Shown here one piece after another: positions 1 to 64,000 of a DNA stretch of 64,000 nucleotides (position 1 is its first letter; each line of letters opens with the position of its first letter). The stretch is taken from positions 126,914 to 190,913 of the forward strand of contig NZ_MEFG01000027.1 of the NCBI RefSeq assembly GCF_001724715.1, written 5' to 3'. The stretch comes from Sphingomonas sp. SCN 67-18 (GTDB taxonomy: Bacteria > Pseudomonadota > Alphaproteobacteria > Sphingomonadales > Sphingomonadaceae). The position numbers were made by a program, and so were the translations under genes. The notes under the pieces are model-generated. The model saw only the letters and a program-made list of their open reading frames with translations. It was not told the origin of the DNA and searched no databases.

Positions 1-790
1 GATTGCCGAGGTTCATGGTCATGAAGCCGGCCAGTTGCAGGAAACCGGGATAAACCGCGCGCCCGGCGCCCGGATACATGAACGGCACGGTGGTGATCAC
101 ATTCTGGCGGAACCAGCTGTGCGGCCGCTGGGTCGCCAGCGTGTTGACGGCGGTGGGCGCCTCCCGCGTGTCGACCGGCCCGCCCATCATCGTCAGCGTC
201 TTCGGCCGGGCCGGATGCTTGTTTGCCGACATCAGCGCCGCCGCCGCGTAGCAGGGCACGGACGGCTGGCACACCGCCAGCACATGCGCGCCGGGGCCGA
301 TATGCTCCAGAAAGGCGATCAGATAATCGATATAGTCGTCGAGGTCGAAACTGCCGTCCTCCACGGGGACCAGCTTCGCATCCCGCCAGTCGGTGATGTA
401 CACGTCATGCCCCGGCAGCATCCGTTCCACCGTGCCGCGCAGCAGGGTGGCGAAATGGCCGGACATCGGCGCGACGATGAGCAGGCGGGGACCGCCCTCC
501 ACCCCTTCGCGCACGAAATGCTTCAGCTGGCCGAACGGCTTCTGAACGACGATCTCTTCATGGACGGGGACGGTCTTTCCGTCGATGATCGTGCTGTGCA
601 GGCCGAAGGCGGGCTTGCCGCGCGGCGCGGCGGCGTGGGCGAACACGTCCAGCGCGGAGGCGATGATCGGTCCGCCACCGAAATAAGCCAGCGGATTGGC
701 GGGATTGTGGAGGAATTCTGCACCGACATTGGCGAGGGCGCTCGCGCTGGCCAGCAACGAACGCTGCATTTCATAAGCATTGTACAACAT
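1..790 (-). CDS. phaZ: Intracellular polyhydroxyalkanoate depolymerase (3' end outside the window)
   Basis: The first 263 residues are visible and the gene runs off the left edge. The start is MLYNAYEMQ, typical of the intracellular PHB depolymerase family (about 400 aa), which degrades stored polyhydroxyalkanoate granules in the cytoplasm. The visible part holds the segment YITDWRDA and the nucleophile region VCQPSVP. The cysteine there (about residue 174) is in the place of the catalytic cysteine of this alpha/beta-hydrolase family. The gene is divergent from the ABC exporter at 921, with about 130 bp between the starts. The C-terminal Asp/His of the triad cannot be checked. Family assignment is firm; granule substrate is by homology. 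Confidence 0.88.
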   Translation of the reverse strand, partial: MLYNAYEMQRSLLASASALANVGAEFLHNPANPLAYFGGGPIIASALDVFAHAAAPRGKPAFGLHSTIIDGKTVPVHEEIVVQKPFGQLKHFVREGVEGGPRLLIVAPMSGHFATLLRGTVERMLPGHDVYITDWRDAKLVPVEDGSFDLDDYIDYLIAFLEHIGPGAHVLAVCQPSVPCYAAAALMSANKHPARPKTLTMMGGPVDTREAPTAVNTLATQRPHSWFRQNVITTVPFMYPGAGRAVYPGFLQLAGFMTMNLGN

Positions 791-920
791 CGAAAACCGG
801 TCCCCCGCCCCGTGATCGGGCTTGTTAGACCGGCAGTCTGGGCCAAAAATCCCCATGGTGCAATGCGGCATTGGGACAACGTCCCATTGAGGCACTGCGC
901 GGCGGCTGCTAGGCGGTGCC

Positions 921-2696
921 ATGGCCGAAAAGACTGACCTGCCCAGCGGCGAACGCAACCTCGGGAACCTGCGGATGATCTGGGATTTCGCGGCGCGGTA
1001 TCCCGGACGGATCGTGGCGGCGGGTCTGTCCCTGCTGGTCGCGGCCGGGGCGACGCTGGCCATCCCCAGCGGGTTCAAGCGCGTGATCGACAATGGCTTC
1101 GCCGCCGGCGGCGGGGACGTGACGCCCTATTTCCGCTATCTGCTGATGATTGTCGTCATCCTGGCGCTGGCGACGGCGCTGCGCTTCTATTTCGTCTCCT
1201 GGCTGGGCGAGCGGGTGGTGGCCGACCTGCGTGTCGCGGTGCAGCGCAACCTGTTGCGGCTCGCCCCCCGTTTCTTCGAGGAGAACCGCCCGTCCGAGAT
1301 CGCGTCTCGGCTGACCTCCGATACCTCGGTGATCGAGCAGGTGGTCGGCACCACGCTGTCCGTGGCGCTGCGCAACGTGGTGATGGGGATAGGCGGGGTG
1401 ATCTATCTGTTCACCCTCGCCCCCAAGCTGACGGCGATGCTGCTGCTGGGCATTCCGGCCGTGGTGCTGCCGATCATGTTCATCGGCCGCCGGCTGCGCA
1501 CCCTGTCGCGCACCAGCCAGGACCGCATTGCCGATGTCGGCACCATCGTTTCCGAAACGCTCGGCGCGATGAAGATCGTTCAGGCCTTCGGGCAGGAAGC
1601 CCGTGAAGGGCAGCGTTTCGGCGAAGCGGTGAAAAGCGCCTTCGACACCGCCCGCAAGCGGATAAGGATGCGCGCCGCGATGACCGCCATCGTGATCGCG
1701 CTGATCTTCGGATCGATCACCATGGTGATGTGGCAGGGCGCGATCGACGTCGCCAACGGCGCTATGTCCAGCGGCGACATCGCCGCCTTCGTGCTGACCG
1801 GCGGGCTGGTCGCCGGGGCATTCGGCGCGCTGACCGAGGTCTATGGCGATTTGCTGCGCGGCGCTGGGGCGGCCGGGCGACTGGGCGAGTTGCTGGCCGA
1901 GGTGCCGGAGATCGCCGCCCCCGCCAACCCGGTCGCGCTGCCCGAACCGGCGATGGGCCGGCTGAGCTTCGAACATGTCCAGTTCCGCTACCCCACCCGT
2001 CCGGAGGTGAGCGCGCTGAAGGACTTCACGCTTGATGTCGCGCCCGGCGAAACGGTGGCGGTGGTCGGACCTTCCGGCGCGGGCAAATCGACGCTGTTCC
2101 AGCTCGCCCAACGCTTTTACGACCCGGAAAGCGGCGCGGTGCGGCTGGACGGGATCGCCCTGCCCGACGCGGACCCCGGCGCGGTGCGCGCGCGCATCGC
2201 CATGGTGCCGCAGGAAACCGTGATCTTCGCCGCCTCGGCGCGCGACAATCTGCGTTATGGGCGCTGGGATGCGGATGACGACGCGCTCTGGGCGGCGGCG
2301 GACGCCGCCAACGCCGCCGGCTTTCTTCGTGCCCTGCCGGAGGGACTCGACACGTTCATGGGCGAAGGCGGCGCGCGCCTGTCCGGTGGCCAGCGCCAGC
2401 GGCTCGCCATTGCCCGCGCCATCTTGCGGGATTCCCCCATATTGTTGCTCGACGAGGCGACATCGGCGCTGGACGCGGAGTCCGAGCAGCTGGTGCAGGG
2501 CGCGCTCGAACGGCTGATGCGCAACCGCACCACCATCGTCATCGCCCATAGGCTGGCGACCGTGCGGGCCGCCGACCGGATCGTCGTGATGGATGAGGGC
2601 CGGATCGTCGAGGTGGGCACGCATGACAGCCTGACGGCGCAGGGCGGCCTCTACGCCCGGCTCGCCCGCCTCCAGTTCGAAGGACTGGCCGCCTGA
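921..2696 (+). CDS. ABC transporter, fused membrane and ATPase domains (MsbA/exporter type)
   Basis: This 591-aa half-transporter has an N-terminal six-helix membrane domain (about residues 30-310) and a C-terminal ATPase. The Walker A motif GPSGAGKS is at residues 383-390, the signature LSGGQRQR near 487, Walker B ILLLDEAT near 508 and the H-loop IAHRLAT near 541. The order and length fit homodimeric exporters of lipids, peptides or drugs in the inner membrane. Substrate cannot be read from sequence. It stands alone between phaZ and the tonB operon, so context adds nothing. In sphingomonads, which carry glycosphingolipids, a lipid substrate is possible but unproven. Confidence 0.9.
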   Translation: MAEKTDLPSGERNLGNLRMIWDFAARYPGRIVAAGLSLLVAAGATLAIPSGFKRVIDNGFAAGGGDVTPYFRYLLMIVVILALATALRFYFVSWLGERVVADLRVAVQRNLLRLAPRFFEENRPSEIASRLTSDTSVIEQVVGTTLSVALRNVVMGIGGVIYLFTLAPKLTAMLLLGIPAVVLPIMFIGRRLRTLSRTSQDRIADVGTIVSETLGAMKIVQAFGQEAREGQRFGEAVKSAFDTARKRIRMRAAMTAIVIALIFGSITMVMWQGAIDVANGAMSSGDIAAFVLTGGLVAGAFGALTEVYGDLLRGAGAAGRLGELLAEVPEIAAPANPVALPEPAMGRLSFEHVQFRYPTRPEVSALKDFTLDVAPGETVAVVGPSGAGKSTLFQLAQRFYDPESGAVRLDGIALPDADPGAVRARIAMVPQETVIFAASARDNLRYGRWDADDDALWAAADAANAAGFLRALPEGLDTFMGEGGARLSGGQRQRLAIARAILRDSPILLLDEATSALDAESEQLVQGALERLMRNRTTIVIAHRLATVRAADRIVVMDEGRIVEVGTHDSLTAQGGLYARLARLQFEGLAA

Positions 2697-2902
2697 TCGC
2701 GGGGTCATAAGGCGGTATGGTGGTGTCGCGTGGACGCTTGTTATCGCCGGTTTAGCGGCGGCGCTCTAAGCTGCCGCGCTGAAGGACCCCATCAGACTTG
2801 ACGCATAAGGCGTGCCCGCCACGCAATACGCCTTCCATGCTTGGCCGCGAACGCCGCACTGCCGTCAGGGAGCGACGGGGCTCCCGCGTGATGCGGCCAA
2901 AG

Positions 2903-2930
2903 AAAAAGGCGGCCCCGAAGGACCGCCTTT
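2903..2930 (-). terminator. Intrinsic terminator of the tonB-exbB-exbD-exbD operon
   Basis: Arms AAAGGCGG (2905-2912) and CCGCCTTT (2923-2930) are perfect complements around a 10-nt loop. Read on the minus strand the stem is followed by TTTTTCTTT, a good U-tract. It lies 22 bp past the stop of the last exbD. Confidence 0.85.
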
Positions 2931-2952
2931 CCCGTGTCAGTCGATCTTGCGA

Positions 2953-3378
2953 TCAGAACTGGCGATATTGCTCGTTTCCGACGAAGCCCATCTTGGTGAC
3001 TTCCGACCGCTTGATCACGGCCAGCACCTTGTCGACCACCTCGTAACGCGCGCTGGAATCGGGCTGCACGTGCAGTTCGGGTTCCGGCGCCATCACCTTT
3101 GTGCGGTCGAGATAGAGCCGCAGCGTGACCAGATCGATCGGCGAACCGTTCCAGTAGATCACACCGGCGGGATCCACCGTGACCTTGTTCTTCACAGGGT
3201 CGATCGGCGGCGCCACGGCGTTGGGATCGTTCACCGGAAGGTCGATCTTCACCGCGTGGGTCTGGATCGGAATGGTGATGATGAACATGATGAGGAGCAC
3301 GAGCATGACGTCGATCAACGGCGTCGTGTTCATTTCCATCATCGGCTGGCCGTCGTCGCGGCCTCCAGACATTGCCAT
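2953..3378 (-). CDS. exbD: ExbD/TolR-family biopolymer transport protein (second copy)
   Basis: A 141-aa inner-membrane protein with a short cytoplasmic N-terminus, one transmembrane helix (about residues 20-42, starting NTTPLIDVMLVLLI) and a periplasmic domain. The helix Asp in PLIDVMLV is the conserved proton-channel residue of ExbD/TolR. It is the last gene of the tonB operon, 12 bp after the other exbD. Together with ExbB it should convert proton motive force into TonB movement. The periplasmic part differs clearly from the paralogue upstream, so the two ExbD proteins may form a mixed dimer or serve different receptors. Confidence 0.9.
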   Translation of the reverse strand: MAMSGGRDDGQPMMEMNTTPLIDVMLVLLIMFIITIPIQTHAVKIDLPVNDPNAVAPPIDPVKNKVTVDPAGVIYWNGSPIDLVTLRLYLDRTKVMAPEPELHVQPDSSARYEVVDKVLAVIKRSEVTKMGFVGNEQYRQF

Positions 3379-3390
3379 CTTACTAGCTCC

Positions 3391-3870
3391 TCAGCTGCGG
3401 ACCACGGCACCGCCGGGAGGCGGCTGGGAAATGAAGCCGACGCGGGAGAACCCGGCCTGCTGCATCTGGAACACCGCACCGCCAATGCAGCGATAAGGCG
3501 TGTTCACGTCACCGCGGATATGCACTTCGGGAAGTTCGAGGCCGGGGGCGCTGGGGCCACCCTGCTTGTCGATCTCCAGCCGCAACTTCGCGACAGCGCG
3601 TTCGAGAAGTTCGTTGGAATTGACCTTGGTCAGACCCCAATAGACTTCACACGTGCCGCCCGGCCCGCCACGCACGGACAAGGAAACATTCTCCGGCTTG
3701 GTCGTGGTCGCATCGAAGCTGACGTCCGGGAGCTTCACTTCGACGGTCTGGATCACAACCGGAACCGCGATGAGAAAGATGATCAGAAGCACCAGCATGA
3801 CGTCGACGAGCGGCGTCGTATTGATGTCCGACATAGGAGTGCTGTCGTCACCCCCTGCGCTCACTGCCAT
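3391..3870 (-). CDS. exbD: ExbD/TolR-family biopolymer transport protein (first copy)
   Basis: A 159-aa ExbD with the same N-terminal plan (MSDINTTPLVDVMLVLLI, conserved Asp in the single helix). It has a longer periplasmic domain containing two cysteines, one in GGTCEVYWG and one in YRCIGG. The cysteines are absent from the second ExbD and could form a periplasmic disulfide. It lies between exbB (about 106 bp upstream) and the second exbD (12 bp downstream), so co-transcription is likely. Confidence 0.9.
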   Translation of the reverse strand: MAVSAGGDDSTPMSDINTTPLVDVMLVLLIIFLIAVPVVIQTVEVKLPDVSFDATTTKPENVSLSVRGGPGGTCEVYWGLTKVNSNELLERAVAKLRLEIDKQGGPSAPGLELPEVHIRGDVNTPYRCIGGAVFQMQQAGFSRVGFISQPPPGGAVVRS

Positions 3871-3976
3871 AATTAACTATCCTATCCTGTTCGGCCAAGG
3901 GGTGCGGACCTGGATGACCGGCCCATTTCCCCCGAATGATGGACGGCCACCGCAAGGATGGCCGTCCTCATTGCGT

Positions 3977-4753
3977 TCAGGCCTTGGGAGCAGCCGAGGC
4001 AGCCGGCTTGGCGGCGGGCGCGGTCGCGGTGGCGCGGGCCGGAGCGGCAGCCGACGGCTTCAGCGTGCCGCCCGAGGACATGTAGCCTTCGATATGAGCG
4101 CTGAAGGCGCCCAGTTCTTCGGCGATCGACTTGTTGCGGCGCTGCAGCCAGTTGTATGCCAGCACCGCCGGCACGGCCACGACCAGACCGAGCGCGGTCA
4201 TGATCAGCGCTTCACCGACCGGGCCCGCCACCGCGTCGATCGACGCCTGGCCGGCGAGGCCGATCTTGATGAGCGCGCGGTAGATGCCGACCACCGTACC
4301 GAACAGACCGATGAACGGCGCGGTCGCGCCCACGGTCGCCAGGAACGGCAGCCCGCTGCCCAGCTTCGAGTTGATCGTCGCCTGGCTGCGCTCCAGCGAA
4401 CCGTGGATCCAGTCATGCGCCTCGACCGGATCGGTCAGGCGGCCGTGCTGGTCCTGGGCAACGATGGCGTCGTCGGCCAGCTGCTTGTAGGCGCTGTTCT
4501 TTTCGAGCTTGGCAGCGCCATCGCGCAGGCTGGTGCCCGACCAGAAGCTGGAGCGGATGCGCTTGCCCTGGTTGATGATCTTCTGCTGTTCGAACAGCTT
4601 GGTGAACAGGATGTAGAAGGAGAAGACCGACATCAGCACCAGGATGGTGAAGGTCGCCTGCGAGATGATGCCGCCTTCACGAAGCGCCGGCCCGAGGCCG
4701 TAGGGGTTCTCGCCGGGGGCGGCCGCGGCTGCGGCCATGATCTGGATCAACAT
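3977..4753 (-). CDS. exbB: ExbB/TolQ/MotA-family proton channel protein
   Basis: This 258-aa protein has three predicted membrane helices: about residues 33-55, about 135-165 (FLATVGATAPFIGLFGTVVG) and about 180-200. The family signature ATVGATAPFIGLFGTVVGI is intact. The C-terminal tail is rich in Ala and Pro, low-complexity, and longer than in E. coli ExbB. It sits between tonB and two exbD genes, so ExbB of the TonB system is preferred over TolQ. No tolA/tolB/pal genes are nearby. Confidence 0.92.
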   Translation of the reverse strand: MLIQIMAAAAAAPGENPYGLGPALREGGIISQATFTILVLMSVFSFYILFTKLFEQQKIINQGKRIRSSFWSGTSLRDGAAKLEKNSAYKQLADDAIVAQDQHGRLTDPVEAHDWIHGSLERSQATINSKLGSGLPFLATVGATAPFIGLFGTVVGIYRALIKIGLAGQASIDAVAGPVGEALIMTALGLVVAVPAVLAYNWLQRRNKSIAEELGAFSAHIEGYMSSGGTLKPSAAAPARATATAPAAKPAASAAPKA

Positions 4754-4796
4754 GTGATTGCATTCCTCTGAAGTGTTTTTTGTGGGGTTCTGGAAG

Positions 4797-4824
4797 GGCC
4801 GCCCGACACTGGCCGGGCGGCCCG
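4797..4824 (-). other. Strong hairpin between tonB and exbB
   Basis: Perfect 10-bp arms GGGCCGCCCG (4797-4806) and CGGGCGGCCC (4815-4824) enclose an 8-nt loop. On the transcribed (minus) strand no U-run follows, so it is more likely an mRNA processing or stability hairpin between tonB and exbB, or a partial attenuator, than a true terminator. Confidence 0.6.
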
Positions 4825-4829
4825 TTCAA

Positions 4830-5483
4830 TCAGTTTTTCGGGATCTGCCAACGAACGCGCCGCGACTGCGTCGAGCGCATCGGGTTGCCGTCCGCATCCC
4901 TTGCAGGCGTGTAGCGCCCGCGACGGGTGATCGCACGGCAGGCCGCCTCGTCGAGATCGGGTGAGCCGCTCGATGAAGTCACACGGCAGTTCTCGACACG
5001 CCCTTCGGCGTTGATCTCCCATGCGATACCCGACGTGCCTTCGCGCTCTTCACGCTGCGCACGCGGCGGATAGTCGGCATCCGTCACCCACTGGGCGGGA
5101 TCGCCCCTGGGACCGGCAGCCTTGCTGATCGCCGGAGGAGGCGGAGGCGGAGGCGCAGCCTTGGGTGTCGGTATGAATACCGGAGGCGGAGTCTGCACGG
5201 TCGTGATCTGGACCGGAGGCGCCACATTGGTGGTGACGATGGGCGGCGGCGCCACGACGGGCGGCGGCGGCATCGGCTGGTCGGGCGGCGGGGGCGGCGG
5301 CTCTTCCTCGGGGGGAGGCGGTTCATCCTCCACGTCGAAGGTCTTGAGATCGGCGGCCACCTTTTTCACCACGTTCATGGCGAGTCCGGTGACGAACGCA
5401 TATCCCAGCACCGCGTGGATCAGCAGGACGACCACAATCGCCACCACGCGGCTACCGCTCATTTTTTGGTCAGCGTAAGCCAT
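4830..5483 (-). CDS. tonB: TonB energy-transducing protein
   Basis: A 217-aa protein with an N-terminal anchor helix (about residues 12-34) and an acidic stretch followed by a long proline-rich spacer (about residues 50-120, with runs of PPPP). The C-terminal TonB domain has the motif YPPRAQREEREGTSGIAW and ends VRWQIPKN. It spans the periplasm and energises TonB-dependent outer-membrane receptors. It is first in the operon with exbB and two exbD genes. The spacer DNA is so G-rich on the plus strand that it produces a false glycine-rich reading frame there. Confidence 0.94.
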   Translation of the reverse strand: MAYADQKMSGSRVVAIVVVLLIHAVLGYAFVTGLAMNVVKKVAADLKTFDVEDEPPPPEEEPPPPPPDQPMPPPPVVAPPPIVTTNVAPPVQITTVQTPPPVFIPTPKAAPPPPPPPAISKAAGPRGDPAQWVTDADYPPRAQREEREGTSGIAWEINAEGRVENCRVTSSSGSPDLDEAACRAITRRGRYTPARDADGNPMRSTQSRRVRWQIPKN

Positions 5484-5551
5484 TCAGAAACGAAACTCCC
5501 TCTACCCCTCTGTTTCGAGTGGTGATCTCACCCACCGAAACCAATCTTAAC

Positions 5552-5575
5552 CCACCCTGAATTCCACCCTGAATT
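5552..5575. repeat. Two tandem 12-bp direct repeats upstream of tonB
   Basis: CCACCCTGAATT occurs twice with no gap (5552-5563 and 5564-5575), 69-92 bp upstream of the tonB start. The flanking minus-strand sequence GATAATAATT (5572-5581) resembles half of a Fur box. Function unknown; the place is right for an operator of the tonB operon. Confidence 0.6.
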
Positions 5576-5597
5576 ATTATCTCATTAGGCAGAAAGC

Positions 5598-5617
5598 GTG
5601 TGTCTATCGCGACACAC
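5598..5617. promoter_or_regulatory. Inverted repeat GTGTGTC-N6-GACACAC in the tonB upstream region
   Basis: Perfect 7-bp arms (5598-5604 and 5611-5617) separated by TATCGC. It lies in the divergent region between tonB and the exported protein at 5722. The dyad fits a dimeric regulator site; I do not recognise the regulator. Confidence 0.4.
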
Positions 5618-5721
5618 AAGACGACGCAAACGCTTTGTCGTCGCCTTGAATCCTGCCATCCCATCATGACAGTATGAAGATTGTCCAATGACCGGCACAG
5701 CACCCCATGCACGGAGGCTCC

Positions 5722-6561
5722 ATGCGTATCCAAGGCCTTATCCCGGCCATCGCCCTCACCCTGGCTTTCCCCGCGCAAATGCTGAGAAGTCAGCCTGTTA
5801 TACCATCTCCTCAAACGACATATGCGGACCTTGCGGACCTTGCGCTGGCCGCCCCGACGGTGATCTCCGGCACGGTCGCGCGGGTCACCAGATTGAAGGG
5901 CGAACAGGCCGCGGGCGTCGCCCCGGGCCATGCGCGCCTCTACGTCCAGGCGGCGGTGACGGCCCTGATTCGCGCACCCCAGGGGGTGCCCGGGCAGGTG
6001 AGCTATCTGGTCGACGTGCCGCTTGATTCGCGCGGCCGCCTGCCCAAGCTAAAGAAGCAGCAGGTGCTGCTGCTGGGCCAGCCGGTCAGCGGCCGTGCGG
6101 GCGAGATTCAGCTTGTCGCGCCGGACGCCCAGCTGCCCTGGACGCCGGAAACCGAGGCGACGATGCGCGCGATCGTGCTGGCGTCCACCCGCGCGGACGC
6201 GCCGCCGCGGATCACCGGCATCGGCAATGCCTTCCATGTGCCCGGATCGCTGCCGGGCGAAGGCGAGACGCAGATTTTCCTGACCACGGCGGATCACCGC
6301 CCCGTTTCGCTGAACGTGCTGCGCCGCCCCGGCGAGCGGCCGCGCTGGGCGGTGGCGCTGAGCGAGATCGTCGACGAGGCGGCCGAGCCGCCGGCCCGCG
6401 ACACGCTGCTCTGGTATCGGCTGGCCTGTTTCCTGCCGCAGACGCTGCCCGCCGACGCCCTGGAAGGCGCTGAACCGGACCAGATCGAGATCGCGCGGAC
6501 GGACTATCGGCTGGTCATCGCCGGGCTTGGCCCCTGCGTGCGCAACCGCGCGGTGCGCTGA
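5722..6561 (+). CDS. Exported protein of unknown function
   Basis: 279 aa from the ATG that follows GGAGG with a 4-nt gap; an upstream ATG at 5707 has no such site. The N-terminus (MRIQGLIPAIALTLAFPAQM) is a likely signal peptide, so the protein is probably periplasmic. I recognise no catalytic motif. The body reads like a small beta-rich domain (residues 45-120) followed by a region with PPARDTLLWYRLACFLPQTL near the C-terminus and a late Cys in GLGPCVRNR. It is single-gene, divergent from tonB, and 22 bp before the convergent folB. Confidence 0.65.
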   Translation: MRIQGLIPAIALTLAFPAQMLRSQPVIPSPQTTYADLADLALAAPTVISGTVARVTRLKGEQAAGVAPGHARLYVQAAVTALIRAPQGVPGQVSYLVDVPLDSRGRLPKLKKQQVLLLGQPVSGRAGEIQLVAPDAQLPWTPETEATMRAIVLASTRADAPPRITGIGNAFHVPGSLPGEGETQIFLTTADHRPVSLNVLRRPGERPRWAVALSEIVDEAAEPPARDTLLWYRLACFLPQTLPADALEGAEPDQIEIARTDYRLVIAGLGPCVRNRAVR

Positions 6562-6583
6562 CCGGCGGCAAACGCCGCGCGGA

Positions 6584-6988
6584 TCAGCCGAAGGAAGACA
6601 TCTCCACGCCGACGCCGGCGCAATCGGGATAAACGTCCGGCTTGCGGGTGGAGACTTTCAGCCCGGTGACGCCCCGGTGGCCGGCGACCAGCGCGTAGAT
6701 TTCGCGGACCAGCGTTTCCTGCAGGTTGAACCGCCGCCCGCTGGTCATGCGGATAATCTCGGTGCGCAGGAAATCATAGTTCCACGCCGCCGACGCGCTG
6801 TCCTGCGAGGCGAAGGATTCGGCATCGATCCATACGTCGACCGAGACCAGCAGCCGCTGCGGCGCGCCGATCTCGAAATCGTGAAAGCCGATATCGACCG
6901 GCAGATCGAGATCGTGGAGGAATATGCGAAAGCCCCTGGGCGCGAGGGCGGCAGGCACCAGCCCGTCCAGGGTGGGAGGCGTTGTCAT
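6584..6988 (-). CDS. folB: Dihydroneopterin aldolase-like protein
   Basis: 134 aa, the usual size of FolB. It shows the pterin-binding beta strand region IFLHDLDLPVDIGFHDFE with the conserved Glu, and GLKVSTRKPD with the conserved Lys near the C-terminus. The enzyme converts dihydroneopterin to 6-hydroxymethyl-dihydropterin plus glycolaldehyde in folate synthesis. Its start overlaps the stop of the upstream SDR by 4 bp. That SDR has pteridine-reductase features, so the pair likely works on reduced pterins. Epimerase activity on dihydromonapterin is also possible for this family. Confidence 0.82.
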   Translation of the reverse strand: MTTPPTLDGLVPAALAPRGFRIFLHDLDLPVDIGFHDFEIGAPQRLLVSVDVWIDAESFASQDSASAAWNYDFLRTEIIRMTSGRRFNLQETLVREIYALVAGHRGVTGLKVSTRKPDVYPDCAGVGVEMSSFG

Positions 6989-7746
6989 CGGGACTCCATG
7001 AATTGCACGTCGCGCGGCAGCCCCAGGAAGCGCTGGCCGCCATCGATGGTGAGCGTCTGCCCGGTGAGCGTCGGAGTCGCAATGATGAAACGCAGCGCGG
7101 CGACGATTTCATCCACCGTCACGCCCCGGCCCAGCGGGTTCATGGCATGGACGGCATCGAAATTCTCGCGCGTCTGCGGGCCGGACGCGAGCGTCACCGC
7201 CGGGGCGATGTTGCACAGCCTGATGCCTTGCGGCGCGAGCAGCCGGGCAGCGAGTTCCGCCACGCCGGCAAAGGCCATTTTCGACACGGTGTAGCTGAAG
7301 AAATCGGGATTGGGCTGGGCCAGCTTCGCATCGAGCAGGTTGACGACCAGCCCGCCCCGGCCGGCCGGCACGGCGGCGGCGAAAGCGCGGGTCAGCAGCG
7401 CCGGCGCGCGAACGTTGACCGCCATGTGCCGGTCCCACTGCGCGACGGTGAAATCGTCGAAGCCGTCATGATCGAAACGCGAGGCGTTGTTGACCAGCAG
7501 TGCCGGCGGCGGCAGCCCGTCGAGCGCGGCGACGATCCGGTCCGCGGCGGCGGGATCGGCAAGATCGGCATGAACGGCATGGACGCCCAGCTCCGCCGCC
7601 AGATCCGCCGCCGGCCCGGCCGACTGGTTGTGGTGGACCAGCACCGTCCAGCCGTCCGCGGCCAGCGCGCGGGTGATGCCCGCGCCGATCCGCCGGGCGC
7701 CGCCGGTGACGATCGCCGTGCGGGGGCTACCAAATTCGGGCGTCAT
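6985..7746 (-). CDS. Short-chain dehydrogenase, pteridine reductase/FolM-like
   Basis: 253 aa, Rossmann SDR fold. The N-terminal motif TGGARRIGAG (residues 14-23) matches the TGxxRRIG form of FolM/PTR1 rather than the plain TGxxxGIG of FabG-like SDRs. The active site is Tyr152-x3-Lys156. The residue 13 before the Tyr is Asp139, as in PTR1 (Asp181/Tyr194), where ordinary SDRs have Ser. Likely reaction: NADPH reduction of dihydropterin or dihydrofolate. It overlaps GST upstream and folB downstream by 4 bp each, a tightly coupled operon, which supports a pterin role. Confidence 0.78.
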   Translation of the reverse strand: MTPEFGSPRTAIVTGGARRIGAGITRALAADGWTVLVHHNQSAGPAADLAAELGVHAVHADLADPAAADRIVAALDGLPPPALLVNNASRFDHDGFDDFTVAQWDRHMAVNVRAPALLTRAFAAAVPAGRGGLVVNLLDAKLAQPNPDFFSYTVSKMAFAGVAELAARLLAPQGIRLCNIAPAVTLASGPQTRENFDAVHAMNPLGRGVTVDEIVAALRFIIATPTLTGQTLTIDGGQRFLGLPRDVQFMESR

Positions 7747-8375
7747 GCGCCGGCGCTCGGGCGAGCGGAGGCGCGCGCGTGCCAGGCGGCCAGGGCGGGC
7801 GGCAGATCGCCGGTATCGAGTTTGGTCGCGCGAGCGAAATCCACCGCGACCAGCGCGGTCAGGTCCGCATAGCTATAGGCATCGATGGCGATCCAGTCGC
7901 GCCCGGCGAGGCGCGCCTCCAGCGCGGCGACGAAGCAGGCCCACATCGTCCGCCCCCGGTCGACCAACTCGGGAATTTGCGCGATCGGCGGCCAGTTGCC
8001 GGGCAGACCCCGGTCGATCATGTGGCGATTGCGGTTGCGGAAGGCGAAGGTCGCCGCGCCATAGCCCTCATCGTCGATCCGCCGGGTCCATGCCTCGACC
8101 AGCGCGATCTCCCGCGCTGTCCGGCCGAACAGGCAGGGATCGGGGTGAAGGCTTTCGATATAGCGGCAGATGGCGGACGATTCGTCGATCAGCGTGCCGT
8201 CGTCGAGCAGCAGCGCGGGCACGGTGCCGCGCGGATTGACCGCCAGATAGGCGGCGCCAAGGTGCGCGCCCGCCGCAAGGTCGATTTTCTCCCGATCGAT
8301 CTCCACGCCCTTTTCGGCGAGGAACATCCGCACGCGGCGCGGGCTGGGCGCCCAGTCGGCATCGTAAAGCTTCAC
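7743..8375 (-). CDS. Glutathione S-transferase family protein
   Basis: 210 aa with an N-terminal thioredoxin-like domain starting MKLYDADWAPSPRRVRMFLAE. The conserved cis-Pro and GSH-binding segment is GTVPALLLDDGTLIDESSAI (about residues 50-70), followed by an all-helical C-terminal domain. The catalytic Ser/Cys of the usual N-terminal SPxxRxxR-type motif is present as Ser (APSPRRVR). It is the first gene of the GST-SDR-folB operon and overlaps the SDR start by 4 bp. Substrate unknown; why a GST is coupled to pterin genes is not evident. Confidence 0.85.
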   Translation of the reverse strand: MKLYDADWAPSPRRVRMFLAEKGVEIDREKIDLAAGAHLGAAYLAVNPRGTVPALLLDDGTLIDESSAICRYIESLHPDPCLFGRTAREIALVEAWTRRIDDEGYGAATFAFRNRNRHMIDRGLPGNWPPIAQIPELVDRGRTMWACFVAALEARLAGRDWIAIDAYSYADLTALVAVDFARATKLDTGDLPPALAAWHARASARPSAGA

Positions 8376-8403
8376 ACAAAATCCCCAAAGTCTTTCAATT
8401 CGC

Positions 8404-8443
8404 GGCGTGGACGCTAAAGCCCAGCGCGCCGGGCGTCCACGCC
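8404..8443. repeat. Perfect 11-bp inverted repeat in a divergent promoter region
   Basis: GGCGTGGACGC (8404-8414) and GCGTCCACGCC (8433-8443) are exact complements separated by 18 bp. They occupy most of the 80-bp gap between the divergent GST and GNAT starts and end 12 bp before the GNAT start. No U-run follows on either strand, so it is not a terminator. An operator or a leader hairpin is plausible. Confidence 0.6.
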
Positions 8444-8455
8444 CGCGATGATGGA

Positions 8456-8998
8456 ATGACGATGACGGTGAAGATCACATCCCTGGCTGATATCGATGCG
8501 GCGCTGGTCGAGGCGTTGCTCGACCGCGCGTTCGGCAGCGATCGCCGGGGACGAACCGCCTATCGCCTGCGGGCCGGCACCCGGCCCATCGATGCGCTGA
8601 GCTTCGCCGCGCTGGACGGCGACGGCGCGCTGGTCGGCACGCTGCAGAGCTGGCCGGTGATGCTGGCCGTCGATAATGGCGCGGTGGAACCGCTGGTGAT
8701 GGTCGGCCCGGTCGCGGTGGTGCCGGACCAGCAGCAGGGCGGCATCGGCAAGCGGCTGATGGCCGCGCTGATGGCGGCGGCGGCCGGGGGCGACCCGCTG
8801 ATGATGATCGGCGACCCCGAATATTATGAGCGCTTCTTCAGGTTCAGCGCGGCGGAGACGGCGGACTGGCGGATCGACGGGCCGGTCGAACGGCACCGGC
8901 TGCTGGCCCATAACCCGCTGGGCCGGCCGATTGCGCGGGCGGGGCGGATCGTGCCGCGCATCGACGCGCGCTTTGCGTGCGGGGAACAGGTCGCCTAG
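8456..8998 (+). CDS. GNAT-family N-acetyltransferase
   Basis: 180 aa. The acetyl-CoA binding motif A is seen as VAVVPDQQQGGIGKRLMAAL (about residues 84-103), the QxxGxG/A signature. The N-terminal arm and the final strand (YYERFFRF) fit the YjhB/YhbS-like subgroup. Acceptor unknown. It starts a plus-strand operon with DUF1285, a NudL-like Nudix gene and cca, although the 9-bp gap to the next gene is the only link. Two ATG codons 6 bp apart are possible starts. Confidence 0.8.
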   Translation: MTMTVKITSLADIDAALVEALLDRAFGSDRRGRTAYRLRAGTRPIDALSFAALDGDGALVGTLQSWPVMLAVDNGAVEPLVMVGPVAVVPDQQQGGIGKRLMAALMAAAAGGDPLMMIGDPEYYERFFRFSAAETADWRIDGPVERHRLLAHNPLGRPIARAGRIVPRIDARFACGEQVA

Positions 8999-9007
8999 GC
9001 TTTCGCC

Positions 9008-9577
9008 ATGCCGAGCCGCACCCCTCCCCCTGCCGACCTTTCCGGCCTGTCGCTGGCGGACATCGCCGCACTGGCCGAGGCGCGGAAAATCCCGCCCGTG
9101 GAAAGCTGGAACCCCGCTCATTGCGGGGACAGCGAGATGCGGATCGCGCGGGACGGGACATGGTTTCACCAGGGCGCGCCGATCAACCGGCCGGCGATGG
9201 TGCGGCTGTTCTCCACCATCCTGCGCCGCGAGCCGGACGGCGGCTTCGTGCTGGTGACGCCGGTGGAGAGGCTGGACATCGCGGTTGAGGATGCGCCCTT
9301 CGTGGCGCTGGAGGTGAAGAGCGAGGGCGAGGGACAGGCCCGGCGGCTGGCGTTCCGGCTCAACACCGGCGACATGGTGGTGGCGGGGCCGGACCATCCG
9401 CTGCGCGTCGAGGCCCGCGCGGACGGCCCCCACCCCTATCTGGCGGTGCGGGCCGGGCTGGACGCGCTGGTGGCGCGGGCGGTCTATTATGAGCTGGCCG
9501 AACTGGCGCTTGGCGAGGCGGGCGATCCGCCCGGCCTGTGGAGCGACGGCGCCTTTTTTGCGCTGGAGGCCGCATGA
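9008..9577 (+). CDS. DUF1285 family protein
   Basis: 189 aa. The block CGDSEMRIARDGTWFHQGAPI followed by RPAMVRLFSTIL and LVTPVERLDI is characteristic of DUF1285, a small cytosolic family with two beta-rich domains and no assigned reaction. Its stop overlaps the next start (ATGA, 9574-9577). The DUF1285-Nudix-cca order is familiar from alphaproteobacteria, which suggests a housekeeping link to nucleotide or tRNA metabolism; that link is inference. Confidence 0.8.
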   Translation: MPSRTPPPADLSGLSLADIAALAEARKIPPVESWNPAHCGDSEMRIARDGTWFHQGAPINRPAMVRLFSTILRREPDGGFVLVTPVERLDIAVEDAPFVALEVKSEGEGQARRLAFRLNTGDMVVAGPDHPLRVEARADGPHPYLAVRAGLDALVARAVYYELAELALGEAGDPPGLWSDGAFFALEAA

Positions 9578-10179
9578 GCGCCCTGACCGAACGGCTGCGC
9601 CACGCGCTTGCGGTGGGCGGGGCGCGCCAGACCATATTGCTGGAAAGCGATACGCTGGACCTGACCGCCGGGGCGGGCGACGTGCTGGTGCCGGCGGCGG
9701 TGCTGGTGGCCGTCACCGACCGGCCGGAACCGGGCGTGATCCTGACCCAGCGCACGCAATCGCTCCGCCGCCACGCCGGGCAGATCGCCTTCCCCGGAGG
9801 CCGCATCGACCCCGGCGACGCCAGCCCGATCGCCGCCGCCCTGCGCGAGGCGGAGGAGGAGATCGCACTGCCCCGATCCGCCGTGACGGTGATCGGCCGC
9901 ACCGACGCCTATCGCACGGTGACCGGCTTTCACATCGTCCCGGTGATCGGCGTGGTGCCGCCGGACCTGCCGCTCGCCATCAACGACGCGGAAGTGGAAA
10001 GTTGGTTCGAGGTGCCGCTCGCCTATCTGCTGGAGCCGGGCAACCATATCGAGCAGGCGGTGGAATGGCAGGGGCGGGAACGGCGCTATTATGAGATCAT
10101 GTGGGACGGCCACCGGATCTGGGGCGCGACTGCGGCGATGATCATCAATCTGGGGCGCAGGCTGGCATGGCCGGAATGA
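9574..10179 (+). CDS. CoA pyrophosphatase-like Nudix hydrolase (NudL type)
   Basis: 201 aa from the ATG that overlaps the previous stop. The Nudix box GGRIDPGDASPIAAALREAE then EEIAL is present (about residues 70-94). It is preceded by the NudL-type segment LRRHAGQIAFPGG, the CoA-specific UPF0035 motif LLTxRSxxLRxHxGQVxFPGG in its local form. Predicted to split CoA or acyl-CoA to phosphopantetheine and 3',5'-ADP. It overlaps both neighbours by 4 bp. Confidence 0.85.
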   Translation: MSALTERLRHALAVGGARQTILLESDTLDLTAGAGDVLVPAAVLVAVTDRPEPGVILTQRTQSLRRHAGQIAFPGGRIDPGDASPIAAALREAEEEIALPRSAVTVIGRTDAYRTVTGFHIVPVIGVVPPDLPLAINDAEVESWFEVPLAYLLEPGNHIEQAVEWQGRERRYYEIMWDGHRIWGATAAMIINLGRRLAWPE

Positions 10180-11375
10180 CGCTGCCCGACGCCCCGTGGC
10201 GCGACCGCGCCGGCATGGCGACGCTGCTGGACGCGCTGGACGCGGCCGGCGGGCAGACCCGCTTCGTGGGCGGCGCGGTGCGCGACACGCTGGCCGGCAG
10301 GCCGGTCTCCGATGTCGATCTGGCGACCCGGCTGATGCCGCAGGCGGTGGTCGAGCGAATCCGCGAAGCCGGGCTGAGGGCGGTGCCGACCGGCCTTGCC
10401 CACGGCACGGTGACGGTGGTGCTGCCGGACGGCGCGGCGGTGGAGGTGACGACGCTGCGCCGCGACGTCTCCACCGACGGGCGGCGCGCGACGGTGGCGT
10501 TCAGCGACGATTGGCGCGAGGATGCGGCGCGGCGCGATTTCACCATAAACGCGCTCTATGCCGACCCGGCGAGCGGCGCGATCCACGACTATTTCGGCGG
10601 TGAGGACGATCTGGCCCGGGGGCTGGTGCGGTTCATCGGCGATGCCCGCCAGCGGATTGCGGAGGACCATCTCCGCATCCTGCGATTCTTCCGCTTCCAT
10701 GCCCGTTATGGCGGCTGGGCCCCGGACGAATTGGCCTATGACGCCTGCGCCGAGCGGGCCAACGACCTGATGGCGCTGTCACGCGAGCGGATTGCCGACG
10801 AGATGCTGAAGCTACTGGCGTCGGACCATCCCGCTCCGGCGATCGGGCTGATGCTGGACCGCGCGATATTGAAGCCGGTGCTGCCGGAAATCGACGCGGC
10901 GGGGCTGGCCCGGCTGCGCCGCCTGATCGGCGCGGAGACGGCTGCGGGAATTGCGGGCGACCGGCTGCGCCGCCTGATCGCGCTGATGCCCGCGGACGGG
11001 GCCGTCGCCGACGGCATCGCCGCGCGGTTGCGGCTGTCCAATGCCCAGCGCAAGCGGATCGCGGCGGCGCTGGGCGACGCCGGCGATGCGGCCCGGCCGC
11101 GCGTGCTGGCATTTGCCGTGGGCACGGAAACGGCGGTGGACCGGCTGCTGCTGGCGGGCGAAGCCGAGGCGGCGCGTGGGATTATGGGCTGGACGCCCCC
11201 GGCCCTGCCGGTTTCCGGCGAGACGATGCTCGGCCACGGGCTGCGCGGCGTCGAGATCGCCCAGGCCCTGAAGGCCATTCGCGAACGCTGGTCGGCGGAG
11301 GATTTTCCCGGCGGAGACCGGATCGATGCGATCGTCGCCGAGGCGGTGGATCAGGCGTCGCGCGACCGCCAATAG
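10176..11375 (+). CDS. cca: CCA-adding tRNA nucleotidyltransferase (class II)
   Basis: 399 aa from the ATG overlapping the preceding stop; an in-frame ATG 9 bp earlier is less likely. The nucleotidyltransferase motif GGAVRDTLAGRPVSDVDLA (about residues 28-46) holds the two catalytic carboxylates. Next come the ribose-recognition strand DVSTDGRRA and RRDFTINALY, then RILRFFRFHARYG (motif of the neck). These are in the order of class II CCA or poly(A) polymerases. It adds or repairs the 3' CCA of tRNAs. The last 25 bp overlap the 3' end of the convergent GGDEF-EAL gene. Confidence 0.92.
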   Translation: MTLPDAPWRDRAGMATLLDALDAAGGQTRFVGGAVRDTLAGRPVSDVDLATRLMPQAVVERIREAGLRAVPTGLAHGTVTVVLPDGAAVEVTTLRRDVSTDGRRATVAFSDDWREDAARRDFTINALYADPASGAIHDYFGGEDDLARGLVRFIGDARQRIAEDHLRILRFFRFHARYGGWAPDELAYDACAERANDLMALSRERIADEMLKLLASDHPAPAIGLMLDRAILKPVLPEIDAAGLARLRRLIGAETAAGIAGDRLRRLIALMPADGAVADGIAARLRLSNAQRKRIAAALGDAGDAARPRVLAFAVGTETAVDRLLLAGEAEAARGIMGWTPPALPVSGETMLGHGLRGVEIAQALKAIRERWSAEDFPGGDRIDAIVAEAVDQASRDRQ

Positions 11376-13114
11376 GCCAGCGCCTCGTCCGCCGGCATGC
11401 CGACGCCATAATAATAGCCCTGCCCGCGCGTGCAGCCCAGCGCGCTGAGCGTCTGGGCGAGCTGGATCGATTCGATGCCTTCGGCCGTCGTCGAGATGCC
11501 CAGCGCATGGGCGAGCGAGAGGATCGCGCGGACGATGGCCACCTTGTCCTTGTCCGCCAGCATGCCGGTGATGAAGCTGCGATCGATCTTCAGCATGTCG
11601 ATGGGCAGGCGCTGGAGATAAGCGAGGTTGGAATAGCCGGTGCCGAAATCGTCCATCGCCAGCGGCGTGTTGAGCGCCTTGAGCGATTCCATGACGCGGG
11701 TCGCGCGGTCCGGATCCGCGATGATCGCGCTTTCGGTGAGTTCCAGCATCAGCCGCTTGCCGGCAAGGCCGTGGTCGGCAAGCGCCGCCGAGACGGCGCC
11801 GGCCACGTCGTCGCGCGCGATCTGGATGGCCGAGATGTTGACCGCGACATGGATGGGCAGCGGCTCGCCCACCGCCTTGTCCCATGAAGCGAGGGTACGC
11901 GCGGCGGTGTCCAGCGCCCAGCGGCCCAGCGGCACGATGAGGCCCGATTCCTCGGCGACGGGAATGAAATCGCTGGGCGACACCTCTCCCCGGTCGCCGT
12001 CCGTCCAGCGGGCGAGCGCCTCATAGCCCGCGATCCGCCCGCTCGACAGGTCGATGAGCGGCTGGAAGGCAAGCCGAAGCCTGTCCCCCTCGATGGCGCG
12101 GCGCAGCGCGGTTTCCAGGCTGAACCGGCGACGGGCCTGGTTGAAGGCGACGGGTTGATACACCTCCACCTTGCCGCTGATCTTCGCCCGCTTGATGGCG
12201 AACTGGGCGCGGCGGACCAGCGCCTCGCCGTCGCAATCCGGCTCCGACAGCGCGCAGCCGATGGCCGGCTCTATGCGGATTTCGAGATCGGACAGGCGGC
12301 AGGGCTGGGCGAAGATGGCATTGATCCGCTGCGCGATGTGGAGCGCATCGCCGGGGCCGTCGACCAGCCGGATCAGCAGGCCGAATTCGTCGCCGCCCGT
12401 CCGCGCGATCACGTCGCCGGTGCGCAGCGCCGACATCAGCCGGCGGGCGACGGTGATCAGCAGTTCGTCGCCGGCGAGCGAGCCGATCGATTCGTTGATG
12501 CGGCTGAAGCGCATCAGATCGACGATCAGCACCGCGAAATGATTGTCGCCGGCAGCACCGGCCTGTTCCAGCGCCTCGCTGAACCCAGCGCGGTTGGGCA
12601 GGCCGGTGAGGCTGTCGTTGAACATTTCCAGGCGCAGGCTTTTTTCCGCCTGCAGCTCCGCGGTCTTGTCTAGCAGGGTGAGCAGGCAGCGCGGCTCGCC
12701 CGAGTCGATGGCCGGCACCCGCGCCAGCCGGATGACATAATGCCGCCCGACCACCGGCCCGCCGTCGCTCCATTCCAGCTCGCGCATCGCATCGTCGCTG
12801 GCCATGAATTCGGCGATCCGATCGATGAAGCCGCAGCGGTCGAGCAGCGGCGCCGGAGGATTTTCGGGGTAGAGGCCGAACATGTCGCCCCCCGTTTCCA
12901 GCGCTGCATAGGCGGCGTTGCAGCAATCGATTGACACCGCGCCGTCGACATAATCGAGCACCGCGCCCGCCACCGGCAGCGCCTCCAGATATTGCCGCCG
13001 CACCGATTTCAGATCGTCCACCATCTCCTGCACGGAGCGCGCGACCAGGGCGAGCGGCGCGCGGGGTGCGGGCTCGGGCCTGGCGGCCGGCAATATCGAT
13101 CTCATCGAACGCAT
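11351..13114 (-). CDS. GGDEF-EAL protein, cyclic-di-GMP synthesis and/or breakdown
   Basis: 587 aa, no membrane helices. The N-terminal third (about 1-170) includes a PAS-like sensor. The GGDEF domain has an intact GGDEF at residues 240-244. The EAL domain begins EAL at 365-367 and keeps ELTES, DDFGTGYS and KIDRSF, the metal and loop-6 residues needed for activity. Either domain could therefore be active and the net direction cannot be read. It overlaps cca tail to tail. A CtrA-like box lies 24-39 bp upstream, which would fit a cell-cycle or motility role. Confidence 0.9.
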   Translation of the reverse strand: MRSMRSILPAARPEPAPRAPLALVARSVQEMVDDLKSVRRQYLEALPVAGAVLDYVDGAVSIDCCNAAYAALETGGDMFGLYPENPPAPLLDRCGFIDRIAEFMASDDAMRELEWSDGGPVVGRHYVIRLARVPAIDSGEPRCLLTLLDKTAELQAEKSLRLEMFNDSLTGLPNRAGFSEALEQAGAAGDNHFAVLIVDLMRFSRINESIGSLAGDELLITVARRLMSALRTGDVIARTGGDEFGLLIRLVDGPGDALHIAQRINAIFAQPCRLSDLEIRIEPAIGCALSEPDCDGEALVRRAQFAIKRAKISGKVEVYQPVAFNQARRRFSLETALRRAIEGDRLRLAFQPLIDLSSGRIAGYEALARWTDGDRGEVSPSDFIPVAEESGLIVPLGRWALDTAARTLASWDKAVGEPLPIHVAVNISAIQIARDDVAGAVSAALADHGLAGKRLMLELTESAIIADPDRATRVMESLKALNTPLAMDDFGTGYSNLAYLQRLPIDMLKIDRSFITGMLADKDKVAIVRAILSLAHALGISTTAEGIESIQLAQTLSALGCTRGQGYYYGVGMPADEALAYWRSRDA

Positions 13115-13137
13115 TGGCCGGGGTTTAAGCCCCAGTC

Positions 13138-13153
13138 GTTAAAGGGGTTTAAA
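13138..13153 (-). promoter_or_regulatory. Possible CtrA box upstream of the GGDEF-EAL gene
   Basis: On the minus strand: TTTA-N7-TTAAC, one mismatch from the alphaproteobacterial CtrA consensus TTAA-N7-TTAAC. It lies within the 47-bp gap behind parC. The site is only 24 bp from the start codon, so its spacing is tight. Confidence 0.35.
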
Positions 13154-13161
13154 CGCTGATT

Positions 13162-15408
13162 TTATTCGAAGCGGTTGTCGCGCGGAAAACCCACCGGGGG
13201 CATCCGCCCCGCCGCGCCGCGCGCCGCGCGCCAGGCGGTGAGGTCCGTCTCGGTGCGGGTGCGCCCGCTGTCGCCGCCCATCGGCCAGGACAGGCCCTGA
13301 TCGAACTGGAAGGTGGTGATGTCCGACAGGCCGCCATCCCGGTAGCGTTGCAGGGTGACGCCCTGCCCGCGCCCCATTTCCGGCAGCTCGGCTAGTGGAA
13401 ACACCACCAGCTTGCGGTTCTCGCCGATGGCCGCGACATAATCCGCGCCCTCGGCGATCCGCCGGACGACCTTCAACTTGGCGCCGGGGCGCAGGTTGAC
13501 CACCTGCCGTCCTTTGCGCGTTTCTGCGACGACATCGGCCACCCTGGCGATGAAGCCGCGCCCGTCCGACGCGGCCAGCAGCAACCGCTCGCCCGCCCGC
13601 GCCGCCATCAGCGCGACGATGCCGGTATCCGCCTCGATATCCACCATCAGCCGCACCGGCTCGCCGAATCCGCGCCCGCCCGGCAGCTTGTCCGCCGCCA
13701 GCGTGAAGAAACGGCCATTGTCGCCGGCAAGCAGGATCTTGTCCGTGGTCTGGGCGTGGAAGGCGAAGGCCGGGCCGTCCCCTTCCTTGAATTTCAGCGT
13801 ATCGGTGGCGGAGAGGTCGGCATGGCCGCGCATCGCCCGCACCCATCCGCGCTGCGACATGATGACGGTGATCGGCTCCCGCTCGATCATCGCCTCCAGC
13901 GGAATTTCGCGCACCGGGCCGGCTTCCTCTATGGCGGTGCGCCGCTTGCCCAGCGCAGTCTCCGGGCCATAGCGTTCGCGCAGCCGGGCAAGGTCCTTTT
14001 TCAGCCGGGTGCGCTGGCGCGCCGGGCTTTCGATCAGCGCGGCGAGCTGGGCGCGCTCCTCGTCCAGCTTGGCGCGTTCCTGCCTGATCTCCATTTCCTC
14101 CAGCCGCCGCAAGGAGCGCAGCCGCATGTTCAGGATCGCCTCGGCCTGACGGTCGTTGAGGCCGAATTCCGCGATCATCACCGGCTTGGGCTCGTCCTCC
14201 TCGCGGATGATCTGGATCACGCGGTCGAGGTTCAGATAGGCGATCAGATAACCGTCGAGCAGTTCGATCCGGTCGTCGATCTTGTCCAGCCGGTGCCGCG
14301 AGCGGCGCACCAGCACCTCGATCTGATGCGCCAGCCATGCCGACAGCGCGTCCTTGAGGCTCATCACCCGGGGCGTGCGGTGGGCGTCCAGCACGTTGAG
14401 GTTCAGCGACACCCGGGTTTCAAGCTCGGTGAGCTTGAACAGGCTTTCCATCAGCATGTCGGGGTCGACGGAGCGGCTGCGCGGCTCCAGCACGATGCGG
14501 ATATCCGCGTCGGATTCGTCGCGCACGTCCGCCAATATGGGCAGTTTCTTGTCGTTGATGATCTGGGCGATCGCCTCGATCAGCTTGGATTTCTGCACCT
14601 GATAGGGAATTTCGGTGACGACCGCGACCCAGGTGCCGCGCCCTTCATCCTGCTTTTCCCAGCGCGAGCGCACGCGGAAGCCGCCGCGCCCGGTGGCATA
14701 GGCCTCCGCGATCGCGGCCGGGCTGTCGACGATGACGCCGCCCGTCGGGAAATCCGGCCCGCGAACATGCTGCATCAGCGCGGCGCCATCCGCCTCCGGC
14801 TGATCGATCAGCAGCGTCGCGGCGTCGATCAGTTCCGCGACATTGTGGGGCGGGATGGAGGTCGCCATGCCCACCGCGATGCCGCTGGCGCCGTTGGCGA
14901 GCAGATTGGGGAACAGGCCGGGAAAAACCTCCGGCTCCTCCTCCTCGCCATTATAGGTGAGCCGGTAATCGACCGTGCCTTCGTCAAGCCCGGCCATCAG
15001 CTCGTTGGCGGCCAGCGTCAGCCGCGCCTCGGTATAGCGCATGGCCGCGGCATTATCGCCGTCGACATTGCCGAAATTGCCCTGCCCGTCGACCAGCGGA
15101 TAGCGCAGCGAGAATGTCTGGGCGAGGCGGACCATCGCATCATAGACCGACTGGTCGCCATGCGGATGATATTTGCCGATGACGTCGCCGACCACGCGCG
15201 CGCATTTCTTATATCCCGCCGCCGGATCCAGCTTCAGCAGCCGCATCGCCCACAGCAGGCGGCGATGCACCGGTTTCAGCCCGTCGCGCACGTCCGGCAG
15301 CGACCGGGCGGTGATCGTCGACATCGCATAGACAAGATATCGTTCGGAAAGCGCACTATCGAATGGAGCATCGACGATGGCGTCGAAGGGGTCGGCAAGG
15401 TCAGTCAT
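13162..15408 (-). CDS. parC: DNA topoisomerase IV subunit A
   Basis: 748 aa, as expected for ParC. The breakage-reunion domain comes first, with the active Tyr in [10 protein letters not shown] (Tyr125). The C-terminal beta-propeller follows, with repeated GxG blades from about residue 500. Low blade number and length favour ParC over GyrA. The quinolone-determining segment reads [10 protein letters not shown] (81-90), so Gln86 replaces the Ser found in E. coli ParC/GyrA. ParC with ParE decatenates daughter chromosomes. It stands alone, between the S9 peptidase and the GGDEF-EAL gene. Confidence 0.93.
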
Positions 15409-15463
15409 GCGGGCGCGATAGCAGGGTGGCGGGCGCGGGGAAATGCGCTTCCCCGCACGCGTG

Positions 15464-17464
15464 CTACATCTTCAGCTTTTCACGCAGGAAGGCATCCGAT
15501 TTCGCCAGCATGTCCGTGCGCGCCGCCGCATCGGGCAGCTGGTGGTCCAGCCCCTTGTAGACGATCAGCGCGCTCGCCTTGCCAGCCTTGCGGAGCGCGC
15601 CGTCCATGGCGCGGGATTCGGCGACGCCGACATTGAGGTCGGTATCGCCGTGGAACAGTATGACCGGCGCCTTGAACCGGTCGGCATGGCGCGCGGGCGA
15701 TCCTTCCTCGATATGCGGGCCGGAGCCGATATAGTCCGCGACGACGCGCGCATTGGTGAAATCCCGCGCCTCGTTCTTCAGCATGGCAAGGTCGGTAACG
15801 GGAGCGATCGCCACCACCGCCTTGAACAGGTCCGGATCGACGACATTGGATTGCAGCGCCGCATAGCCGCCATAGGACCAGCCGACGACGGCCAGCCGGT
15901 CCGCATCCGCCACGCCCTGGCTGATCAGCCAGCGCGCGCCGTCATTGATGTCGCCGATCGCGATCTTCCACGATTTGAAGCCGTTTTCTGCAAACCAGGC
16001 ATCGCCATAGCCCGACGAGCCCCGGAAATTGGGCTGGAGCACCGCGAAACCGCGCTGCGCGTAGAATTGCGCCAGCCAGTCGAACCCCCATTCGTCACGC
16101 GATGCCGGGCCGCCATGCGGCATGACGATGGCGGGCAGGCCCTTCGCCGTTTCCTTGCCCGGCGGCAGAGTGAGATAGGCGGGAATCGCGGTGCCGTCCG
16201 CCGCTGCATAGCTGACACTTTTCACCGGCGAGAGCGTCAGCCCTTCGAGCTGGGGCCGCGCCCGCAGAAGTTCGCTCATGCGCCGCGCCTTGCGGTCGAA
16301 GGCATAATAGCGGCCCGGATCGACATCGCTGCCCGCGAAGATCAGCAGGATGTTCTCGTCCGCGCTGGCGCCCAGAAACTGGACGAGGGGGAGGTTGGGA
16401 ATCGCCTTGGACAGGGCAGCGCCAAGCTTGCGATAATCGGGATCGAAATATTCCGCCGCGCGCCGGTCGGTGACATAGGCGGCGCCGATCACCCGGCCGT
16501 TGCGGCCGACGGTGATCACATCGTCGATATCGACCCGGGGATTGGCATAAGCGAGGTCCGCTTTCATCGTGCCGTCCAGCGCCACACGGTAAAGCGCCAT
16601 CCTGCCGTCCTTGGGCTGAAGCGCATAGGCGATGTCAGCGCCGCCATCGACGGCGATCGGCGCCAGCGCGTTCTCCCCCTCCTTGACCGTGCTGAACGGC
16701 TTCCACGCGTCGGATCCCTGGGTCCGGTAAAAATAGGACCGTACGCCGGTGAGATAGCCCTGCCCCCGCTCGACATCGCTCCACATGATCCGCGCCACGC
16801 CGCGGCCATCGGAAATATAGCCGTCGACGCGCTTCGAGGCGCGTTCCACCACCTTGCTGCGCAGGGTGCGGGTGTTGATGCGCTCCAGGCTCATCCCGTC
16901 GTCCGATTTGGCGAGCATTGATCCGATGGACTGTTCCGGCACATTGTCCCGCATCATCAGCACTTCGTCATCCCCGCCCAGCCAGTCGACGATGTCGCCA
17001 TCGAACTGGCTGATGCGCAGCGCGCTCATCGTCGACTTCTGCGTCAGCGGCTTGATGTTGGCGCCATCGGCGTCCAGCGCGACAAGGCGGGTGAAAGGCA
17101 GCTTCGTTCCCACGCTGTCGATAATGCCATATTGCTGGCAGACGAGGCGATTATTGCCCGACCAGCCGCACCATTGGAGGCGCATCGGATCGCCGTCCGC
17201 ATAGGCGACGATCCTGGGCTCCTCCCCGACGGTGTGGTCGACCGTGTAGACCATCGTAACCTGCCCCGCCCCGGGCGCGACATAGGCGATGCGCTTGCCG
17301 TCCGGCGAAAGGCTGATGTCCAGTATGCCGGGAAGCGCGCCGAACTGCGCCGCCACCGTAGCCCCGTCAGCGGCCGGGGCGTCCGCCGCGACCGCCATCG
17401 CCGAAAGCGGCAGTGCCAGTGCGCAACCGCCCATCCAGAATAGCCCCGCCAACGTCCTTTTCAC
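15464..17464 (-). CDS. Secreted S9-family (prolyl oligopeptidase-like) peptidase
   Basis: 666 aa from a GTG start, with a signal peptide [21 protein letters not shown] beta-propeller of WD-like strands occupies about residues 40-400 and an alpha/beta-hydrolase the C-terminus. The nucleophile motif is GWSYGG (Ser about 530). The later Asp is in FHGDTDLNV and the His in GLDHQLP, so the triad is complete. The arrangement fits dipeptidyl or acylaminoacyl peptidases of the periplasm. No linked transport genes. Sphingomonads carry many paralogues, so the substrate is open. Confidence 0.88.
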
Positions 17465-17540
17465 GCCAAGCCCCCAACATATTGATTAGAGGCAGGATAG
17501 TCGGCCAGCGCCGCGCGGCAAGGGCGAGTGCATAATAATC

Positions 17541-17555
17541 TTAACAAGCCTTTAG
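17541..17555 (+). promoter_or_regulatory. Weak CtrA-like box TTAA-N7-TTAG
   Basis: In the 165-bp divergent gap between the S9 peptidase and the CAP protein, the arms TTAA (17541-17544) and TTAG (17552-17555) have the 7-nt spacing of CtrA sites. One mismatch; such A/T-rich tetramers are scarce in this GC-rich DNA. Low confidence. Confidence 0.2.
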
Positions 17556-17629
17556 CCAGATTTGGAAAAGGAGCCTGAACCTTCGGTCCCTAGGGGTGCG
17601 AGCCGTGATCCAACCACGGGACGCGGCAT

Positions 17630-18175
17630 ATGGGACAGGCAGGACGGCGTTCGCGCCGCACGGCGATAGCGGTCAAGGCGGTGTGCCTGGCCATGGTCGC
17701 GCCCGTTCTGCTGGGCGCGGTGGACCGGATCGGCAATCTCGACGAGCGCGTGCTCGCCGCCCATAACCGGGAACGCAGCGCGGCGGGCGTGCCGGCGCTG
17801 CAATGGGATGCTGGCCTTGCGGCGGATGCGGCCAAATGGGCCGGCCACCTGACCTCGGTCGGCTATCTCGTCCATTATAACAGCGACCCGCATGACCCCG
17901 ATCCGCAGGGCGAGAATCTGTGGGCGGGCACGCGCGGCTATTACAGCGCCGAGGACATGGTCGGCCTGTGGATCGTCGAGAAAAAGGATTTCAAGCCGGG
18001 CACCTTCCCCGCCAACAGCCGCACCGGACGGCTGGAGGATGTCGGCCACTATACGCAGTTGATGTGGCGATCGAGCGGCAAGGTGGGCTGCGCCCTCGCG
18101 CGCGGCGCACAGGACGAATTCCTGGTGTGCCGGTACAGCGAGGGCGGCAATGTGATCGGCGAACGGCCCTTCTGA
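17630..18175 (+). CDS. Exported CAP/SCP-domain protein
   Basis: 181 aa with an N-terminal signal sequence (positive n-region, then VKAVCLAMVAPVLLGAV). The CAP domain follows: VLAAHNRERSAAGVP with the first cavity His, GENLW with the Glu, and DVGHYTQLMW with the second His, then CALARG and VCRY with the paired cysteines. Bacterial CAP proteins are secreted and of largely unknown function, and some bind sterols or lipids. It stands alone, divergent from the S9 peptidase and convergent with the PEP-CTERM gene 9 bp beyond. Confidence 0.88.
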   Translation: MGQAGRRSRRTAIAVKAVCLAMVAPVLLGAVDRIGNLDERVLAAHNRERSAAGVPALQWDAGLAADAAKWAGHLTSVGYLVHYNSDPHDPDPQGENLWAGTRGYYSAEDMVGLWIVEKKDFKPGTFPANSRTGRLEDVGHYTQLMWRSSGKVGCALARGAQDEFLVCRYSEGGNVIGERPF

Positions 18176-18184
18176 GCCGCCGGA

Positions 18185-18715
18185 TCAGGCGTTGGTGGGC
18201 GGGTTCAGCTTGAACCGGCGCTGCCGCCGATAGGTGACGCGCGTCGCCCCGCCGATGACGCCGAAGCCGATGATCATCTGAATCCAGGCGGCCGGTTCCG
18301 GCACCGCGGGCGGCGGCCCCGGGGGGTTCGGCGGCGTCGGCGGATTGGGGCCGCTGGGACCGCCCGGCCCGCCGGGAGAACCCGGAACGAACGGGAAGCC
18401 CGGCGTTCCCGGAGGACCACCGGCAAATTCACGCGGCGGCAGGACACTGTCCGGGCTGGCCAGCAACGGCGCGATGGAGCTGTCATTGCCGACGAACACC
18501 GGCGGGCAATCCGTCATCGCGGTCTGCACCGGCGGCGGAGTCGGCTCGGCGCGGACGCGGGTCTTGGGCTTGGCATAGGCGCGCGGCGCGGTGGCCTTGT
18601 GCACGGCCTGGCGGACCTGGGGCACGCTCAGTGTCAATGCGGTCGTGCCGACAACGGGGCAAACGCATGCCGCGATGATCTTCGCGGCCTTCGACGCTAT
18701 GACTTCCTTCAGCAC
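18185..18715 (-). CDS. PEP-CTERM sorted protein with a collagen-like Gly/Pro region
   Basis: 176 aa from a GTG preceded by AGGGAG at 8 nt; a TTG 57 bp upstream is a weaker choice. The N-terminus is an amphipathic/hydrophobic segment (about residues 8-30), followed by a Lys/Pro-rich linker. About residues 100-140 hold a Gly/Pro-rich stretch with collagen-like G-x-y triplets. The C-terminus carries VPEPAAWIQMIIGFGVIGG and a basic tail, the PEPxxWA-type sorting signal read by an exosortase. Probably a surface protein. No exosortase gene is in this window. Confidence 0.8.
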   Translation of the reverse strand: MLKEVIASKAAKIIAACVCPVVGTTALTLSVPQVRQAVHKATAPRAYAKPKTRVRAEPTPPPVQTAMTDCPPVFVGNDSSIAPLLASPDSVLPPREFAGGPPGTPGFPFVPGSPGGPGGPSGPNPPTPPNPPGPPPAVPEPAAWIQMIIGFGVIGGATRVTYRRQRRFKLNPPTNA

Positions 18716-18862
18716 GTTCGTTACTCCCTGACCCTCTGACCGGGCGATACACGAGCAGTTGCGATTCCTCAATTGAATCCGTGGTTAAGAGCCAATCCTA
18801 ATGGTTTCCCGCCAGTTAGGAGGTTCGCTTCGTGCCGTTTAGCTTCTTTGTCGCGGGGACAG

Positions 18863-18878
18863 TGTGATTCATGTCACA
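18863..18878. promoter_or_regulatory. CRP/FNR-type operator TGTGA-N6-TCACA
   Basis: TGTGATTCATGTCACA is a perfect dyad matching the CRP-family consensus core. Its centre is about 66 bp upstream of the predicted purC transcription start, a class I activator position. It could equally serve the divergent PEP-CTERM gene. Confidence 0.55.
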
Positions 18879-18901
18879 ATCCTGCGTCGCGGTTCGATGA
18901 A

Positions 18902-18930
18902 TTGCCTGAACCGCGTCGCTGGGCTATAGG
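18902..18930 (+). promoter_or_regulatory. Predicted sigma70-type promoter for purC
   Basis: TTGCCT (18902-18907), a 17-bp spacer and TATAGG (18925-18930). Start of transcription would be near 18937, giving an 85-nt leader to the purC ATG. Confidence 0.5.
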
Positions 18931-19021
18931 CCCGTGCCATGTCCGCCTCGGCTGCGCTTCGGATTGACGCGTATCCGGGGCGCGTTCCGTTTTTCGTCCC
19001 CGTTCGACAAGGAGCTTTGCC

Positions 19022-19801
19022 ATGGCTCGCCGCCGCCAAATCTACGAAGGCAAGGCCAAGATATTGTATGAAGGGCCGGAACCCGGCACGCTGATCCAAT
19101 ATTTCAAGGACGACGCCACCGCCTTCAACGCCCAGAAAAAGGGGACGATCAGCGGCAAGGGCGTTCTGAACAACCGCATCTCCGAACATATCTTCACCCT
19201 GCTCGGCCATATCGGCGTTCCGACTCACTTCATCCGCCGGCTCAACATGCGCGAGCAGTTGATTCGGCAGGTGGAAATCGTGCCGATCGAGGTCGTCGTC
19301 CGCAATGTCGCCGCCGGCTCGCTGTCCAAGCGGCTGGGCATAGAGGAAGGCACCCAGCTGCCCCGCACCATCGTCGAATATTATTATAAGGACGATGCGC
19401 TGGGCGATCCGCTGATTTCCGAAGAACATATCGCCTGTTTCGGCTGGGCCAGCCAGGAAGAGATGCACGATATTGCCGACATGGCGATTCGGGTGAATGA
19501 TTTCATGTCGGGCCTGTTCGCCGGAATCGGCATCCGCCTGGTCGATTTCAAGCTGGAGTTCGGCCGGATCTGGGAAAATGACTTCAGCCGGATCATCCTG
19601 GCGGACGAGATCAGCCCGGACGGATGCCGGCTGTGGGACCGGGAATCCGGCGAGAAGCTGGACAAGGACCGGTTCCGCCGCGACCTTGGCGGCGAGGTGG
19701 AAGCCTATCAGGAAGTCGCCCGGCGGCTGGGCCTGCTCCCCGAAGGCATCGACAATGCGGTGCTCGATCTGGAAAAGCATCGCAAGCGCCGGGGGAAATA
19801 G
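19022..19801 (+). CDS. purC: Phosphoribosylaminoimidazole-succinocarboxamide synthase (SAICAR synthetase)
   Basis: 259 aa, full length. The N-terminus [16 protein letters not shown] is the typical PurC nucleotide-binding strand, with [14 protein letters not shown] as [19 protein letters not shown] and the C-terminal signature [13 protein letters not shown]. It joins CAIR and aspartate with ATP in purine synthesis. AAGGAG lies 7-8 nt before the ATG. It is not in a purine operon here; the dyad and promoter upstream suggest its own control. Confidence 0.95.
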
Positions 19802-19830
19802 TCTCCACCTGTCCGAAAACGGCACGACTC

Positions 19831-19849
19831 TTTAGACCGTCTTAACCAT
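19831..19849 (+). promoter_or_regulatory. Possible CtrA box upstream of the TbpB-like/Slam pair
   Basis: TTTA (19831-19834), 7 nt, TTAACCAT (19842-19849): one mismatch to TTAA-N7-TTAAC, with the extended TTAACCAT form known from Caulobacter CtrA targets. It lies about 53 bp before the lipoprotein start. Confidence 0.4.
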
Positions 19850-19866
19850 CGCCACGTTAAACCCCG

Positions 19867-19887
19867 CGTGAAACTCGCTCCTTCACG
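19867..19887 (+). promoter_or_regulatory. Inverted repeat beside the ribosome site of the TbpB-like gene
   Basis: CGTGAA (19867-19872), 9 nt, TTCACG (19882-19887). The right arm runs into the GTGGGG ribosome site before the ATG at 19902, so as RNA it could hide the site. It could also be a DNA operator. Confidence 0.35.
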
Positions 19888-19901
19888 TGGGGATGTATCC
19901 A

Positions 19902-21092
19902 ATGCGCAAGTTCGTTCTTCTGGGTTGTGTGTCCATGTTGTCGGCATGCGGGGGCGGCGGCGCCCAGTCCGTCGGCAGCAGCGCGCCGCCGGTAACGCCG
20001 GGGGGATCGACCACGGGCACCCACAGCTTCGTCAACCCGACCCAGTCCAAGACGTACAGCGCGATCGGCGGCGTCCAGCATTACCAGTACAGCACGCAGG
20101 ACAACACCAACGTCCAGAGCAACGAGCTCTATGCGGGCAACGCCAGCACCGCGCGCAACAGCGGCGTGAGCATTACCTACAACCCGCGCGACGCGATCTT
20201 CGAACTCAAGATTTCCGACGGGCTGGCCAATGTTTCGCAGGATCTGCGCTTCCAGGACCCTGCGCACCGCACGGATTTCGGCGGCGCGCTTGAGCCGCAG
20301 GACGGCACGCCGCAGTTGAGCCGGAATAGCGGCGTGCAATATCTGCAGGCCGGCAGCAGCAGCGGTCAGCTGGTATTCGGTCCCGATTCCGACACCTTCC
20401 CGGTCGGCAATGCGGATGCGTCGCGCGACGTATCCACCTTCTTCTTCCAGAAGCCGGGTACCGAGACGCAATATGTCACCTTCGCCGGCTTCGTGCGCAA
20501 CAGGACCAGCATCGAATCCGTCCAGATCGACAACAACCCGCCCTTCCTGCGCCAGAATCACGTGCTGGAACGCGGTGCCTGGGCCTATGGCGAGCGCACC
20601 GACAACGGCGCCGTTCCCCGCACCGGCACGGCCACCTTCACCGGCGCCATGGTCGCATCCATGGTGTTCAACGACCAGATCGACTTCAACCCGAGCTCGC
20701 CCACCTATTTCCAGTGGATCGACGGCCGCGCCACCACCACGGTCGATTTCGGCGCGAACAGCTTCGCGATCAGCCTGACCGGAAATGTGCTGGCGCCGCA
20801 GTTCGACATCTTCACCGATCGCAGCCACACCATCCAGGCTGGCGCCACCTTCGCCGCCGCCGGATCGGGCCGGATCGACCTCGTCAATGCGGGCGGCTTC
20901 CTTGGCCAGATGAGCAGCGCGTCCTTCACCCAGCCGGGCGGCGCGGTGCTGAACGTCAACATCGCCGGATCCAGCGTGGACGGCGCCTTCTTCGGTCCCG
21001 CCGCGCAGGAAGTGGGCGGCGGCTTCCGCATCGTCGGCGGCACGCCGGACGAGCGGATCGACATATTGGGCGCCTTTACCGGCAAGAAGTGA
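19902..21092 (+). CDS. TbpB-like surface lipoprotein, presumed Slam substrate
   Basis: 396 aa. The signal peptide ends in the lipobox LSAC with the lipid Cys at residue 16, followed by a Gly-rich tether. The C-terminal third has the transferrin-binding-protein-like beta-barrel pattern: a barrel strand block near residues 230-300, then VDGAFFGPAAQEVGGGFRI near the C-terminus, typical of TbpB/fHbp-like barrels. The gene is followed after 10 bp by a Slam-type translocator. Together they suggest that this lipoprotein is flipped to the cell surface. Ligand unknown; heme, metal or host-independent adhesion are possible. Confidence 0.8.
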   Translation: MRKFVLLGCVSMLSACGGGGAQSVGSSAPPVTPGGSTTGTHSFVNPTQSKTYSAIGGVQHYQYSTQDNTNVQSNELYAGNASTARNSGVSITYNPRDAIFELKISDGLANVSQDLRFQDPAHRTDFGGALEPQDGTPQLSRNSGVQYLQAGSSSGQLVFGPDSDTFPVGNADASRDVSTFFFQKPGTETQYVTFAGFVRNRTSIESVQIDNNPPFLRQNHVLERGAWAYGERTDNGAVPRTGTATFTGAMVASMVFNDQIDFNPSSPTYFQWIDGRATTTVDFGANSFAISLTGNVLAPQFDIFTDRSHTIQAGATFAAAGSGRIDLVNAGGFLGQMSSASFTQPGGAVLNVNIAGSSVDGAFFGPAAQEVGGGFRIVGGTPDERIDILGAFTGKK

Positions 21093-21102
21093 GTTCCGCG
21101 CC

Positions 21103-22446
21103 ATGGCGATCCGCACGCGCCTGACATTATTGGCAGGCACGGCGCTGGCGCTGGGCGTTGCCCCGGCGGTTGCCCAGCCTGTCTGTGTCGGAGGCGAATG
21201 CACGGTGCGGATGACGCCCGCGCAATTGCTGGAAAATGCCGAGCGCCTGGTTTTGCAGCGCCAGTTCGACGCGGCGCGCCCGTTGATCGCGGCCCTCGCC
21301 GAGGTGCCCGAATATCGGATGCAGCAGCAGTTCCTGGCCGGCTATGTCGCTGTCGAGACCGGCGATCTGGACGGCGCGGTGCGCAATTTCCGCGCGATCC
21401 TGCGCGACCACCCCAAGCAGACGCGCGTCCGCCTGGAGCTGGCTCGGGCGATGATGATGCAAGGCAAGGACGCCGCCGCCGAGCATCATCTGCGCCTTGC
21501 CGCCGAGGACAAGGACCTGTCGCCAGAAATCGCCGCCACGATCCGTTCGTCGCGGGGGGTTATTCGGGATCGGCGGATGTGGCACTTCAATCTCGACTTG
21601 GGGCTGGCGCCGGACAGCAATATCAACAATGCGACGACGGCGGAGGTGATCAACGCCGATGCGGGGCAGCTGCACCTGAGCCCGGATGCGCGGGCGCGGT
21701 CCGGGGTGGGGCGGATGGCGGGCATGTCCGGCGGGGTGCGGCTGAAGGCGGCGCCCAGGCTGGCGGTGCTGATCGACGGCGACGCGCAGATTTCCGATTA
21801 TGACGGCAAGAGCGCCGACGACATCTTCACCCAGCTGGCGATCGGCCCGGAATATAAGATGAGCGAGACGGCCAGCCTGTCGCTGCAGGCGGTGGCGGCG
21901 CAGCGCTGGTATGGCGGCGAGGTGGCGGCCCGGCAGTTCGGCGTGAAGGCGGCCGCCCAGAAATTCCTCGACGCGGGCCAGCGCGTCGGCCTGCAGTTCG
22001 ACATCCGCCACACCGATTCGGGCTTCACCCCGGTCTATGACGGCTGGCAGTACAGCGCCTACGCCACCTATGAGCGGGTGATCGGCCGGTCGATGATCGC
22101 GTCCGCCAGCCTGTTCGGCCGCCGCGAGTCGCTGCGTTCCGACGTCTATTCAAGCACCGAGGCGGGCGTGAATCTGGGCCTTGGCGGCGAGCTGGGGCAC
22201 GGCATCAACGCCGGGCTTTCGGGCGGGCTGTCCCGCGCCGTCTATGATGCGCCCTTCCTTCTGTTTTCGACCGAGGACCGCAAGGACTGGCGGCTGAACG
22301 TGCGCGCCTATCTGGGCCTGCGCTCGATCCGCGTGCTCGGTTTCTCGCCGTCGCTGACCTACAGCTACGCCGACATCGGCTCCAATTACGAATTCTACCG
22401 CACCAACCGCCACCGGCTGCGGTTCAACCTGGCCCGCTATTTCTGA
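21103..22446 (+). CDS. Slam-type surface lipoprotein assembly modifier
   Basis: 447 aa: signal peptide (cleavage near VAQP), TPR-like helical N-domain (about residues 30-160, with a repeat GYVAVETGDLDGAVRNFRAI), then a C-terminal membrane beta-barrel (about 165-447, DUF560). The barrel begins WHFNLDLGLAPDSNINNAT and ends in the aromatic LARYF, the BAM recognition signal. Slam proteins move lipoproteins across the outer membrane. The partner gene directly upstream encodes a TbpB-like lipoprotein, so the pair is self-consistent. Confidence 0.85.
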   Translation: MAIRTRLTLLAGTALALGVAPAVAQPVCVGGECTVRMTPAQLLENAERLVLQRQFDAARPLIAALAEVPEYRMQQQFLAGYVAVETGDLDGAVRNFRAILRDHPKQTRVRLELARAMMMQGKDAAAEHHLRLAAEDKDLSPEIAATIRSSRGVIRDRRMWHFNLDLGLAPDSNINNATTAEVINADAGQLHLSPDARARSGVGRMAGMSGGVRLKAAPRLAVLIDGDAQISDYDGKSADDIFTQLAIGPEYKMSETASLSLQAVAAQRWYGGEVAARQFGVKAAAQKFLDAGQRVGLQFDIRHTDSGFTPVYDGWQYSAYATYERVIGRSMIASASLFGRRESLRSDVYSSTEAGVNLGLGGELGHGINAGLSGGLSRAVYDAPFLLFSTEDRKDWRLNVRAYLGLRSIRVLGFSPSLTYSYADIGSNYEFYRTNRHRLRFNLARYF

Positions 22447-22452
22447 CCCGGC

Positions 22453-24507
22453 TCAGCCGGCCAGGCTGACGAGCCGGTCGACGGTGAGCACCTGCGGCAG
22501 GATGTCCGGCCGGTCGCTGCCCGCGCGATAATAGAGGTAGAGCGGCACGCCCGAGCGCCCCTGCCGTTCGATGAAGCGGCCGATGACCGGATCGCCATTC
22601 GTCCAGTCCCCCACCAGCACGGCGACCTTGCCGGCGGCAAAGGCGTCCGCCACCTCGGCCCGCTCGATCGCCGCCTTTTCATTGACCTTGCAGGTCAGGC
22701 ACCAGTCGGCGGTGAAATAGACGAAGACGGGCCGCCCCTCCGCCGTCAGCGCGGCAAGCCGGGCTTCGCTGAACGGCTCCGCCGCCAGCGCGCCGCCCGC
22801 CTCTGCCCGCGCATCGGCGGGCGCCTTGTCCACCGTGGCGATCACGGCCAGCGCCACCGCCAGCGCGGGGACCAGCGCCAGCCAGCCGCGGCCGCCAGCG
22901 CCCCGTTGCCGCGCGCCGACAAACCAGAGCGCAAGGCCAAGCGCCAGCAGGGCGACCAGCCCCAGCGTCATCCCGTCGACGCCCGCCTGCCGCCCGAGAA
23001 TCCAGGCGAGGCCAAGCGCGGTCAGGAACATCGGCACCGACAGGACATGGCGGAAGCGGTTCATCCACGGCCCCGGCTTCGGCAGGCGCCGGCGCAGCGC
23101 CGGGACGAAGCCGAGCAGCAGGAAGGGCAAGGCAAGGCCAAGGCCAAGTCCGGCGAAGATCGCCAGCGCCAGCCCCGCCGGCAGCACCAGCGCCGCGCCC
23201 AGCGCCGCGCCCATGAACGGGCCGGTGCAGGGGGTGGCGATGAAGGCGGCCAGCGCGCCGGTCCAGAAGGCGCCGCCGACGCCGCCCTGCGCCGCCAGCC
23301 GGTCCCCGAAGCCGATCGACCCCAGCTCGAACAGCCCGGCCAGGTTGAAGGCGATGCCCGCCGTCAGCAGCATCAACAGGGTGATGACGCGCGGATCCTG
23401 CAGCTGGAAGGCCCAGCCCGCCGCGCCGCCCGCCGCGCGCAGCGCGATCAGCGCCGCGCCCAGCGCCACGCACACCAGGATGACGCCGGCGGCATAGGCC
23501 AGCCCTTCCCGCCTGGCCGACCGTTCGTCCACCCCGGCCTTGGCGAGGCTGAGCGCCTTGAGGCTGAGGATGGGGAAGACGCAGGGCATGATGTTGAGCA
23601 GCAGCCCGCCGAGCAGCGCCCCGCCCAGCGCCAGCAGCACCGCCGCGACGCCGAGGGCGGGCGCGGCCGCGCCGAGCGGATCGCCGCCCGCCGGGACGGC
23701 GCCGGGCACGGCCGCGACGGCAAGCCCGCGATTGTCGCCGATCTTCAGCACGCCCTCTATCGCCTTCATGCCCGCCGCGCCTTCGCGCGCGCCGGTTTCG
23801 ACGACCAGCATGTCGCCGTTGCGCAGCACCTGCTGGGGCGCGGCATAATCGATGGCGTCGGCGGTCAGCGGATAGAAATAGGGGTCTTCGATGGCGGCCC
23901 CCGCCGGCCATGGCACGGCGAGGCGGATCTTGCCGCCCGCGACGGCGAACTGCGCCTGGCCGCCCAGCGGCTTGGGAATGCGCGCGCGCCAGCCGTCGAA
24001 CGCGGCGCGGCGGGCGGGATCGATGCCGCCGTCGCCGACCGTCAGATCGGTGGCGAGGTCCGCCCCGGCGGGCACGCAGATCTTGTCCGTGCATTCCAGC
24101 CAGTCGGCCCGCACCCTGACCGGCAGGCGCGTGCCCGCGGCCATGCCGGCCGGCACGGTAAGCGTGGCGAAAAGGGTATGATCCCCCTCATAGACATAGT
24201 TCATCAGCCCGGCGATCATCAGCCGTTCGGGCACCGGATAGCTGAGCGGCCCCGCCGTGACGCCCGCCGGGAGCGTCCATTTCAGCTCTGTTTCCAGCCC
24301 CGCGTCGCCGGGATTCTTCCAATAGCCGTGCCAGCCCGGCTGCGGCTTCATGACGAAGGCGATGGTGACCGTCTGCCCCGGCGCGGGCCGATCGCTCTCC
24401 GCCAGCAGGGTGGCGGCGATATGGGGCGTGCCGTCCTGCGCCCGCGCGGCGGCGGGCAGCAGCAGCGCGGCCAGCAATGTCATCAACCAGAAACGAAGCG
24501 CGTTCAT
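22453..24507 (-). CDS. ScsB/DsbD-like thiol:disulfide reductase of the inner membrane
   Basis: 684 aa. Signal peptide (MNALRFWLMTLLAALLLPAA), then an N-terminal periplasmic domain with the pair Cys-x4-Cys in ECTDKICVPA (about residues 138-143). Next is an eight-helix DsbD-beta domain with the two redox cysteines in MPCVFP (about 307) and TPCTGPF (about 425). The C-terminal thioredoxin domain has CLTC (about 603-606). The protein would pass electrons from cytosolic thioredoxin to periplasmic partners. The N-domain resembles ScsB more than classical DsbD. Its start is only 10 bp from the start of the divergent phosphatase. Confidence 0.88.
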   Translation of the reverse strand: MNALRFWLMTLLAALLLPAAARAQDGTPHIAATLLAESDRPAPGQTVTIAFVMKPQPGWHGYWKNPGDAGLETELKWTLPAGVTAGPLSYPVPERLMIAGLMNYVYEGDHTLFATLTVPAGMAAGTRLPVRVRADWLECTDKICVPAGADLATDLTVGDGGIDPARRAAFDGWRARIPKPLGGQAQFAVAGGKIRLAVPWPAGAAIEDPYFYPLTADAIDYAAPQQVLRNGDMLVVETGAREGAAGMKAIEGVLKIGDNRGLAVAAVPGAVPAGGDPLGAAAPALGVAAVLLALGGALLGGLLLNIMPCVFPILSLKALSLAKAGVDERSARREGLAYAAGVILVCVALGAALIALRAAGGAAGWAFQLQDPRVITLLMLLTAGIAFNLAGLFELGSIGFGDRLAAQGGVGGAFWTGALAAFIATPCTGPFMGAALGAALVLPAGLALAIFAGLGLGLALPFLLLGFVPALRRRLPKPGPWMNRFRHVLSVPMFLTALGLAWILGRQAGVDGMTLGLVALLALGLALWFVGARQRGAGGRGWLALVPALAVALAVIATVDKAPADARAEAGGALAAEPFSEARLAALTAEGRPVFVYFTADWCLTCKVNEKAAIERAEVADAFAAGKVAVLVGDWTNGDPVIGRFIERQGRSGVPLYLYYRAGSDRPDILPQVLTVDRLVSLAG

Positions 24508-24517
24508 CGACTATCCC

Positions 24518-26209
24518 ATGTTCCGGCCGACCTTTTCCCTCCATAGCCGAATTTCACCGCCCCGGCGCAAGCGCTTCTTGCCGCGCGGCGCGGCGATGGC
24601 CGCCATTGCCGCGCTGGCCGCCGCCGCTGGCCCGGCGCGAGCGCAGACGACGCCGCAGACGCAGACGCCCCGGCTGATCGTGGCGATTGCCGTCGACCAG
24701 TTCTCCGCCGATCTGTTCGCCGAATATCGCGGCGTCTTCACCGGCGGGCTGAAGCGGCTGGCCGGGGGCGCGGTGTTCCCCGCCGCTTATCAGGGCCATG
24801 CCGCGACGGAGACCTGCCCCGGCCATGCCACCATGTTGACCGGCGCGCGCCCGGCGCGCAGCGGCATCATCGCCAACGACTGGATCGACCGTGACGCGGC
24901 GCGGGACGACAAGCGCATCTATTGCGCGGAGGATGCGCGCGTGCCGGGCAGCAGTTCCAGCCGCTACACCGTTTCCGCGCGCAACCTGAAGGTGCCGACG
25001 CTGGGCGACCGGATGAAGGCCGCCAACCCGGCCAGCCGCGTCGTCGCCATTGCCGGCAAGGACCGGGCGGCGGTGATGATGGGCGGGCACGCGCCGGACC
25101 AGATCTGGTTCTGGGGCGGCGCGCGTTTCGACACGCTGGCCGACCGCGCCGGGCCGCCGCCCGCCGCCGTGGCGGCCGCCAATGCGCGCGCGGCGGCGCT
25201 GGTCGCACGGCCCGGCAAGGCGGTGCTGCCGCCGCAATGCGCCGGGCGGTCGATGGCGGTGACGGTGGGGGACGGCAGCGTCGGCACGATCGCCGACCGC
25301 AAGGCGGAGGATTTTCGCGGTTTCCGCACCGCCGTGGAATTCGACGCCATCACGGCGGAGCTGGCCGTCGCGCTGCTCGACGAGATGAAGCTGGGGCGCG
25401 ACGCGGCCCCGGACCTGCTGACCATCAGCCTGTCCGCGACCGATTATGTCGGCCACAGCTTCGGCACGGCCGGTGCGGAGATGTGCGCGCAAATGCTGGC
25501 GCTGGACGGCGCGATCGGCCGCATCCTCGCCGCGCTGGACCGGGCGGGCATGCCCTATGCGGTGGCGTTGACCGCCGACCATGGCGGCCACGACCTGCCG
25601 GAGCGCAACCGGCTGCGCGGCTTTGCCGATGCGGAGCGGATCGACCCCGCGCTATCCGCCCGGGCGCTGTCGGACGCGCTGATGCGCGAATTCAACCTCG
25701 CGACGCCGCCGCTGACCGGCGAGGGCGAATTCTATGTGGCGCGGGACGTGCCGGATGCGCTGCGCCCCCGGCTGATCGCCGCCGCGCTCGCCCGGCTTAC
25801 CGCGCATCCGCAGGTGGCGGCGGCCTATACCGCGGACGCGCTGCGCCGGATGCCCGCGCCGCGCGGGCCGGTGGACGAATGGTCGCTGGCCCAACGCTAT
25901 CGCGCCGGTTTCGACCCGGAGCGATCCGGCGACATCATCATCGCGCTGCGGCCGCATGTCATGCCCATCGCCGTGCCCGGCCCCGGCCATGTTGCCACCC
26001 ACGGTTCGCCCTGGGCCTATGACCGGCGCGTGCCGATGCTGTTCTGGTGGCCGGGCATGACCGGGTTCGAGCAGCCGCTGGCGGTGGAGACGGTGGACAT
26101 GCTGCCCACCCTTGCCGCGCTGATCGGCCTGCCGGTGCCGGCGGCGGACGTGGACGGCCGCTGCCTTGACCTGGACGCGGGGCCGGGAACGCGCTGCCCT
26201 GCGCCCTAG
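24518..26209 (+). CDS. PhoK-like secreted alkaline phosphatase / phosphodiesterase superfamily
   Basis: 563 aa from MFRPTFSL, close to the length of PhoK (559 aa). A basic n-region (RRKRF) and an alanine-rich core form the signal peptide. Nucleophile Thr99 is in ATETCPGH. Metal ligands are in the blocks AVDQFSADLF, SLSATDYVGHSFG, TADHGGH and GPGHVATHGS, so all look intact. PhoK is the calcium-dependent alkaline phosphatase described in Sphingomonas sp. BSAR-1. The start is uncertain: a TTG at 24578 also gives a signal peptide and would leave room for a promoter. No Pho box is obvious. Confidence 0.87.
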   Translation: MFRPTFSLHSRISPPRRKRFLPRGAAMAAIAALAAAAGPARAQTTPQTQTPRLIVAIAVDQFSADLFAEYRGVFTGGLKRLAGGAVFPAAYQGHAATETCPGHATMLTGARPARSGIIANDWIDRDAARDDKRIYCAEDARVPGSSSSRYTVSARNLKVPTLGDRMKAANPASRVVAIAGKDRAAVMMGGHAPDQIWFWGGARFDTLADRAGPPPAAVAAANARAAALVARPGKAVLPPQCAGRSMAVTVGDGSVGTIADRKAEDFRGFRTAVEFDAITAELAVALLDEMKLGRDAAPDLLTISLSATDYVGHSFGTAGAEMCAQMLALDGAIGRILAALDRAGMPYAVALTADHGGHDLPERNRLRGFADAERIDPALSARALSDALMREFNLATPPLTGEGEFYVARDVPDALRPRLIAAALARLTAHPQVAAAYTADALRRMPAPRGPVDEWSLAQRYRAGFDPERSGDIIIALRPHVMPIAVPGPGHVATHGSPWAYDRRVPMLFWWPGMTGFEQPLAVETVDMLPTLAALIGLPVPAADVDGRCLDLDAGPGTRCPAP

Positions 26210-26218
26210 CGCCGCCGT

Positions 26219-28813
<2,595 letters not shown>

Positions 28814-28831
28814 GTCCGTCGCCTTTTCCGG

Positions 28832-29887
28832 TCAGGCGGCCAGGATCATCGGATCGATGCCCGACAACATGGTCTGGGTGCGCGGCGCGGCGGGCGTGCG
28901 CGGCGCGTGGCCGGACACGGCGCGCGCGATCTGGCGGATATGGTCGGGCGTGGTGCCGCAACAGCCGCCGACGACGTTGATGATACCGGTTTCCGCCCAT
29001 TCGCGGATGAAGCCGGCCGTGGTCTCCGCCGCCTCGTCATATTGGCCGAGATCGTTGGGCAGGCCGGCATTGGGATAGACCATGAGCAGCGTGTCCGCGA
29101 TGGCGGACAGGGCCGAGACGTGCGGCCGCAGTTCCGGCGCGCCGAACGAGCAGTTGACGCCGATGGTGAGCGGCTTCGCATGGCGGACCGACGCCCAGAA
29201 GCTTTCCACCGTATGGCCGGACAGGTTGCGCCCCGACATGTCGGTGACGGTGAAGCTGAGCATCAGCGGCACATCGACGCCGCGCGCCTGCCCGGCCTCG
29301 ATGGCGGCCATGATGCCGGCCTTGCAGTTGAGCGTGTCGAACACGGTCTCGATCAGGATGAAATCGACCCCGCCGTCGAGCAGCGCCTCCATCTGTTCGC
29401 GATAGACGTCCTTCAGCTCGTCATAGCCGATGGCGCGATAGCCCGGATCGTTGACGTCCGGGGAGAGCGACAGCGTCTTGTTGGTCGGGCCGATGGCGCC
29501 CGCGACGAAGCGGGGCCGCCCGTCCGCCGCCGCCGCCGCGTCGGCGGCGTCGCGGGCGATCTGCGCGGCGGCGAGGTTGAGATCGCGGACCAGATGTTCG
29601 GCGCCGTAATCCGCCTGGCTGATCCGGTTGGCGTTGAAGGTGTTGGTGGACACCATGTCCGCCCCCGCCTCCAGATAAGCCTCGGTGATTTCCGCCACGA
29701 CATGCGGGCGGGTGAGCACCAGCAGGTCGTTATTGCCTTTCTGGTCCAGATCCAGCGTCAGCCCGCCGCGATATTCCGCCTCGCCCAGGCGATAGCCCTG
29801 GATCATCGTGCCGAACGCGCCGTCCGTCACCAGGATGCGGCTGGCCGCCTGGGCGCGGAAACGCTGCGCGGCGCTGGATGCAGTCAT
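28832..29887 (-). CDS. metH: Homocysteine methyltransferase domain protein (N-terminal half of MetH)
   Basis: 351 aa, a complete Hcy-binding (S-methyltransferase) barrel. The zinc cysteines are in GVNCSFG and [11 protein letters not shown]. The N-terminus [15 protein letters not shown] is the conserved barrel start of MetH. It corresponds to the first 350 residues of full-length MetH and is translated separately, followed after 18 bp by the C-terminal half. An alternative role as betaine or S-methylmethionine methyltransferase is unlikely given the partner and metF upstream. Confidence 0.92.
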
Positions 29888-29914
29888 GGGATCAGATACT
29901 CCGAAAAAAGCCGG

Positions 29915-30856
29915 TTACGCCGCCCGTTCGCCTTCGCTGGCATTGGGACGCAGGCCGAGCAGGTGGCAGATCGCGTAGCTCAGCTCGGCGCGGTTCAACG
30001 TGTAGAAATGGAAGTGGCGGACGCCGCCGGTGTAGAGTTTCTGGCACATTTCGGCGGCGATGGTGGCGGCGACCAGCTGGCGCGCGGCGGGGCGATCGTC
30101 CAGCCCCTCGAACAGCCGGTCCATCCAGGGCGGGATGCTGGTGCCGCACAGGCCGGCGATGCGCCGGGTCTGCGCGACGTTGGACACGGGCAGGATGCCC
30201 GGCACGATCTCCGCATCGACGCCCGCCGCCGCCGCCGCGTCGCGGAAGCGGAAGAAGGCGTCGGGCGAGAAGAAGAACTGGGTGATCGCCCGGTTGGCCC
30301 CCGCGTCCAGCTTGCGTTTCAGATTGTCGATGTCCGACGCGGCGCTGAGCGCCTCCGGGTGGGTTTCCGGATAGGCGGCGACCGAAATCTCGAACGGGTG
30401 GAGCCGTTTCAGCCCAGCCACCAGATCGGCGGCGCTGGCATAACCGTCTTCACGCGCGGCGAAGCGCATCCCTTCTTCCGGCGGATCGCCCCTGAGCGCG
30501 ACGATATGGCGCACGCCAGCCGCCCAATATTCATGAGCGATCTGGGCGATCTCATCTCGGCTGGCGTCGACGCAGGTGAGGTGCGCGGCGGCGGCGATGG
30601 GCGTTTCCCGCGCGATGCGCGACACGGTGGCGTGGGTGCGCTCGCGCGTCGAGCCGCCCGCGCCATAAGTGACGGACACGAAGCGCGGGCCGAGCGGGCT
30701 GAGCGTCTGGATCGAATCCCAGAGCGTCGCCTCCATCTTCTCCGTCTTGGGCGGGAAGAATTCGAAAGACACCGCGCAATCGCCGGACAGGTCCGCGAAC
30801 AGCGACGCATCCGGCGCGCGGCGCGCATCGGGCTGTTGATGCAATGACCGGGTCAC
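29915..30856 (-). CDS. metF: 5,10-methylenetetrahydrofolate reductase
   Basis: 313 aa from a GTG whose sequence GTGA overlaps the upstream stop. The FAD-dependent barrel shows VSFEFFPPKTEKMEATLW, FVSVTYGAGGSTRERT and AHLTCVDASRDEI, and later ALRGDPP. These are the MetF signatures. It makes 5-methyl-THF for the MetH pair encoded downstream (27-bp gap). Translational coupling with the ArsR-methyltransferase regulator suggests strict co-expression. Confidence 0.94.
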   Translation of the reverse strand: MTRSLHQQPDARRAPDASLFADLSGDCAVSFEFFPPKTEKMEATLWDSIQTLSPLGPRFVSVTYGAGGSTRERTHATVSRIARETPIAAAAHLTCVDASRDEIAQIAHEYWAAGVRHIVALRGDPPEEGMRFAAREDGYASAADLVAGLKRLHPFEISVAAYPETHPEALSAASDIDNLKRKLDAGANRAITQFFFSPDAFFRFRDAAAAAGVDAEIVPGILPVSNVAQTRRIAGLCGTSIPPWMDRLFEGLDDRPAARQLVAATIAAEMCQKLYTGGVRHFHFYTLNRAELSYAICHLLGLRPNASEGERAA

Positions 30857-31797
30857 GCCGCCTTTTTCTCCCTGATCCGGCCGGCGCGCGCGCCCAGCCA
30901 CAATTTCACCGTCAGCTCGCCGCCGCCCAGTTCCTCCACCCGGTCCATGACCAGCCCGGCCGCGCGGAACCAGCCGCCAATCTGTTCGTCGTCGAAACCC
31001 AGCCGGGCATGGGCGTCCTGCACCCGCAGTTCCTCGCGCCCGTGCGCGGCGAAATCGGCAATCAGGATCCGCCCGTCCGCCGCCAGCAGGCGCGCCGCCT
31101 CCGATATGGCCGGGCCGGGCTGCTGCGCGAAATGCAGCACCTGATGGAGGATGACGGTATCCGCCGTGCCGTTGTCCAGCGGCAGGGCGTAAAGATCGCC
31201 CTGACGGAGCTCGGCATTGCCGATCTGCCCGGCGGCGAGCTTGGCCCGCGCCAGCCGGAGCATTTCCGGGCTGCGATCGACGCCCAGCGCGCGCGTGGCG
31301 GCGCCGCTGAACAGTTCCAGCATCCGCCCGGTGCCCGTGCCGATATCGACCAGACGGCCGATCGGCCGATCGCCGAGCAGGCGGGCCATGGCCGCTTCCA
31401 CCTGCGACTCGGCGACGTGGAGCGAGCGAATGGCGTCCCATTGTTCGGCATGGGCGGCGAAATAAAGCTCGGCAGCCGCCGCGCGATCGGCACGGACCGC
31501 CGCAAGGCGCGCCGCGTCCGTCGCGGCCCAGGGGGCGGATTGCGCATCGATGAGCGCGAGCAGCGGCGGCACCGCCGCATCCTCGGCCAGGCCCAGGAAC
31601 ACCCAGCTCCCCTCCTTGCGGCGGACCGTAAGACCCGCATCCGAAAGGATCTTCACATGCCGGGAAACGCGCGGCTGGCTTTGCCCCAGCACCTGCGCCA
31701 GCTCGCCCACCGAAAGCTCCATGGCCTGGAGCAGCGCGAAGATGCGCAGCCGCGTCGGATCCGCAAGCGCCCGGAAGATATCGAGAATCGCCTTCAT
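30853..31797 (-). CDS. ArsR-family repressor fused to a SAM-dependent methyltransferase domain (SahR-like)
   Basis: 314 aa. Residues 1-90 form an ArsR winged helix (IFRALADPTRLRIFALLQ, recognition helix QSQPRVSRHVKIL). Residues 130-300 are a class I methyltransferase with the SAM motif VDIGTGTGRM. A regulator whose ligand pocket is a methyltransferase fold, heading metF-metH, fits a sensor of SAM or SAH. Regulators of this type in proteobacterial methionine control are called SahR; the name is inference. The perfect palindrome over its promoter suggests autorepression of the operon. No metal-binding CxC typical of ArsR is present in the recognition helix. Confidence 0.85.
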   Translation of the reverse strand: MKAILDIFRALADPTRLRIFALLQAMELSVGELAQVLGQSQPRVSRHVKILSDAGLTVRRKEGSWVFLGLAEDAAVPPLLALIDAQSAPWAATDAARLAAVRADRAAAAELYFAAHAEQWDAIRSLHVAESQVEAAMARLLGDRPIGRLVDIGTGTGRMLELFSGAATRALGVDRSPEMLRLARAKLAAGQIGNAELRQGDLYALPLDNGTADTVILHQVLHFAQQPGPAISEAARLLAADGRILIADFAAHGREELRVQDAHARLGFDDEQIGGWFRAAGLVMDRVEELGGGELTVKLWLGARAGRIREKKAA

Positions 31798-31804
31798 GAA
31801 TTTA

Positions 31805-31833
31805 GATATAAAGATATCTTTATATGCGGTCAA
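31805..31833 (-). promoter_or_regulatory. Promoter of the met operon with probable leaderless start
   Basis: On the minus strand TTGACC (31833-31828), a 17-nt spacer and TATATC (31810-31805). Seven bases later is the ATG at 31797, so transcription would begin at or next to the start codon. No ribosome site precedes the ATG. An in-frame TTG is itself the -35 element. Confidence 0.6.
31806..31825. promoter_or_regulatory. Perfect 20-bp palindrome, putative operator of the ArsR-methyltransferase regulator
   Basis: ATATAAAGATATCTTTATAT is exactly self-complementary and A/T-only except two bases, in DNA that is otherwise about two-thirds GC. It covers the spacer and -10 of the met promoter, so a bound dimer would block RNA polymerase. 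Confidence 0.8.
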
Positions 31834-31898
31834 CGGAGAAGGGCCGGATTAATGAAGGGGATTGCACCGGCTTAACCGAATCGCTAGAGAATTCGCCG

Positions 31899-31919
31899 CG
31901 CCCTGGGATTTCCCGGGCG
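31899..31919 (+). other. Hairpin upstream of the hendecad lipoprotein
   Basis: CGCCC-T-GGGA (31899-31908) pairs with TCCCGGGCG (31911-31919) with one bulged T. It is 40 bp before the lipoprotein start, in the leader or promoter. Role unknown. Confidence 0.4.
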
Positions 31920-31958
31920 AGTACGTATGACGTATCTCTAACGGGAGGGACCTACCCC

Positions 31959-32237
31959 ATGAAGAAGTCGATTGTTGCATCGCTGATCGTCGTCAGCGCG
32001 TTTGGCCTGGCCGCTTGCTCGGAGAAGGCTCAGGACGATTCGGCCAACGCCGCCAACGCTGTTGCCGCCGACGTGACCGACGCCGCCAACGATGCCGTCG
32101 CCAACATCGACGCCGCCGCTGATTCCGCGGTGAACGCCGCTGAGAACGCCGGCGACGTCGCCGCCAACGCGGCCGACGCCACCGCCAATGCCGCCGGCAA
32201 CGCGCTGGTCGCCGCTGGCGAGGAAGTGAAGAAGTAA
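31959..32237 (+). CDS. Small lipoprotein with 11-residue (hendecad) repeats
   Basis: 92 aa from the ATG preceded by GGGAGG at a good distance. Signal peptide with lipobox LAAC (Cys20). Residues 29-83 are almost only Ala, Asn, Asp and Val and repeat with an 11-residue period: polar residues at positions 1, 5 and 9 in five copies, ideal for a right-handed helical coiled coil as in LEA proteins. It ends VKK. A terminator follows. Divergent from the met operon. It may be an abundant envelope protein, given the strong SD and terminator; function unknown. Confidence 0.85.
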   Translation: MKKSIVASLIVVSAFGLAACSEKAQDDSANAANAVAADVTDAANDAVANIDAAADSAVNAAENAGDVAANAADATANAAGNALVAAGEEVKK

Positions 32238-32263
32238 GCAATCGCTTCTTCTGAACGGACAAG

Positions 32264-32297
32264 GGGCCGCGTTCCTGACCGGGACGCGGCCCTTTTT
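32264..32297 (+). terminator. Intrinsic terminator after the hendecad lipoprotein
   Basis: A 12-bp stem with one G-T wobble (32264-32275 with 32281-32292), 5-nt loop TGACC, then TTTTT. 26 bp after the stop codon. Confidence 0.9.
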
Positions 32298-32352
32298 CTT
32301 TGCCGCGCGAAGGACGGTTGGATCGCGCCCGGCAGCGCGTTACCATCCGCCG

Positions 32353-32565
32353 ATGAGGAAGCGCGCCTTTACCGCCCTGATGCTGGCGCTGTCCGCCTGC
32401 GGCGCGCCCGATACGGCGACGCAGGCCGATCAGGTCTCGCCCGATGAGGCGAAGGCGCTGAACGCCGCCGCCGAGATGCTGAACGACAGCGCCTATCCGC
32501 CATCCGGCGACGCGCCCTCCGCCCCCGCCAAGTCGATGAGCCCGCCGCTGCCGCCCGCCGAATAG
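32353..32565 (+). CDS. Very small lipoprotein of unknown function
   Basis: 70 aa: MRKRAFTALMLALSAC is a complete lipoprotein signal with lipobox LSAC (Cys16). The mature part is only 54 residues, acidic then proline-rich (PPLPPAE at the end). No family recognised. It lies between the hendecad lipoprotein's terminator and the groESL terminator. Real-gene status rests on the signal peptide and codon use. Confidence 0.6.
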   Translation: MRKRAFTALMLALSACGAPDTATQADQVSPDEAKALNAAAEMLNDSAYPPSGDAPSAPAKSMSPPLPPAE

Positions 32566-32584
32566 CGCAGCCCCGCCAAAGCAA

Positions 32585-32612
32585 AAGGGCCGGGGATCGC
32601 TCCCCGGCCCTT
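32585..32612 (-). terminator. Intrinsic terminator of groESL, possibly bidirectional
   Basis: Twelve perfect base pairs (32585-32596 with 32601-32612), loop TCGC. On the minus strand the stem ends CCCTTTTGCTTT, a usable U-tract. It also closes the plus-strand small lipoprotein gene. Confidence 0.8.
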
Positions 32613-32638
32613 CGCATTCAGGGTCGAACGACCGGGAC

Positions 32639-34303
<1,665 letters not shown>

Positions 34304-34340
34304 TTACACTATGTCTGATTGGAAAAAGCGGAGCGAAGGA

Positions 34341-34628
34341 TCAGCCGATGATCCCGAGGATATCGCTTTCCTTCATGATCAGCAGATCCTCGCCGTCCAC
34401 CTTCACTTCGGTGCCGGACCATTTGCCGAACAGGATCTTGTCGCCGGCCTTGACGTCCAGCGGGGTGACCTTGCCGTCCTCGGCCTTGGCGCCGGTGCCG
34501 GCGGCGACGACTTCGCCTTCCTGCGGCTTTTCCTTGGCCGTATCGGGGATGATGATTCCGCCGGCGGTCTTTTCCTCGGCCTCGACGCGGCGAACGAGCA
34601 CGCGATCGTGCAACGGACGAAATTTCAT
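34341..34628 (-). CDS. groES: Co-chaperonin GroES
   Basis: 95 aa starting [20 protein letters not shown], the normal GroES start. The mobile loop [19 protein letters not shown] is intact. The start at 34628 has AGAAGGA about 9 nt upstream; a longer frame upstream crosses the CIRCE leader and is not real. It caps GroEL encoded next door. Confidence 0.97.
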
Positions 34629-34686
34629 TCGGTCCATCCTTCTTGACTGGCGGGCCGGAACATCCGGCCCCGCGATGAATAGGGCG

Positions 34687-34713
34687 TTAGCACTCAACCC
34701 CGTCGAGTGCCAA
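34687..34713. promoter_or_regulatory. CIRCE operator (HrcA site) of groESL
   Basis: TTAGCACTC (34687-34695), 9 nt, GAGTGCCAA (34705-34713). This matches the CIRCE consensus TTAGCACTC-N9-GAGTGCTAA with one mismatch. It lies 59 bp upstream of the groES start at the predicted transcription start. Confidence 0.95.
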
Positions 34714-34720
34714 CAGCCGC

Positions 34721-34749
34721 CATATGTGGAGAGCCCCCGGCGCGGTCAA
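34721..34749 (-). promoter_or_regulatory. Predicted heat-shock-type promoter of groESL
   Basis: Minus strand CTTGACC (-35 core 34749-34744), 17-bp spacer, CATATG (34726-34721). The CTTG... and CxTAT-like -10 fit alphaproteobacterial RpoH promoters. The start site would fall at the outer edge of CIRCE. Confidence 0.6.
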
Positions 34750-34856
34750 GGCGGGCGCGCCAATATTTTGCGGCACGCCCCGCCCACAGGCCGATTTACA
34801 GCGGGAGGCGAAGGCGATAGCCCCTAACGGGAACTCAGGACGGGAAGGAACGGCAG

Positions 34857-36743
34857 GTGGCATTGCTGCGCGGGGCATGGAAAGTGCTGGTGGGCGTCAA
34901 GGACGCGCTGGTCCTTATCTTCATGCTGCTGTTCTTCGGGGCGCTCTATGCGGCGTTGACCGCAACGCCGGGCGCACGCTCGATCAGCAGCGGCGCGCTG
35001 TTGCTGGACCTGAAGGGCAGCATCGTCGAGCAGCCGGCCGAGGCCGAGCCGTTCGAGGCGCTGGCGTCTTCCGCGCCGACGGTGCGGGAATATCGGCTGC
35101 GCGACGTGGTGCAGGCGCTGGACAGCGCGGCCACCGACGACCGGGTGAAGGCGGTGGTGCTGGATCTCGACAGATTCACCGGCGGCGGCCAGGTGGCGCT
35201 GGAAACGGTGGGACAGGCGATCCGCCGGGTCCGCGACGCGAAGAAGCCGGTGCTGGCCTATGCGACCGGCTATTCCGACAGCGCCTATCTACTTGCCGCC
35301 AACGCATCCGAACTGTGGCTGAACCCGTTCGGCGTCGCCGCCTTCACCGGGCCGGGCGGATCGCGCCTTTATTATAAGGGGCTGATCGACCGGCTGGGCG
35401 TGACCGCCCATGTCTACCGCGTCGGGGAATTCAAGTCGGCAGTGGAGCCTTATACCCGCGCCGACCAGTCGCCGGAGGCGCGCCGCGCCAACGAGGCGCT
35501 GGCCGGCGCGCTGTGGGACGGCTGGCAGAAGGACGTCGCCGCCGCCCGCCCGCAGGCGAAGATCGCGGGCTATGTCGCCGATCCGGTGGGCACGCTGCTT
35601 TCCCAGCAGGGCGACATGGCGAAGGCGGCGCAGGCCGCCGGGCTGGTCGACCGGCTGGGCGACCGGACCGCATTCGGCCGCCGGGTGGCGGAGATTGCGG
35701 GCAGCGACAGCGGCAAGCCGGCCGGCAGCTTCAACACGATCAACTATGACGACTGGGTGTCGGCCAACCCACCCTCGACCAGCGGCGACGCCATCGGCGT
35801 GCTGACGGTGGCGGGGGTGATCGTGGACGGCAAGGCATCGCCCGGCACGGCGGGCGGCGAGACGATTTCCCGCCTGCTCTACAAGGGCATGGCGGACAAC
35901 AAGCTGAAGGCGCTGGTCGTCCGCGTCGATTCCCCCGGCGGATCGGTGCTGGCATCCGAGCAGATCCGCACCGCCGTGCTCGACGCGCGCAAGGCCGGGC
36001 TGCCCGTGGTGATCTCCATGGGGTCGGTGGCGGCATCGGGCGGCTATTGGGTGGCGACGGCGGGCGACGCCATTTTTGCCGAGCCGACCACCATCACCGG
36101 ATCGATAGGCGTGTTCGGCGTGCTGCCGACTCTGGAGAACGCGCTGGCCAAGGTGGGCGTGACCACGGACGGCGTTTCCACCACCCCGCTTTCCGGCCAG
36201 CCGGACCTGCTGGGCGGCACGACGCCGCAGTTCGACCAGCTGATGCAGGCAGGGGTGGAGGATATCTACCGCAAGTTCACCGCGCTGGTCGCCGCGGCGC
36301 GCAAGCTGCCCGTCGCCCGCGTCAACGAGATCGGCCAGGGCCGGGTGTGGGACGGCGGCACCGCCCGGCAACTGGGCCTGGTGGACCAGTTCGGATCGCT
36401 CGACGCGGCGATTGCCGACGCCGCGCGCCGCGCCAAGCTGGACCCGGCTAAGGTCCATGCCGTCTATCTGGAGACGCCGCCAGGCTTCCTCGCCACCATG
36501 CTAAAGGCGTTCGACCGCGAGGGCGACGACGACGCCAGCGGCGCATCCGTCGACCTGTTCACCCGCATGGGGCAGGCGCGCAACGCCGTGGCGCTGAACG
36601 CACTTGCCGACGCGCGGATGCTGGCCAGCGGCCCGGCCATCCAGGTCCGCTGCCTCGAATGCGGAACGGTGGGCGCCGCCCGGACGTCTTCCCGCACGCG
36701 CGACACCCTGTTTGCCTGGGCCATAGAAAGGTTTTTGCGATGA
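34857..36743 (+). CDS. sppA: Signal peptide peptidase SppA, 67-kDa type
   Basis: 628 aa from a GTG start after GGAAGG. One N-terminal membrane helix (about residues 17-38) and two tandem S49 domains follow. The catalytic Lys193 is in GEFKSAVEPY of the first domain and Ser394 in SVAASGGYW of the second, matching the Lys209/Ser409 pair of E. coli SppA. It degrades cleaved signal peptides in the membrane. The tail has an unusual QVRCLECGT motif with Cys-x2-Cys beyond the peptidase fold. The stop overlaps the following GNAT start (ATGA). Confidence 0.93.
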   Translation: MALLRGAWKVLVGVKDALVLIFMLLFFGALYAALTATPGARSISSGALLLDLKGSIVEQPAEAEPFEALASSAPTVREYRLRDVVQALDSAATDDRVKAVVLDLDRFTGGGQVALETVGQAIRRVRDAKKPVLAYATGYSDSAYLLAANASELWLNPFGVAAFTGPGGSRLYYKGLIDRLGVTAHVYRVGEFKSAVEPYTRADQSPEARRANEALAGALWDGWQKDVAAARPQAKIAGYVADPVGTLLSQQGDMAKAAQAAGLVDRLGDRTAFGRRVAEIAGSDSGKPAGSFNTINYDDWVSANPPSTSGDAIGVLTVAGVIVDGKASPGTAGGETISRLLYKGMADNKLKALVVRVDSPGGSVLASEQIRTAVLDARKAGLPVVISMGSVAASGGYWVATAGDAIFAEPTTITGSIGVFGVLPTLENALAKVGVTTDGVSTTPLSGQPDLLGGTTPQFDQLMQAGVEDIYRKFTALVAAARKLPVARVNEIGQGRVWDGGTARQLGLVDQFGSLDAAIADAARRAKLDPAKVHAVYLETPPGFLATMLKAFDREGDDDASGASVDLFTRMGQARNAVALNALADARMLASGPAIQVRCLECGTVGAARTSSRTRDTLFAWAIERFLR

Positions 36744-37300
36744 TCCGAATCCGCGCCGCCACACCCGACGACGCGGCCCAGATTGCGGCCATATTCGCCC
36801 CCTTCGTCGCGACCAGCGCGATCTCTTTCGAAACCGAGCCGCCGACGACCCAGCAGATGCGGGCGCGGATTGCCGCGTCCAAGGGATTCTACCCCTGGCT
36901 GGTGGCGACCAGCGAGGATGAGGACGCGATATTGGGCTATGCCTTCGCGACCAGCTTTCGCGACCGGCCGGCCTATCGCTACGTCGTCGAGACCGCGATC
37001 TACATTGCCGGCGACATCAAGCGCAAAGGCGTGGGCCGGCTGTTGTACGAGGCGCTGATCGACACGCTGCGCGCGCAGGATTTCACCCAGGCGATCAGCG
37101 GCATATCGCTGCCCGACGATGCGCTGATCTCGCTGCATGAATCGCTCGGTTTCCGCCGGGCGGGCGTGTACCGCGCCGTCGGCTACAAGCATGGCGAATG
37201 GCGCGACGTCGGCTTCTGGCAGCTTGAGCTGGCCAAGGCGGACAACCCGCCGATGGACCCGAAGCCGTTCAGCGAGGTGGGGCTGGTCCGCGAGGACTGA
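36740..37300 (+). CDS. GNAT acetyltransferase, phosphinothricin/methionine sulfoximine acetyltransferase-like
   Basis: 186 aa, overlapping sppA by 4 bp. Conserved features: ATPDDAAQIAAIFAPFV, ISFETEPPT, AYRYVVETAIYI and the acetyl-CoA site KRKGVGRLLYEALI, then SLGFRRAGVYRAVGYKHG. These are the PAT/Bar/MddA features. Such proteins acetylate methionine sulfoximine or sulfone analogues; the natural substrate here is unknown. Coupling with sppA looks positional rather than functional. Confidence 0.86.
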   Translation: MIRIRAATPDDAAQIAAIFAPFVATSAISFETEPPTTQQMRARIAASKGFYPWLVATSEDEDAILGYAFATSFRDRPAYRYVVETAIYIAGDIKRKGVGRLLYEALIDTLRAQDFTQAISGISLPDDALISLHESLGFRRAGVYRAVGYKHGEWRDVGFWQLELAKADNPPMDPKPFSEVGLVRED

Positions 37301-37307
37301 CCGCAAT

Positions 37308-37464
37308 GCCCCGGTGTCGACCGGGGCTGACCGGCACCAACGCCCCGGCATTTGACCGGGGCCGACCGGCAACCATGCCCCCGGCATTTGGGCGGTGGTT
37401 GATCCGGTATGGGCCGGGGACTGACCGGCAACCGCGTCCCGGCGAGCGGCCGGGCCGATCAGCC
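37308..37464. repeat. Small array of degenerate palindromic repeats
   Basis: About four units: 37308-37341, 37342-37376, 37377-37435 and 37436-37464. Units contain CCCCGG...CCGGGG stems and the shared tail CTGACCGGCA or CCGACCGGCA. Copy 1 and copy 2 are nearly the same length (34 and 35 bp), copy 3 is expanded. The array fills the space between the convergent GNAT and TRIC-channel genes, like REP-type elements; the last unit enters the TRIC stop region. Confidence 0.65.
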
Positions 37465-38082
37465 GCGATAGACCGGCAGGCCCAGCCCCTTGCGGATGGC
37501 GACGGCGCGCAGCGCGAAGCCGGCAAAGGCGGCGATGCCGGCGGCGACCGGGGTGGCGACGCCCGACAGGCTCATGCCGACGAACAGCCCGGCGGCCAGC
37601 GCCGCGGCAGTGACATACAGTTCCGGGCGGAGCAGGATGGACGGCTCCCCGGCCAGCACGTCGCGGATGATGCCGCCCAGGCAGGCCGTCATCACCCCCA
37701 TCATCGCGGCGGGCAGCGGCGGGATGCCGAAGGCGAGCGCCTTGGCCGCGCCATAGACCGCATAGGCGGCGAGGCCGACCGCATCGAACCAGTCGAGCGC
37801 GCGGCCTTTCCACCAGCGTTGCGGGGTGAGCCAGATGAGCCCGCACATCACCAGGCAGACCAGCGGGATCCGCCCGTCATGCACCCAGAAGACCGGTGCG
37901 CCGATCAACAGATCGCGCACCGTGCCGCCGCCCGTGCCGGTGACCAGCGCGAAGAAGGCGAAGGTGACGAGGGTCTGCTGACGCCGCGCCGCCGCCAGCG
38001 CGCCGGACGCCGCGAACACGGCAATGCCCAGCAGGTCGAGCCAGGGCATCACCGGCCCCAGTCTGATCGCCGCTTCTTCCAT
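37459..38082 (-). CDS. Trimeric intracellular cation channel family protein (TRIC/UPF0126)
   Basis: 207 aa, about seven membrane helices arranged as two repeats. Each repeat has the conserved Gly-rich kink: TGTGGGTVRDLLIG in the first and LGGIIRDVLAGEPSILL in the second. Bacterial members form potassium-permeable trimers in the inner membrane. It is last in the minus-strand TCA block, 25 bp after lpd, which may be chance. Confidence 0.88.
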   Translation of the reverse strand: MEEAAIRLGPVMPWLDLLGIAVFAASGALAAARRQQTLVTFAFFALVTGTGGGTVRDLLIGAPVFWVHDGRIPLVCLVMCGLIWLTPQRWWKGRALDWFDAVGLAAYAVYGAAKALAFGIPPLPAAMMGVMTACLGGIIRDVLAGEPSILLRPELYVTAAALAAGLFVGMSLSGVATPVAAGIAAFAGFALRAVAIRKGLGLPVYRG

Positions 38083-38107
38083 CGATTCGCCGCCTTGTTG
38101 CCGGCGG

Positions 38108-39502
38108 TCAGATATGGATCGGTTTGCCCGTCACCGCCATGGCCGCTTCCTTCATCGCTTCCGAATGGGTCGGATGCGCGTGGCAGGTATAGGCAATGTC
38201 CTCGCTGGTCGCGCCGAATTCCATGGCCTGCGCGGCCTGGGCGATCATCGTGCCGGCCAGCGACGAGATGATGTGGACGCCCAGCACGCGATCCGACTTC
38301 GCATCGGCGACGATCTTCACGAAACCGTCCGTATCGCGGTTGGTCTTGGCCCGGCTGTTGCCCGCGAAGGGGAATTTGCCGACCTTCACCTCGCCCCGCG
38401 CCTTCGCCTGTTCCTCGGTAAGGCCGACGCCCGCGATCTCGGGATGGGTATAGACGACGCTGGGGATGACATCGTGGTTCACGATGCCGGTCAGCCCGGC
38501 GATATTCTCCGCGACCGCAATGCCTTCATCCTCGGCCTTGTGGGCGAGCATCGGCCCCGGCGTGACGTCGCCGATCGCCCAGATGCCCGAAACGCCGGTG
38601 GCGAAGCGGTGATCCACCTCGATCTGCCCGCGCGCGTTGAGCGCGACGCCCGCCTTGTCGAGGCCCAGATTATTGGTATTCGGCCTGCGCCCGATGGCGA
38701 CCAGAACGGCATCCGCCGCAAGGCTCTCCGCCGCGCCGCCGGCCGCCGGCTCGATCGACACGGTGGCCTTGCCGCCCTTCACCGTCACGCCGGTCACCCT
38801 GGTGGCGGTCCTGATTTCGAAGCCCTGTTTCTTGAACAGCTTGGCCGATTCCTTGCGGACCTCGTCATCGAAGCCGGGCAGGATCTGGTCGACATATTCG
38901 ACCACCGTCACCTTTGCGCCCAGCCGCCGCCAGACCGAGCCGAGTTCCAGCCCGATGACGCCGCCGCCGATGACGACGAGATGGCCGGGCACCCTGGACA
39001 GCGCCAGCGCGCCGGTGGAATCGACCACGACCTTCTGGTCGACCGCGACGCCGGGCAGCGGCGTGACCGACGACCCCGTGGCGATGATGATGTTCTTCGC
39101 CCGCACGCTGCGCCCGTCCACCGTCACCGTGTCCGCCGCGGTGAAGCTGGCATAGCCTTTCAGCCAGTCGACCTTGTTCTTCTTGAACAAGAAGGCGATG
39201 CCGCCGGTCAGCTCGCCGACCGCCTTTTCCTTTTCCGCGTGCATCTGGCCCAGATCGAGCCTGGTGCCGCTGATGTTGACGCCGAATTTGGCGAGCGCGC
39301 CGGAATGCGCCTCTTCATAAAGTTCGGACGCGTGGAGCAGCGCCTTTGACGGGATGCAGCCGACATTGAGGCAGGTGCCGCCCAGCGTCTCGCGCCCTTC
39401 GGCGCAGGCCGTCTTCAGGCCAAGCTGCGCAGCGCGGATCGCGGCGACATAGCCGCCCGGCCCGGCGCCGATGACCAGCACGTCATAATCATAGTCAGCC
39501 AT
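38108..39502 (-). CDS. lpd: Dihydrolipoyl dehydrogenase (E3)
   Basis: 464 aa. FAD motif GAGPGG near residue 12. Redox disulfide GGTCLNVGCIPS with Cys44 and Cys49. NAD motif GGGVIGLELG. Active-site His443 and Glu448 in HPTHSE. It reoxidises the lipoyl group of E2 and makes NADH. It sits 13 bp after sucB, so it is the dedicated E3 of the 2-oxoglutarate dehydrogenase complex, possibly shared with pyruvate dehydrogenase. Confidence 0.96.
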   Translation of the reverse strand: MADYDYDVLVIGAGPGGYVAAIRAAQLGLKTACAEGRETLGGTCLNVGCIPSKALLHASELYEEAHSGALAKFGVNISGTRLDLGQMHAEKEKAVGELTGGIAFLFKKNKVDWLKGYASFTAADTVTVDGRSVRAKNIIIATGSSVTPLPGVAVDQKVVVDSTGALALSRVPGHLVVIGGGVIGLELGSVWRRLGAKVTVVEYVDQILPGFDDEVRKESAKLFKKQGFEIRTATRVTGVTVKGGKATVSIEPAAGGAAESLAADAVLVAIGRRPNTNNLGLDKAGVALNARGQIEVDHRFATGVSGIWAIGDVTPGPMLAHKAEDEGIAVAENIAGLTGIVNHDVIPSVVYTHPEIAGVGLTEEQAKARGEVKVGKFPFAGNSRAKTNRDTDGFVKIVADAKSDRVLGVHIISSLAGTMIAQAAQAMEFGATSEDIAYTCHAHPTHSEAMKEAAMAVTGKPIHI

Positions 39503-39515
39503 TGGGCGTCATCCT

Positions 39516-40733
<1,218 letters not shown>

Positions 40734-40736
40734 GGA

Positions 40737-43658
40737 TCAACCCTTCTTCTGGCGCTTGATTTCAGTGCGCACGCTATGGCCCAGCGCATCGGCGACAAGC
40801 GCGCCCTGTTCCGACAGATGGCGCTTGGCGAGGCCGGTCGCAGGCGAGGCGGAGGCGGCGCGCCCGGCATAGCGCGCGCGCTTCGGCTTCACCCCGGCGG
40901 CCGCCAGGCTTTGTTCGATATATGGCTCGACGAAGAACCAGGCGCCGTTGTTCTTCGGCTCCTCCTGCGCCCAGATGACTTCCTCCAGCCCGGTCATCGC
41001 CTTCAGCCGGGCGGTCAGCGGATCGCCGGGGAAGGGATAGAGCTGTTCGACCCGGACGATGGCGGTGTGCTCGTCCCCCGCCGCGTCGCGCGCCTCGATC
41101 AGGTCGTAGGCGACCTTGCCGGTGCACAGCACCAGCCGCTTCACATCCTTGTCGGCGGGCGGATTGGGATCGGACAGCAGCCGCCGGAAATGGCTGTTGG
41201 TCAGGAATTCATCAGCCGTGGACACCGCCATCTTGTGCCGCAGCAGCGATTTCGGCGTCATGATGACCAGCGGCTTGCGGAACGGGCGGTGCATCTGCCG
41301 CCGCAGCAGGTGGTAATAATTGGCCGGGGTGGTGCAATTGGCCACCTGCATATTGTCCTGCGCGCAAAGCTGCAGATAGCGTTCCAGCCGGGCCGAGCTA
41401 TGTTCCGGCCCCTGCCCTTCATAACCGTGGGGCAGCAGCATCACCAGGCCGTTGGCGCGCAGCCACTTGGCCTCGCCGGCTGCGATGAACTGATCGATGA
41501 TGACCTGCGCGCCGTTCGCGAAATCGCCGAACTGCGCTTCCCACAGCACCAGCGTCTTGGGATCGGCCATGGCATAGCCATATTCGAAGCCGAGCACGCC
41601 GAATTCCGACAACGGGCTGTCCAGCACCTCGAAGCGGCCGTGCGGGATCTGGTTGAGCGGCACATATTTATGCTCGTCGGTCTGATCGACCCAGACGGCG
41701 TGGCGCTGGCTGAACGTGCCGCGCCCGCTGTCCTGCCCGGACAGGCGCACGCCGAAGCCCTCGCTGACCAGCGAGCCGAAGGCCAGCGCCTCGCCGGTCG
41801 CCCAGTCGATGCCGGCGCCGGCCTTGAACATCTCGCGCTTGGCGTCGAGGATGCGGCTGAGCGTCTTGTGGACGTCCAGCCCCTTGGGCACCGTGGTCAG
41901 CGTGCGGCCGATGCTGTCGAACAGCTTGCGGTCGATGCCGGTTTCCACGTTGCGGCGGGCATTTTCGGGGTCCGCCGGCCGGTGCAGGCCGGACCAGCGC
42001 CCGGCGAACCAGTCCGCCTTGTTGGGCTGGTAGGATTTCGCCGCGTCGAATTCATCCTCGAGATGGCCGGTGAACTTGCCGACGACGCCGTCATACCAGG
42101 CTTCGTCGACCACGCCCTGATCGCGCAGCCGATCGCCATAGATGGTGCTGACCGGCGGATGCTTGCGGATTTCCGAATACATCAGCGGCTGGGTGAAGCT
42201 CGGCTCGTCACCCTCATTATGGCCGAAGCGGCGATAGCACCACATGTCGATCACGATATCGCGGCCGAACTGCTGGCGGAACTCGATCGCCATCTTGCAG
42301 GCGAAGGTGACCGCTTCCGGATCGTCGCCGTTGACGTGGAAGATCGGCGCCTGGACGCCCTTTGCCACGTCCGACGGATAGGGCGAGGAGCGCGCGAATT
42401 GCGGGCTGGTGGTGAAGCCGATCTGGTTGTTGATGACGAAGTGGATGCAGCCGCCGGTATTATAGCCGCGAATGCCGGAGAAGCTGAGGCATTCCCACAC
42501 GATGCCCTGGCCGGCGAAGGCCGCGTCGCCATGGATCAGCACCGGCAGCACCTGCTGGTGCTTGGCGAGATCGTCCCGGATCACCTGGGTGGCGCGGGCC
42601 TTGCCCAGCACCACCGGGTCCACCGCCTCGAGATGGCTGGGGTTGGGCACCAGCGACATGTGGACGCTGATCCCGTCGAACTCCCGGTCCGTCGAGGTGC
42701 CGAGATGATATTTGACGTCGCCCGAGCCGCCGACATCCTCCGGGTTGGCGGAGCCGCCCGAAAATTCGTGGAAGATGACGCGATAGGGTTTGGCCATCAC
42801 CGTCGCCAGCACGTTCAGCCGGCCGCGATGCGCCATGCCGTAGACGATCTCGCGGACGCCGTACTGGCCGCCATATTTGATCACCGCCTCGAGCGCGGGG
42901 ATCATCGATTCGCCGCCGTCCAGCCCGAAGCGCTTGGTGCCGACATATTTCTTGCCGAGGAACTTCTCGTACTGCTCGGCCTCGATCACCTTGTTCAGGA
43001 TGGCGCGCTTGCCCTCCGGCGTGAACTCGATGACCTTGTCCTTGCCCTCCAGCCTGTCCTGCAGGAACCGGCGCTCGTCGACGTCGGAGATGTGCATATA
43101 TTCCAGGCCGACATTGCCGCAATAATTGGCCTGCACGATGGCCACCAGATCGCGCACCGTGGCGCATTCCAGCCCCAGCGTGCCGCCGAGATAGACCGGC
43201 CGGTCGAGATCGGCGCCCGAAAAGCCGTGATATTCCGGCGTCAGGTCAGCCGGCAGTTCGCGCTTGCTGAGGCCCAGCGGATCGAGATTGGCGGCAAGGT
43301 GCCCGCGCACGCGATAGGTGCGGATCAGCATCTGCGCGCGGATGGCGTCGCTGGCGGCGCGCATCACCGCATCGTCGCCCGGCGCGGCGGCGGCCGGGGC
43401 CGGCTTGCGGCTGTCGACCTTGGGCGCGACGGCCATCTGCGTCGGATCCAGCCCGGCGGTCAGCGCGTCCGTATCGGCCGGCGGCCAGTTGGGCCGTTTC
43501 CAGCTGGGGCTTTCAACGGCCGCTTCCAGGCCGGAGAACCAGTTGCGCCAGCTCGGCTCGACGCTGGCCGGATCGGCGGCATAATTGCGATAGAGCGCCT
43601 CGACAAAGGAGGGGCTGACCCCCTCTATCTCGTCAAAATTGCGGCTTTCGATACCCAT
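40737..43658 (-). CDS. sucA: 2-oxoglutarate dehydrogenase E1 component
   Basis: 973 aa, usual size. The N-terminus carries the E2-binding extension (SPSFVEALYRNYAADPASV). Then come the ThDP-binding core with ILIHGDAAFAGQGIVWE as VLIHGDAAFAGQGI, GDDPEAVTFAC and the transketolase-like middle HGYEGQGPEHSSARLERYLQ. It decarboxylates 2-oxoglutarate and succinylates E2. Order sucA-sucB-lpd with sucD and mdh upstream. Confidence 0.97.
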   Translation of the reverse strand: MGIESRNFDEIEGVSPSFVEALYRNYAADPASVEPSWRNWFSGLEAAVESPSWKRPNWPPADTDALTAGLDPTQMAVAPKVDSRKPAPAAAAPGDDAVMRAASDAIRAQMLIRTYRVRGHLAANLDPLGLSKRELPADLTPEYHGFSGADLDRPVYLGGTLGLECATVRDLVAIVQANYCGNVGLEYMHISDVDERRFLQDRLEGKDKVIEFTPEGKRAILNKVIEAEQYEKFLGKKYVGTKRFGLDGGESMIPALEAVIKYGGQYGVREIVYGMAHRGRLNVLATVMAKPYRVIFHEFSGGSANPEDVGGSGDVKYHLGTSTDREFDGISVHMSLVPNPSHLEAVDPVVLGKARATQVIRDDLAKHQQVLPVLIHGDAAFAGQGIVWECLSFSGIRGYNTGGCIHFVINNQIGFTTSPQFARSSPYPSDVAKGVQAPIFHVNGDDPEAVTFACKMAIEFRQQFGRDIVIDMWCYRRFGHNEGDEPSFTQPLMYSEIRKHPPVSTIYGDRLRDQGVVDEAWYDGVVGKFTGHLEDEFDAAKSYQPNKADWFAGRWSGLHRPADPENARRNVETGIDRKLFDSIGRTLTTVPKGLDVHKTLSRILDAKREMFKAGAGIDWATGEALAFGSLVSEGFGVRLSGQDSGRGTFSQRHAVWVDQTDEHKYVPLNQIPHGRFEVLDSPLSEFGVLGFEYGYAMADPKTLVLWEAQFGDFANGAQVIIDQFIAAGEAKWLRANGLVMLLPHGYEGQGPEHSSARLERYLQLCAQDNMQVANCTTPANYYHLLRRQMHRPFRKPLVIMTPKSLLRHKMAVSTADEFLTNSHFRRLLSDPNPPADKDVKRLVLCTGKVAYDLIEARDAAGDEHTAIVRVEQLYPFPGDPLTARLKAMTGLEEVIWAQEEPKNNGAWFFVEPYIEQSLAAAGVKPKRARYAGRAASASPATGLAKRHLSEQGALVADALGHSVRTEIKRQKKG

Positions 43659-43706
43659 ATAACACCTCGGCCTGCCCCCGGTGGGGGTTCAGAGTCGTTC
43701 AATCGG

Positions 43707-43738
43707 TGCTGCCCCCGCGCTTTGCGAAGCGGGCAGCA
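43707..43738 (-). other. Hairpin between sucD and sucA
   Basis: Arms TGCTGCCCCCGC (43707-43718) and GCGGGCAGCA (43729-43738) pair with two unpaired C. No U-run on the transcribed strand. Probably an mRNA processing or stability element in the sucD-sucA junction (96 bp). Confidence 0.45.
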
Positions 43739-43754
43739 ATATGGTTCGCTTCCC

Positions 43755-44639
43755 TCAGCGCTTCAACAGGGCGGCCAGCGTGGTGCCCAGTTCCGACGGG
43801 CTGGCGGAGACGGTGATCCCGGCAGCTTCCATCGCGGCGATCTTGCTTTCGGCATCGCCCTTGCCGCCCGACACGATCGCGCCGGCGTGGCCCATGCGGC
43901 GGCCCGGAGGCGCGGTGCGGCCCGCGATGAAGCCGGCCATCGGCTTCTTGCGGCCGCGCTTCGCCTCGTCGATCAGGAACTGCGCCGCCTGTTCCTCGGC
44001 GTCGCCGCCGATCTCGCCGATCATGATGATCGATTTGGTTTCATCGTCCGCCAGGAACAGTTCGAGCACGTCGATGAAATTGGTGCCGTTGACCGGATCG
44101 CCGCCGATGCCGACCGCGGTGGTCTGGCCAAGGCCCTCATTGGTGGTCTGGAACACAGCTTCATAGGTGAGCGTGCCGGAGCGCGAGACGACGCCCACCG
44201 AGCCCTTGGAGAAGATGTTGCCCGGCATGATGCCGATCTTGCATTCGCCCGGCGTCAGCACGCCCGGGCAGTTGGGGCCGATGAGCCGCGATTTCGAGCC
44301 GGAGAGCGCGCGCTTCACCTTCACCATGTCCAGCACCGGAATGCCTTCGGTGATGCACACGATGAGCGGCACCTGCGCGTCGATGGCCTCCAGGATGGAA
44401 TCGGCGGCGAAGGGCGGCGGCACGTAGATGACGGACGCATCCGCGCCGGTGGCGGACACCGCCTCGTGAACCGTGTTGAACACCGGCAGGCCGATATGCT
44501 GGGTGCCGCCCTTGCCGGGCGTGACGCCGCCGACCATCTGGGTGCCATAGGCCAGCGCCTGCTGGGTATGGAAGGTGCCGGTTTCCCCGGTCATGCCCTG
44601 CGTGATGACCTTGGTGTTCTTGTTGACGAGGATGCTCAT
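43755..44639 (-). CDS. sucD: Succinyl-CoA synthetase alpha subunit
   Basis: 294 aa starting [19 protein letters not shown]. The CoA-binding Rossmann domain comes first. The phosphorylated His251 is in [13 protein letters not shown], and the signature [17 protein letters not shown] is intact. It needs a beta subunit (SucC), for which there is no gene here: mdh lies directly upstream and sucA downstream. Makes succinate and nucleoside triphosphate from succinyl-CoA. Confidence 0.96.
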
Positions 44640-44658
44640 GGGGTGGTGTCGTCCTTTG

Positions 44659-44717
44659 CCTCTGCCCAGGGGAGGTCCGCCCGTGATGGGCGGGCAGAGG
44701 GCGCCATCACGGCGCCC
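44659..44717 (-). other. Two hairpins with complementary loops between mdh and sucD
   Basis: Hairpin A: CCGCCC-GTGAT-GGGCGG (44677-44693), extended by CCTCTGCCC/GGGCAGAGG (44659-44667, 44692-44700) as an alternative fold. Hairpin B: GGGCGCC-ATCAC-GGCGCCC (44699-44717). Loops GTGAT and ATCAC are exact complements. No U-tract follows. Confidence 0.55.
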
Positions 44718-44728
44718 CGTTAAACGGC

Positions 44729-45760
<1,032 letters not shown>

Positions 45761-45820
45761 TTAGGCCGGATATGTTAACGCTTCAACAGCGAAATGTCGG
45801 AAAAAGGGGAAATCTTTGCG

Positions 45821-45839
45821 ATTGCGAATTAGTTGCAAT
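45821..45839. promoter_or_regulatory. Fur-like 7-1-7 dyad upstream of mdh
   Basis: TGCGAAT-T-AGTTGCA (45823-45837) within a 19-bp imperfect palindrome ATTGC...GCAAT. Five of seven arm positions are symmetrical, as in Fur-type 7-1-7 boxes. It is 130-148 bp upstream of mdh and directly next to the 3' end of the small membrane-protein gene. Confidence 0.35.
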
Positions 45840-45846
45840 AAGAAGC

Positions 45847-46143
45847 TCAGTGGAGCGTCGGTTCACCCGCAACCTCGCGCCGCTCGCCCGTTGCCGAGTC
45901 TTCCCACATCCTGAGCACGGCGCCGGATTCAGGATCAATCCGCCATTCGCCGGTGGTGAACCATTCCGGCCCGGGGCGTCCGCCGGTGCGCCGCCAGTAG
46001 CGTTTCCGCTCGATCAGCGCGGCGACGAAGGCGATGCCGATGACGATCATCAGCCAGTCTGAGCCGACGCCGATCATCCACACCCCGCCCGCGATGAGCA
46101 GCAGCAGCGCCAGGAATGTCAGCATCGCATTACGCACGATCAT
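45847..46143 (-). CDS. Small membrane protein of unknown function
   Basis: 98 aa from MIVRNAMLTF; a longer upstream frame is only a shadow of zapE. Two close membrane helices (about residues 5-24 and 28-45), then a polar cytosolic tail with WFTTGEWRIDPESGAVLRMW. I do not recognise the family. It follows zapE by 14 bp, so it is probably the last gene of the thioesterase-zapE unit. Confidence 0.65.
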   Translation of the reverse strand: MIVRNAMLTFLALLLLIAGGVWMIGVGSDWLMIVIGIAFVAALIERKRYWRRTGGRPGPEWFTTGEWRIDPESGAVLRMWEDSATGERREVAGEPTLH

Positions 46144-46157
46144 GCCGGCGTCTCCGT

Positions 46158-47270
46158 TCAGCCCAGGCCGTGGCCGCCCGCCAGATAGCTGTCCGACTGC
46201 ATTTCCATCAAGCGGCTGACGGTGCGGTCGAACTCGAAGCGGCCGTCGCCCGCCTCGTAGAGATGTGCCGGCTCCGCGTCCGCCGCGGCGAGCAGCTTGA
46301 CGCCATGTTCGTAGAGCGCGTCGATCAGCGTCACGAAACGCGCCGCCTCGTTGCGGTTCTCCGGCCCGAGCTTTGGAATGCCGACCAGGATGATGCTGTG
46401 GAACCGCCGCGCGATGGCCAGATAATCGGCCGCGCCCCGCGCCTCGCCGCACAGCCGCTTGAACGAGAAGACGGCGACGCCCTTCAGGCTTTTGGGGACA
46501 TGGATAGTGCGCCCGCCGCCCAGCGGAACATCTTCCGTCGGCACATGGGCGCGGTCTTCCGGCGGATAATCGGTCAGCTTGAAGAAAGCCTCGCTGAGCG
46601 CCCTGGTGGCCGCCGGGCCGTTGGGGACATGCCAGGTCCTGACCCCGCTCAGCCGCTGCAGCCGGTAATCGGTCGGCCCGTTGAGCGGGATGACGTCCAG
46701 CCGCTCCTCGATCAGCGCGATGAAGGGCAGGAAATGCTCGCGGTTCAGCCCGTCCTTGTAGAGATCGGCCGGGGGGCGGTTGGAGGTGGTGACGACCGTG
46801 ACCCCCGCGCCGATCAACGCCGTGAACAGGCGCGACAGGATCATCGCGTCGGCGGAGTTGTTGACCACCATCTCGTCGAAGGCGATCAGCCGCGCCTCGC
46901 CCTTCAGCGCCTCCGCCACCGCCGGGATGGGATCACCCGCTTCCTTGTCGCGCTCCACCCGCAGCCGGGCGTGCACCTCGATCATGAATTCATGGAAATG
47001 GACGCGGCGCTTGCGGTTGATCTGCACGCTGTCGAAGAACAGGTCCATCAGCATCGATTTGCCGCGCCCGACCCCGCCCCACATGTAGATGCCGCGCGGC
47101 ACCTCCGGCCGGGTGCGGCCCAGCCGCCACAACAGGCTGCCGCGCCGGGGCGACGCCTCCAGCGCGTCGGCCAGCACGTCCAGCCGCGCGGCGGCGGCGG
47201 CCTGCTCCGGGTCCGGGCGCAGCTCGCCATGCGCGACCAGCGCATCATAGCGCTCGACGATCCGGCTCAT
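46158..47270 (-). CDS. zapE: AFG1/ZapE-family ATPase
   Basis: 370 aa. P-loop GGVGRGKS at residues 65-72 with the family extension YMWGGVGRGKSMLMDLFF, Walker B RLIAFDEMVV and sensor TTSNRPPADLYKDGLNR. In bacteria ZapE associates with the divisome under low oxygen or stress. Its start overlaps the thioesterase stop by 4 bp. Located in the TCA block between sdhB and mdh, as in other alphaproteobacteria. Confidence 0.93.
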   Translation of the reverse strand: MSRIVERYDALVAHGELRPDPEQAAAAARLDVLADALEASPRRGSLLWRLGRTRPEVPRGIYMWGGVGRGKSMLMDLFFDSVQINRKRRVHFHEFMIEVHARLRVERDKEAGDPIPAVAEALKGEARLIAFDEMVVNNSADAMILSRLFTALIGAGVTVVTTSNRPPADLYKDGLNREHFLPFIALIEERLDVIPLNGPTDYRLQRLSGVRTWHVPNGPAATRALSEAFFKLTDYPPEDRAHVPTEDVPLGGGRTIHVPKSLKGVAVFSFKRLCGEARGAADYLAIARRFHSIILVGIPKLGPENRNEAARFVTLIDALYEHGVKLLAAADAEPAHLYEAGDGRFEFDRTVSRLMEMQSDSYLAGGHGLG

Positions 47271-47719
47271 CGCGGCCTTGCGGGTTTGCGGATGGTGCCG
47301 GCGAAGGCGGCGACGCGGTGGTCCCCCGCCTGGGTGACCAGCCCGCGCAGGAACAGCAGCCGCCCGGTTTCGCGCAGCAATTCCACCTCTGCGTCCAGCG
47401 GCTCGCCGATCCGGCCGCCGCCGATGAACTGGGTGGACAGATCGAGCGTCACCGCCCCGGCCGCGTCGATCAGCCCAAAGCTGCGCGAGGCGGCGAACAT
47501 CGCCATGTCGATAAAGGCCAGCGTGACGCCGCCATGGACATTGTCCTGCAGGTTGGAATGGCCGCGTTCCGGGAACATCCGCACCCGCGCGCGCCCTTCG
47601 CCCTCGCCCCGCACGAGCAGCCGGCCCATCACCGCGTTGAAACGGCTGGCGTCCGTCAACGTCCAGCGCATCCAGCCGGGATTTTCAGGATCCGGCGCGT
47701 AGGTGAAGGCAGGCGTCAC
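47267..47719 (-). CDS. PaaI-type hotdog thioesterase
   Basis: 150 aa, one hotdog domain. The active loop reads DNVHGGVTLAFIDMAMF (about residues 58-74), where PaaI enzymes have HGG and an Asp on the following helix. Predicted to hydrolyse acyl-CoA or aryl-CoA esters. Overlaps zapE by 4 bp and lies 46 bp after sdhB. Confidence 0.85.
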   Translation of the reverse strand: MTPAFTYAPDPENPGWMRWTLTDASRFNAVMGRLLVRGEGEGRARVRMFPERGHSNLQDNVHGGVTLAFIDMAMFAASRSFGLIDAAGAVTLDLSTQFIGGGRIGEPLDAEVELLRETGRLLFLRGLVTQAGDHRVAAFAGTIRKPARPR

Positions 47720-47765
47720 GCCGGAACCCCTGTCGGACCAGGCCGCAGCCGCGCCCCGACGCGGA

Positions 47766-48551
47766 TCAGACCGTGCGCTCCACCACCATCTTCTTCAATT
47801 CCGCGATCGCCTTGGCCGGGTTCAACCCCTTGGGGCAGACATTGGAGCAGTTCATGATCGTGTGGCAGCGGTAGAGGCGGAAGGGATCTTCCAGCTCGTC
47901 CAGCCGCTCGCCGGTCATCTCGTCGCGGCTGTCGGCCAGCCAGCGATAGGCCTGGAGCAGGATGGCGGGGCCGAGGAACTTGTCGCTGTTCCACCAGTAG
48001 CTGGGGCAGGAGGTGGAGCAGCAGGCGCACAGGATGCATTCGTACAGCCCGTCAAGCTTGGCGCGGTCTTCCGGCGATTGCAGCCGTTCCTTGCCCGAGG
48101 GCGGCGGCGACACGGTTTGCAGCCAGGGCTGGATCGACGAATATTGCGCGTAGAAATGGGTGAAATCGGGCACCAGATCCTTCACCACCTCCATATGCGG
48201 CAGCGGCGTGATGCGGACTTCCTTGTTGCAGTCCTCGATGGCGTGGGTGCAGGCCAGCGTGTTGCGGCCGTCGATGTTCATCGCGCAGGACCCGCAAATT
48301 CCCTCGCGGCACGAGCGGCGGAAGGTGAGCGACGAATCCTGCTCGCTCTTCATCTTGATCAGCGCATCGAGCACCATCGGCCCGGTATCGTCCAGATCCA
48401 GCTCGAACGAGTCGTAGCGCGGATTCTCGCCGCTGTCGGGATCGTAGCGATAGACCTTGAAAGTGCGGGTGCGGGCGGCGCCTTCCGGGGCTTTGTGGAC
48501 TTCCCCCTTCTTCTTGATCCTGCTGTTCGCCGGCAGCGTAAATTCAGCCAT
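47766..48551 (-). CDS. sdhB: Succinate dehydrogenase iron-sulfur subunit
   Basis: 261 aa. The [2Fe-2S] cysteines are in [12 protein letters not shown] (Cys81, 86, 89) with a fourth further on. The [4Fe-4S] and [3Fe-4S] ligands are in [16 protein letters not shown] and [17 protein letters not shown]. Transfers electrons from SdhA flavin to ubiquinone. Unusually it is separated from sdhCDA by about 4 kb of unrelated genes, and a 101-bp gap upstream may hold its own promoter. Confidence 0.97.
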
Positions 48552-48652
48552 GAAAGAGATTCCTGCGCGCTCTGGTCTATCTTGCGACTGCGGCTATGCC
48601 TTTCGCGCCGCCTGTGCAAGCCATCAGCGCGCCAAAAATTGTCCCGCCCCGC

Positions 48653-49465
48653 TTATCGGCGCGGTTCGCGGCCCGCCAATATCGCCTCGGCAAGCGCATG
48701 ATCGGCAAGGCTGTCGACATCGATGCAGGCCTCCGCCCGGTCCAGCACCACCGCCGCGGCGGCGACCCCCAGCCGCCGCCCGGCCCAGCGCATCGCCCCG
48801 TGCAGCGTCAGGATGCGCAGGCCGACCGCCGCCAGCATCAGCGGGCCGAACGCGCCGATGACCGCCCGGCCGCGCTTGCGCTGCTGCTCTATCGTCCGCC
48901 ACAGCGCCAGCACGCGCTCCGCCCCCGGGCCGCCGAACCAGAACAGGTTTGCGCCGGAATAGGCCCCGCCCCGGAATTTCAGCCAGGTCCGCCGGTTGGC
49001 GGGATAGGCGGCGAGCAGCGTCCGCCGTTCGACCAGCGCCACCGCGACGTCGGCGCGTGACGACGCCGCCCCGCGCGCGAATGCCGCGACGGTCGGCGCG
49101 TCGAGCAACGCATTGTCGGCGGTGGTGACGAGATAGGGATAGGCGCCGCCGGTCGCCGCGATCGCCTCCACCACCGCGCCGCTCACCGAGTCGCCGACGG
49201 TGAGGAAACGCACCTGCGGGTTGGCGCCGCACCAGTCCGCGCCCAGCCCGGCCTGAAGCTGCGCAATGTCCTGCGCGGCGATGACGATTGGCCCAACCTC
49301 AGTACTGGCCGCCAGCGTGGCGACCACCCGATCGATCATCGTCCGGCCGCCCAGCCGGATCAGCGCCTTCACCGGCTCATCGAAATGCGCGGCCAGCGGG
49401 TCCACCCCGGGCCGGCTGCCGGCAAGCAGGATTGCGGTGACGGGGGCAGGCGCGGACGAGTCCAT
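48653..49465 (-). CDS. MobA-like nucleotidyltransferase of the headgroup module
   Basis: 270 aa from MDSSAPAPVTAILLAGSRPG. The N-terminal glycosyltransferase-A fold has the nucleotide loop LLAGSRPG, PVKALIRLGGRTMIDR with the Lys, and the metal Asp in VTTADNALLD. Family proteins join CTP, GTP or other NTPs to a phosphorylated sugar, polyol or cofactor. The C-terminal about 90 residues (GAYSGANLFWFGG onward) are beyond the core fold. Its divergent neighbour is a CDP-alcohol phosphotransferase, so CTP use is plausible: it may make the CDP-alcohol substrate. MobA itself is unlikely. Confidence 0.75.
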   Translation of the reverse strand: MDSSAPAPVTAILLAGSRPGVDPLAAHFDEPVKALIRLGGRTMIDRVVATLAASTEVGPIVIAAQDIAQLQAGLGADWCGANPQVRFLTVGDSVSGAVVEAIAATGGAYPYLVTTADNALLDAPTVAAFARGAASSRADVAVALVERRTLLAAYPANRRTWLKFRGGAYSGANLFWFGGPGAERVLALWRTIEQQRKRGRAVIGAFGPLMLAAVGLRILTLHGAMRWAGRRLGVAAAAVVLDRAEACIDVDSLADHALAEAILAGREPRR

Positions 49466-49587
49466 AGGACAGGCGCTATCCGATCCGTCCGCCGCCGCCA
49501 AGCGGGAGCGGATGGGCGCCTGTGCGCCGTTGCGCCCGCCACCGGCCCGCTTTAGGGACAGGAGTTCAACGATTGTGATCGGTCAAC

Positions 49588-50712
49588 TTGAACACAGCCA
49601 AACCCTCCGTCCGCCGCGTCGGCCGGAACGAGACGACGCTCTGGGGCATGAGCTCCGCCGAACGCGTCCGCCGCATCGCCACCGCCGCCGCGCTCCCCAT
49701 AGACGATGAAGGCCGGCAATCGCCGCAATTGCTGGTCGATCTGGGCTATGCCTTCGATCCGCTCTGGCTGGCCCATCTGGCGGGACGGCCTGGCGCGGTG
49801 CTGACGCTGGGCGGCCGGGCGGTGATCGCCCATGTCGGCGATCCGGCCGTCGCCGACATGGTGGCCGCCGCCATGGCGCATGGCGATGCGCTGCCGGACG
49901 GCACGGCGCTGGAGGTCATCGCCTTCGAGACCGGCGGGCGCATCTACAACACGGCGCTGCGCAAGCTGGAGCAGCCCTTCGTTGAGCGGCTGGAGCCGGA
50001 CAGCGTGCGCGCCATAGAACGGAAAAGCTATCAGGGCGCCTATAAGGGCGTCACCGACATATTGACCAAATATCTCTGGCCGCAATGGGCCTTTCTGCTC
50101 ACCCGCGTCGCGGCGCGGATCGGCATCAGCCCCAATGGCGTGACCGCGATCGGCGCGGTGCTGTGCGTGATCGCCACCCTGCTGTTCTGGCGGGGGGATT
50201 ATTGGCCCGGGCTGGCGGCGGGGCTGGCCTTCATGGTGCTCGACACGGTGGACGGCAAGCTGGCGCGCTGCACCATCACATCCTCATGGTGGGGCAATAT
50301 ATTCGACCATGGCATGGACCTGATCCACCCGCCCTTCTGGTGGTTTGCCTGGGCGGTGGGGCTGGGCGCGTGGGGACTGGCCTTCACGCCGACGATATTC
50401 TGGGCCGTGCAGGCGATATTGTTCGCGGGCTATGTGCTGCAAAGGCTGATCGAAGGCGCGTTCATCAAGGCGTTCGGCATGCACATCCATGTCTGGCGGA
50501 AATGCGATTCCGATTTCCGGCTGGTGACGGCGCGGCGCAACCCCAACATGGCGATCCTGTTCTTCGCCATGCTGTTCGCCCGGCCCGATATCGGCCTGCT
50601 GGCGGTGACGGGCTGGACCGTGCTTTCGCTGCTGGTCCACGCGGTGCAGTTCATCCAGGCGGCGGCGGCGCGGCGGCGCGGCGAGACGCTGACATCCTGG
50701 CTGGCCGGTTAG
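49588..50712 (+). CDS. CDP-alcohol phosphatidyltransferase family enzyme with an N-terminal extension
   Basis: 374 aa. The catalytic motif D-x2-DG-x2-AR-x8-G-x3-D-x3-D is complete: Asp219, Asp222-Gly223, Ala226-Arg227, Gly236, Asp240, Asp244. Six or so membrane helices occupy about residues 155-365. The first 150 residues are a soluble domain not found in PssA or PgsA, with LRKLEQPFVERLEP linking to the membrane part. The arrangement recalls DIPP-synthase-type enzymes. It is the only plus-strand gene in the module; it overlaps the glycerophosphotransferase tail to tail by 4 bp. Confidence 0.85.
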   Translation: MNTAKPSVRRVGRNETTLWGMSSAERVRRIATAAALPIDDEGRQSPQLLVDLGYAFDPLWLAHLAGRPGAVLTLGGRAVIAHVGDPAVADMVAAAMAHGDALPDGTALEVIAFETGGRIYNTALRKLEQPFVERLEPDSVRAIERKSYQGAYKGVTDILTKYLWPQWAFLLTRVAARIGISPNGVTAIGAVLCVIATLLFWRGDYWPGLAAGLAFMVLDTVDGKLARCTITSSWWGNIFDHGMDLIHPPFWWFAWAVGLGAWGLAFTPTIFWAVQAILFAGYVLQRLIEGAFIKAFGMHIHVWRKCDSDFRLVTARRNPNMAILFFAMLFARPDIGLLAVTGWTVLSLLVHAVQFIQAAAARRRGETLTSWLAG

Positions 50713-51830
50713 CGCGCCAGCGCGGCGACGATCTCACGCGCGGCGCGGCGCGGCGCATCCGCGCTGCGATCGCCCAGCGCGGTGGCGGCGAAGCGGGCCT
50801 GGAGATCGCGGTAGCCGGCATGGCGCGCGGGCGCGGCCTCTATCGCTGCCCACAGCGCCTCCACATCGGTGACGCAGTCGCCATAGGGCTGGTAGCCGCC
50901 CTCTTCCGCGCTGCGCCAGCTTATGCCGGGCGATTGCAATATCACGCATGGGCGAGGCCGGATCAGATATTCCGCGATCTGGCTGGAGCTGTCGCCGAGA
51001 TATATGTCGGCGGCGGCGGTATAGCTGCCGTCCACCATGGCGAAGCTGCCGCAATCGACATGGACGTGCGGCAGGCCGCCCAGCGATTCGAGCAGCGCCT
51101 GCGCCGTATCATCCCGCTCGAACAGGCGCTGGTGCGGGGCGAGAATGACATTGTAGCGGTCCTGATCCGCCAGCATCGTCGCGATCCGCCGCCCCCAATC
51201 CCACCAGGACGAGAAACGGCGCTGCCAGTGCGGCACGTAGAGGATGGTCGGCCTGTCCACGGGAAACAGATCGGCCCGGGCGCGCGACGGCGCGAAGCTG
51301 GCCTTCATATAGCCCGTGACCGCGATCCGCTCCGCAGCGATGCCGTTGGCGAGATGTTCCGCCATGTGGAGGGCGCTGGGCACCATCAGCCGGTAAGCGC
51401 ATTTCAGCCTGCCGTCCCGATTATAGACGAGGGGCCCCGAGCCATGCGTGGTCATGATGAAGCGCGCACGCGCCGGCAGGATGCGCGGGATCCACAGGCT
51501 GGTCTGCTCCGCGCAGAGCACGACCGGCACCCGCGCCAGGCGCGGCGCGAGGCGCAGCAGCATCGGCAGCTTTGCCGGCAGCGGCGGATTGACGCCGGCC
51601 GGGCCGTTTTCCAGCCGTCTGAACCCCGGCGCGCGGCGCAGGCGGATGGCGCCGTGATCGGCGGTGAGCCATGACCGGATCAGCGCCTCATGGGCCGAGG
51701 TGCTGACCCACAGGTCTATGGCGAGATCGGGATGGTCGCGCGCCAGCCGGTCCACGATCGGCCAGAGATGCGGGATCAGCAGCATCTCGCCCAGCCAGAG
51801 CACCGCCACGTCGGCGCGCCGGGCCTTCAT
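50709..51830 (-). CDS. TagB/TagF-like CDP-glycerol glycerophosphotransferase family protein
   Basis: 373 aa, GT-B fold. The C-terminal half shows ILYVPHWQRRF (compare the YAPTW motif of TagB/TagF), VILAPHQRLFER and ADIYLGDSSSQIAEYL, the nucleotide-binding loop DxxxxDxSS. These enzymes transfer glycerol phosphate or ribitol phosphate in teichoic acid synthesis of Gram-positives; Gram-negative members decorate capsules or lipids. It lacks the long N-terminal GT domain of polymerising forms, which favours a single transfer. 4 bp after the LicC-like gene. Confidence 0.75.
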   Translation of the reverse strand: MKARRADVAVLWLGEMLLIPHLWPIVDRLARDHPDLAIDLWVSTSAHEALIRSWLTADHGAIRLRRAPGFRRLENGPAGVNPPLPAKLPMLLRLAPRLARVPVVLCAEQTSLWIPRILPARARFIMTTHGSGPLVYNRDGRLKCAYRLMVPSALHMAEHLANGIAAERIAVTGYMKASFAPSRARADLFPVDRPTILYVPHWQRRFSSWWDWGRRIATMLADQDRYNVILAPHQRLFERDDTAQALLESLGGLPHVHVDCGSFAMVDGSYTAAADIYLGDSSSQIAEYLIRPRPCVILQSPGISWRSAEEGGYQPYGDCVTDVEALWAAIEAAPARHAGYRDLQARFAATALGDRSADAPRRAAREIVAALAR

Positions 51831-51834
51831 CCGC

Positions 51835-52539
51835 CTAGCCCCGCCATCCGGCGATATCCTCCGGCCGGTCGATCTCCGCCCAGCCGCCGCCCCGGATCAG
51901 CAGCGGGCGGACGGGCTGGCGCTGCGCGATCTCGTGGACGATCTGGTGATGGAAGCTGCGGATGCCGTCTTCCCGGGCGATCACCGCATCCAGCATGGCG
52001 CGATAGGCGCCGCCGTCCTGCCGGGCGACGATGAAGCCGAGCGAACGGTGATGCGCGGCCGCCGGATCGAGGGTCTTGGCGACGGCGGTGACCACCCCGT
52101 CGCTGACCGCGACCAGCATGTCGTCCTGCTCGGCATGGGCGATCGGCTCCACGAACAGGCCGATGCCGGGCGCGTCGTCGGCCAGCCCGGCGCGGATCAG
52201 CGCCGGTGTGTAGACGGTGTCGCCGTTGACGATCACGAAATCGCCGGCCAGCGCGTCGCGCGCGGCCCAGACGCTGCCGATGCTGCTCGACACCGCCCAG
52301 AAGGGGTTGATCCGCAATTCAGCGTCGCCGCCGCGCGCGGCGAGGTGCGCGGCCAGCCGGTCCGCCCGATAGCCGCCGACGACGATCCGCCGCCGCACGC
52401 CGGCCGCCGCCAGCGCATCGAGCTGATGGTCGATGATCGCCTTGCCGCCGACCTCGATCAGGCATTTCGGCCGGTCGATGGTCAGCGGCAGCAGGCGCGA
52501 TCCCTGTCCGGCGCTCAGGATGACGGCCGTGTCGATCAT
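51835..52539 (-). CDS. Sugar/choline-phosphate nucleotidyltransferase-like protein (LicC/RmlA-type)
   Basis: 234 aa. Signature GQGSRLLPLTIDRPKCLIEV (residues 10-29) is the NTP-transferase loop with the catalytic Lys; VNGDTVY holds the metal Asp. It would activate a small phosphate ester (for example glycerol-3-P or phosphocholine) as a CDP or UDP compound. It is directly followed by the glycerophosphotransferase, which needs such a donor. 51 bp after sdhA. Confidence 0.8.
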   Translation of the reverse strand: MIDTAVILSAGQGSRLLPLTIDRPKCLIEVGGKAIIDHQLDALAAAGVRRRIVVGGYRADRLAAHLAARGGDAELRINPFWAVSSSIGSVWAARDALAGDFVIVNGDTVYTPALIRAGLADDAPGIGLFVEPIAHAEQDDMLVAVSDGVVTAVAKTLDPAAAHHRSLGFIVARQDGGAYRAMLDAVIAREDGIRSFHHQIVHEIAQRQPVRPLLIRGGGWAEIDRPEDIAGWRG

Positions 52540-52590
52540 CGCTTGTCATCCATGGCCATGAAAGGGCGGACCGCCTTCATGGCAGGCCGA

Positions 52591-54381
52591 TCAATAGACG
52601 CGTTTCTTGGGCTTGATGTAGGCGATCTCGTCGGTCAGCGTATAATCGTGGACCGGGCGATAATCGATCTTCACCGTGCCGTCCGGATTGAACCACGAAA
52701 TGCTGTGCTTCATCCAGTTCTTGTCGTCGCGTTCCGGGAAATCCTCGTGCATGTGCGCGCCGCGGCTCTCGGTGCGGTTCGACGCCGAATACATCGTCAC
52801 CATCGCCTGGCCGATCAGATTGTCCAGCTCCATCGTCTCGACCAGGTCGGTGTTCCAGATGAGGCTGCGATCCTTGACCGCGATATCCGCCATGCGCGCA
52901 TGGACGGCGGCGATCTCCGTCTTGCCTTCGTCCAGCAGCTCGGTGGTGCGGAACACCGCGCAGTGCGTCTGCATGGTCTTCTGCATCGCCCGGCGGATAT
53001 CGGCGGTGGGCGATCCGCCCTTGGCGTAGCGGAAGCGGTCCAGCCGGCCCAGCGCCAGTTCTTCCGATCCCTTGGGCAGCGGCTTGTGCGCCTGGCCGGG
53101 CTTGACGATCTCCGCGATGCGGTGGCCGGTGGCCCGGCCGAACACGACCAGATCGATCAGCGAGTTCGAGCCGAGGCGGTTGGCGCCGTGGACCGACACG
53201 CACGCCGCCTCGCCGACCGCGAACAGGCCGGGGACGACGCTGTCCGGATCGCCGTCGCGCAGGGTGACGACCTCGCCATGATAGTTGGTGGGGATGCCGC
53301 CCATATTATAATGGACGGTCGGCACAACCGGCAGCGGCTGGCGGGTCAGATCGACGCCGGCGAACACCTTGCCGGTTTCGGTGATGCCGGGCAGCCGCTC
53401 GTGCAGCACGGCGGCGTCGATATGGTCGAGGTGAAGGTAGATATGGTCCTTCTCCTTGCCGACGCCCCGGCCTTCGCGGATTTCCATCGCCATCGACCGG
53501 GCGACGACGTCGCGGCTGGCGAGATCCTTGGCGGAGGGGGCGTAGCGTTCCATGAACCGCTCGCCTTCCGAATTGGTGAGATAGCCGCCCTCGCCGCGCG
53601 CGCCCTCGGTGATGAGGACGCCCGCGCCGTAGATGCCGGTCGGGTGGAACTGGACGAACTCCATGTCCTGCAGCGGCAGGCCGGCGCGCAGCACCATGCC
53701 GCCGCCGTCACCCGTGCAGGTGTGGGCCGAGGTGGCGGAGAAATAGGCGCGGCCGTAGCCGCCCGTCGCCAGCACCACGCTGTGCGAGCGGAAGCGGTGG
53801 ATGGTGCCGTCTTCCATGCACAGCGCGATCACGCCCCGGCAGACGCCGTCTTCCATGATCAGGTCGAGCGCGAAATATTCGATGAAGAAATCCGCGTCAT
53901 ATTTCAGGCTCTGCTGGTAGAGCGTGTGCAGCATCGCATGGCCGGTGCGGTCGGCGGCGGCGCAGGTGCGCTGGGCGGGCGGGCCTTCCCCCATATTCTG
54001 CATCATGCCGCCGAAGGGGCGCTGATAGATCTTGCCTTCATTGGTGCGGCTGAACGGCACGCCGGCATGTTCCAGCTCGTAAACGGCGGCCGGCGCTTCG
54101 CGGCAGAGATATTCGATGGCGTCCTGATCGCCCAGCCAGTCGGACCCCTTGACGGTGTCGAACATGTGCCAGGTCCAGTGGTCAGGCCCCATATTGCCGA
54201 GCGACGCGGCGATGCCGCCCTGCGCGGCGACGGTGTGGCTGCGCGTCGGGAACACCTTGGTGATGCAGGCGGTCTTCAGGCCGGTTTCGGCGATGCCCAT
54301 GGTCGCGCGGAGGCCGCTGCCGCCCGCGCCGACAACCACGGCGTCATAGGTATGATCGATAATCTTGTAGGCTTCGGCCAT
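52591..54381 (-). CDS. sdhA: Succinate dehydrogenase flavoprotein subunit
   Basis: 596 aa, full length. FAD motif [11 protein letters not shown], covalent FAD histidine His49 in [11 protein letters not shown], and the catalytic region [19 protein letters not shown]. Oxidises succinate to fumarate. The start abuts the sdhD stop. sdhC and sdhD are upstream but sdhB is not directly downstream. Confidence 0.98.
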
Positions 54382-54770
54382 CAGGCGGCTCCCCCCGAGA
54401 GAGCGATTTTGAGAACGGAAAAGGCGGCCAGCGCGCCGAGCGCGATGGCATAGGCGTTGAGCGCGATGAGCAGGGCGATCCGGTTGCCGTCCTCATGGAC
54501 ATAATCCTCGATCACCACCTGCAGGCCGATGCGCAGATGATAGAAGACCGACGCGATCAGCAGCAGCATGGGCACCGCGGCCAGCGGCGTGGCGAGCCAT
54601 GCGACGATGGTGGCGTGGTCATAGCCCGGCAGGCGCAGCAGCGAGACGATGAACCACAGCATCAGCGCGAAGTTGAACGCCCCCGTCAGCCGCTGGTGCC
54701 AGAAATGATGGCCGCCCGCATGGGCCGAGCCGAGGCCGCGCACGCGGCCGATTTCAGTTCCCCCGCCCAT
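54381..54770 (-). CDS. sdhD: Succinate dehydrogenase membrane anchor subunit
   Basis: 129 aa with three membrane helices. [18 protein letters not shown] at residues 21-38 is the anchor start and [20 protein letters not shown] the conserved heme/quinone-side loop with His and Asp-Tyr. Anchors SdhAB and helps form the ubiquinone site. It ends exactly at the sdhA start and begins at the sdhC stop. Confidence 0.93.
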
Positions 54771-55174
54771 TATCTGCCCCAGATGAGATAGGCCCAGATC
54801 AGGCCGGTTGTCAGGACCGATCCGACGATCGTCATCGTCGACCAGAATTTGTTGGTGCGCAGCTCATAGCCGGCGCCGGTATCCAGCACGAAATGGCGCA
54901 GGCCCGAATAGACATGCTGGAAGGCCGCCCAGGTGAGGCCGACGCCGACGACCAGCATGATCCAGTACATCACCGGGCCGCCGATGCAGTCGAGAAACGC
55001 CTGATAGCTTTCCGGCCCGCTTGCCGCCGCCGCCAGCCACCAGACGAACAGCGCCGCCCCCACCGTCGCCAGGCCCACGCCGGTGGCGCGGTGCAGGATG
55101 GAGACCAGCATATTCGGCCCCCATTTCCAGATGGTGAGATGCGGCGATAACGGCCGCCCCGATTTACGGTTCAT
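54770..55174 (-). CDS. sdhC: Succinate dehydrogenase cytochrome b556 subunit
   Basis: 134 aa. N-terminus [26 protein letters not shown] holds the quinone-site Ser and Arg in SPHL and ILHRATGV; the heme His is in [12 protein letters not shown]. Three membrane helices. First gene of sdhCDA, divergent from the chemoreceptor. Confidence 0.95.
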
Positions 55175-55266
55175 GCTGCCCTCGATGTTGGCACGGTTCC
55201 TTGCGTGGCTCGCGTCTTAACCGATGCGACACGTCATGCAACCGGCTGCGATCCGTTGCGGCATGT

Positions 55267-55281
55267 TTAACCATCGATTTA
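55267..55281 (+). promoter_or_regulatory. Possible CtrA box upstream of the chemoreceptor
   Basis: TTAA-CCATCGA-TTTA (55267-55281) including TTAACCAT. One mismatch to TTAA-N7-TTAA. The 8-mer ACCATCGA is repeated with an 11-bp period (55270-55277, 55281-55288). It lies about 55 bp upstream of the start codon. Confidence 0.4.
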
Positions 55282-55335
55282 CCATCGAAAGGCTATCCAG
55301 GGAGGCAAGCTGCGTTCCAGAGGATAGTGAGCCCC

Positions 55336-56706
55336 GTGAATATCATAATGCACCCGAACACGACCCCGGTCGGCATCCCTCCGCAGGAGATCCACATCTC
55401 GCTCGCCGAGCGGCTGGGCGATTTCGACCGGGAGGGCACGCTGGCCGCGGATTGCCGCCAAATCTGGGAGGTTCTGGGCGATCATGTGCGCGAAATCGCA
55501 ATGGCGTTCTGGAACCATTACAATGAGTCGACCACCGTCGACAACCGCTTCACCGGCGCGGAGCTGGACAAGGTGCTGAGCACCAGCATCGCTTATTTCG
55601 CCGCCAAGTTCAGCGATGCCGGCAACCAGAAATGGGCCGACATGGCCCGCGACAATGCCTGGTCTTCACAGTCTGCAAATATTCCTTTGAGCGCGGTGCT
55701 GGCGGCGCTGGCGGCGTCCCACCGCACCACGATCAGCATATTGTTCGAGAAAATCGGCGACGATTCCGCGCGACTCGGGCGCCTTTCGAACACCATCCTG
55801 CGCATTTCCCTGCTGGAGGCGGAGATCATGTCCGCCTTTGTCGGCAAGCTGAAGGCGCGCCAGTCGCAGCTGGAGCGCGGACAGCATGCCGAGATGTTCC
55901 AGGACCGAATCCGATCCGAGGTTGCCCACGCATCCGGGCTGGGCGAGGAACTGCGCGGGCAGGCGGTGGACGCATCGGCCGCCGCGCGCGGGATGCTGGG
56001 CAAGGCGTCCGAAGTGGCCGCCGCCGCCGAACAGTCCGCCGTCGCCATGCGCGAAGCCGCCCACACCGCCGCCGGGCTGATCCGCGCCATCGAGGACGCG
56101 CGCAGCGAAGTGGAGGTCGCCGCCGGCGTCGCCACCCGCGCCGCCGCGCAGGCGAGCGAGGCGGTGGGCATGTCGGAAGCGCTGAGCGACCATGCCCAGT
56201 CGATCGAGTCGATCCTGAGCCTGATCCGCGACATTGCCGGGCAGACCAACCTGCTGGCGCTGAACGCGACCATCGAGGCCGCCCGCGCCGGAGACGCCGG
56301 GCGCGGCTTCGCGGTCGTCGCCCAGGAGGTGAAGTCGCTCGCCAACCAGACGGCGCGCGCCACCGACGACATCGCCGCCAAGATCGCCACCATCCAGTCC
56401 GCGACGCGCGTCACCGTGGACGCCAACGGATCGATCCGCGACACGGTGGGCGAGGTGCAGCAATCCGCCAACCGCATCCGCGAGGCGATGGAGACGCAGG
56501 CGCACACCGTCACCATGATCACCGCCGCCGTCGACGAGACCGCGCTGGCCGCCGACTCGATGTCGACCACCATTGCCTCGATCCGCACCGACACGGAAAA
56601 TGTCGCGTCCGAGATCGACGAGCTGGAAACCGGCTTCAAGAAGGTCGATGCCCAGCTTTCCCACCTGAAATCGGCCGCCGACGATTATGTAAAGCTGGTC
56701 GCCTGA
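55336..56706 (+). CDS. Soluble chemoreceptor with a globin-like sensor domain
   Basis: 456 aa from a GTG with AGGA 11 nt before it; an ATG at 55348 is in the same frame. No membrane helix. Residues about 5-170 are all-helical and resemble the globin-coupled-sensor fold ([18 protein letters not shown] start, [20 protein letters not shown] end). The remainder is a methyl-accepting signalling domain with the conserved tip [20 protein letters not shown] (about residues 297-316). Where HemAT has its proximal heme His, this protein reads ARDNAW, so heme binding is doubtful. No che genes are nearby. Confidence 0.85.
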
Positions 56707-56777
56707 ACCGGCCGACCGCGACCGGCCCGTTGAGGAATGTCCGGACGGCCCCATATCGTGGCTGAAAGGAAGCATGG

Positions 56778-57248
56778 ATGAGCGTCGCATTCCGCCGCGA
56801 GAGCGACGAGGAGCATAAGGAACCGCGCTTCGAGCTGCCGATTCCGCCGGGGCCGAATCCGGTCACCGCGCGGGGGCTGGCGCTGATCGAGGCGCAGGTG
56901 GCCGCGCTCTCCACCCGCGCGCAGACGGAAAAGGACGCCGAGCGGCTGGAAGCGGTTCGCCGCGACCTGCGTTACTGGAACACGCGGCTGGCGACCGCGC
57001 AGCTGGCGCCCGATTCGCCCGGCGACGTGGTCGCCTTTGGCGCGCGGGTGCGCTTCACGCTGAACGGCGGCACCCGCAGCGTCGACATCGTCGGCGGCGA
57101 CGAGGCCGACCCCGCCGCCGGGCGGATCGCCTTCACCGCGCCCCTCGCCCGCGCCCTGATGGGCGCAGCCGTGGGCGACTTGGCGGATTTCAACGGCGCG
57201 CCCGACGCCATCGAGATATTGGAAATCGGACCGGCGGACGAAGACTGA
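56778..57248 (+). CDS. GreA/GreB-family transcription elongation factor-like protein
   Basis: 156 aa. Coiled-coil N-terminal region (about residues 35-75: ALIEAQVAALSTRAQ...RDLRYWNTRL). A GreA/GreB C-terminal domain follows, with GARVRFTLNGGTRSVDIVGGDEADPAAG and RALMGAAVGDLADF, the FKBP-like fold that binds RNA polymerase. The N-terminus is extended. GreB-like is the closest match. The acidic tip (two acidic residues for RNA cleavage) is not clear, so it could be a non-cleaving Gre relative. Confidence 0.82.
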   Translation: MSVAFRRESDEEHKEPRFELPIPPGPNPVTARGLALIEAQVAALSTRAQTEKDAERLEAVRRDLRYWNTRLATAQLAPDSPGDVVAFGARVRFTLNGGTRSVDIVGGDEADPAAGRIAFTAPLARALMGAAVGDLADFNGAPDAIEILEIGPADED

Positions 57249-57308
57249 GGCCCGGCCGCCGCCCGGATTGCTATCTTCTTGCCGGGCCAGCCGCTAGAAG
57301 CGCGGGCC

Positions 57309-57989
57309 ATGACCCATATCCTTCTGACCGGCGCGACGCGCGGCATCGGCGCGGCGATTGCCGAGAGCCTTTCCTCCCACAAGCTGGTCGGCACGGGATC
57401 GGCCGACGGCGACTTGGCGGACCCCGCCACCCCCGCCCGGCTGTGGGCGGCGGCGCTGGACCGGCTGGACGGGCGGATCGACATACTGATCAACAATGCC
57501 GGGGTGTTCGAGGCCGCGCCGATCGATCTGGACGACGCCGCGTGGACGGCGGGGTGGAACCGGACGCTGCAGATCAATCTGACCGCCGCCGCCGAACTGT
57601 GCCGGCTTGCCGTCCGCCATTTCCGCGGCCGGGGCGGCGGGCGCATCGTCAACGTCGCCAGCCGCGCCGCCTATCGCGGCGACAGCCCGGCGCACTGGCA
57701 TTATGCGGCGTCGAAGGCCGGGATGGTGGCGATGACCAAGTCCATCGCGCGCGGATATGCCCGCGACGGCATCTATGCCTTTGCCGTCTGCCCCGGCTTC
57801 ACCATGACCGGCATGGCGGACGATTATCTGGAGAGCCGGGGCGGCGACAAGCTGCTGGCCGATATTCCGCTGGGCAAGGTGGCCGACCCCGCCGAAGTGG
57901 CATCCGCCGTCCGCTACCTCGCCATCGAGGCGCCGGCATCGATGACCGGGGCGGTGATCGACATCAACGGGGCAAGCTATGTCCGATAG
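57309..57989 (+). CDS. Short-chain dehydrogenase/reductase (FabG-like)
   Basis: 226 aa from MTHILLTGATRGIGAAIAE. Cofactor motif TGATRGIG (residues 7-14), NNAG at about 62-65, Ser in NVASRAAYRG, Tyr-x3-Lys in HYAASKAGM. Complete and likely active with NAD(P). Acidic and basic residues that set cofactor choice are not decisive. Its last 11 bp overlap the prmA start, implying translation coupling. Confidence 0.87.
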   Translation: MTHILLTGATRGIGAAIAESLSSHKLVGTGSADGDLADPATPARLWAAALDRLDGRIDILINNAGVFEAAPIDLDDAAWTAGWNRTLQINLTAAAELCRLAVRHFRGRGGGRIVNVASRAAYRGDSPAHWHYAASKAGMVAMTKSIARGYARDGIYAFAVCPGFTMTGMADDYLESRGGDKLLADIPLGKVADPAEVASAVRYLAIEAPASMTGAVIDINGASYVR

Positions 57990-58890
57990 CTGGAAGCTGA
58001 CCCTGCCCTGCACCAAGGCGGAGGCCGAGGCGCTGACCGGGGACATCGCCGCGCTGGCCGAACTGGACCCGCCGCCGGTGCTGATGGCGAGCGAGCCGGA
58101 CGAATCGCGCCCGGATGCGTGGGAGCTGATCGGTTATTTCGAAAGCCGCCCGGACGAGGCGACGATTGCGCTGATCCGCACGCTCGTGCCCTCCGCGCGG
58201 CGGCGCAAGCCGGTGGTCGAGCGGATTCCCGAGGCCGATTGGGTGACGATAAGCCAGGCCGGGATCGCGCCGGTACGGGCCGGGCGCTTCTTCGTCCACA
58301 CATCCGCCCATGCCGATGCAGCGCCGGGCGATGCGAAGAGCTTCCTGATCGAGGCCGGGCTGGCCTTCGGCACGGGCCAGCATGAAACGACCACCGGCTG
58401 CCTGCTGATGCTGGACCGGATGAAGCGGCGCGGCGCGGTGCACCGCAACCTGATCGACATCGGCACCGGCACCGGGTTGCTGGCGTTCGCCGCCATGCAT
58501 TTGTGGCCGCTGGCCTTTGCCACGGCATCCGACATCGATCCGGTATCGATTGCCGTCACCCGCGAAAATGCGGCGGCGAACGCAATCGCGCTGGGCCGCG
58601 ACCATGGCGCGCTCGACCTTGCCGTCGCCGCCGGGCTGGACCACCCCCGGCTGGTGCGCGGCGCGCCCTATGACCTGATCATCGCCAATATCCTGGCCCA
58701 GCCGCTGATCGATCTGGCGCCTTCCGTGGCGGCGGCGCTGGCGCCGGGCGGGTCGCTGATCCTCGCCGGCCTGCTGGACGGTCAGGCGGGGCGGGTGGCC
58801 GCCGCCTACCGCCGGCAGGGGCTGCGGCTGGCCGACCGCATCGACCGGGGCGACTGGCCGACGCTGAGGATGGTGAAGCGGCGGCGCTGA
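57979..58890 (+). CDS. prmA: Ribosomal protein L11 methyltransferase
   Basis: 303 aa, usual for PrmA. N-terminal substrate domain (residues 1-115) and C-terminal methyltransferase with FGTGQHETTTGCLL (the PrmA hallmark) and DIGTGTGLLAFAAM, then NIL in IIANILAQPLIDL. Trimethylates several residues of L11. Starts within the 3' end of the SDR gene. Confidence 0.93.
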   Translation: MSDSWKLTLPCTKAEAEALTGDIAALAELDPPPVLMASEPDESRPDAWELIGYFESRPDEATIALIRTLVPSARRRKPVVERIPEADWVTISQAGIAPVRAGRFFVHTSAHADAAPGDAKSFLIEAGLAFGTGQHETTTGCLLMLDRMKRRGAVHRNLIDIGTGTGLLAFAAMHLWPLAFATASDIDPVSIAVTRENAAANAIALGRDHGALDLAVAAGLDHPRLVRGAPYDLIIANILAQPLIDLAPSVAAALAPGGSLILAGLLDGQAGRVAAAYRRQGLRLADRIDRGDWPTLRMVKRRR

Positions 58891-58921
58891 GCCCGCCGGG
58901 GCCATGGCCCGGACATGACGA

Positions 58922-58947
58922 CGCCGCCGGCCTTTCGACCGGCGGCG
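58922..58947. terminator. Hairpin between convergent prmA and PEP-CTERM genes
   Basis: CGCCGCCGG (58922-58930) and CCGGCGGCG (58939-58947) with an 8-nt loop. No U-run, so a rho-independent terminator is only likely, not certain. It sits 31 bp past prmA and 24 bp past the convergent gene. Confidence 0.45.
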
Positions 58948-58971
58948 CATCAACAGGTCCGTCGGGACGGA

Positions 58972-59574
58972 TCAGGCGTAGGTGACGGTGGTCCGCACGG
59001 CGCGGCGGCGCATCACGCCGCCGACCAGGCCGAAGCCGCCGATCATCATCGCCCAGGTGGCCGGTTCCGGCACGGCCGAAACGGAGAGCGAGATACCGCC
59101 GCGATTGTCGCCGATATTGTCGTCGAAGATGAAGAAGCGGACGTCGGTCGCCTGCGTCAGCGTGAAGGTGGAGCTGTAAACGCCCGAACCCGCGTCGAAC
59201 GCCAGGGTTTCGTTGGCGTAGAAGCCATTGTCCGGGGTCACGGTCGGCCCGTAATTGCCACCGCCGTTCGCATCGCCGAACTGCGTCACGCCGTTGCCGG
59301 CGTCGTAGGCGGCGCTCAGTTCCCAGCCCTGACGGCAATTCTCGCCAGCGCCGTCGCAGCCGGCATTGGAGCTCCAGCGGCTGAACGCGGTGAACTGATC
59401 CTGGGTGAAGGTCACCTTGTAGGTGCCCGGTCCGAAGTTCACGACATTGGCGGCGGAACCGCTGATCGAGGAATGCGCCTGACCATCCAGGTTGATGATG
59501 GTGGCGGCGGAAGCGGCAGCGGCCGGAAGGGCCAGCGCCAGAGCAGCAGAAGCAAGCAGAACAGGACGGAGCAT
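58972..59574 (-). CDS. PEP-CTERM sorted exported protein
   Basis: 200 aa from the ATG preceded by GGGGA at 5 nt; ATGs 12 and 24 bp upstream have no such site. Signal peptide MLRPVLLASAALALALPAAA. A beta-rich mature domain with two cysteine pairs possible (CDGAGENC) around residues 65-75. The C-terminal tail is VPEPATWAMMIGGFGLVGG plus basic residues, the PEPxxWA signal for exosortase processing. Single gene, divergent from the DUF2459 protein. Confidence 0.87.
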   Translation of the reverse strand: MLRPVLLASAALALALPAAAASAATIINLDGQAHSSISGSAANVVNFGPGTYKVTFTQDQFTAFSRWSSNAGCDGAGENCRQGWELSAAYDAGNGVTQFGDANGGGNYGPTVTPDNGFYANETLAFDAGSGVYSSTFTLTQATDVRFFIFDDNIGDNRGGISLSVSAVPEPATWAMMIGGFGLVGGVMRRRAVRTTVTYA

Positions 59575-59726
59575 AGCAATCCCCATGACTAGATACACAA
59601 CACGGTAAACCCGGCGTTAGTGGTGCACCGCACAAACGGCAAGCTTTCTGTTCGCGCCTGTAAGAAATGCCGACAGACGCCGCCTATCTCCTTGTCGCCG
59701 GGCGCGAATTACGGCTAGCATCGGCC

Positions 59727-60365
59727 ATGTCATCCGCCCGCCCGTTTCGCGCCATTGGCCTGATATTGGCGCGCGCCCTGGCGATCTTCCTGCTGATTCC
59801 TTATGTTTACGCCCTCGCCGCGCTGATCGGCGGGCTGATTCCGGTCAATGCGGGCTGGGCGCCGCCGGCGGACGGCATCACCATCCATGTCGAGACCAAC
59901 GGCATCCACACCGGCATCGTCATGCCCGTGCGCTCGCCGGTGTTCGACTGGAGCCGGATCGCGCCCGCCGCCGACCTGAGCGTCCCGCACCTGAACACGC
60001 CGGACTGGTCGCAGGCGCGCCCGGCGACGATCCTGCGCGCGGTGACCGGCAGCGACCGCACGCTGATGCATGTCGACCATGGCGCCGCGCCCACCGTGGG
60101 GCCGGACGTGAAGGCGATCGTCCTGACGCCGGACCAGTATCGCCGGCTGGTCGCCTTCATCCTGGACCGCTTCGCGCTGACGCCGGACGGACGCGCCGTC
60201 CCCATCCGCGGCTATGGTCCGGCCGACATATTCTATGCGGCGCGGGGCCATTATGACGCCATCGACAATTGCAACGAATGGACCGGGGCGGCGCTGCGCC
60301 ATGCCGGGGTGCGGGTGGGCGCATGGACCCCGATCAGCGCGGCGGTGATGCTGTCGATCGGCTGA
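59727..60365 (+). CDS. DUF2459/TIGR02117-family membrane-anchored protein
   Basis: 212 aa from MSSARPFRAI. One N-terminal membrane helix (about residues 12-38) then a periplasmic domain with IHVETNGIHTGIVMPV (residues 51-66), HLNTPDWSQ and CNEWTGAALRHAG near the end. The Cys and His in these conserved places resemble a cysteine-peptidase-like arrangement, but the family has no known activity. Family reports link it to PHA or carotenoid gene neighbourhoods; here it lies between two PEP-CTERM genes. Confidence 0.8.
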   Translation: MSSARPFRAIGLILARALAIFLLIPYVYALAALIGGLIPVNAGWAPPADGITIHVETNGIHTGIVMPVRSPVFDWSRIAPAADLSVPHLNTPDWSQARPATILRAVTGSDRTLMHVDHGAAPTVGPDVKAIVLTPDQYRRLVAFILDRFALTPDGRAVPIRGYGPADIFYAARGHYDAIDNCNEWTGAALRHAGVRVGAWTPISAAVMLSIG

Positions 60366-60510
60366 GCGGCGTCGGATTTCCTTACAGTCCGCCATCATCG
60401 GGCGCGCCGAAACGGGCATTTTCCGCGCTGGCATGGTCATTGCTTACCAGGGCGTTTACCAACGGGCTGTCCGGCCGTTCGGTTGGGGTACATCAAATAG
60501 AGGGATTGAT

Positions 60511-61167
60511 ATGCGTTGCTTCCACAAGATCGCCGCCGCGTTTCTGCTCGCTGGCGCCGCGATCTCGCCGGCTTCGGCGGCCGACTTCATCGGCGACTAC
60601 ACGATCGATGCGCACACCAGCGGCAGCGGCCTGACCGTCGCCACCCAGAAGATCGCCGATTTCAGCGTCGCCCCGGGCTTCGACCTGACCAATGTCGGCG
60701 ACAGCTATTCGACCGCGCTGTTCAAGATCTGGGCGGACAATGAGAGCGACGTCGGCGCCGACGACCTGAACGGCAAGGCGATCAGCGTCAATTTCGCCTT
60801 CACCTCGCCGACCATCATCAACGGCACCGTCGTCGGTGAAACCGTGGGCGAGCGCAGCTTCTTCGGCCTGTTCCAGAACGGCCAGCTGAGCTGGGGCGAT
60901 GTCGGCTTCGGCGCGGGCGTCAACGAGTTCAGCTTCGGCAACGGCGGCAAGCTGATCGTCAGCCTGACCGACACCGAGTTCAGCAACGGCCTGTTCGGCC
61001 TGAACGACAGCCCGCGCTATGGCGGCACCGTGCACGCGACCTTCACGCTGGGCGCGCTGCCGGCGGTGCCCGAGCCCGCCACCTGGGCGCTGATGATCAG
61101 CGGCTTCGGCCTGGTCGGCGCGGGCCTGCGCGCCAACCGCCGCAACCGGAACATCGTCACCGCCTGA
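60511..61167 (+). CDS. PEP-CTERM sorted exported protein
   Basis: 218 aa from the ATG with AGAGGGA upstream. Signal peptide MRCFHKIAAAFLLAGAAISPASA. The mature domain (about residues 25-185) is beta-rich without cysteines. The C-terminus is VPEPATWALMISGFGLVGAG then RANRRNRN. The tail differs only slightly from that of the protein at 58972, but the two mature domains are unrelated to the eye. A strong terminator follows. Confidence 0.87.
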   Translation: MRCFHKIAAAFLLAGAAISPASAADFIGDYTIDAHTSGSGLTVATQKIADFSVAPGFDLTNVGDSYSTALFKIWADNESDVGADDLNGKAISVNFAFTSPTIINGTVVGETVGERSFFGLFQNGQLSWGDVGFGAGVNEFSFGNGGKLIVSLTDTEFSNGLFGLNDSPRYGGTVHATFTLGALPAVPEPATWALMISGFGLVGAGLRANRRNRNIVTA

Positions 61168-61190
61168 TCCAGGCCTGACGAACGGGGGAG

Positions 61191-61222
61191 ACGCCGCCGG
61201 GAGCGATTCCGGCGGCGTTTTT
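61191..61222 (+). terminator. Intrinsic terminator of the PEP-CTERM gene
   Basis: ACGCCGCCGG (61191-61200) pairs perfectly with CCGGCGGCGT (61209-61218), 8-nt loop, followed by TTTTCTTTT. 23 bp after the stop; also faces the 3' end of ligA. Confidence 0.92.
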
Positions 61223-61232
61223 CTTTTGCGCC

Positions 61233-64000
<2,768 letters not shown>

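Follow-up and report, generated by a model that had tools for sequence, protein, structure and literature searches.

The closest described system is the ceramide phosphoglycerate pathway of Caulobacter crescentus, whose CPG/CPG2 genes have been named, with orthologs reported in Sphingomonas wittichii (PMC11324152). CpgD makes CDP-glycerate (PMC12275187) and its Asn90 contacts both the ribose and the glycerate (PMC13228409). CpgA is the proposed user of CDP-glycerate, and CC_1159 is dispensable in Caulobacter for the first unit, CPG (PMC11324152). The terms "TagF" and "glycerophosphotransferase" have 0 occurrences in the main text of the Caulobacter CPG paper. The anionic CPG2 of this bacterium helps it to survive when LPS is absent, is required for polymyxin B sensitivity and adds to virulence in insect larvae (PMC12275187, PMC11324152). 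The transferase that adds the second unit of CPG2 is not known to have been characterised biochemically in Caulobacter.

The window, which is the whole stretch of 64,000 nucleotides analysed here, contains a four-gene set that lies between sdhB and sdhA:

47766..48551, minus strand: sdhB, flanking and outside the pathway (NF004616, 377.6 bits)
48653..49501, minus strand: MobA/IspD-like nucleotidyltransferase, CC_1153-like ("CofC-like"; PF12804, 44.3 bits, 2.7e-11, cut-off 27)
49588..50712, plus strand: CDP-alcohol phosphotransferase (CDPOH), CpgA/CC_1159-like (PF01066, 28.1 bits, cut-off 22)
50709..51830, minus strand: putative TagB/TagF-like GT-B phosphotransferase, type B (TagB-B), the partner of LicC-B, assigned from its predicted fold and relatives
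51835..52539, minus strand: LicC/COG1213-like cytidylyltransferase of a divergent type B (LicC-B; PF12804 and PF00483 over cut-off)
52591..54381, minus strand: sdhA, flanking on the other side (TIGR01816, 966 bits)

All four ORFs were found as the initial annotation had described them; the start codon of the MobA-like gene is uncertain (TTG listed). The set separates sdhCDA from sdhB in the window, and sdhB is a frequent neighbour of the module, lying near the CDPOH gene in many relatives. The description of the four genes as one 3.9-kb unit had to be given up, since CDPOH lies on the strand opposite to the others and a single operon is thereby ruled out in the window. CDPOH and the TagB-like ORF are arranged tail-to-tail with a 4-base overlap. 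The window differs in this from 28 of the 29 TagB-linked CDPOH loci counted, where both genes are on one strand.

The four genes are very probably the window's part of a CPG/CPG2-like set for a ceramide phosphoglycerate headgroup. Judged by domain and gene order, the MobA-like protein would correspond to CC_1153, CDPOH to CpgA, and the LicC-like protein would be the relative of CpgD. The MobA-like gene is not the CpgD relative. The likeness to CpgA and CC_1153 is based on domain, gene order and published description; the published cpgD primer strings (PMC12275187) had no match in the relatives' loci searched. The C. crescentus set (CC_1168-CC_1152; CpgA-D) and the genome studied here have in common a CDP-alcohol phosphotransferase, a CofC/MobA-like protein, a COG1213-type cytidylyltransferase, serine palmitoyltransferase (SPT) and CpgB-, CpgC- and LptF2/G2-like genes. 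They differ in that the genes here lie at two places, no HIT protein was found, the cytidylyltransferase is of type B and there is an extra transferase with a predicted TagF fold.

The second place is contig C33. SPT on this contig scored 797.9 bits against NF047603 (cut-off 670), and the Caulobacter control fell under that cut-off in the same search. One 20-kb stretch of C33 holds a CpgC-like gene (F11, 265.6 bits), assigned by gene order alone and without a Pfam match, together with an adjoining CpgB-like gene, assigned by domain and gene order, and CerR-, LptF2-, LptG2- and fatty acid hydroxylase-like genes; no CerS-like or acyl-CoA-synthetase-like gene was found in this stretch. As the ceramide-kinase-, CpgC- and Lpt-like genes are on another contig, the earlier statement that all four roles of a short headgroup pathway are present was too strong. 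In locus L074, gene content and order follow the published CC_1165-CC_1152 with a hydroxylase added. The CDPOH family adjoins CpgB/CpgC-like genes in alphaproteobacterial loci and in Nitrospirota, and homologues of the MobA-like protein adjoin a GNAT (CerS-like) gene in Nitrospirota (L027-L029) and in alphaproteobacterial clusters. The proposal of a conserved phosphodiester lipid-headgroup module is borne out by this recurrent set, here in a genome with sphingolipid genes.

The window's CDPOH protein carries the sequence LDTVDGKLARCTITSSWWGNIFDHGMD, with the pattern D..DG..AR(8)G...D...D, which we take to be the CDP-OH_P_transf (PF01066) motif. All motif residues were invariant in 20/20 aligned sequences and PF01066 matched over its cut-off, so the claim of a complete catalytic motif stands. 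The AlphaFold model of CDPOH (pLDDT 88.2) shows a predicted nucleotidyltransferase-like N-terminal domain. As to the comparison with DIPP synthase suggested earlier, the model matched IPCT-DIPPS (Z 21.1), and also AF2299 (Z 23.1), over the full length. These two Archaeoglobus proteins have the same combination of N-terminal nucleotidyltransferase-like domain and CDP-OH-P membrane domain, but their identity to CDPOH is about 12-16% and their genomic context is different. The NCBIfam models nearest to CDPOH were PIP/archaetidylinositol phosphate synthases, every one scoring far under its cut-off, and no inositol gene stood out in the gene maps; an inositol (DIPP/PIP) pathway was set aside.

The cytidylyltransferases were compared among 396 sampled Sphingomonadales genomes; the source genus comprises this one genome (1/1). 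A LicC-type enzyme was present in 77 genomes with one match each, and these divided into 63 of the CpgD-like type A (LicC-A) and 14 of the divergent type B, including the window. Type-B sequences scored 344-384 bits against the type-B profile and type-A sequences 176-219 bits. This profile (A7) was built with the own sequences of 13 of the 14 type-B genomes, so that the 371 bits of the window's LicC-B include its own row; the left-out sequence (G527) still scored 344 bits. The sole full-length LicC match in the source genome is type B and a CpgD ortholog was not found, and we therefore speak of a variant instead of a plain member of CPG/CPG2. No genome of this sample showed both types among its best 7 candidates, the number scored for typing, so that second copies may be missed. 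Sphingosinicella sp. LHD-64 (L001, G633), however, has LicC-A beside HIT as well as LicC-B in one genome. This weakens strict exclusion of one type by the other and suggests that the two may do different jobs.

CDPOH was present in 76 of the 77 genomes with LicC. It occurred in 14/14 LicC-B genomes compared with 86/396 overall (hypergeometric 2.1e-10, with related genomes not independent), which argues that the grouping is not due to chance; the 86 were counted at the chosen cut of E 1e-50 from the best 5 candidates per genome, and 97 genomes were counted at E 1e-20. LicC-B lay beside a TagB-like gene in 14/14 type-B genomes. In all 14 mapped loci (13 genomes of the order plus L001) LicC-B and TagB-B were on the same strand, spaced -3 to 229 bases apart, and in G527 the pair was present by match coordinates. 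Two of the 14 mapped pairs lie away from CDPOH. A search for the HIT protein in 40 of the 63 type-A genomes succeeded in 39, whereas it was found in 0/14 type-B genomes (Fisher 4.6e-12). For the comparison of A and B loci, 24/79 CDPOH loci without LicC in the fetched stretch were left out, L219 (LicC-A fragments at a contig edge) was counted as type A without HIT, and L185-L187 (no CDPOH) were kept apart.

The phylogenies qualify the independence of these associations. Ten of the 14 type-B genomes form one clade, and the link between LicC-B and HIT comprises only 4 independent pairs on supported branches (sign test p 0.125). A single clade of the 15 type-B rows is rejected in the CDPOH tree (p-AU 3.8e-60). 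The LicC tree, which has a poor outgroup and a point where several long branches come together, places type B in a clade separate from the type-A rows. In the alignments, where CpgD numbering was inferred from spacing, the position of Asn90 is Ser in 9/9 type-B rows and Asn in 56/56 type-A rows, which include near-copies; it is Ser in 14/14 type-B sequences of a larger set. Type B also changes at alignment positions 167, 198, 199 and 200, and the inferred Trp201 position is Phe/Tyr. LicC-B would otherwise resemble CpgD in its fold family by sequence, with the positions that spacing assigns to R16, K26 and N110-G111-D112 kept. Every A and B row retains the residues at the positions assigned in the same way to Met147 and Lys161, which contact the glycerate in CpgD.

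The TagB/TagF label of the fourth protein was upheld in part. The predicted model of TagB-B (373 aa, pLDDT 92.7), compared with TagB-type enzymes as earlier suggested, matched TagF (3l7k_D) with Z 24.3 and rmsd 3.2 over 318 residues; UDP-GlcNAc 2-epimerases came next, about 1 Z below (Z 23.0 and lower), and TagF was rank 17 by Foldseek E-value. The window protein itself, however, gave no PF04464 match at E 0.1 or at E 0.01 and no NCBIfam or PDB sequence match. Its sole Pfam match was Phytase (E 0.047, 13.1 bits, under the cut-off of 21). PF04464 matched 17/37 aligned members of the family at E 0.01 (best 7e-08), and the family profile gave weak matches to Cps3D and TarL. The label thus holds solely through the relatives' matches and the predicted fold, and we call TagB-B TagF-like and not a PF04464 member. 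TagF/TarL and Cps3D-type polymerases (PF04464) would share its GT-B fold, but the identity between TagF and TagB-B is about 14% and the window protein is below PF04464 detection. H129, H201 and H233, candidates for the catalytic histidines, were invariant in 37/37 aligned sequences. TagB-B and 8 other LicC-B-linked TagB-like proteins form one clade with support 99, in a tree holding 9 LicC-B-linked rows, with L194-L196 and G527 absent. At least 29 of the 86 Sphingomonadales genomes with CDPOH (E 1e-50) have a TagB-like gene no more than 5 kb away from it, and this gene is a recurrent part of the module, as the initial annotation had grouped it.

What is new is the LicC-like/TagB-like pair; the CPG-type pathway itself is already known. 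We consider it probable that the locus is part of a CPG-type pathway variant with a LicC-B/TagB-B cassette, and we lean towards an exchange of LicC-A and HIT for LicC-B and TagB-B as its origin. Gene content, synteny, the adjacent pair and a sample of type-B genomes in which neither LicC-A nor HIT was found are observed, and so are the scatter of type B on the CDPOH tree, the pocket residues apparently changed, as placed by spacing, and the predicted TagF-like fold of the window protein. In the mechanism that we infer for donor, acceptor, product and step order, CpgB would phosphorylate ceramide, and the CpgC-like and CDPOH enzymes would take part in adding the first phosphodiester headgroup. 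From CTP and phosphoglycerate, or a similar small phospho-alcohol, LicC-B would then form a CDP-alcohol. TagB-B would transfer the phospho-alcohol of this donor to the headgroup of the lipid, much as TagB/TagF use CDP-glycerol, and the LptF2/G2-like system would then export the lipid. If CpgA is the user of CDP-glycerate, as proposed for Caulobacter, TagB-B would be left without an obvious step, which counts against the cassette. The exchange, if it occurred, points to which steps belong together and suggests a role for the HIT protein, which the literature has set aside if it is CC_1157. With the cassette, chemistry of the teichoic-acid type would moreover be connected with the sphingolipids of Gram-negatives. 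It is a tentative and rather doubtful extension that the cassette is mobile and assembles an oligo- or poly-phosphodiester resembling teichoic acid on the sphingolipid. The donor from LicC-B would then be some CDP-alcohol other than CDP-2-D-glycerate, and TagB-B would attach it, perhaps repeatedly, to ceramide phosphoglycerate. Some sphingomonads would then anchor their anionic surface polymer on ceramide and not on lipid A or peptidoglycan.

Other explanations were weighed against this variant. LicC-B could be simply a CpgD that evolves fast and has kept CDP-glycerate as its product, with TagB-B taking over the transfer from other enzymes and ordinary CPG2 as the lipid. The retained Met147 and Lys161 positions, CDPOH in every type-B genome and the separation of the two types among the best 7 candidates per genome are consistent with this, but the Asn90-to-Ser difference in all type-B rows, the other altered positions and the coexistence of both types in Sphingosinicella sp. 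LHD-64 argue otherwise, and we regard it as unlikely. It is very improbable that the four genes alone run an entirely undescribed pathway to a lipid or polymer, based for example on inositol or glycerol phosphate. The PIP-type models nearest to CDPOH speak for it, as does IPCT, which matched the LicC-B profile with 54 bits and the mixed LicC profile with 38. Other bacteria nevertheless have the same families as members of larger CPG-type clusters that also contain SPT, CerS- and CpgB/CpgC-like genes, the source genome has SPT, CpgB- and CpgC-like genes of its own, and the pathway claimed as undescribed has been described as Caulobacter CPG/CPG2 (PMC11324152, PMC12275187); the four-gene version was rejected on these grounds.

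It is quite improbable that LicC-B and TagB-B serve a surface glycan or capsule and that chance or a common export route explains their place near the sphingolipid genes. The co-occurrence of LicC-B with CDPOH in 14/14 genomes, with related genomes not independent, speaks against it, as does the failure to find LicC-A or HIT in the genomes of the order sample with LicC-B. In its favour are the two pairs located apart from CDPOH and the TagF-like capsule polymerases known in other Gram-negatives (PMC8262930). TagB-like genes were moreover found in 134/396 genomes of the order (best 4 candidates per genome), of which 79 were without CDPOH at E 1e-50, and also beside CDPOH with LicC-A and HIT in 16 of 43 type-A loci. 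These counts indicate that the TagB-like family has other roles too. In one further genome (G575) TagB-B is present but LicC-B is not, and both LicC-A and HIT are retained.

All four open reading frames reported in the initial annotation were confirmed in the window, where sdhB and sdhA flank the set:

48653-49501, minus strand, MobA-like nucleotidyltransferase, Pfam match over cut-off
49588-50712, plus strand, CDP-alcohol phosphotransferase (CDPOH), Pfam match over cut-off
50709-51830, minus strand, TagB-like protein, Pfam match to Phytase only, below cut-off (E 0.047)
51835-52539, minus strand, LicC/RmlA-like nucleotidyltransferase, Pfam match over cut-off

The Pfam matches bear out the identities first given to the MobA-like, CDPOH and LicC/RmlA-like proteins; sequence searches with the TagB-like protein returned no NCBIfam and no PDB match. 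CDPOH lies on the opposite strand, and its ORF end overlaps that of the TagB-like ORF by 4 bases. By ORF coordinates, 51 bases separate sdhA from LicC and 4 bases separate LicC from the TagB-like gene; since these gaps are short, the two genes may possibly be co-transcribed with sdhCDA. In Sphingomonadales the module recurs next to sdhB, in a region where zapE and mdh are often found too (window 47766-54381; loci L147, L148, L160, L166 and L182). Among the stretches scanned for sdhA, this gene adjoins the module in the window only, and sdhCDA is thus parted from sdhB.

CDPOH was found in 17 of 240 alphaproteobacterial genomes searched, including that of the window, and the neighborhoods in these 17 contain part or whole of one bigger cluster. 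Relatives were present in 29 genome contigs, 26 of them titled Sphingomonadales, Alphaproteobacteria or Pseudomonadota and three Nitrospirota. Recurrent neighbors of CDPOH are a HIT-domain protein, LicC, a MobA-like protein, a flippase (Polysacc_synt), a DAGK-type lipid kinase, the family F11, HAD and DUF2141. At one locus, L074, the order is AMP-binding enzyme, SDR, serine palmitoyltransferase (SPT; NF047599, 655.5 bits, cut-off 500), F11, lipid kinase, CDPOH, metallophosphoesterase, HIT, LptF-like, LptG-like, fatty acid hydroxylase, GNAT protein, MobA-like and LicC. This content matches the ceramide phosphoglycerate (CPG) set CC_1168-CC_1152 published for Caulobacter crescentus (PMC11324152), and the pathway, put forward at the outset as possibly undescribed, is therefore of a known kind. 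In Caulobacter, CC_1160 is the ceramide kinase CpgB (PMC11324152, PMC10331486), CC_1161 is CpgC, CC_1159 is CpgA with a CDP-alcohol transferase domain, CC_1158 is a phosphoesterase, CC_1153 is CofC-like and CC_1152 is CpgD (PMC11324152). CpgD forms CDP-glycerate from CTP and phosphoglycerate (PMC12275187), and its structures have been described (PMC13228409). On domains and gene order, we tentatively assigned CDPOH as CpgA-like, the MobA-like protein as CC_1153-like and LicC as a CpgD relative; F11, which has no Pfam match, was provisionally assigned as CpgC-like by gene order alone.

The genome of the window (3.22 Mb, 79 contigs, 98.68% complete) carries further parts of the pathway on another contig, C33, with SPT (797.9 bits, cut-off 670) and one F11/CpgC-like relative. 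The 20 kb around these two genes hold CpgB-, CerR-, LptF2-, LptG2-, hydroxylase- and DUF2141-like genes; no CerS-like or AMP-binding (acyl-CoA synthetase) gene was seen within this stretch. Orthologs in Sphingomonas wittichii are reported as scattered over six regions (PMC11324152). CDPOH is one of three CDP-alcohol phosphotransferase matches in the genome of the window, and there is one full-length LicC of the CpgD-related family, plus five weaker partial matches that are other nucleotidyltransferases.

Gene maps of the Sphingomonadales loci and a LicC tree distinguished two LicC types, the CpgD-like LicC-A and a divergent LicC-B. A type-B profile matched 77 of 396 genomes of the order, once each, with scores in two separate groups, 344-384 bits (14 genomes) and 176-219 bits (63 genomes); the best 7 candidates per genome were scored, so that second copies could escape this count. 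The profile contains the sequences of 13 of the 14 B genomes, and their inclusion in itself lifts their scores; the B genome left out of it, G527, scored 344 bits. Among 385 genomes of the class, only that of the window showed type B, and the other 23 matches scored 166-222 bits. CDPOH was detected at E 1e-50 in 14/14 B and 62/63 A genomes. LicC-B occurs in CDPOH genomes far above chance (2.1e-10, a figure inflated by relatedness).

The two types differ in their partners. LicC-B and a TagB-like gene (TagB-B) share a strand and are spaced -3 to 229 bases apart in 14/14 mapped loci (13 genomes of the order and L001, from Sphingosinicella sp. LHD-64), two of which, L185 and L186, have no CDPOH in the fetched stretch; G527, the remaining B genome, has the pair by match coordinates. 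In a TagB tree, the 9 LicC-B-linked rows collected by then fell in one clade (99) together with three rows unlinked to CDPOH, two of them LicC-B pairs and one an orphan. The orphan TagB-B at L187 (G575:C27) has no LicC-B with it, and its genome still carries LicC-A and HIT; it may be a remnant or the result of a partial acquisition. Other types of TagB-like gene are found together with LicC-A and HIT in 16/43 A loci. Overall, 134/396 genomes have TagB-like genes; CDPOH (E 1e-50) is present in 55 of these and absent from 79 (odds ratio 5.2, uncorrected for relatedness).

Among loci having CDPOH and LicC, HIT was present in 40/43 of type A versus 0/11 of type B, and genome-wide in 39/40 type-A genomes tested versus 0/14 type-B genomes (Fisher 4.6e-12). 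The HIT-domain family, A8, has the motif HVHFH (e.g. L008:9110-9538, L074:11286-11720, L027:162-599) and tracks LicC-A. By position it may be CC_1157, which is called probably unrelated to the pathway in PMC11324152. The genome of L001 has both types, with HIT beside LicC-A on contig C4 and LicC-B on C3. A CDPOH tree of 79 rows, built by a quick search, requires 6 changes for the 15 B rows, of which starred branches force 4; a single B clade was rejected (p-AU 3.8e-60). One clade holds 10/14 B genomes; independent LicC-B/HIT pairs on starred branches number 4 (sign test p 0.125). We read this pattern as repeated replacement of HIT and LicC-A by LicC-B and TagB-B; the tree alone cannot tell gains from losses.

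In structural comparison, CDPOH resembles AF2299 (Z 23.1) and IPCT-DIPPS (Z 21.1) from end to end, the nucleotidyltransferase-like N-terminal domain included. The TagB-like model (pLDDT 92.7, alignment of 37 sequences) had TagF as its top VIA-align match (Z 24.3, rmsd 3.2, 318 residues), followed by UDP-GlcNAc 2-epimerases (Z 23.0 and lower) and TarL (Z 22.6); in the Foldseek ranking other GT-B enzymes lead and TagF is at rank 17. The family profile matched Cps3D (E 0.0019) and TarL (E 0.019), and 17/37 members matched PF04464.

Comparison of 9 B with 56 A rows of LicC showed both types to retain the catalytic Arg, Lys and Asp, as well as the residues at the positions of CpgD Met147 and Lys161 (CpgD numbering here inferred by spacing). 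The position of Asn90, which contacts ribose and glycerate in CpgD (PMC13228409), is Ser in all B rows, and that of Trp201 is Phe or Tyr. Type B loses the type-A Lys/Tyr-Asp/Lys set and a Glu and gains an Arg (8/9) and His-His; in an alignment of 14 B rows, neither the Ser nor either His varies. These residue changes suggest that the phospho-alcohol pocket of LicC-B is changed. Most likely, LicC-B would supply a CDP-alcohol, of which TagB-B would transfer one or several units to a phosphosphingolipid.

In titles and abstract beginnings of the open-access literature, we found no paper that assigns a TagB/TagF-like enzyme to sphingolipid headgroup synthesis. The main text of PMC11324152 contains neither "TagF" nor "glycerophosphotransferase". 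For CPG2, an anionic sphingolipid of Caulobacter, PMC12275187 points to TagD/TagF as an analogy and names no such gene in the parts covered. TagF-like capsule polymerases are known in other Gram-negatives (PMC8262930). The CPG-type pathway itself is of a known kind; the version with the LicC-B/TagB-B cassette is new.

Other arrangements of the cluster were also seen. Three Nitrospirota loci (L027, L028, L029) carry much of it outside Proteobacteria, with HIT, hydroxylase, CerS-like GNAT, MobA-like, LicC-A, LptF/G-like, phosphoesterase, CDPOH, lipid kinase and F11; no SPT was seen within these 17-kb loci. In the alphaproteobacterial loci L064, L065, L067 and L073, a second, divergent CDP-alcohol phosphotransferase lies within the same cluster and adjoins an LptF/G-like gene. 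Small genomes, mostly of genus group g213, have a compact CDPOH-MobA-HAD triad (L184, L189, L202-L213, L215-L218). LicC and HIT are absent from the stretch fetched around the triads; LicC lies elsewhere in these genomes, as does HIT in most. The HAD phosphatase of the triad may serve the headgroup pathway.
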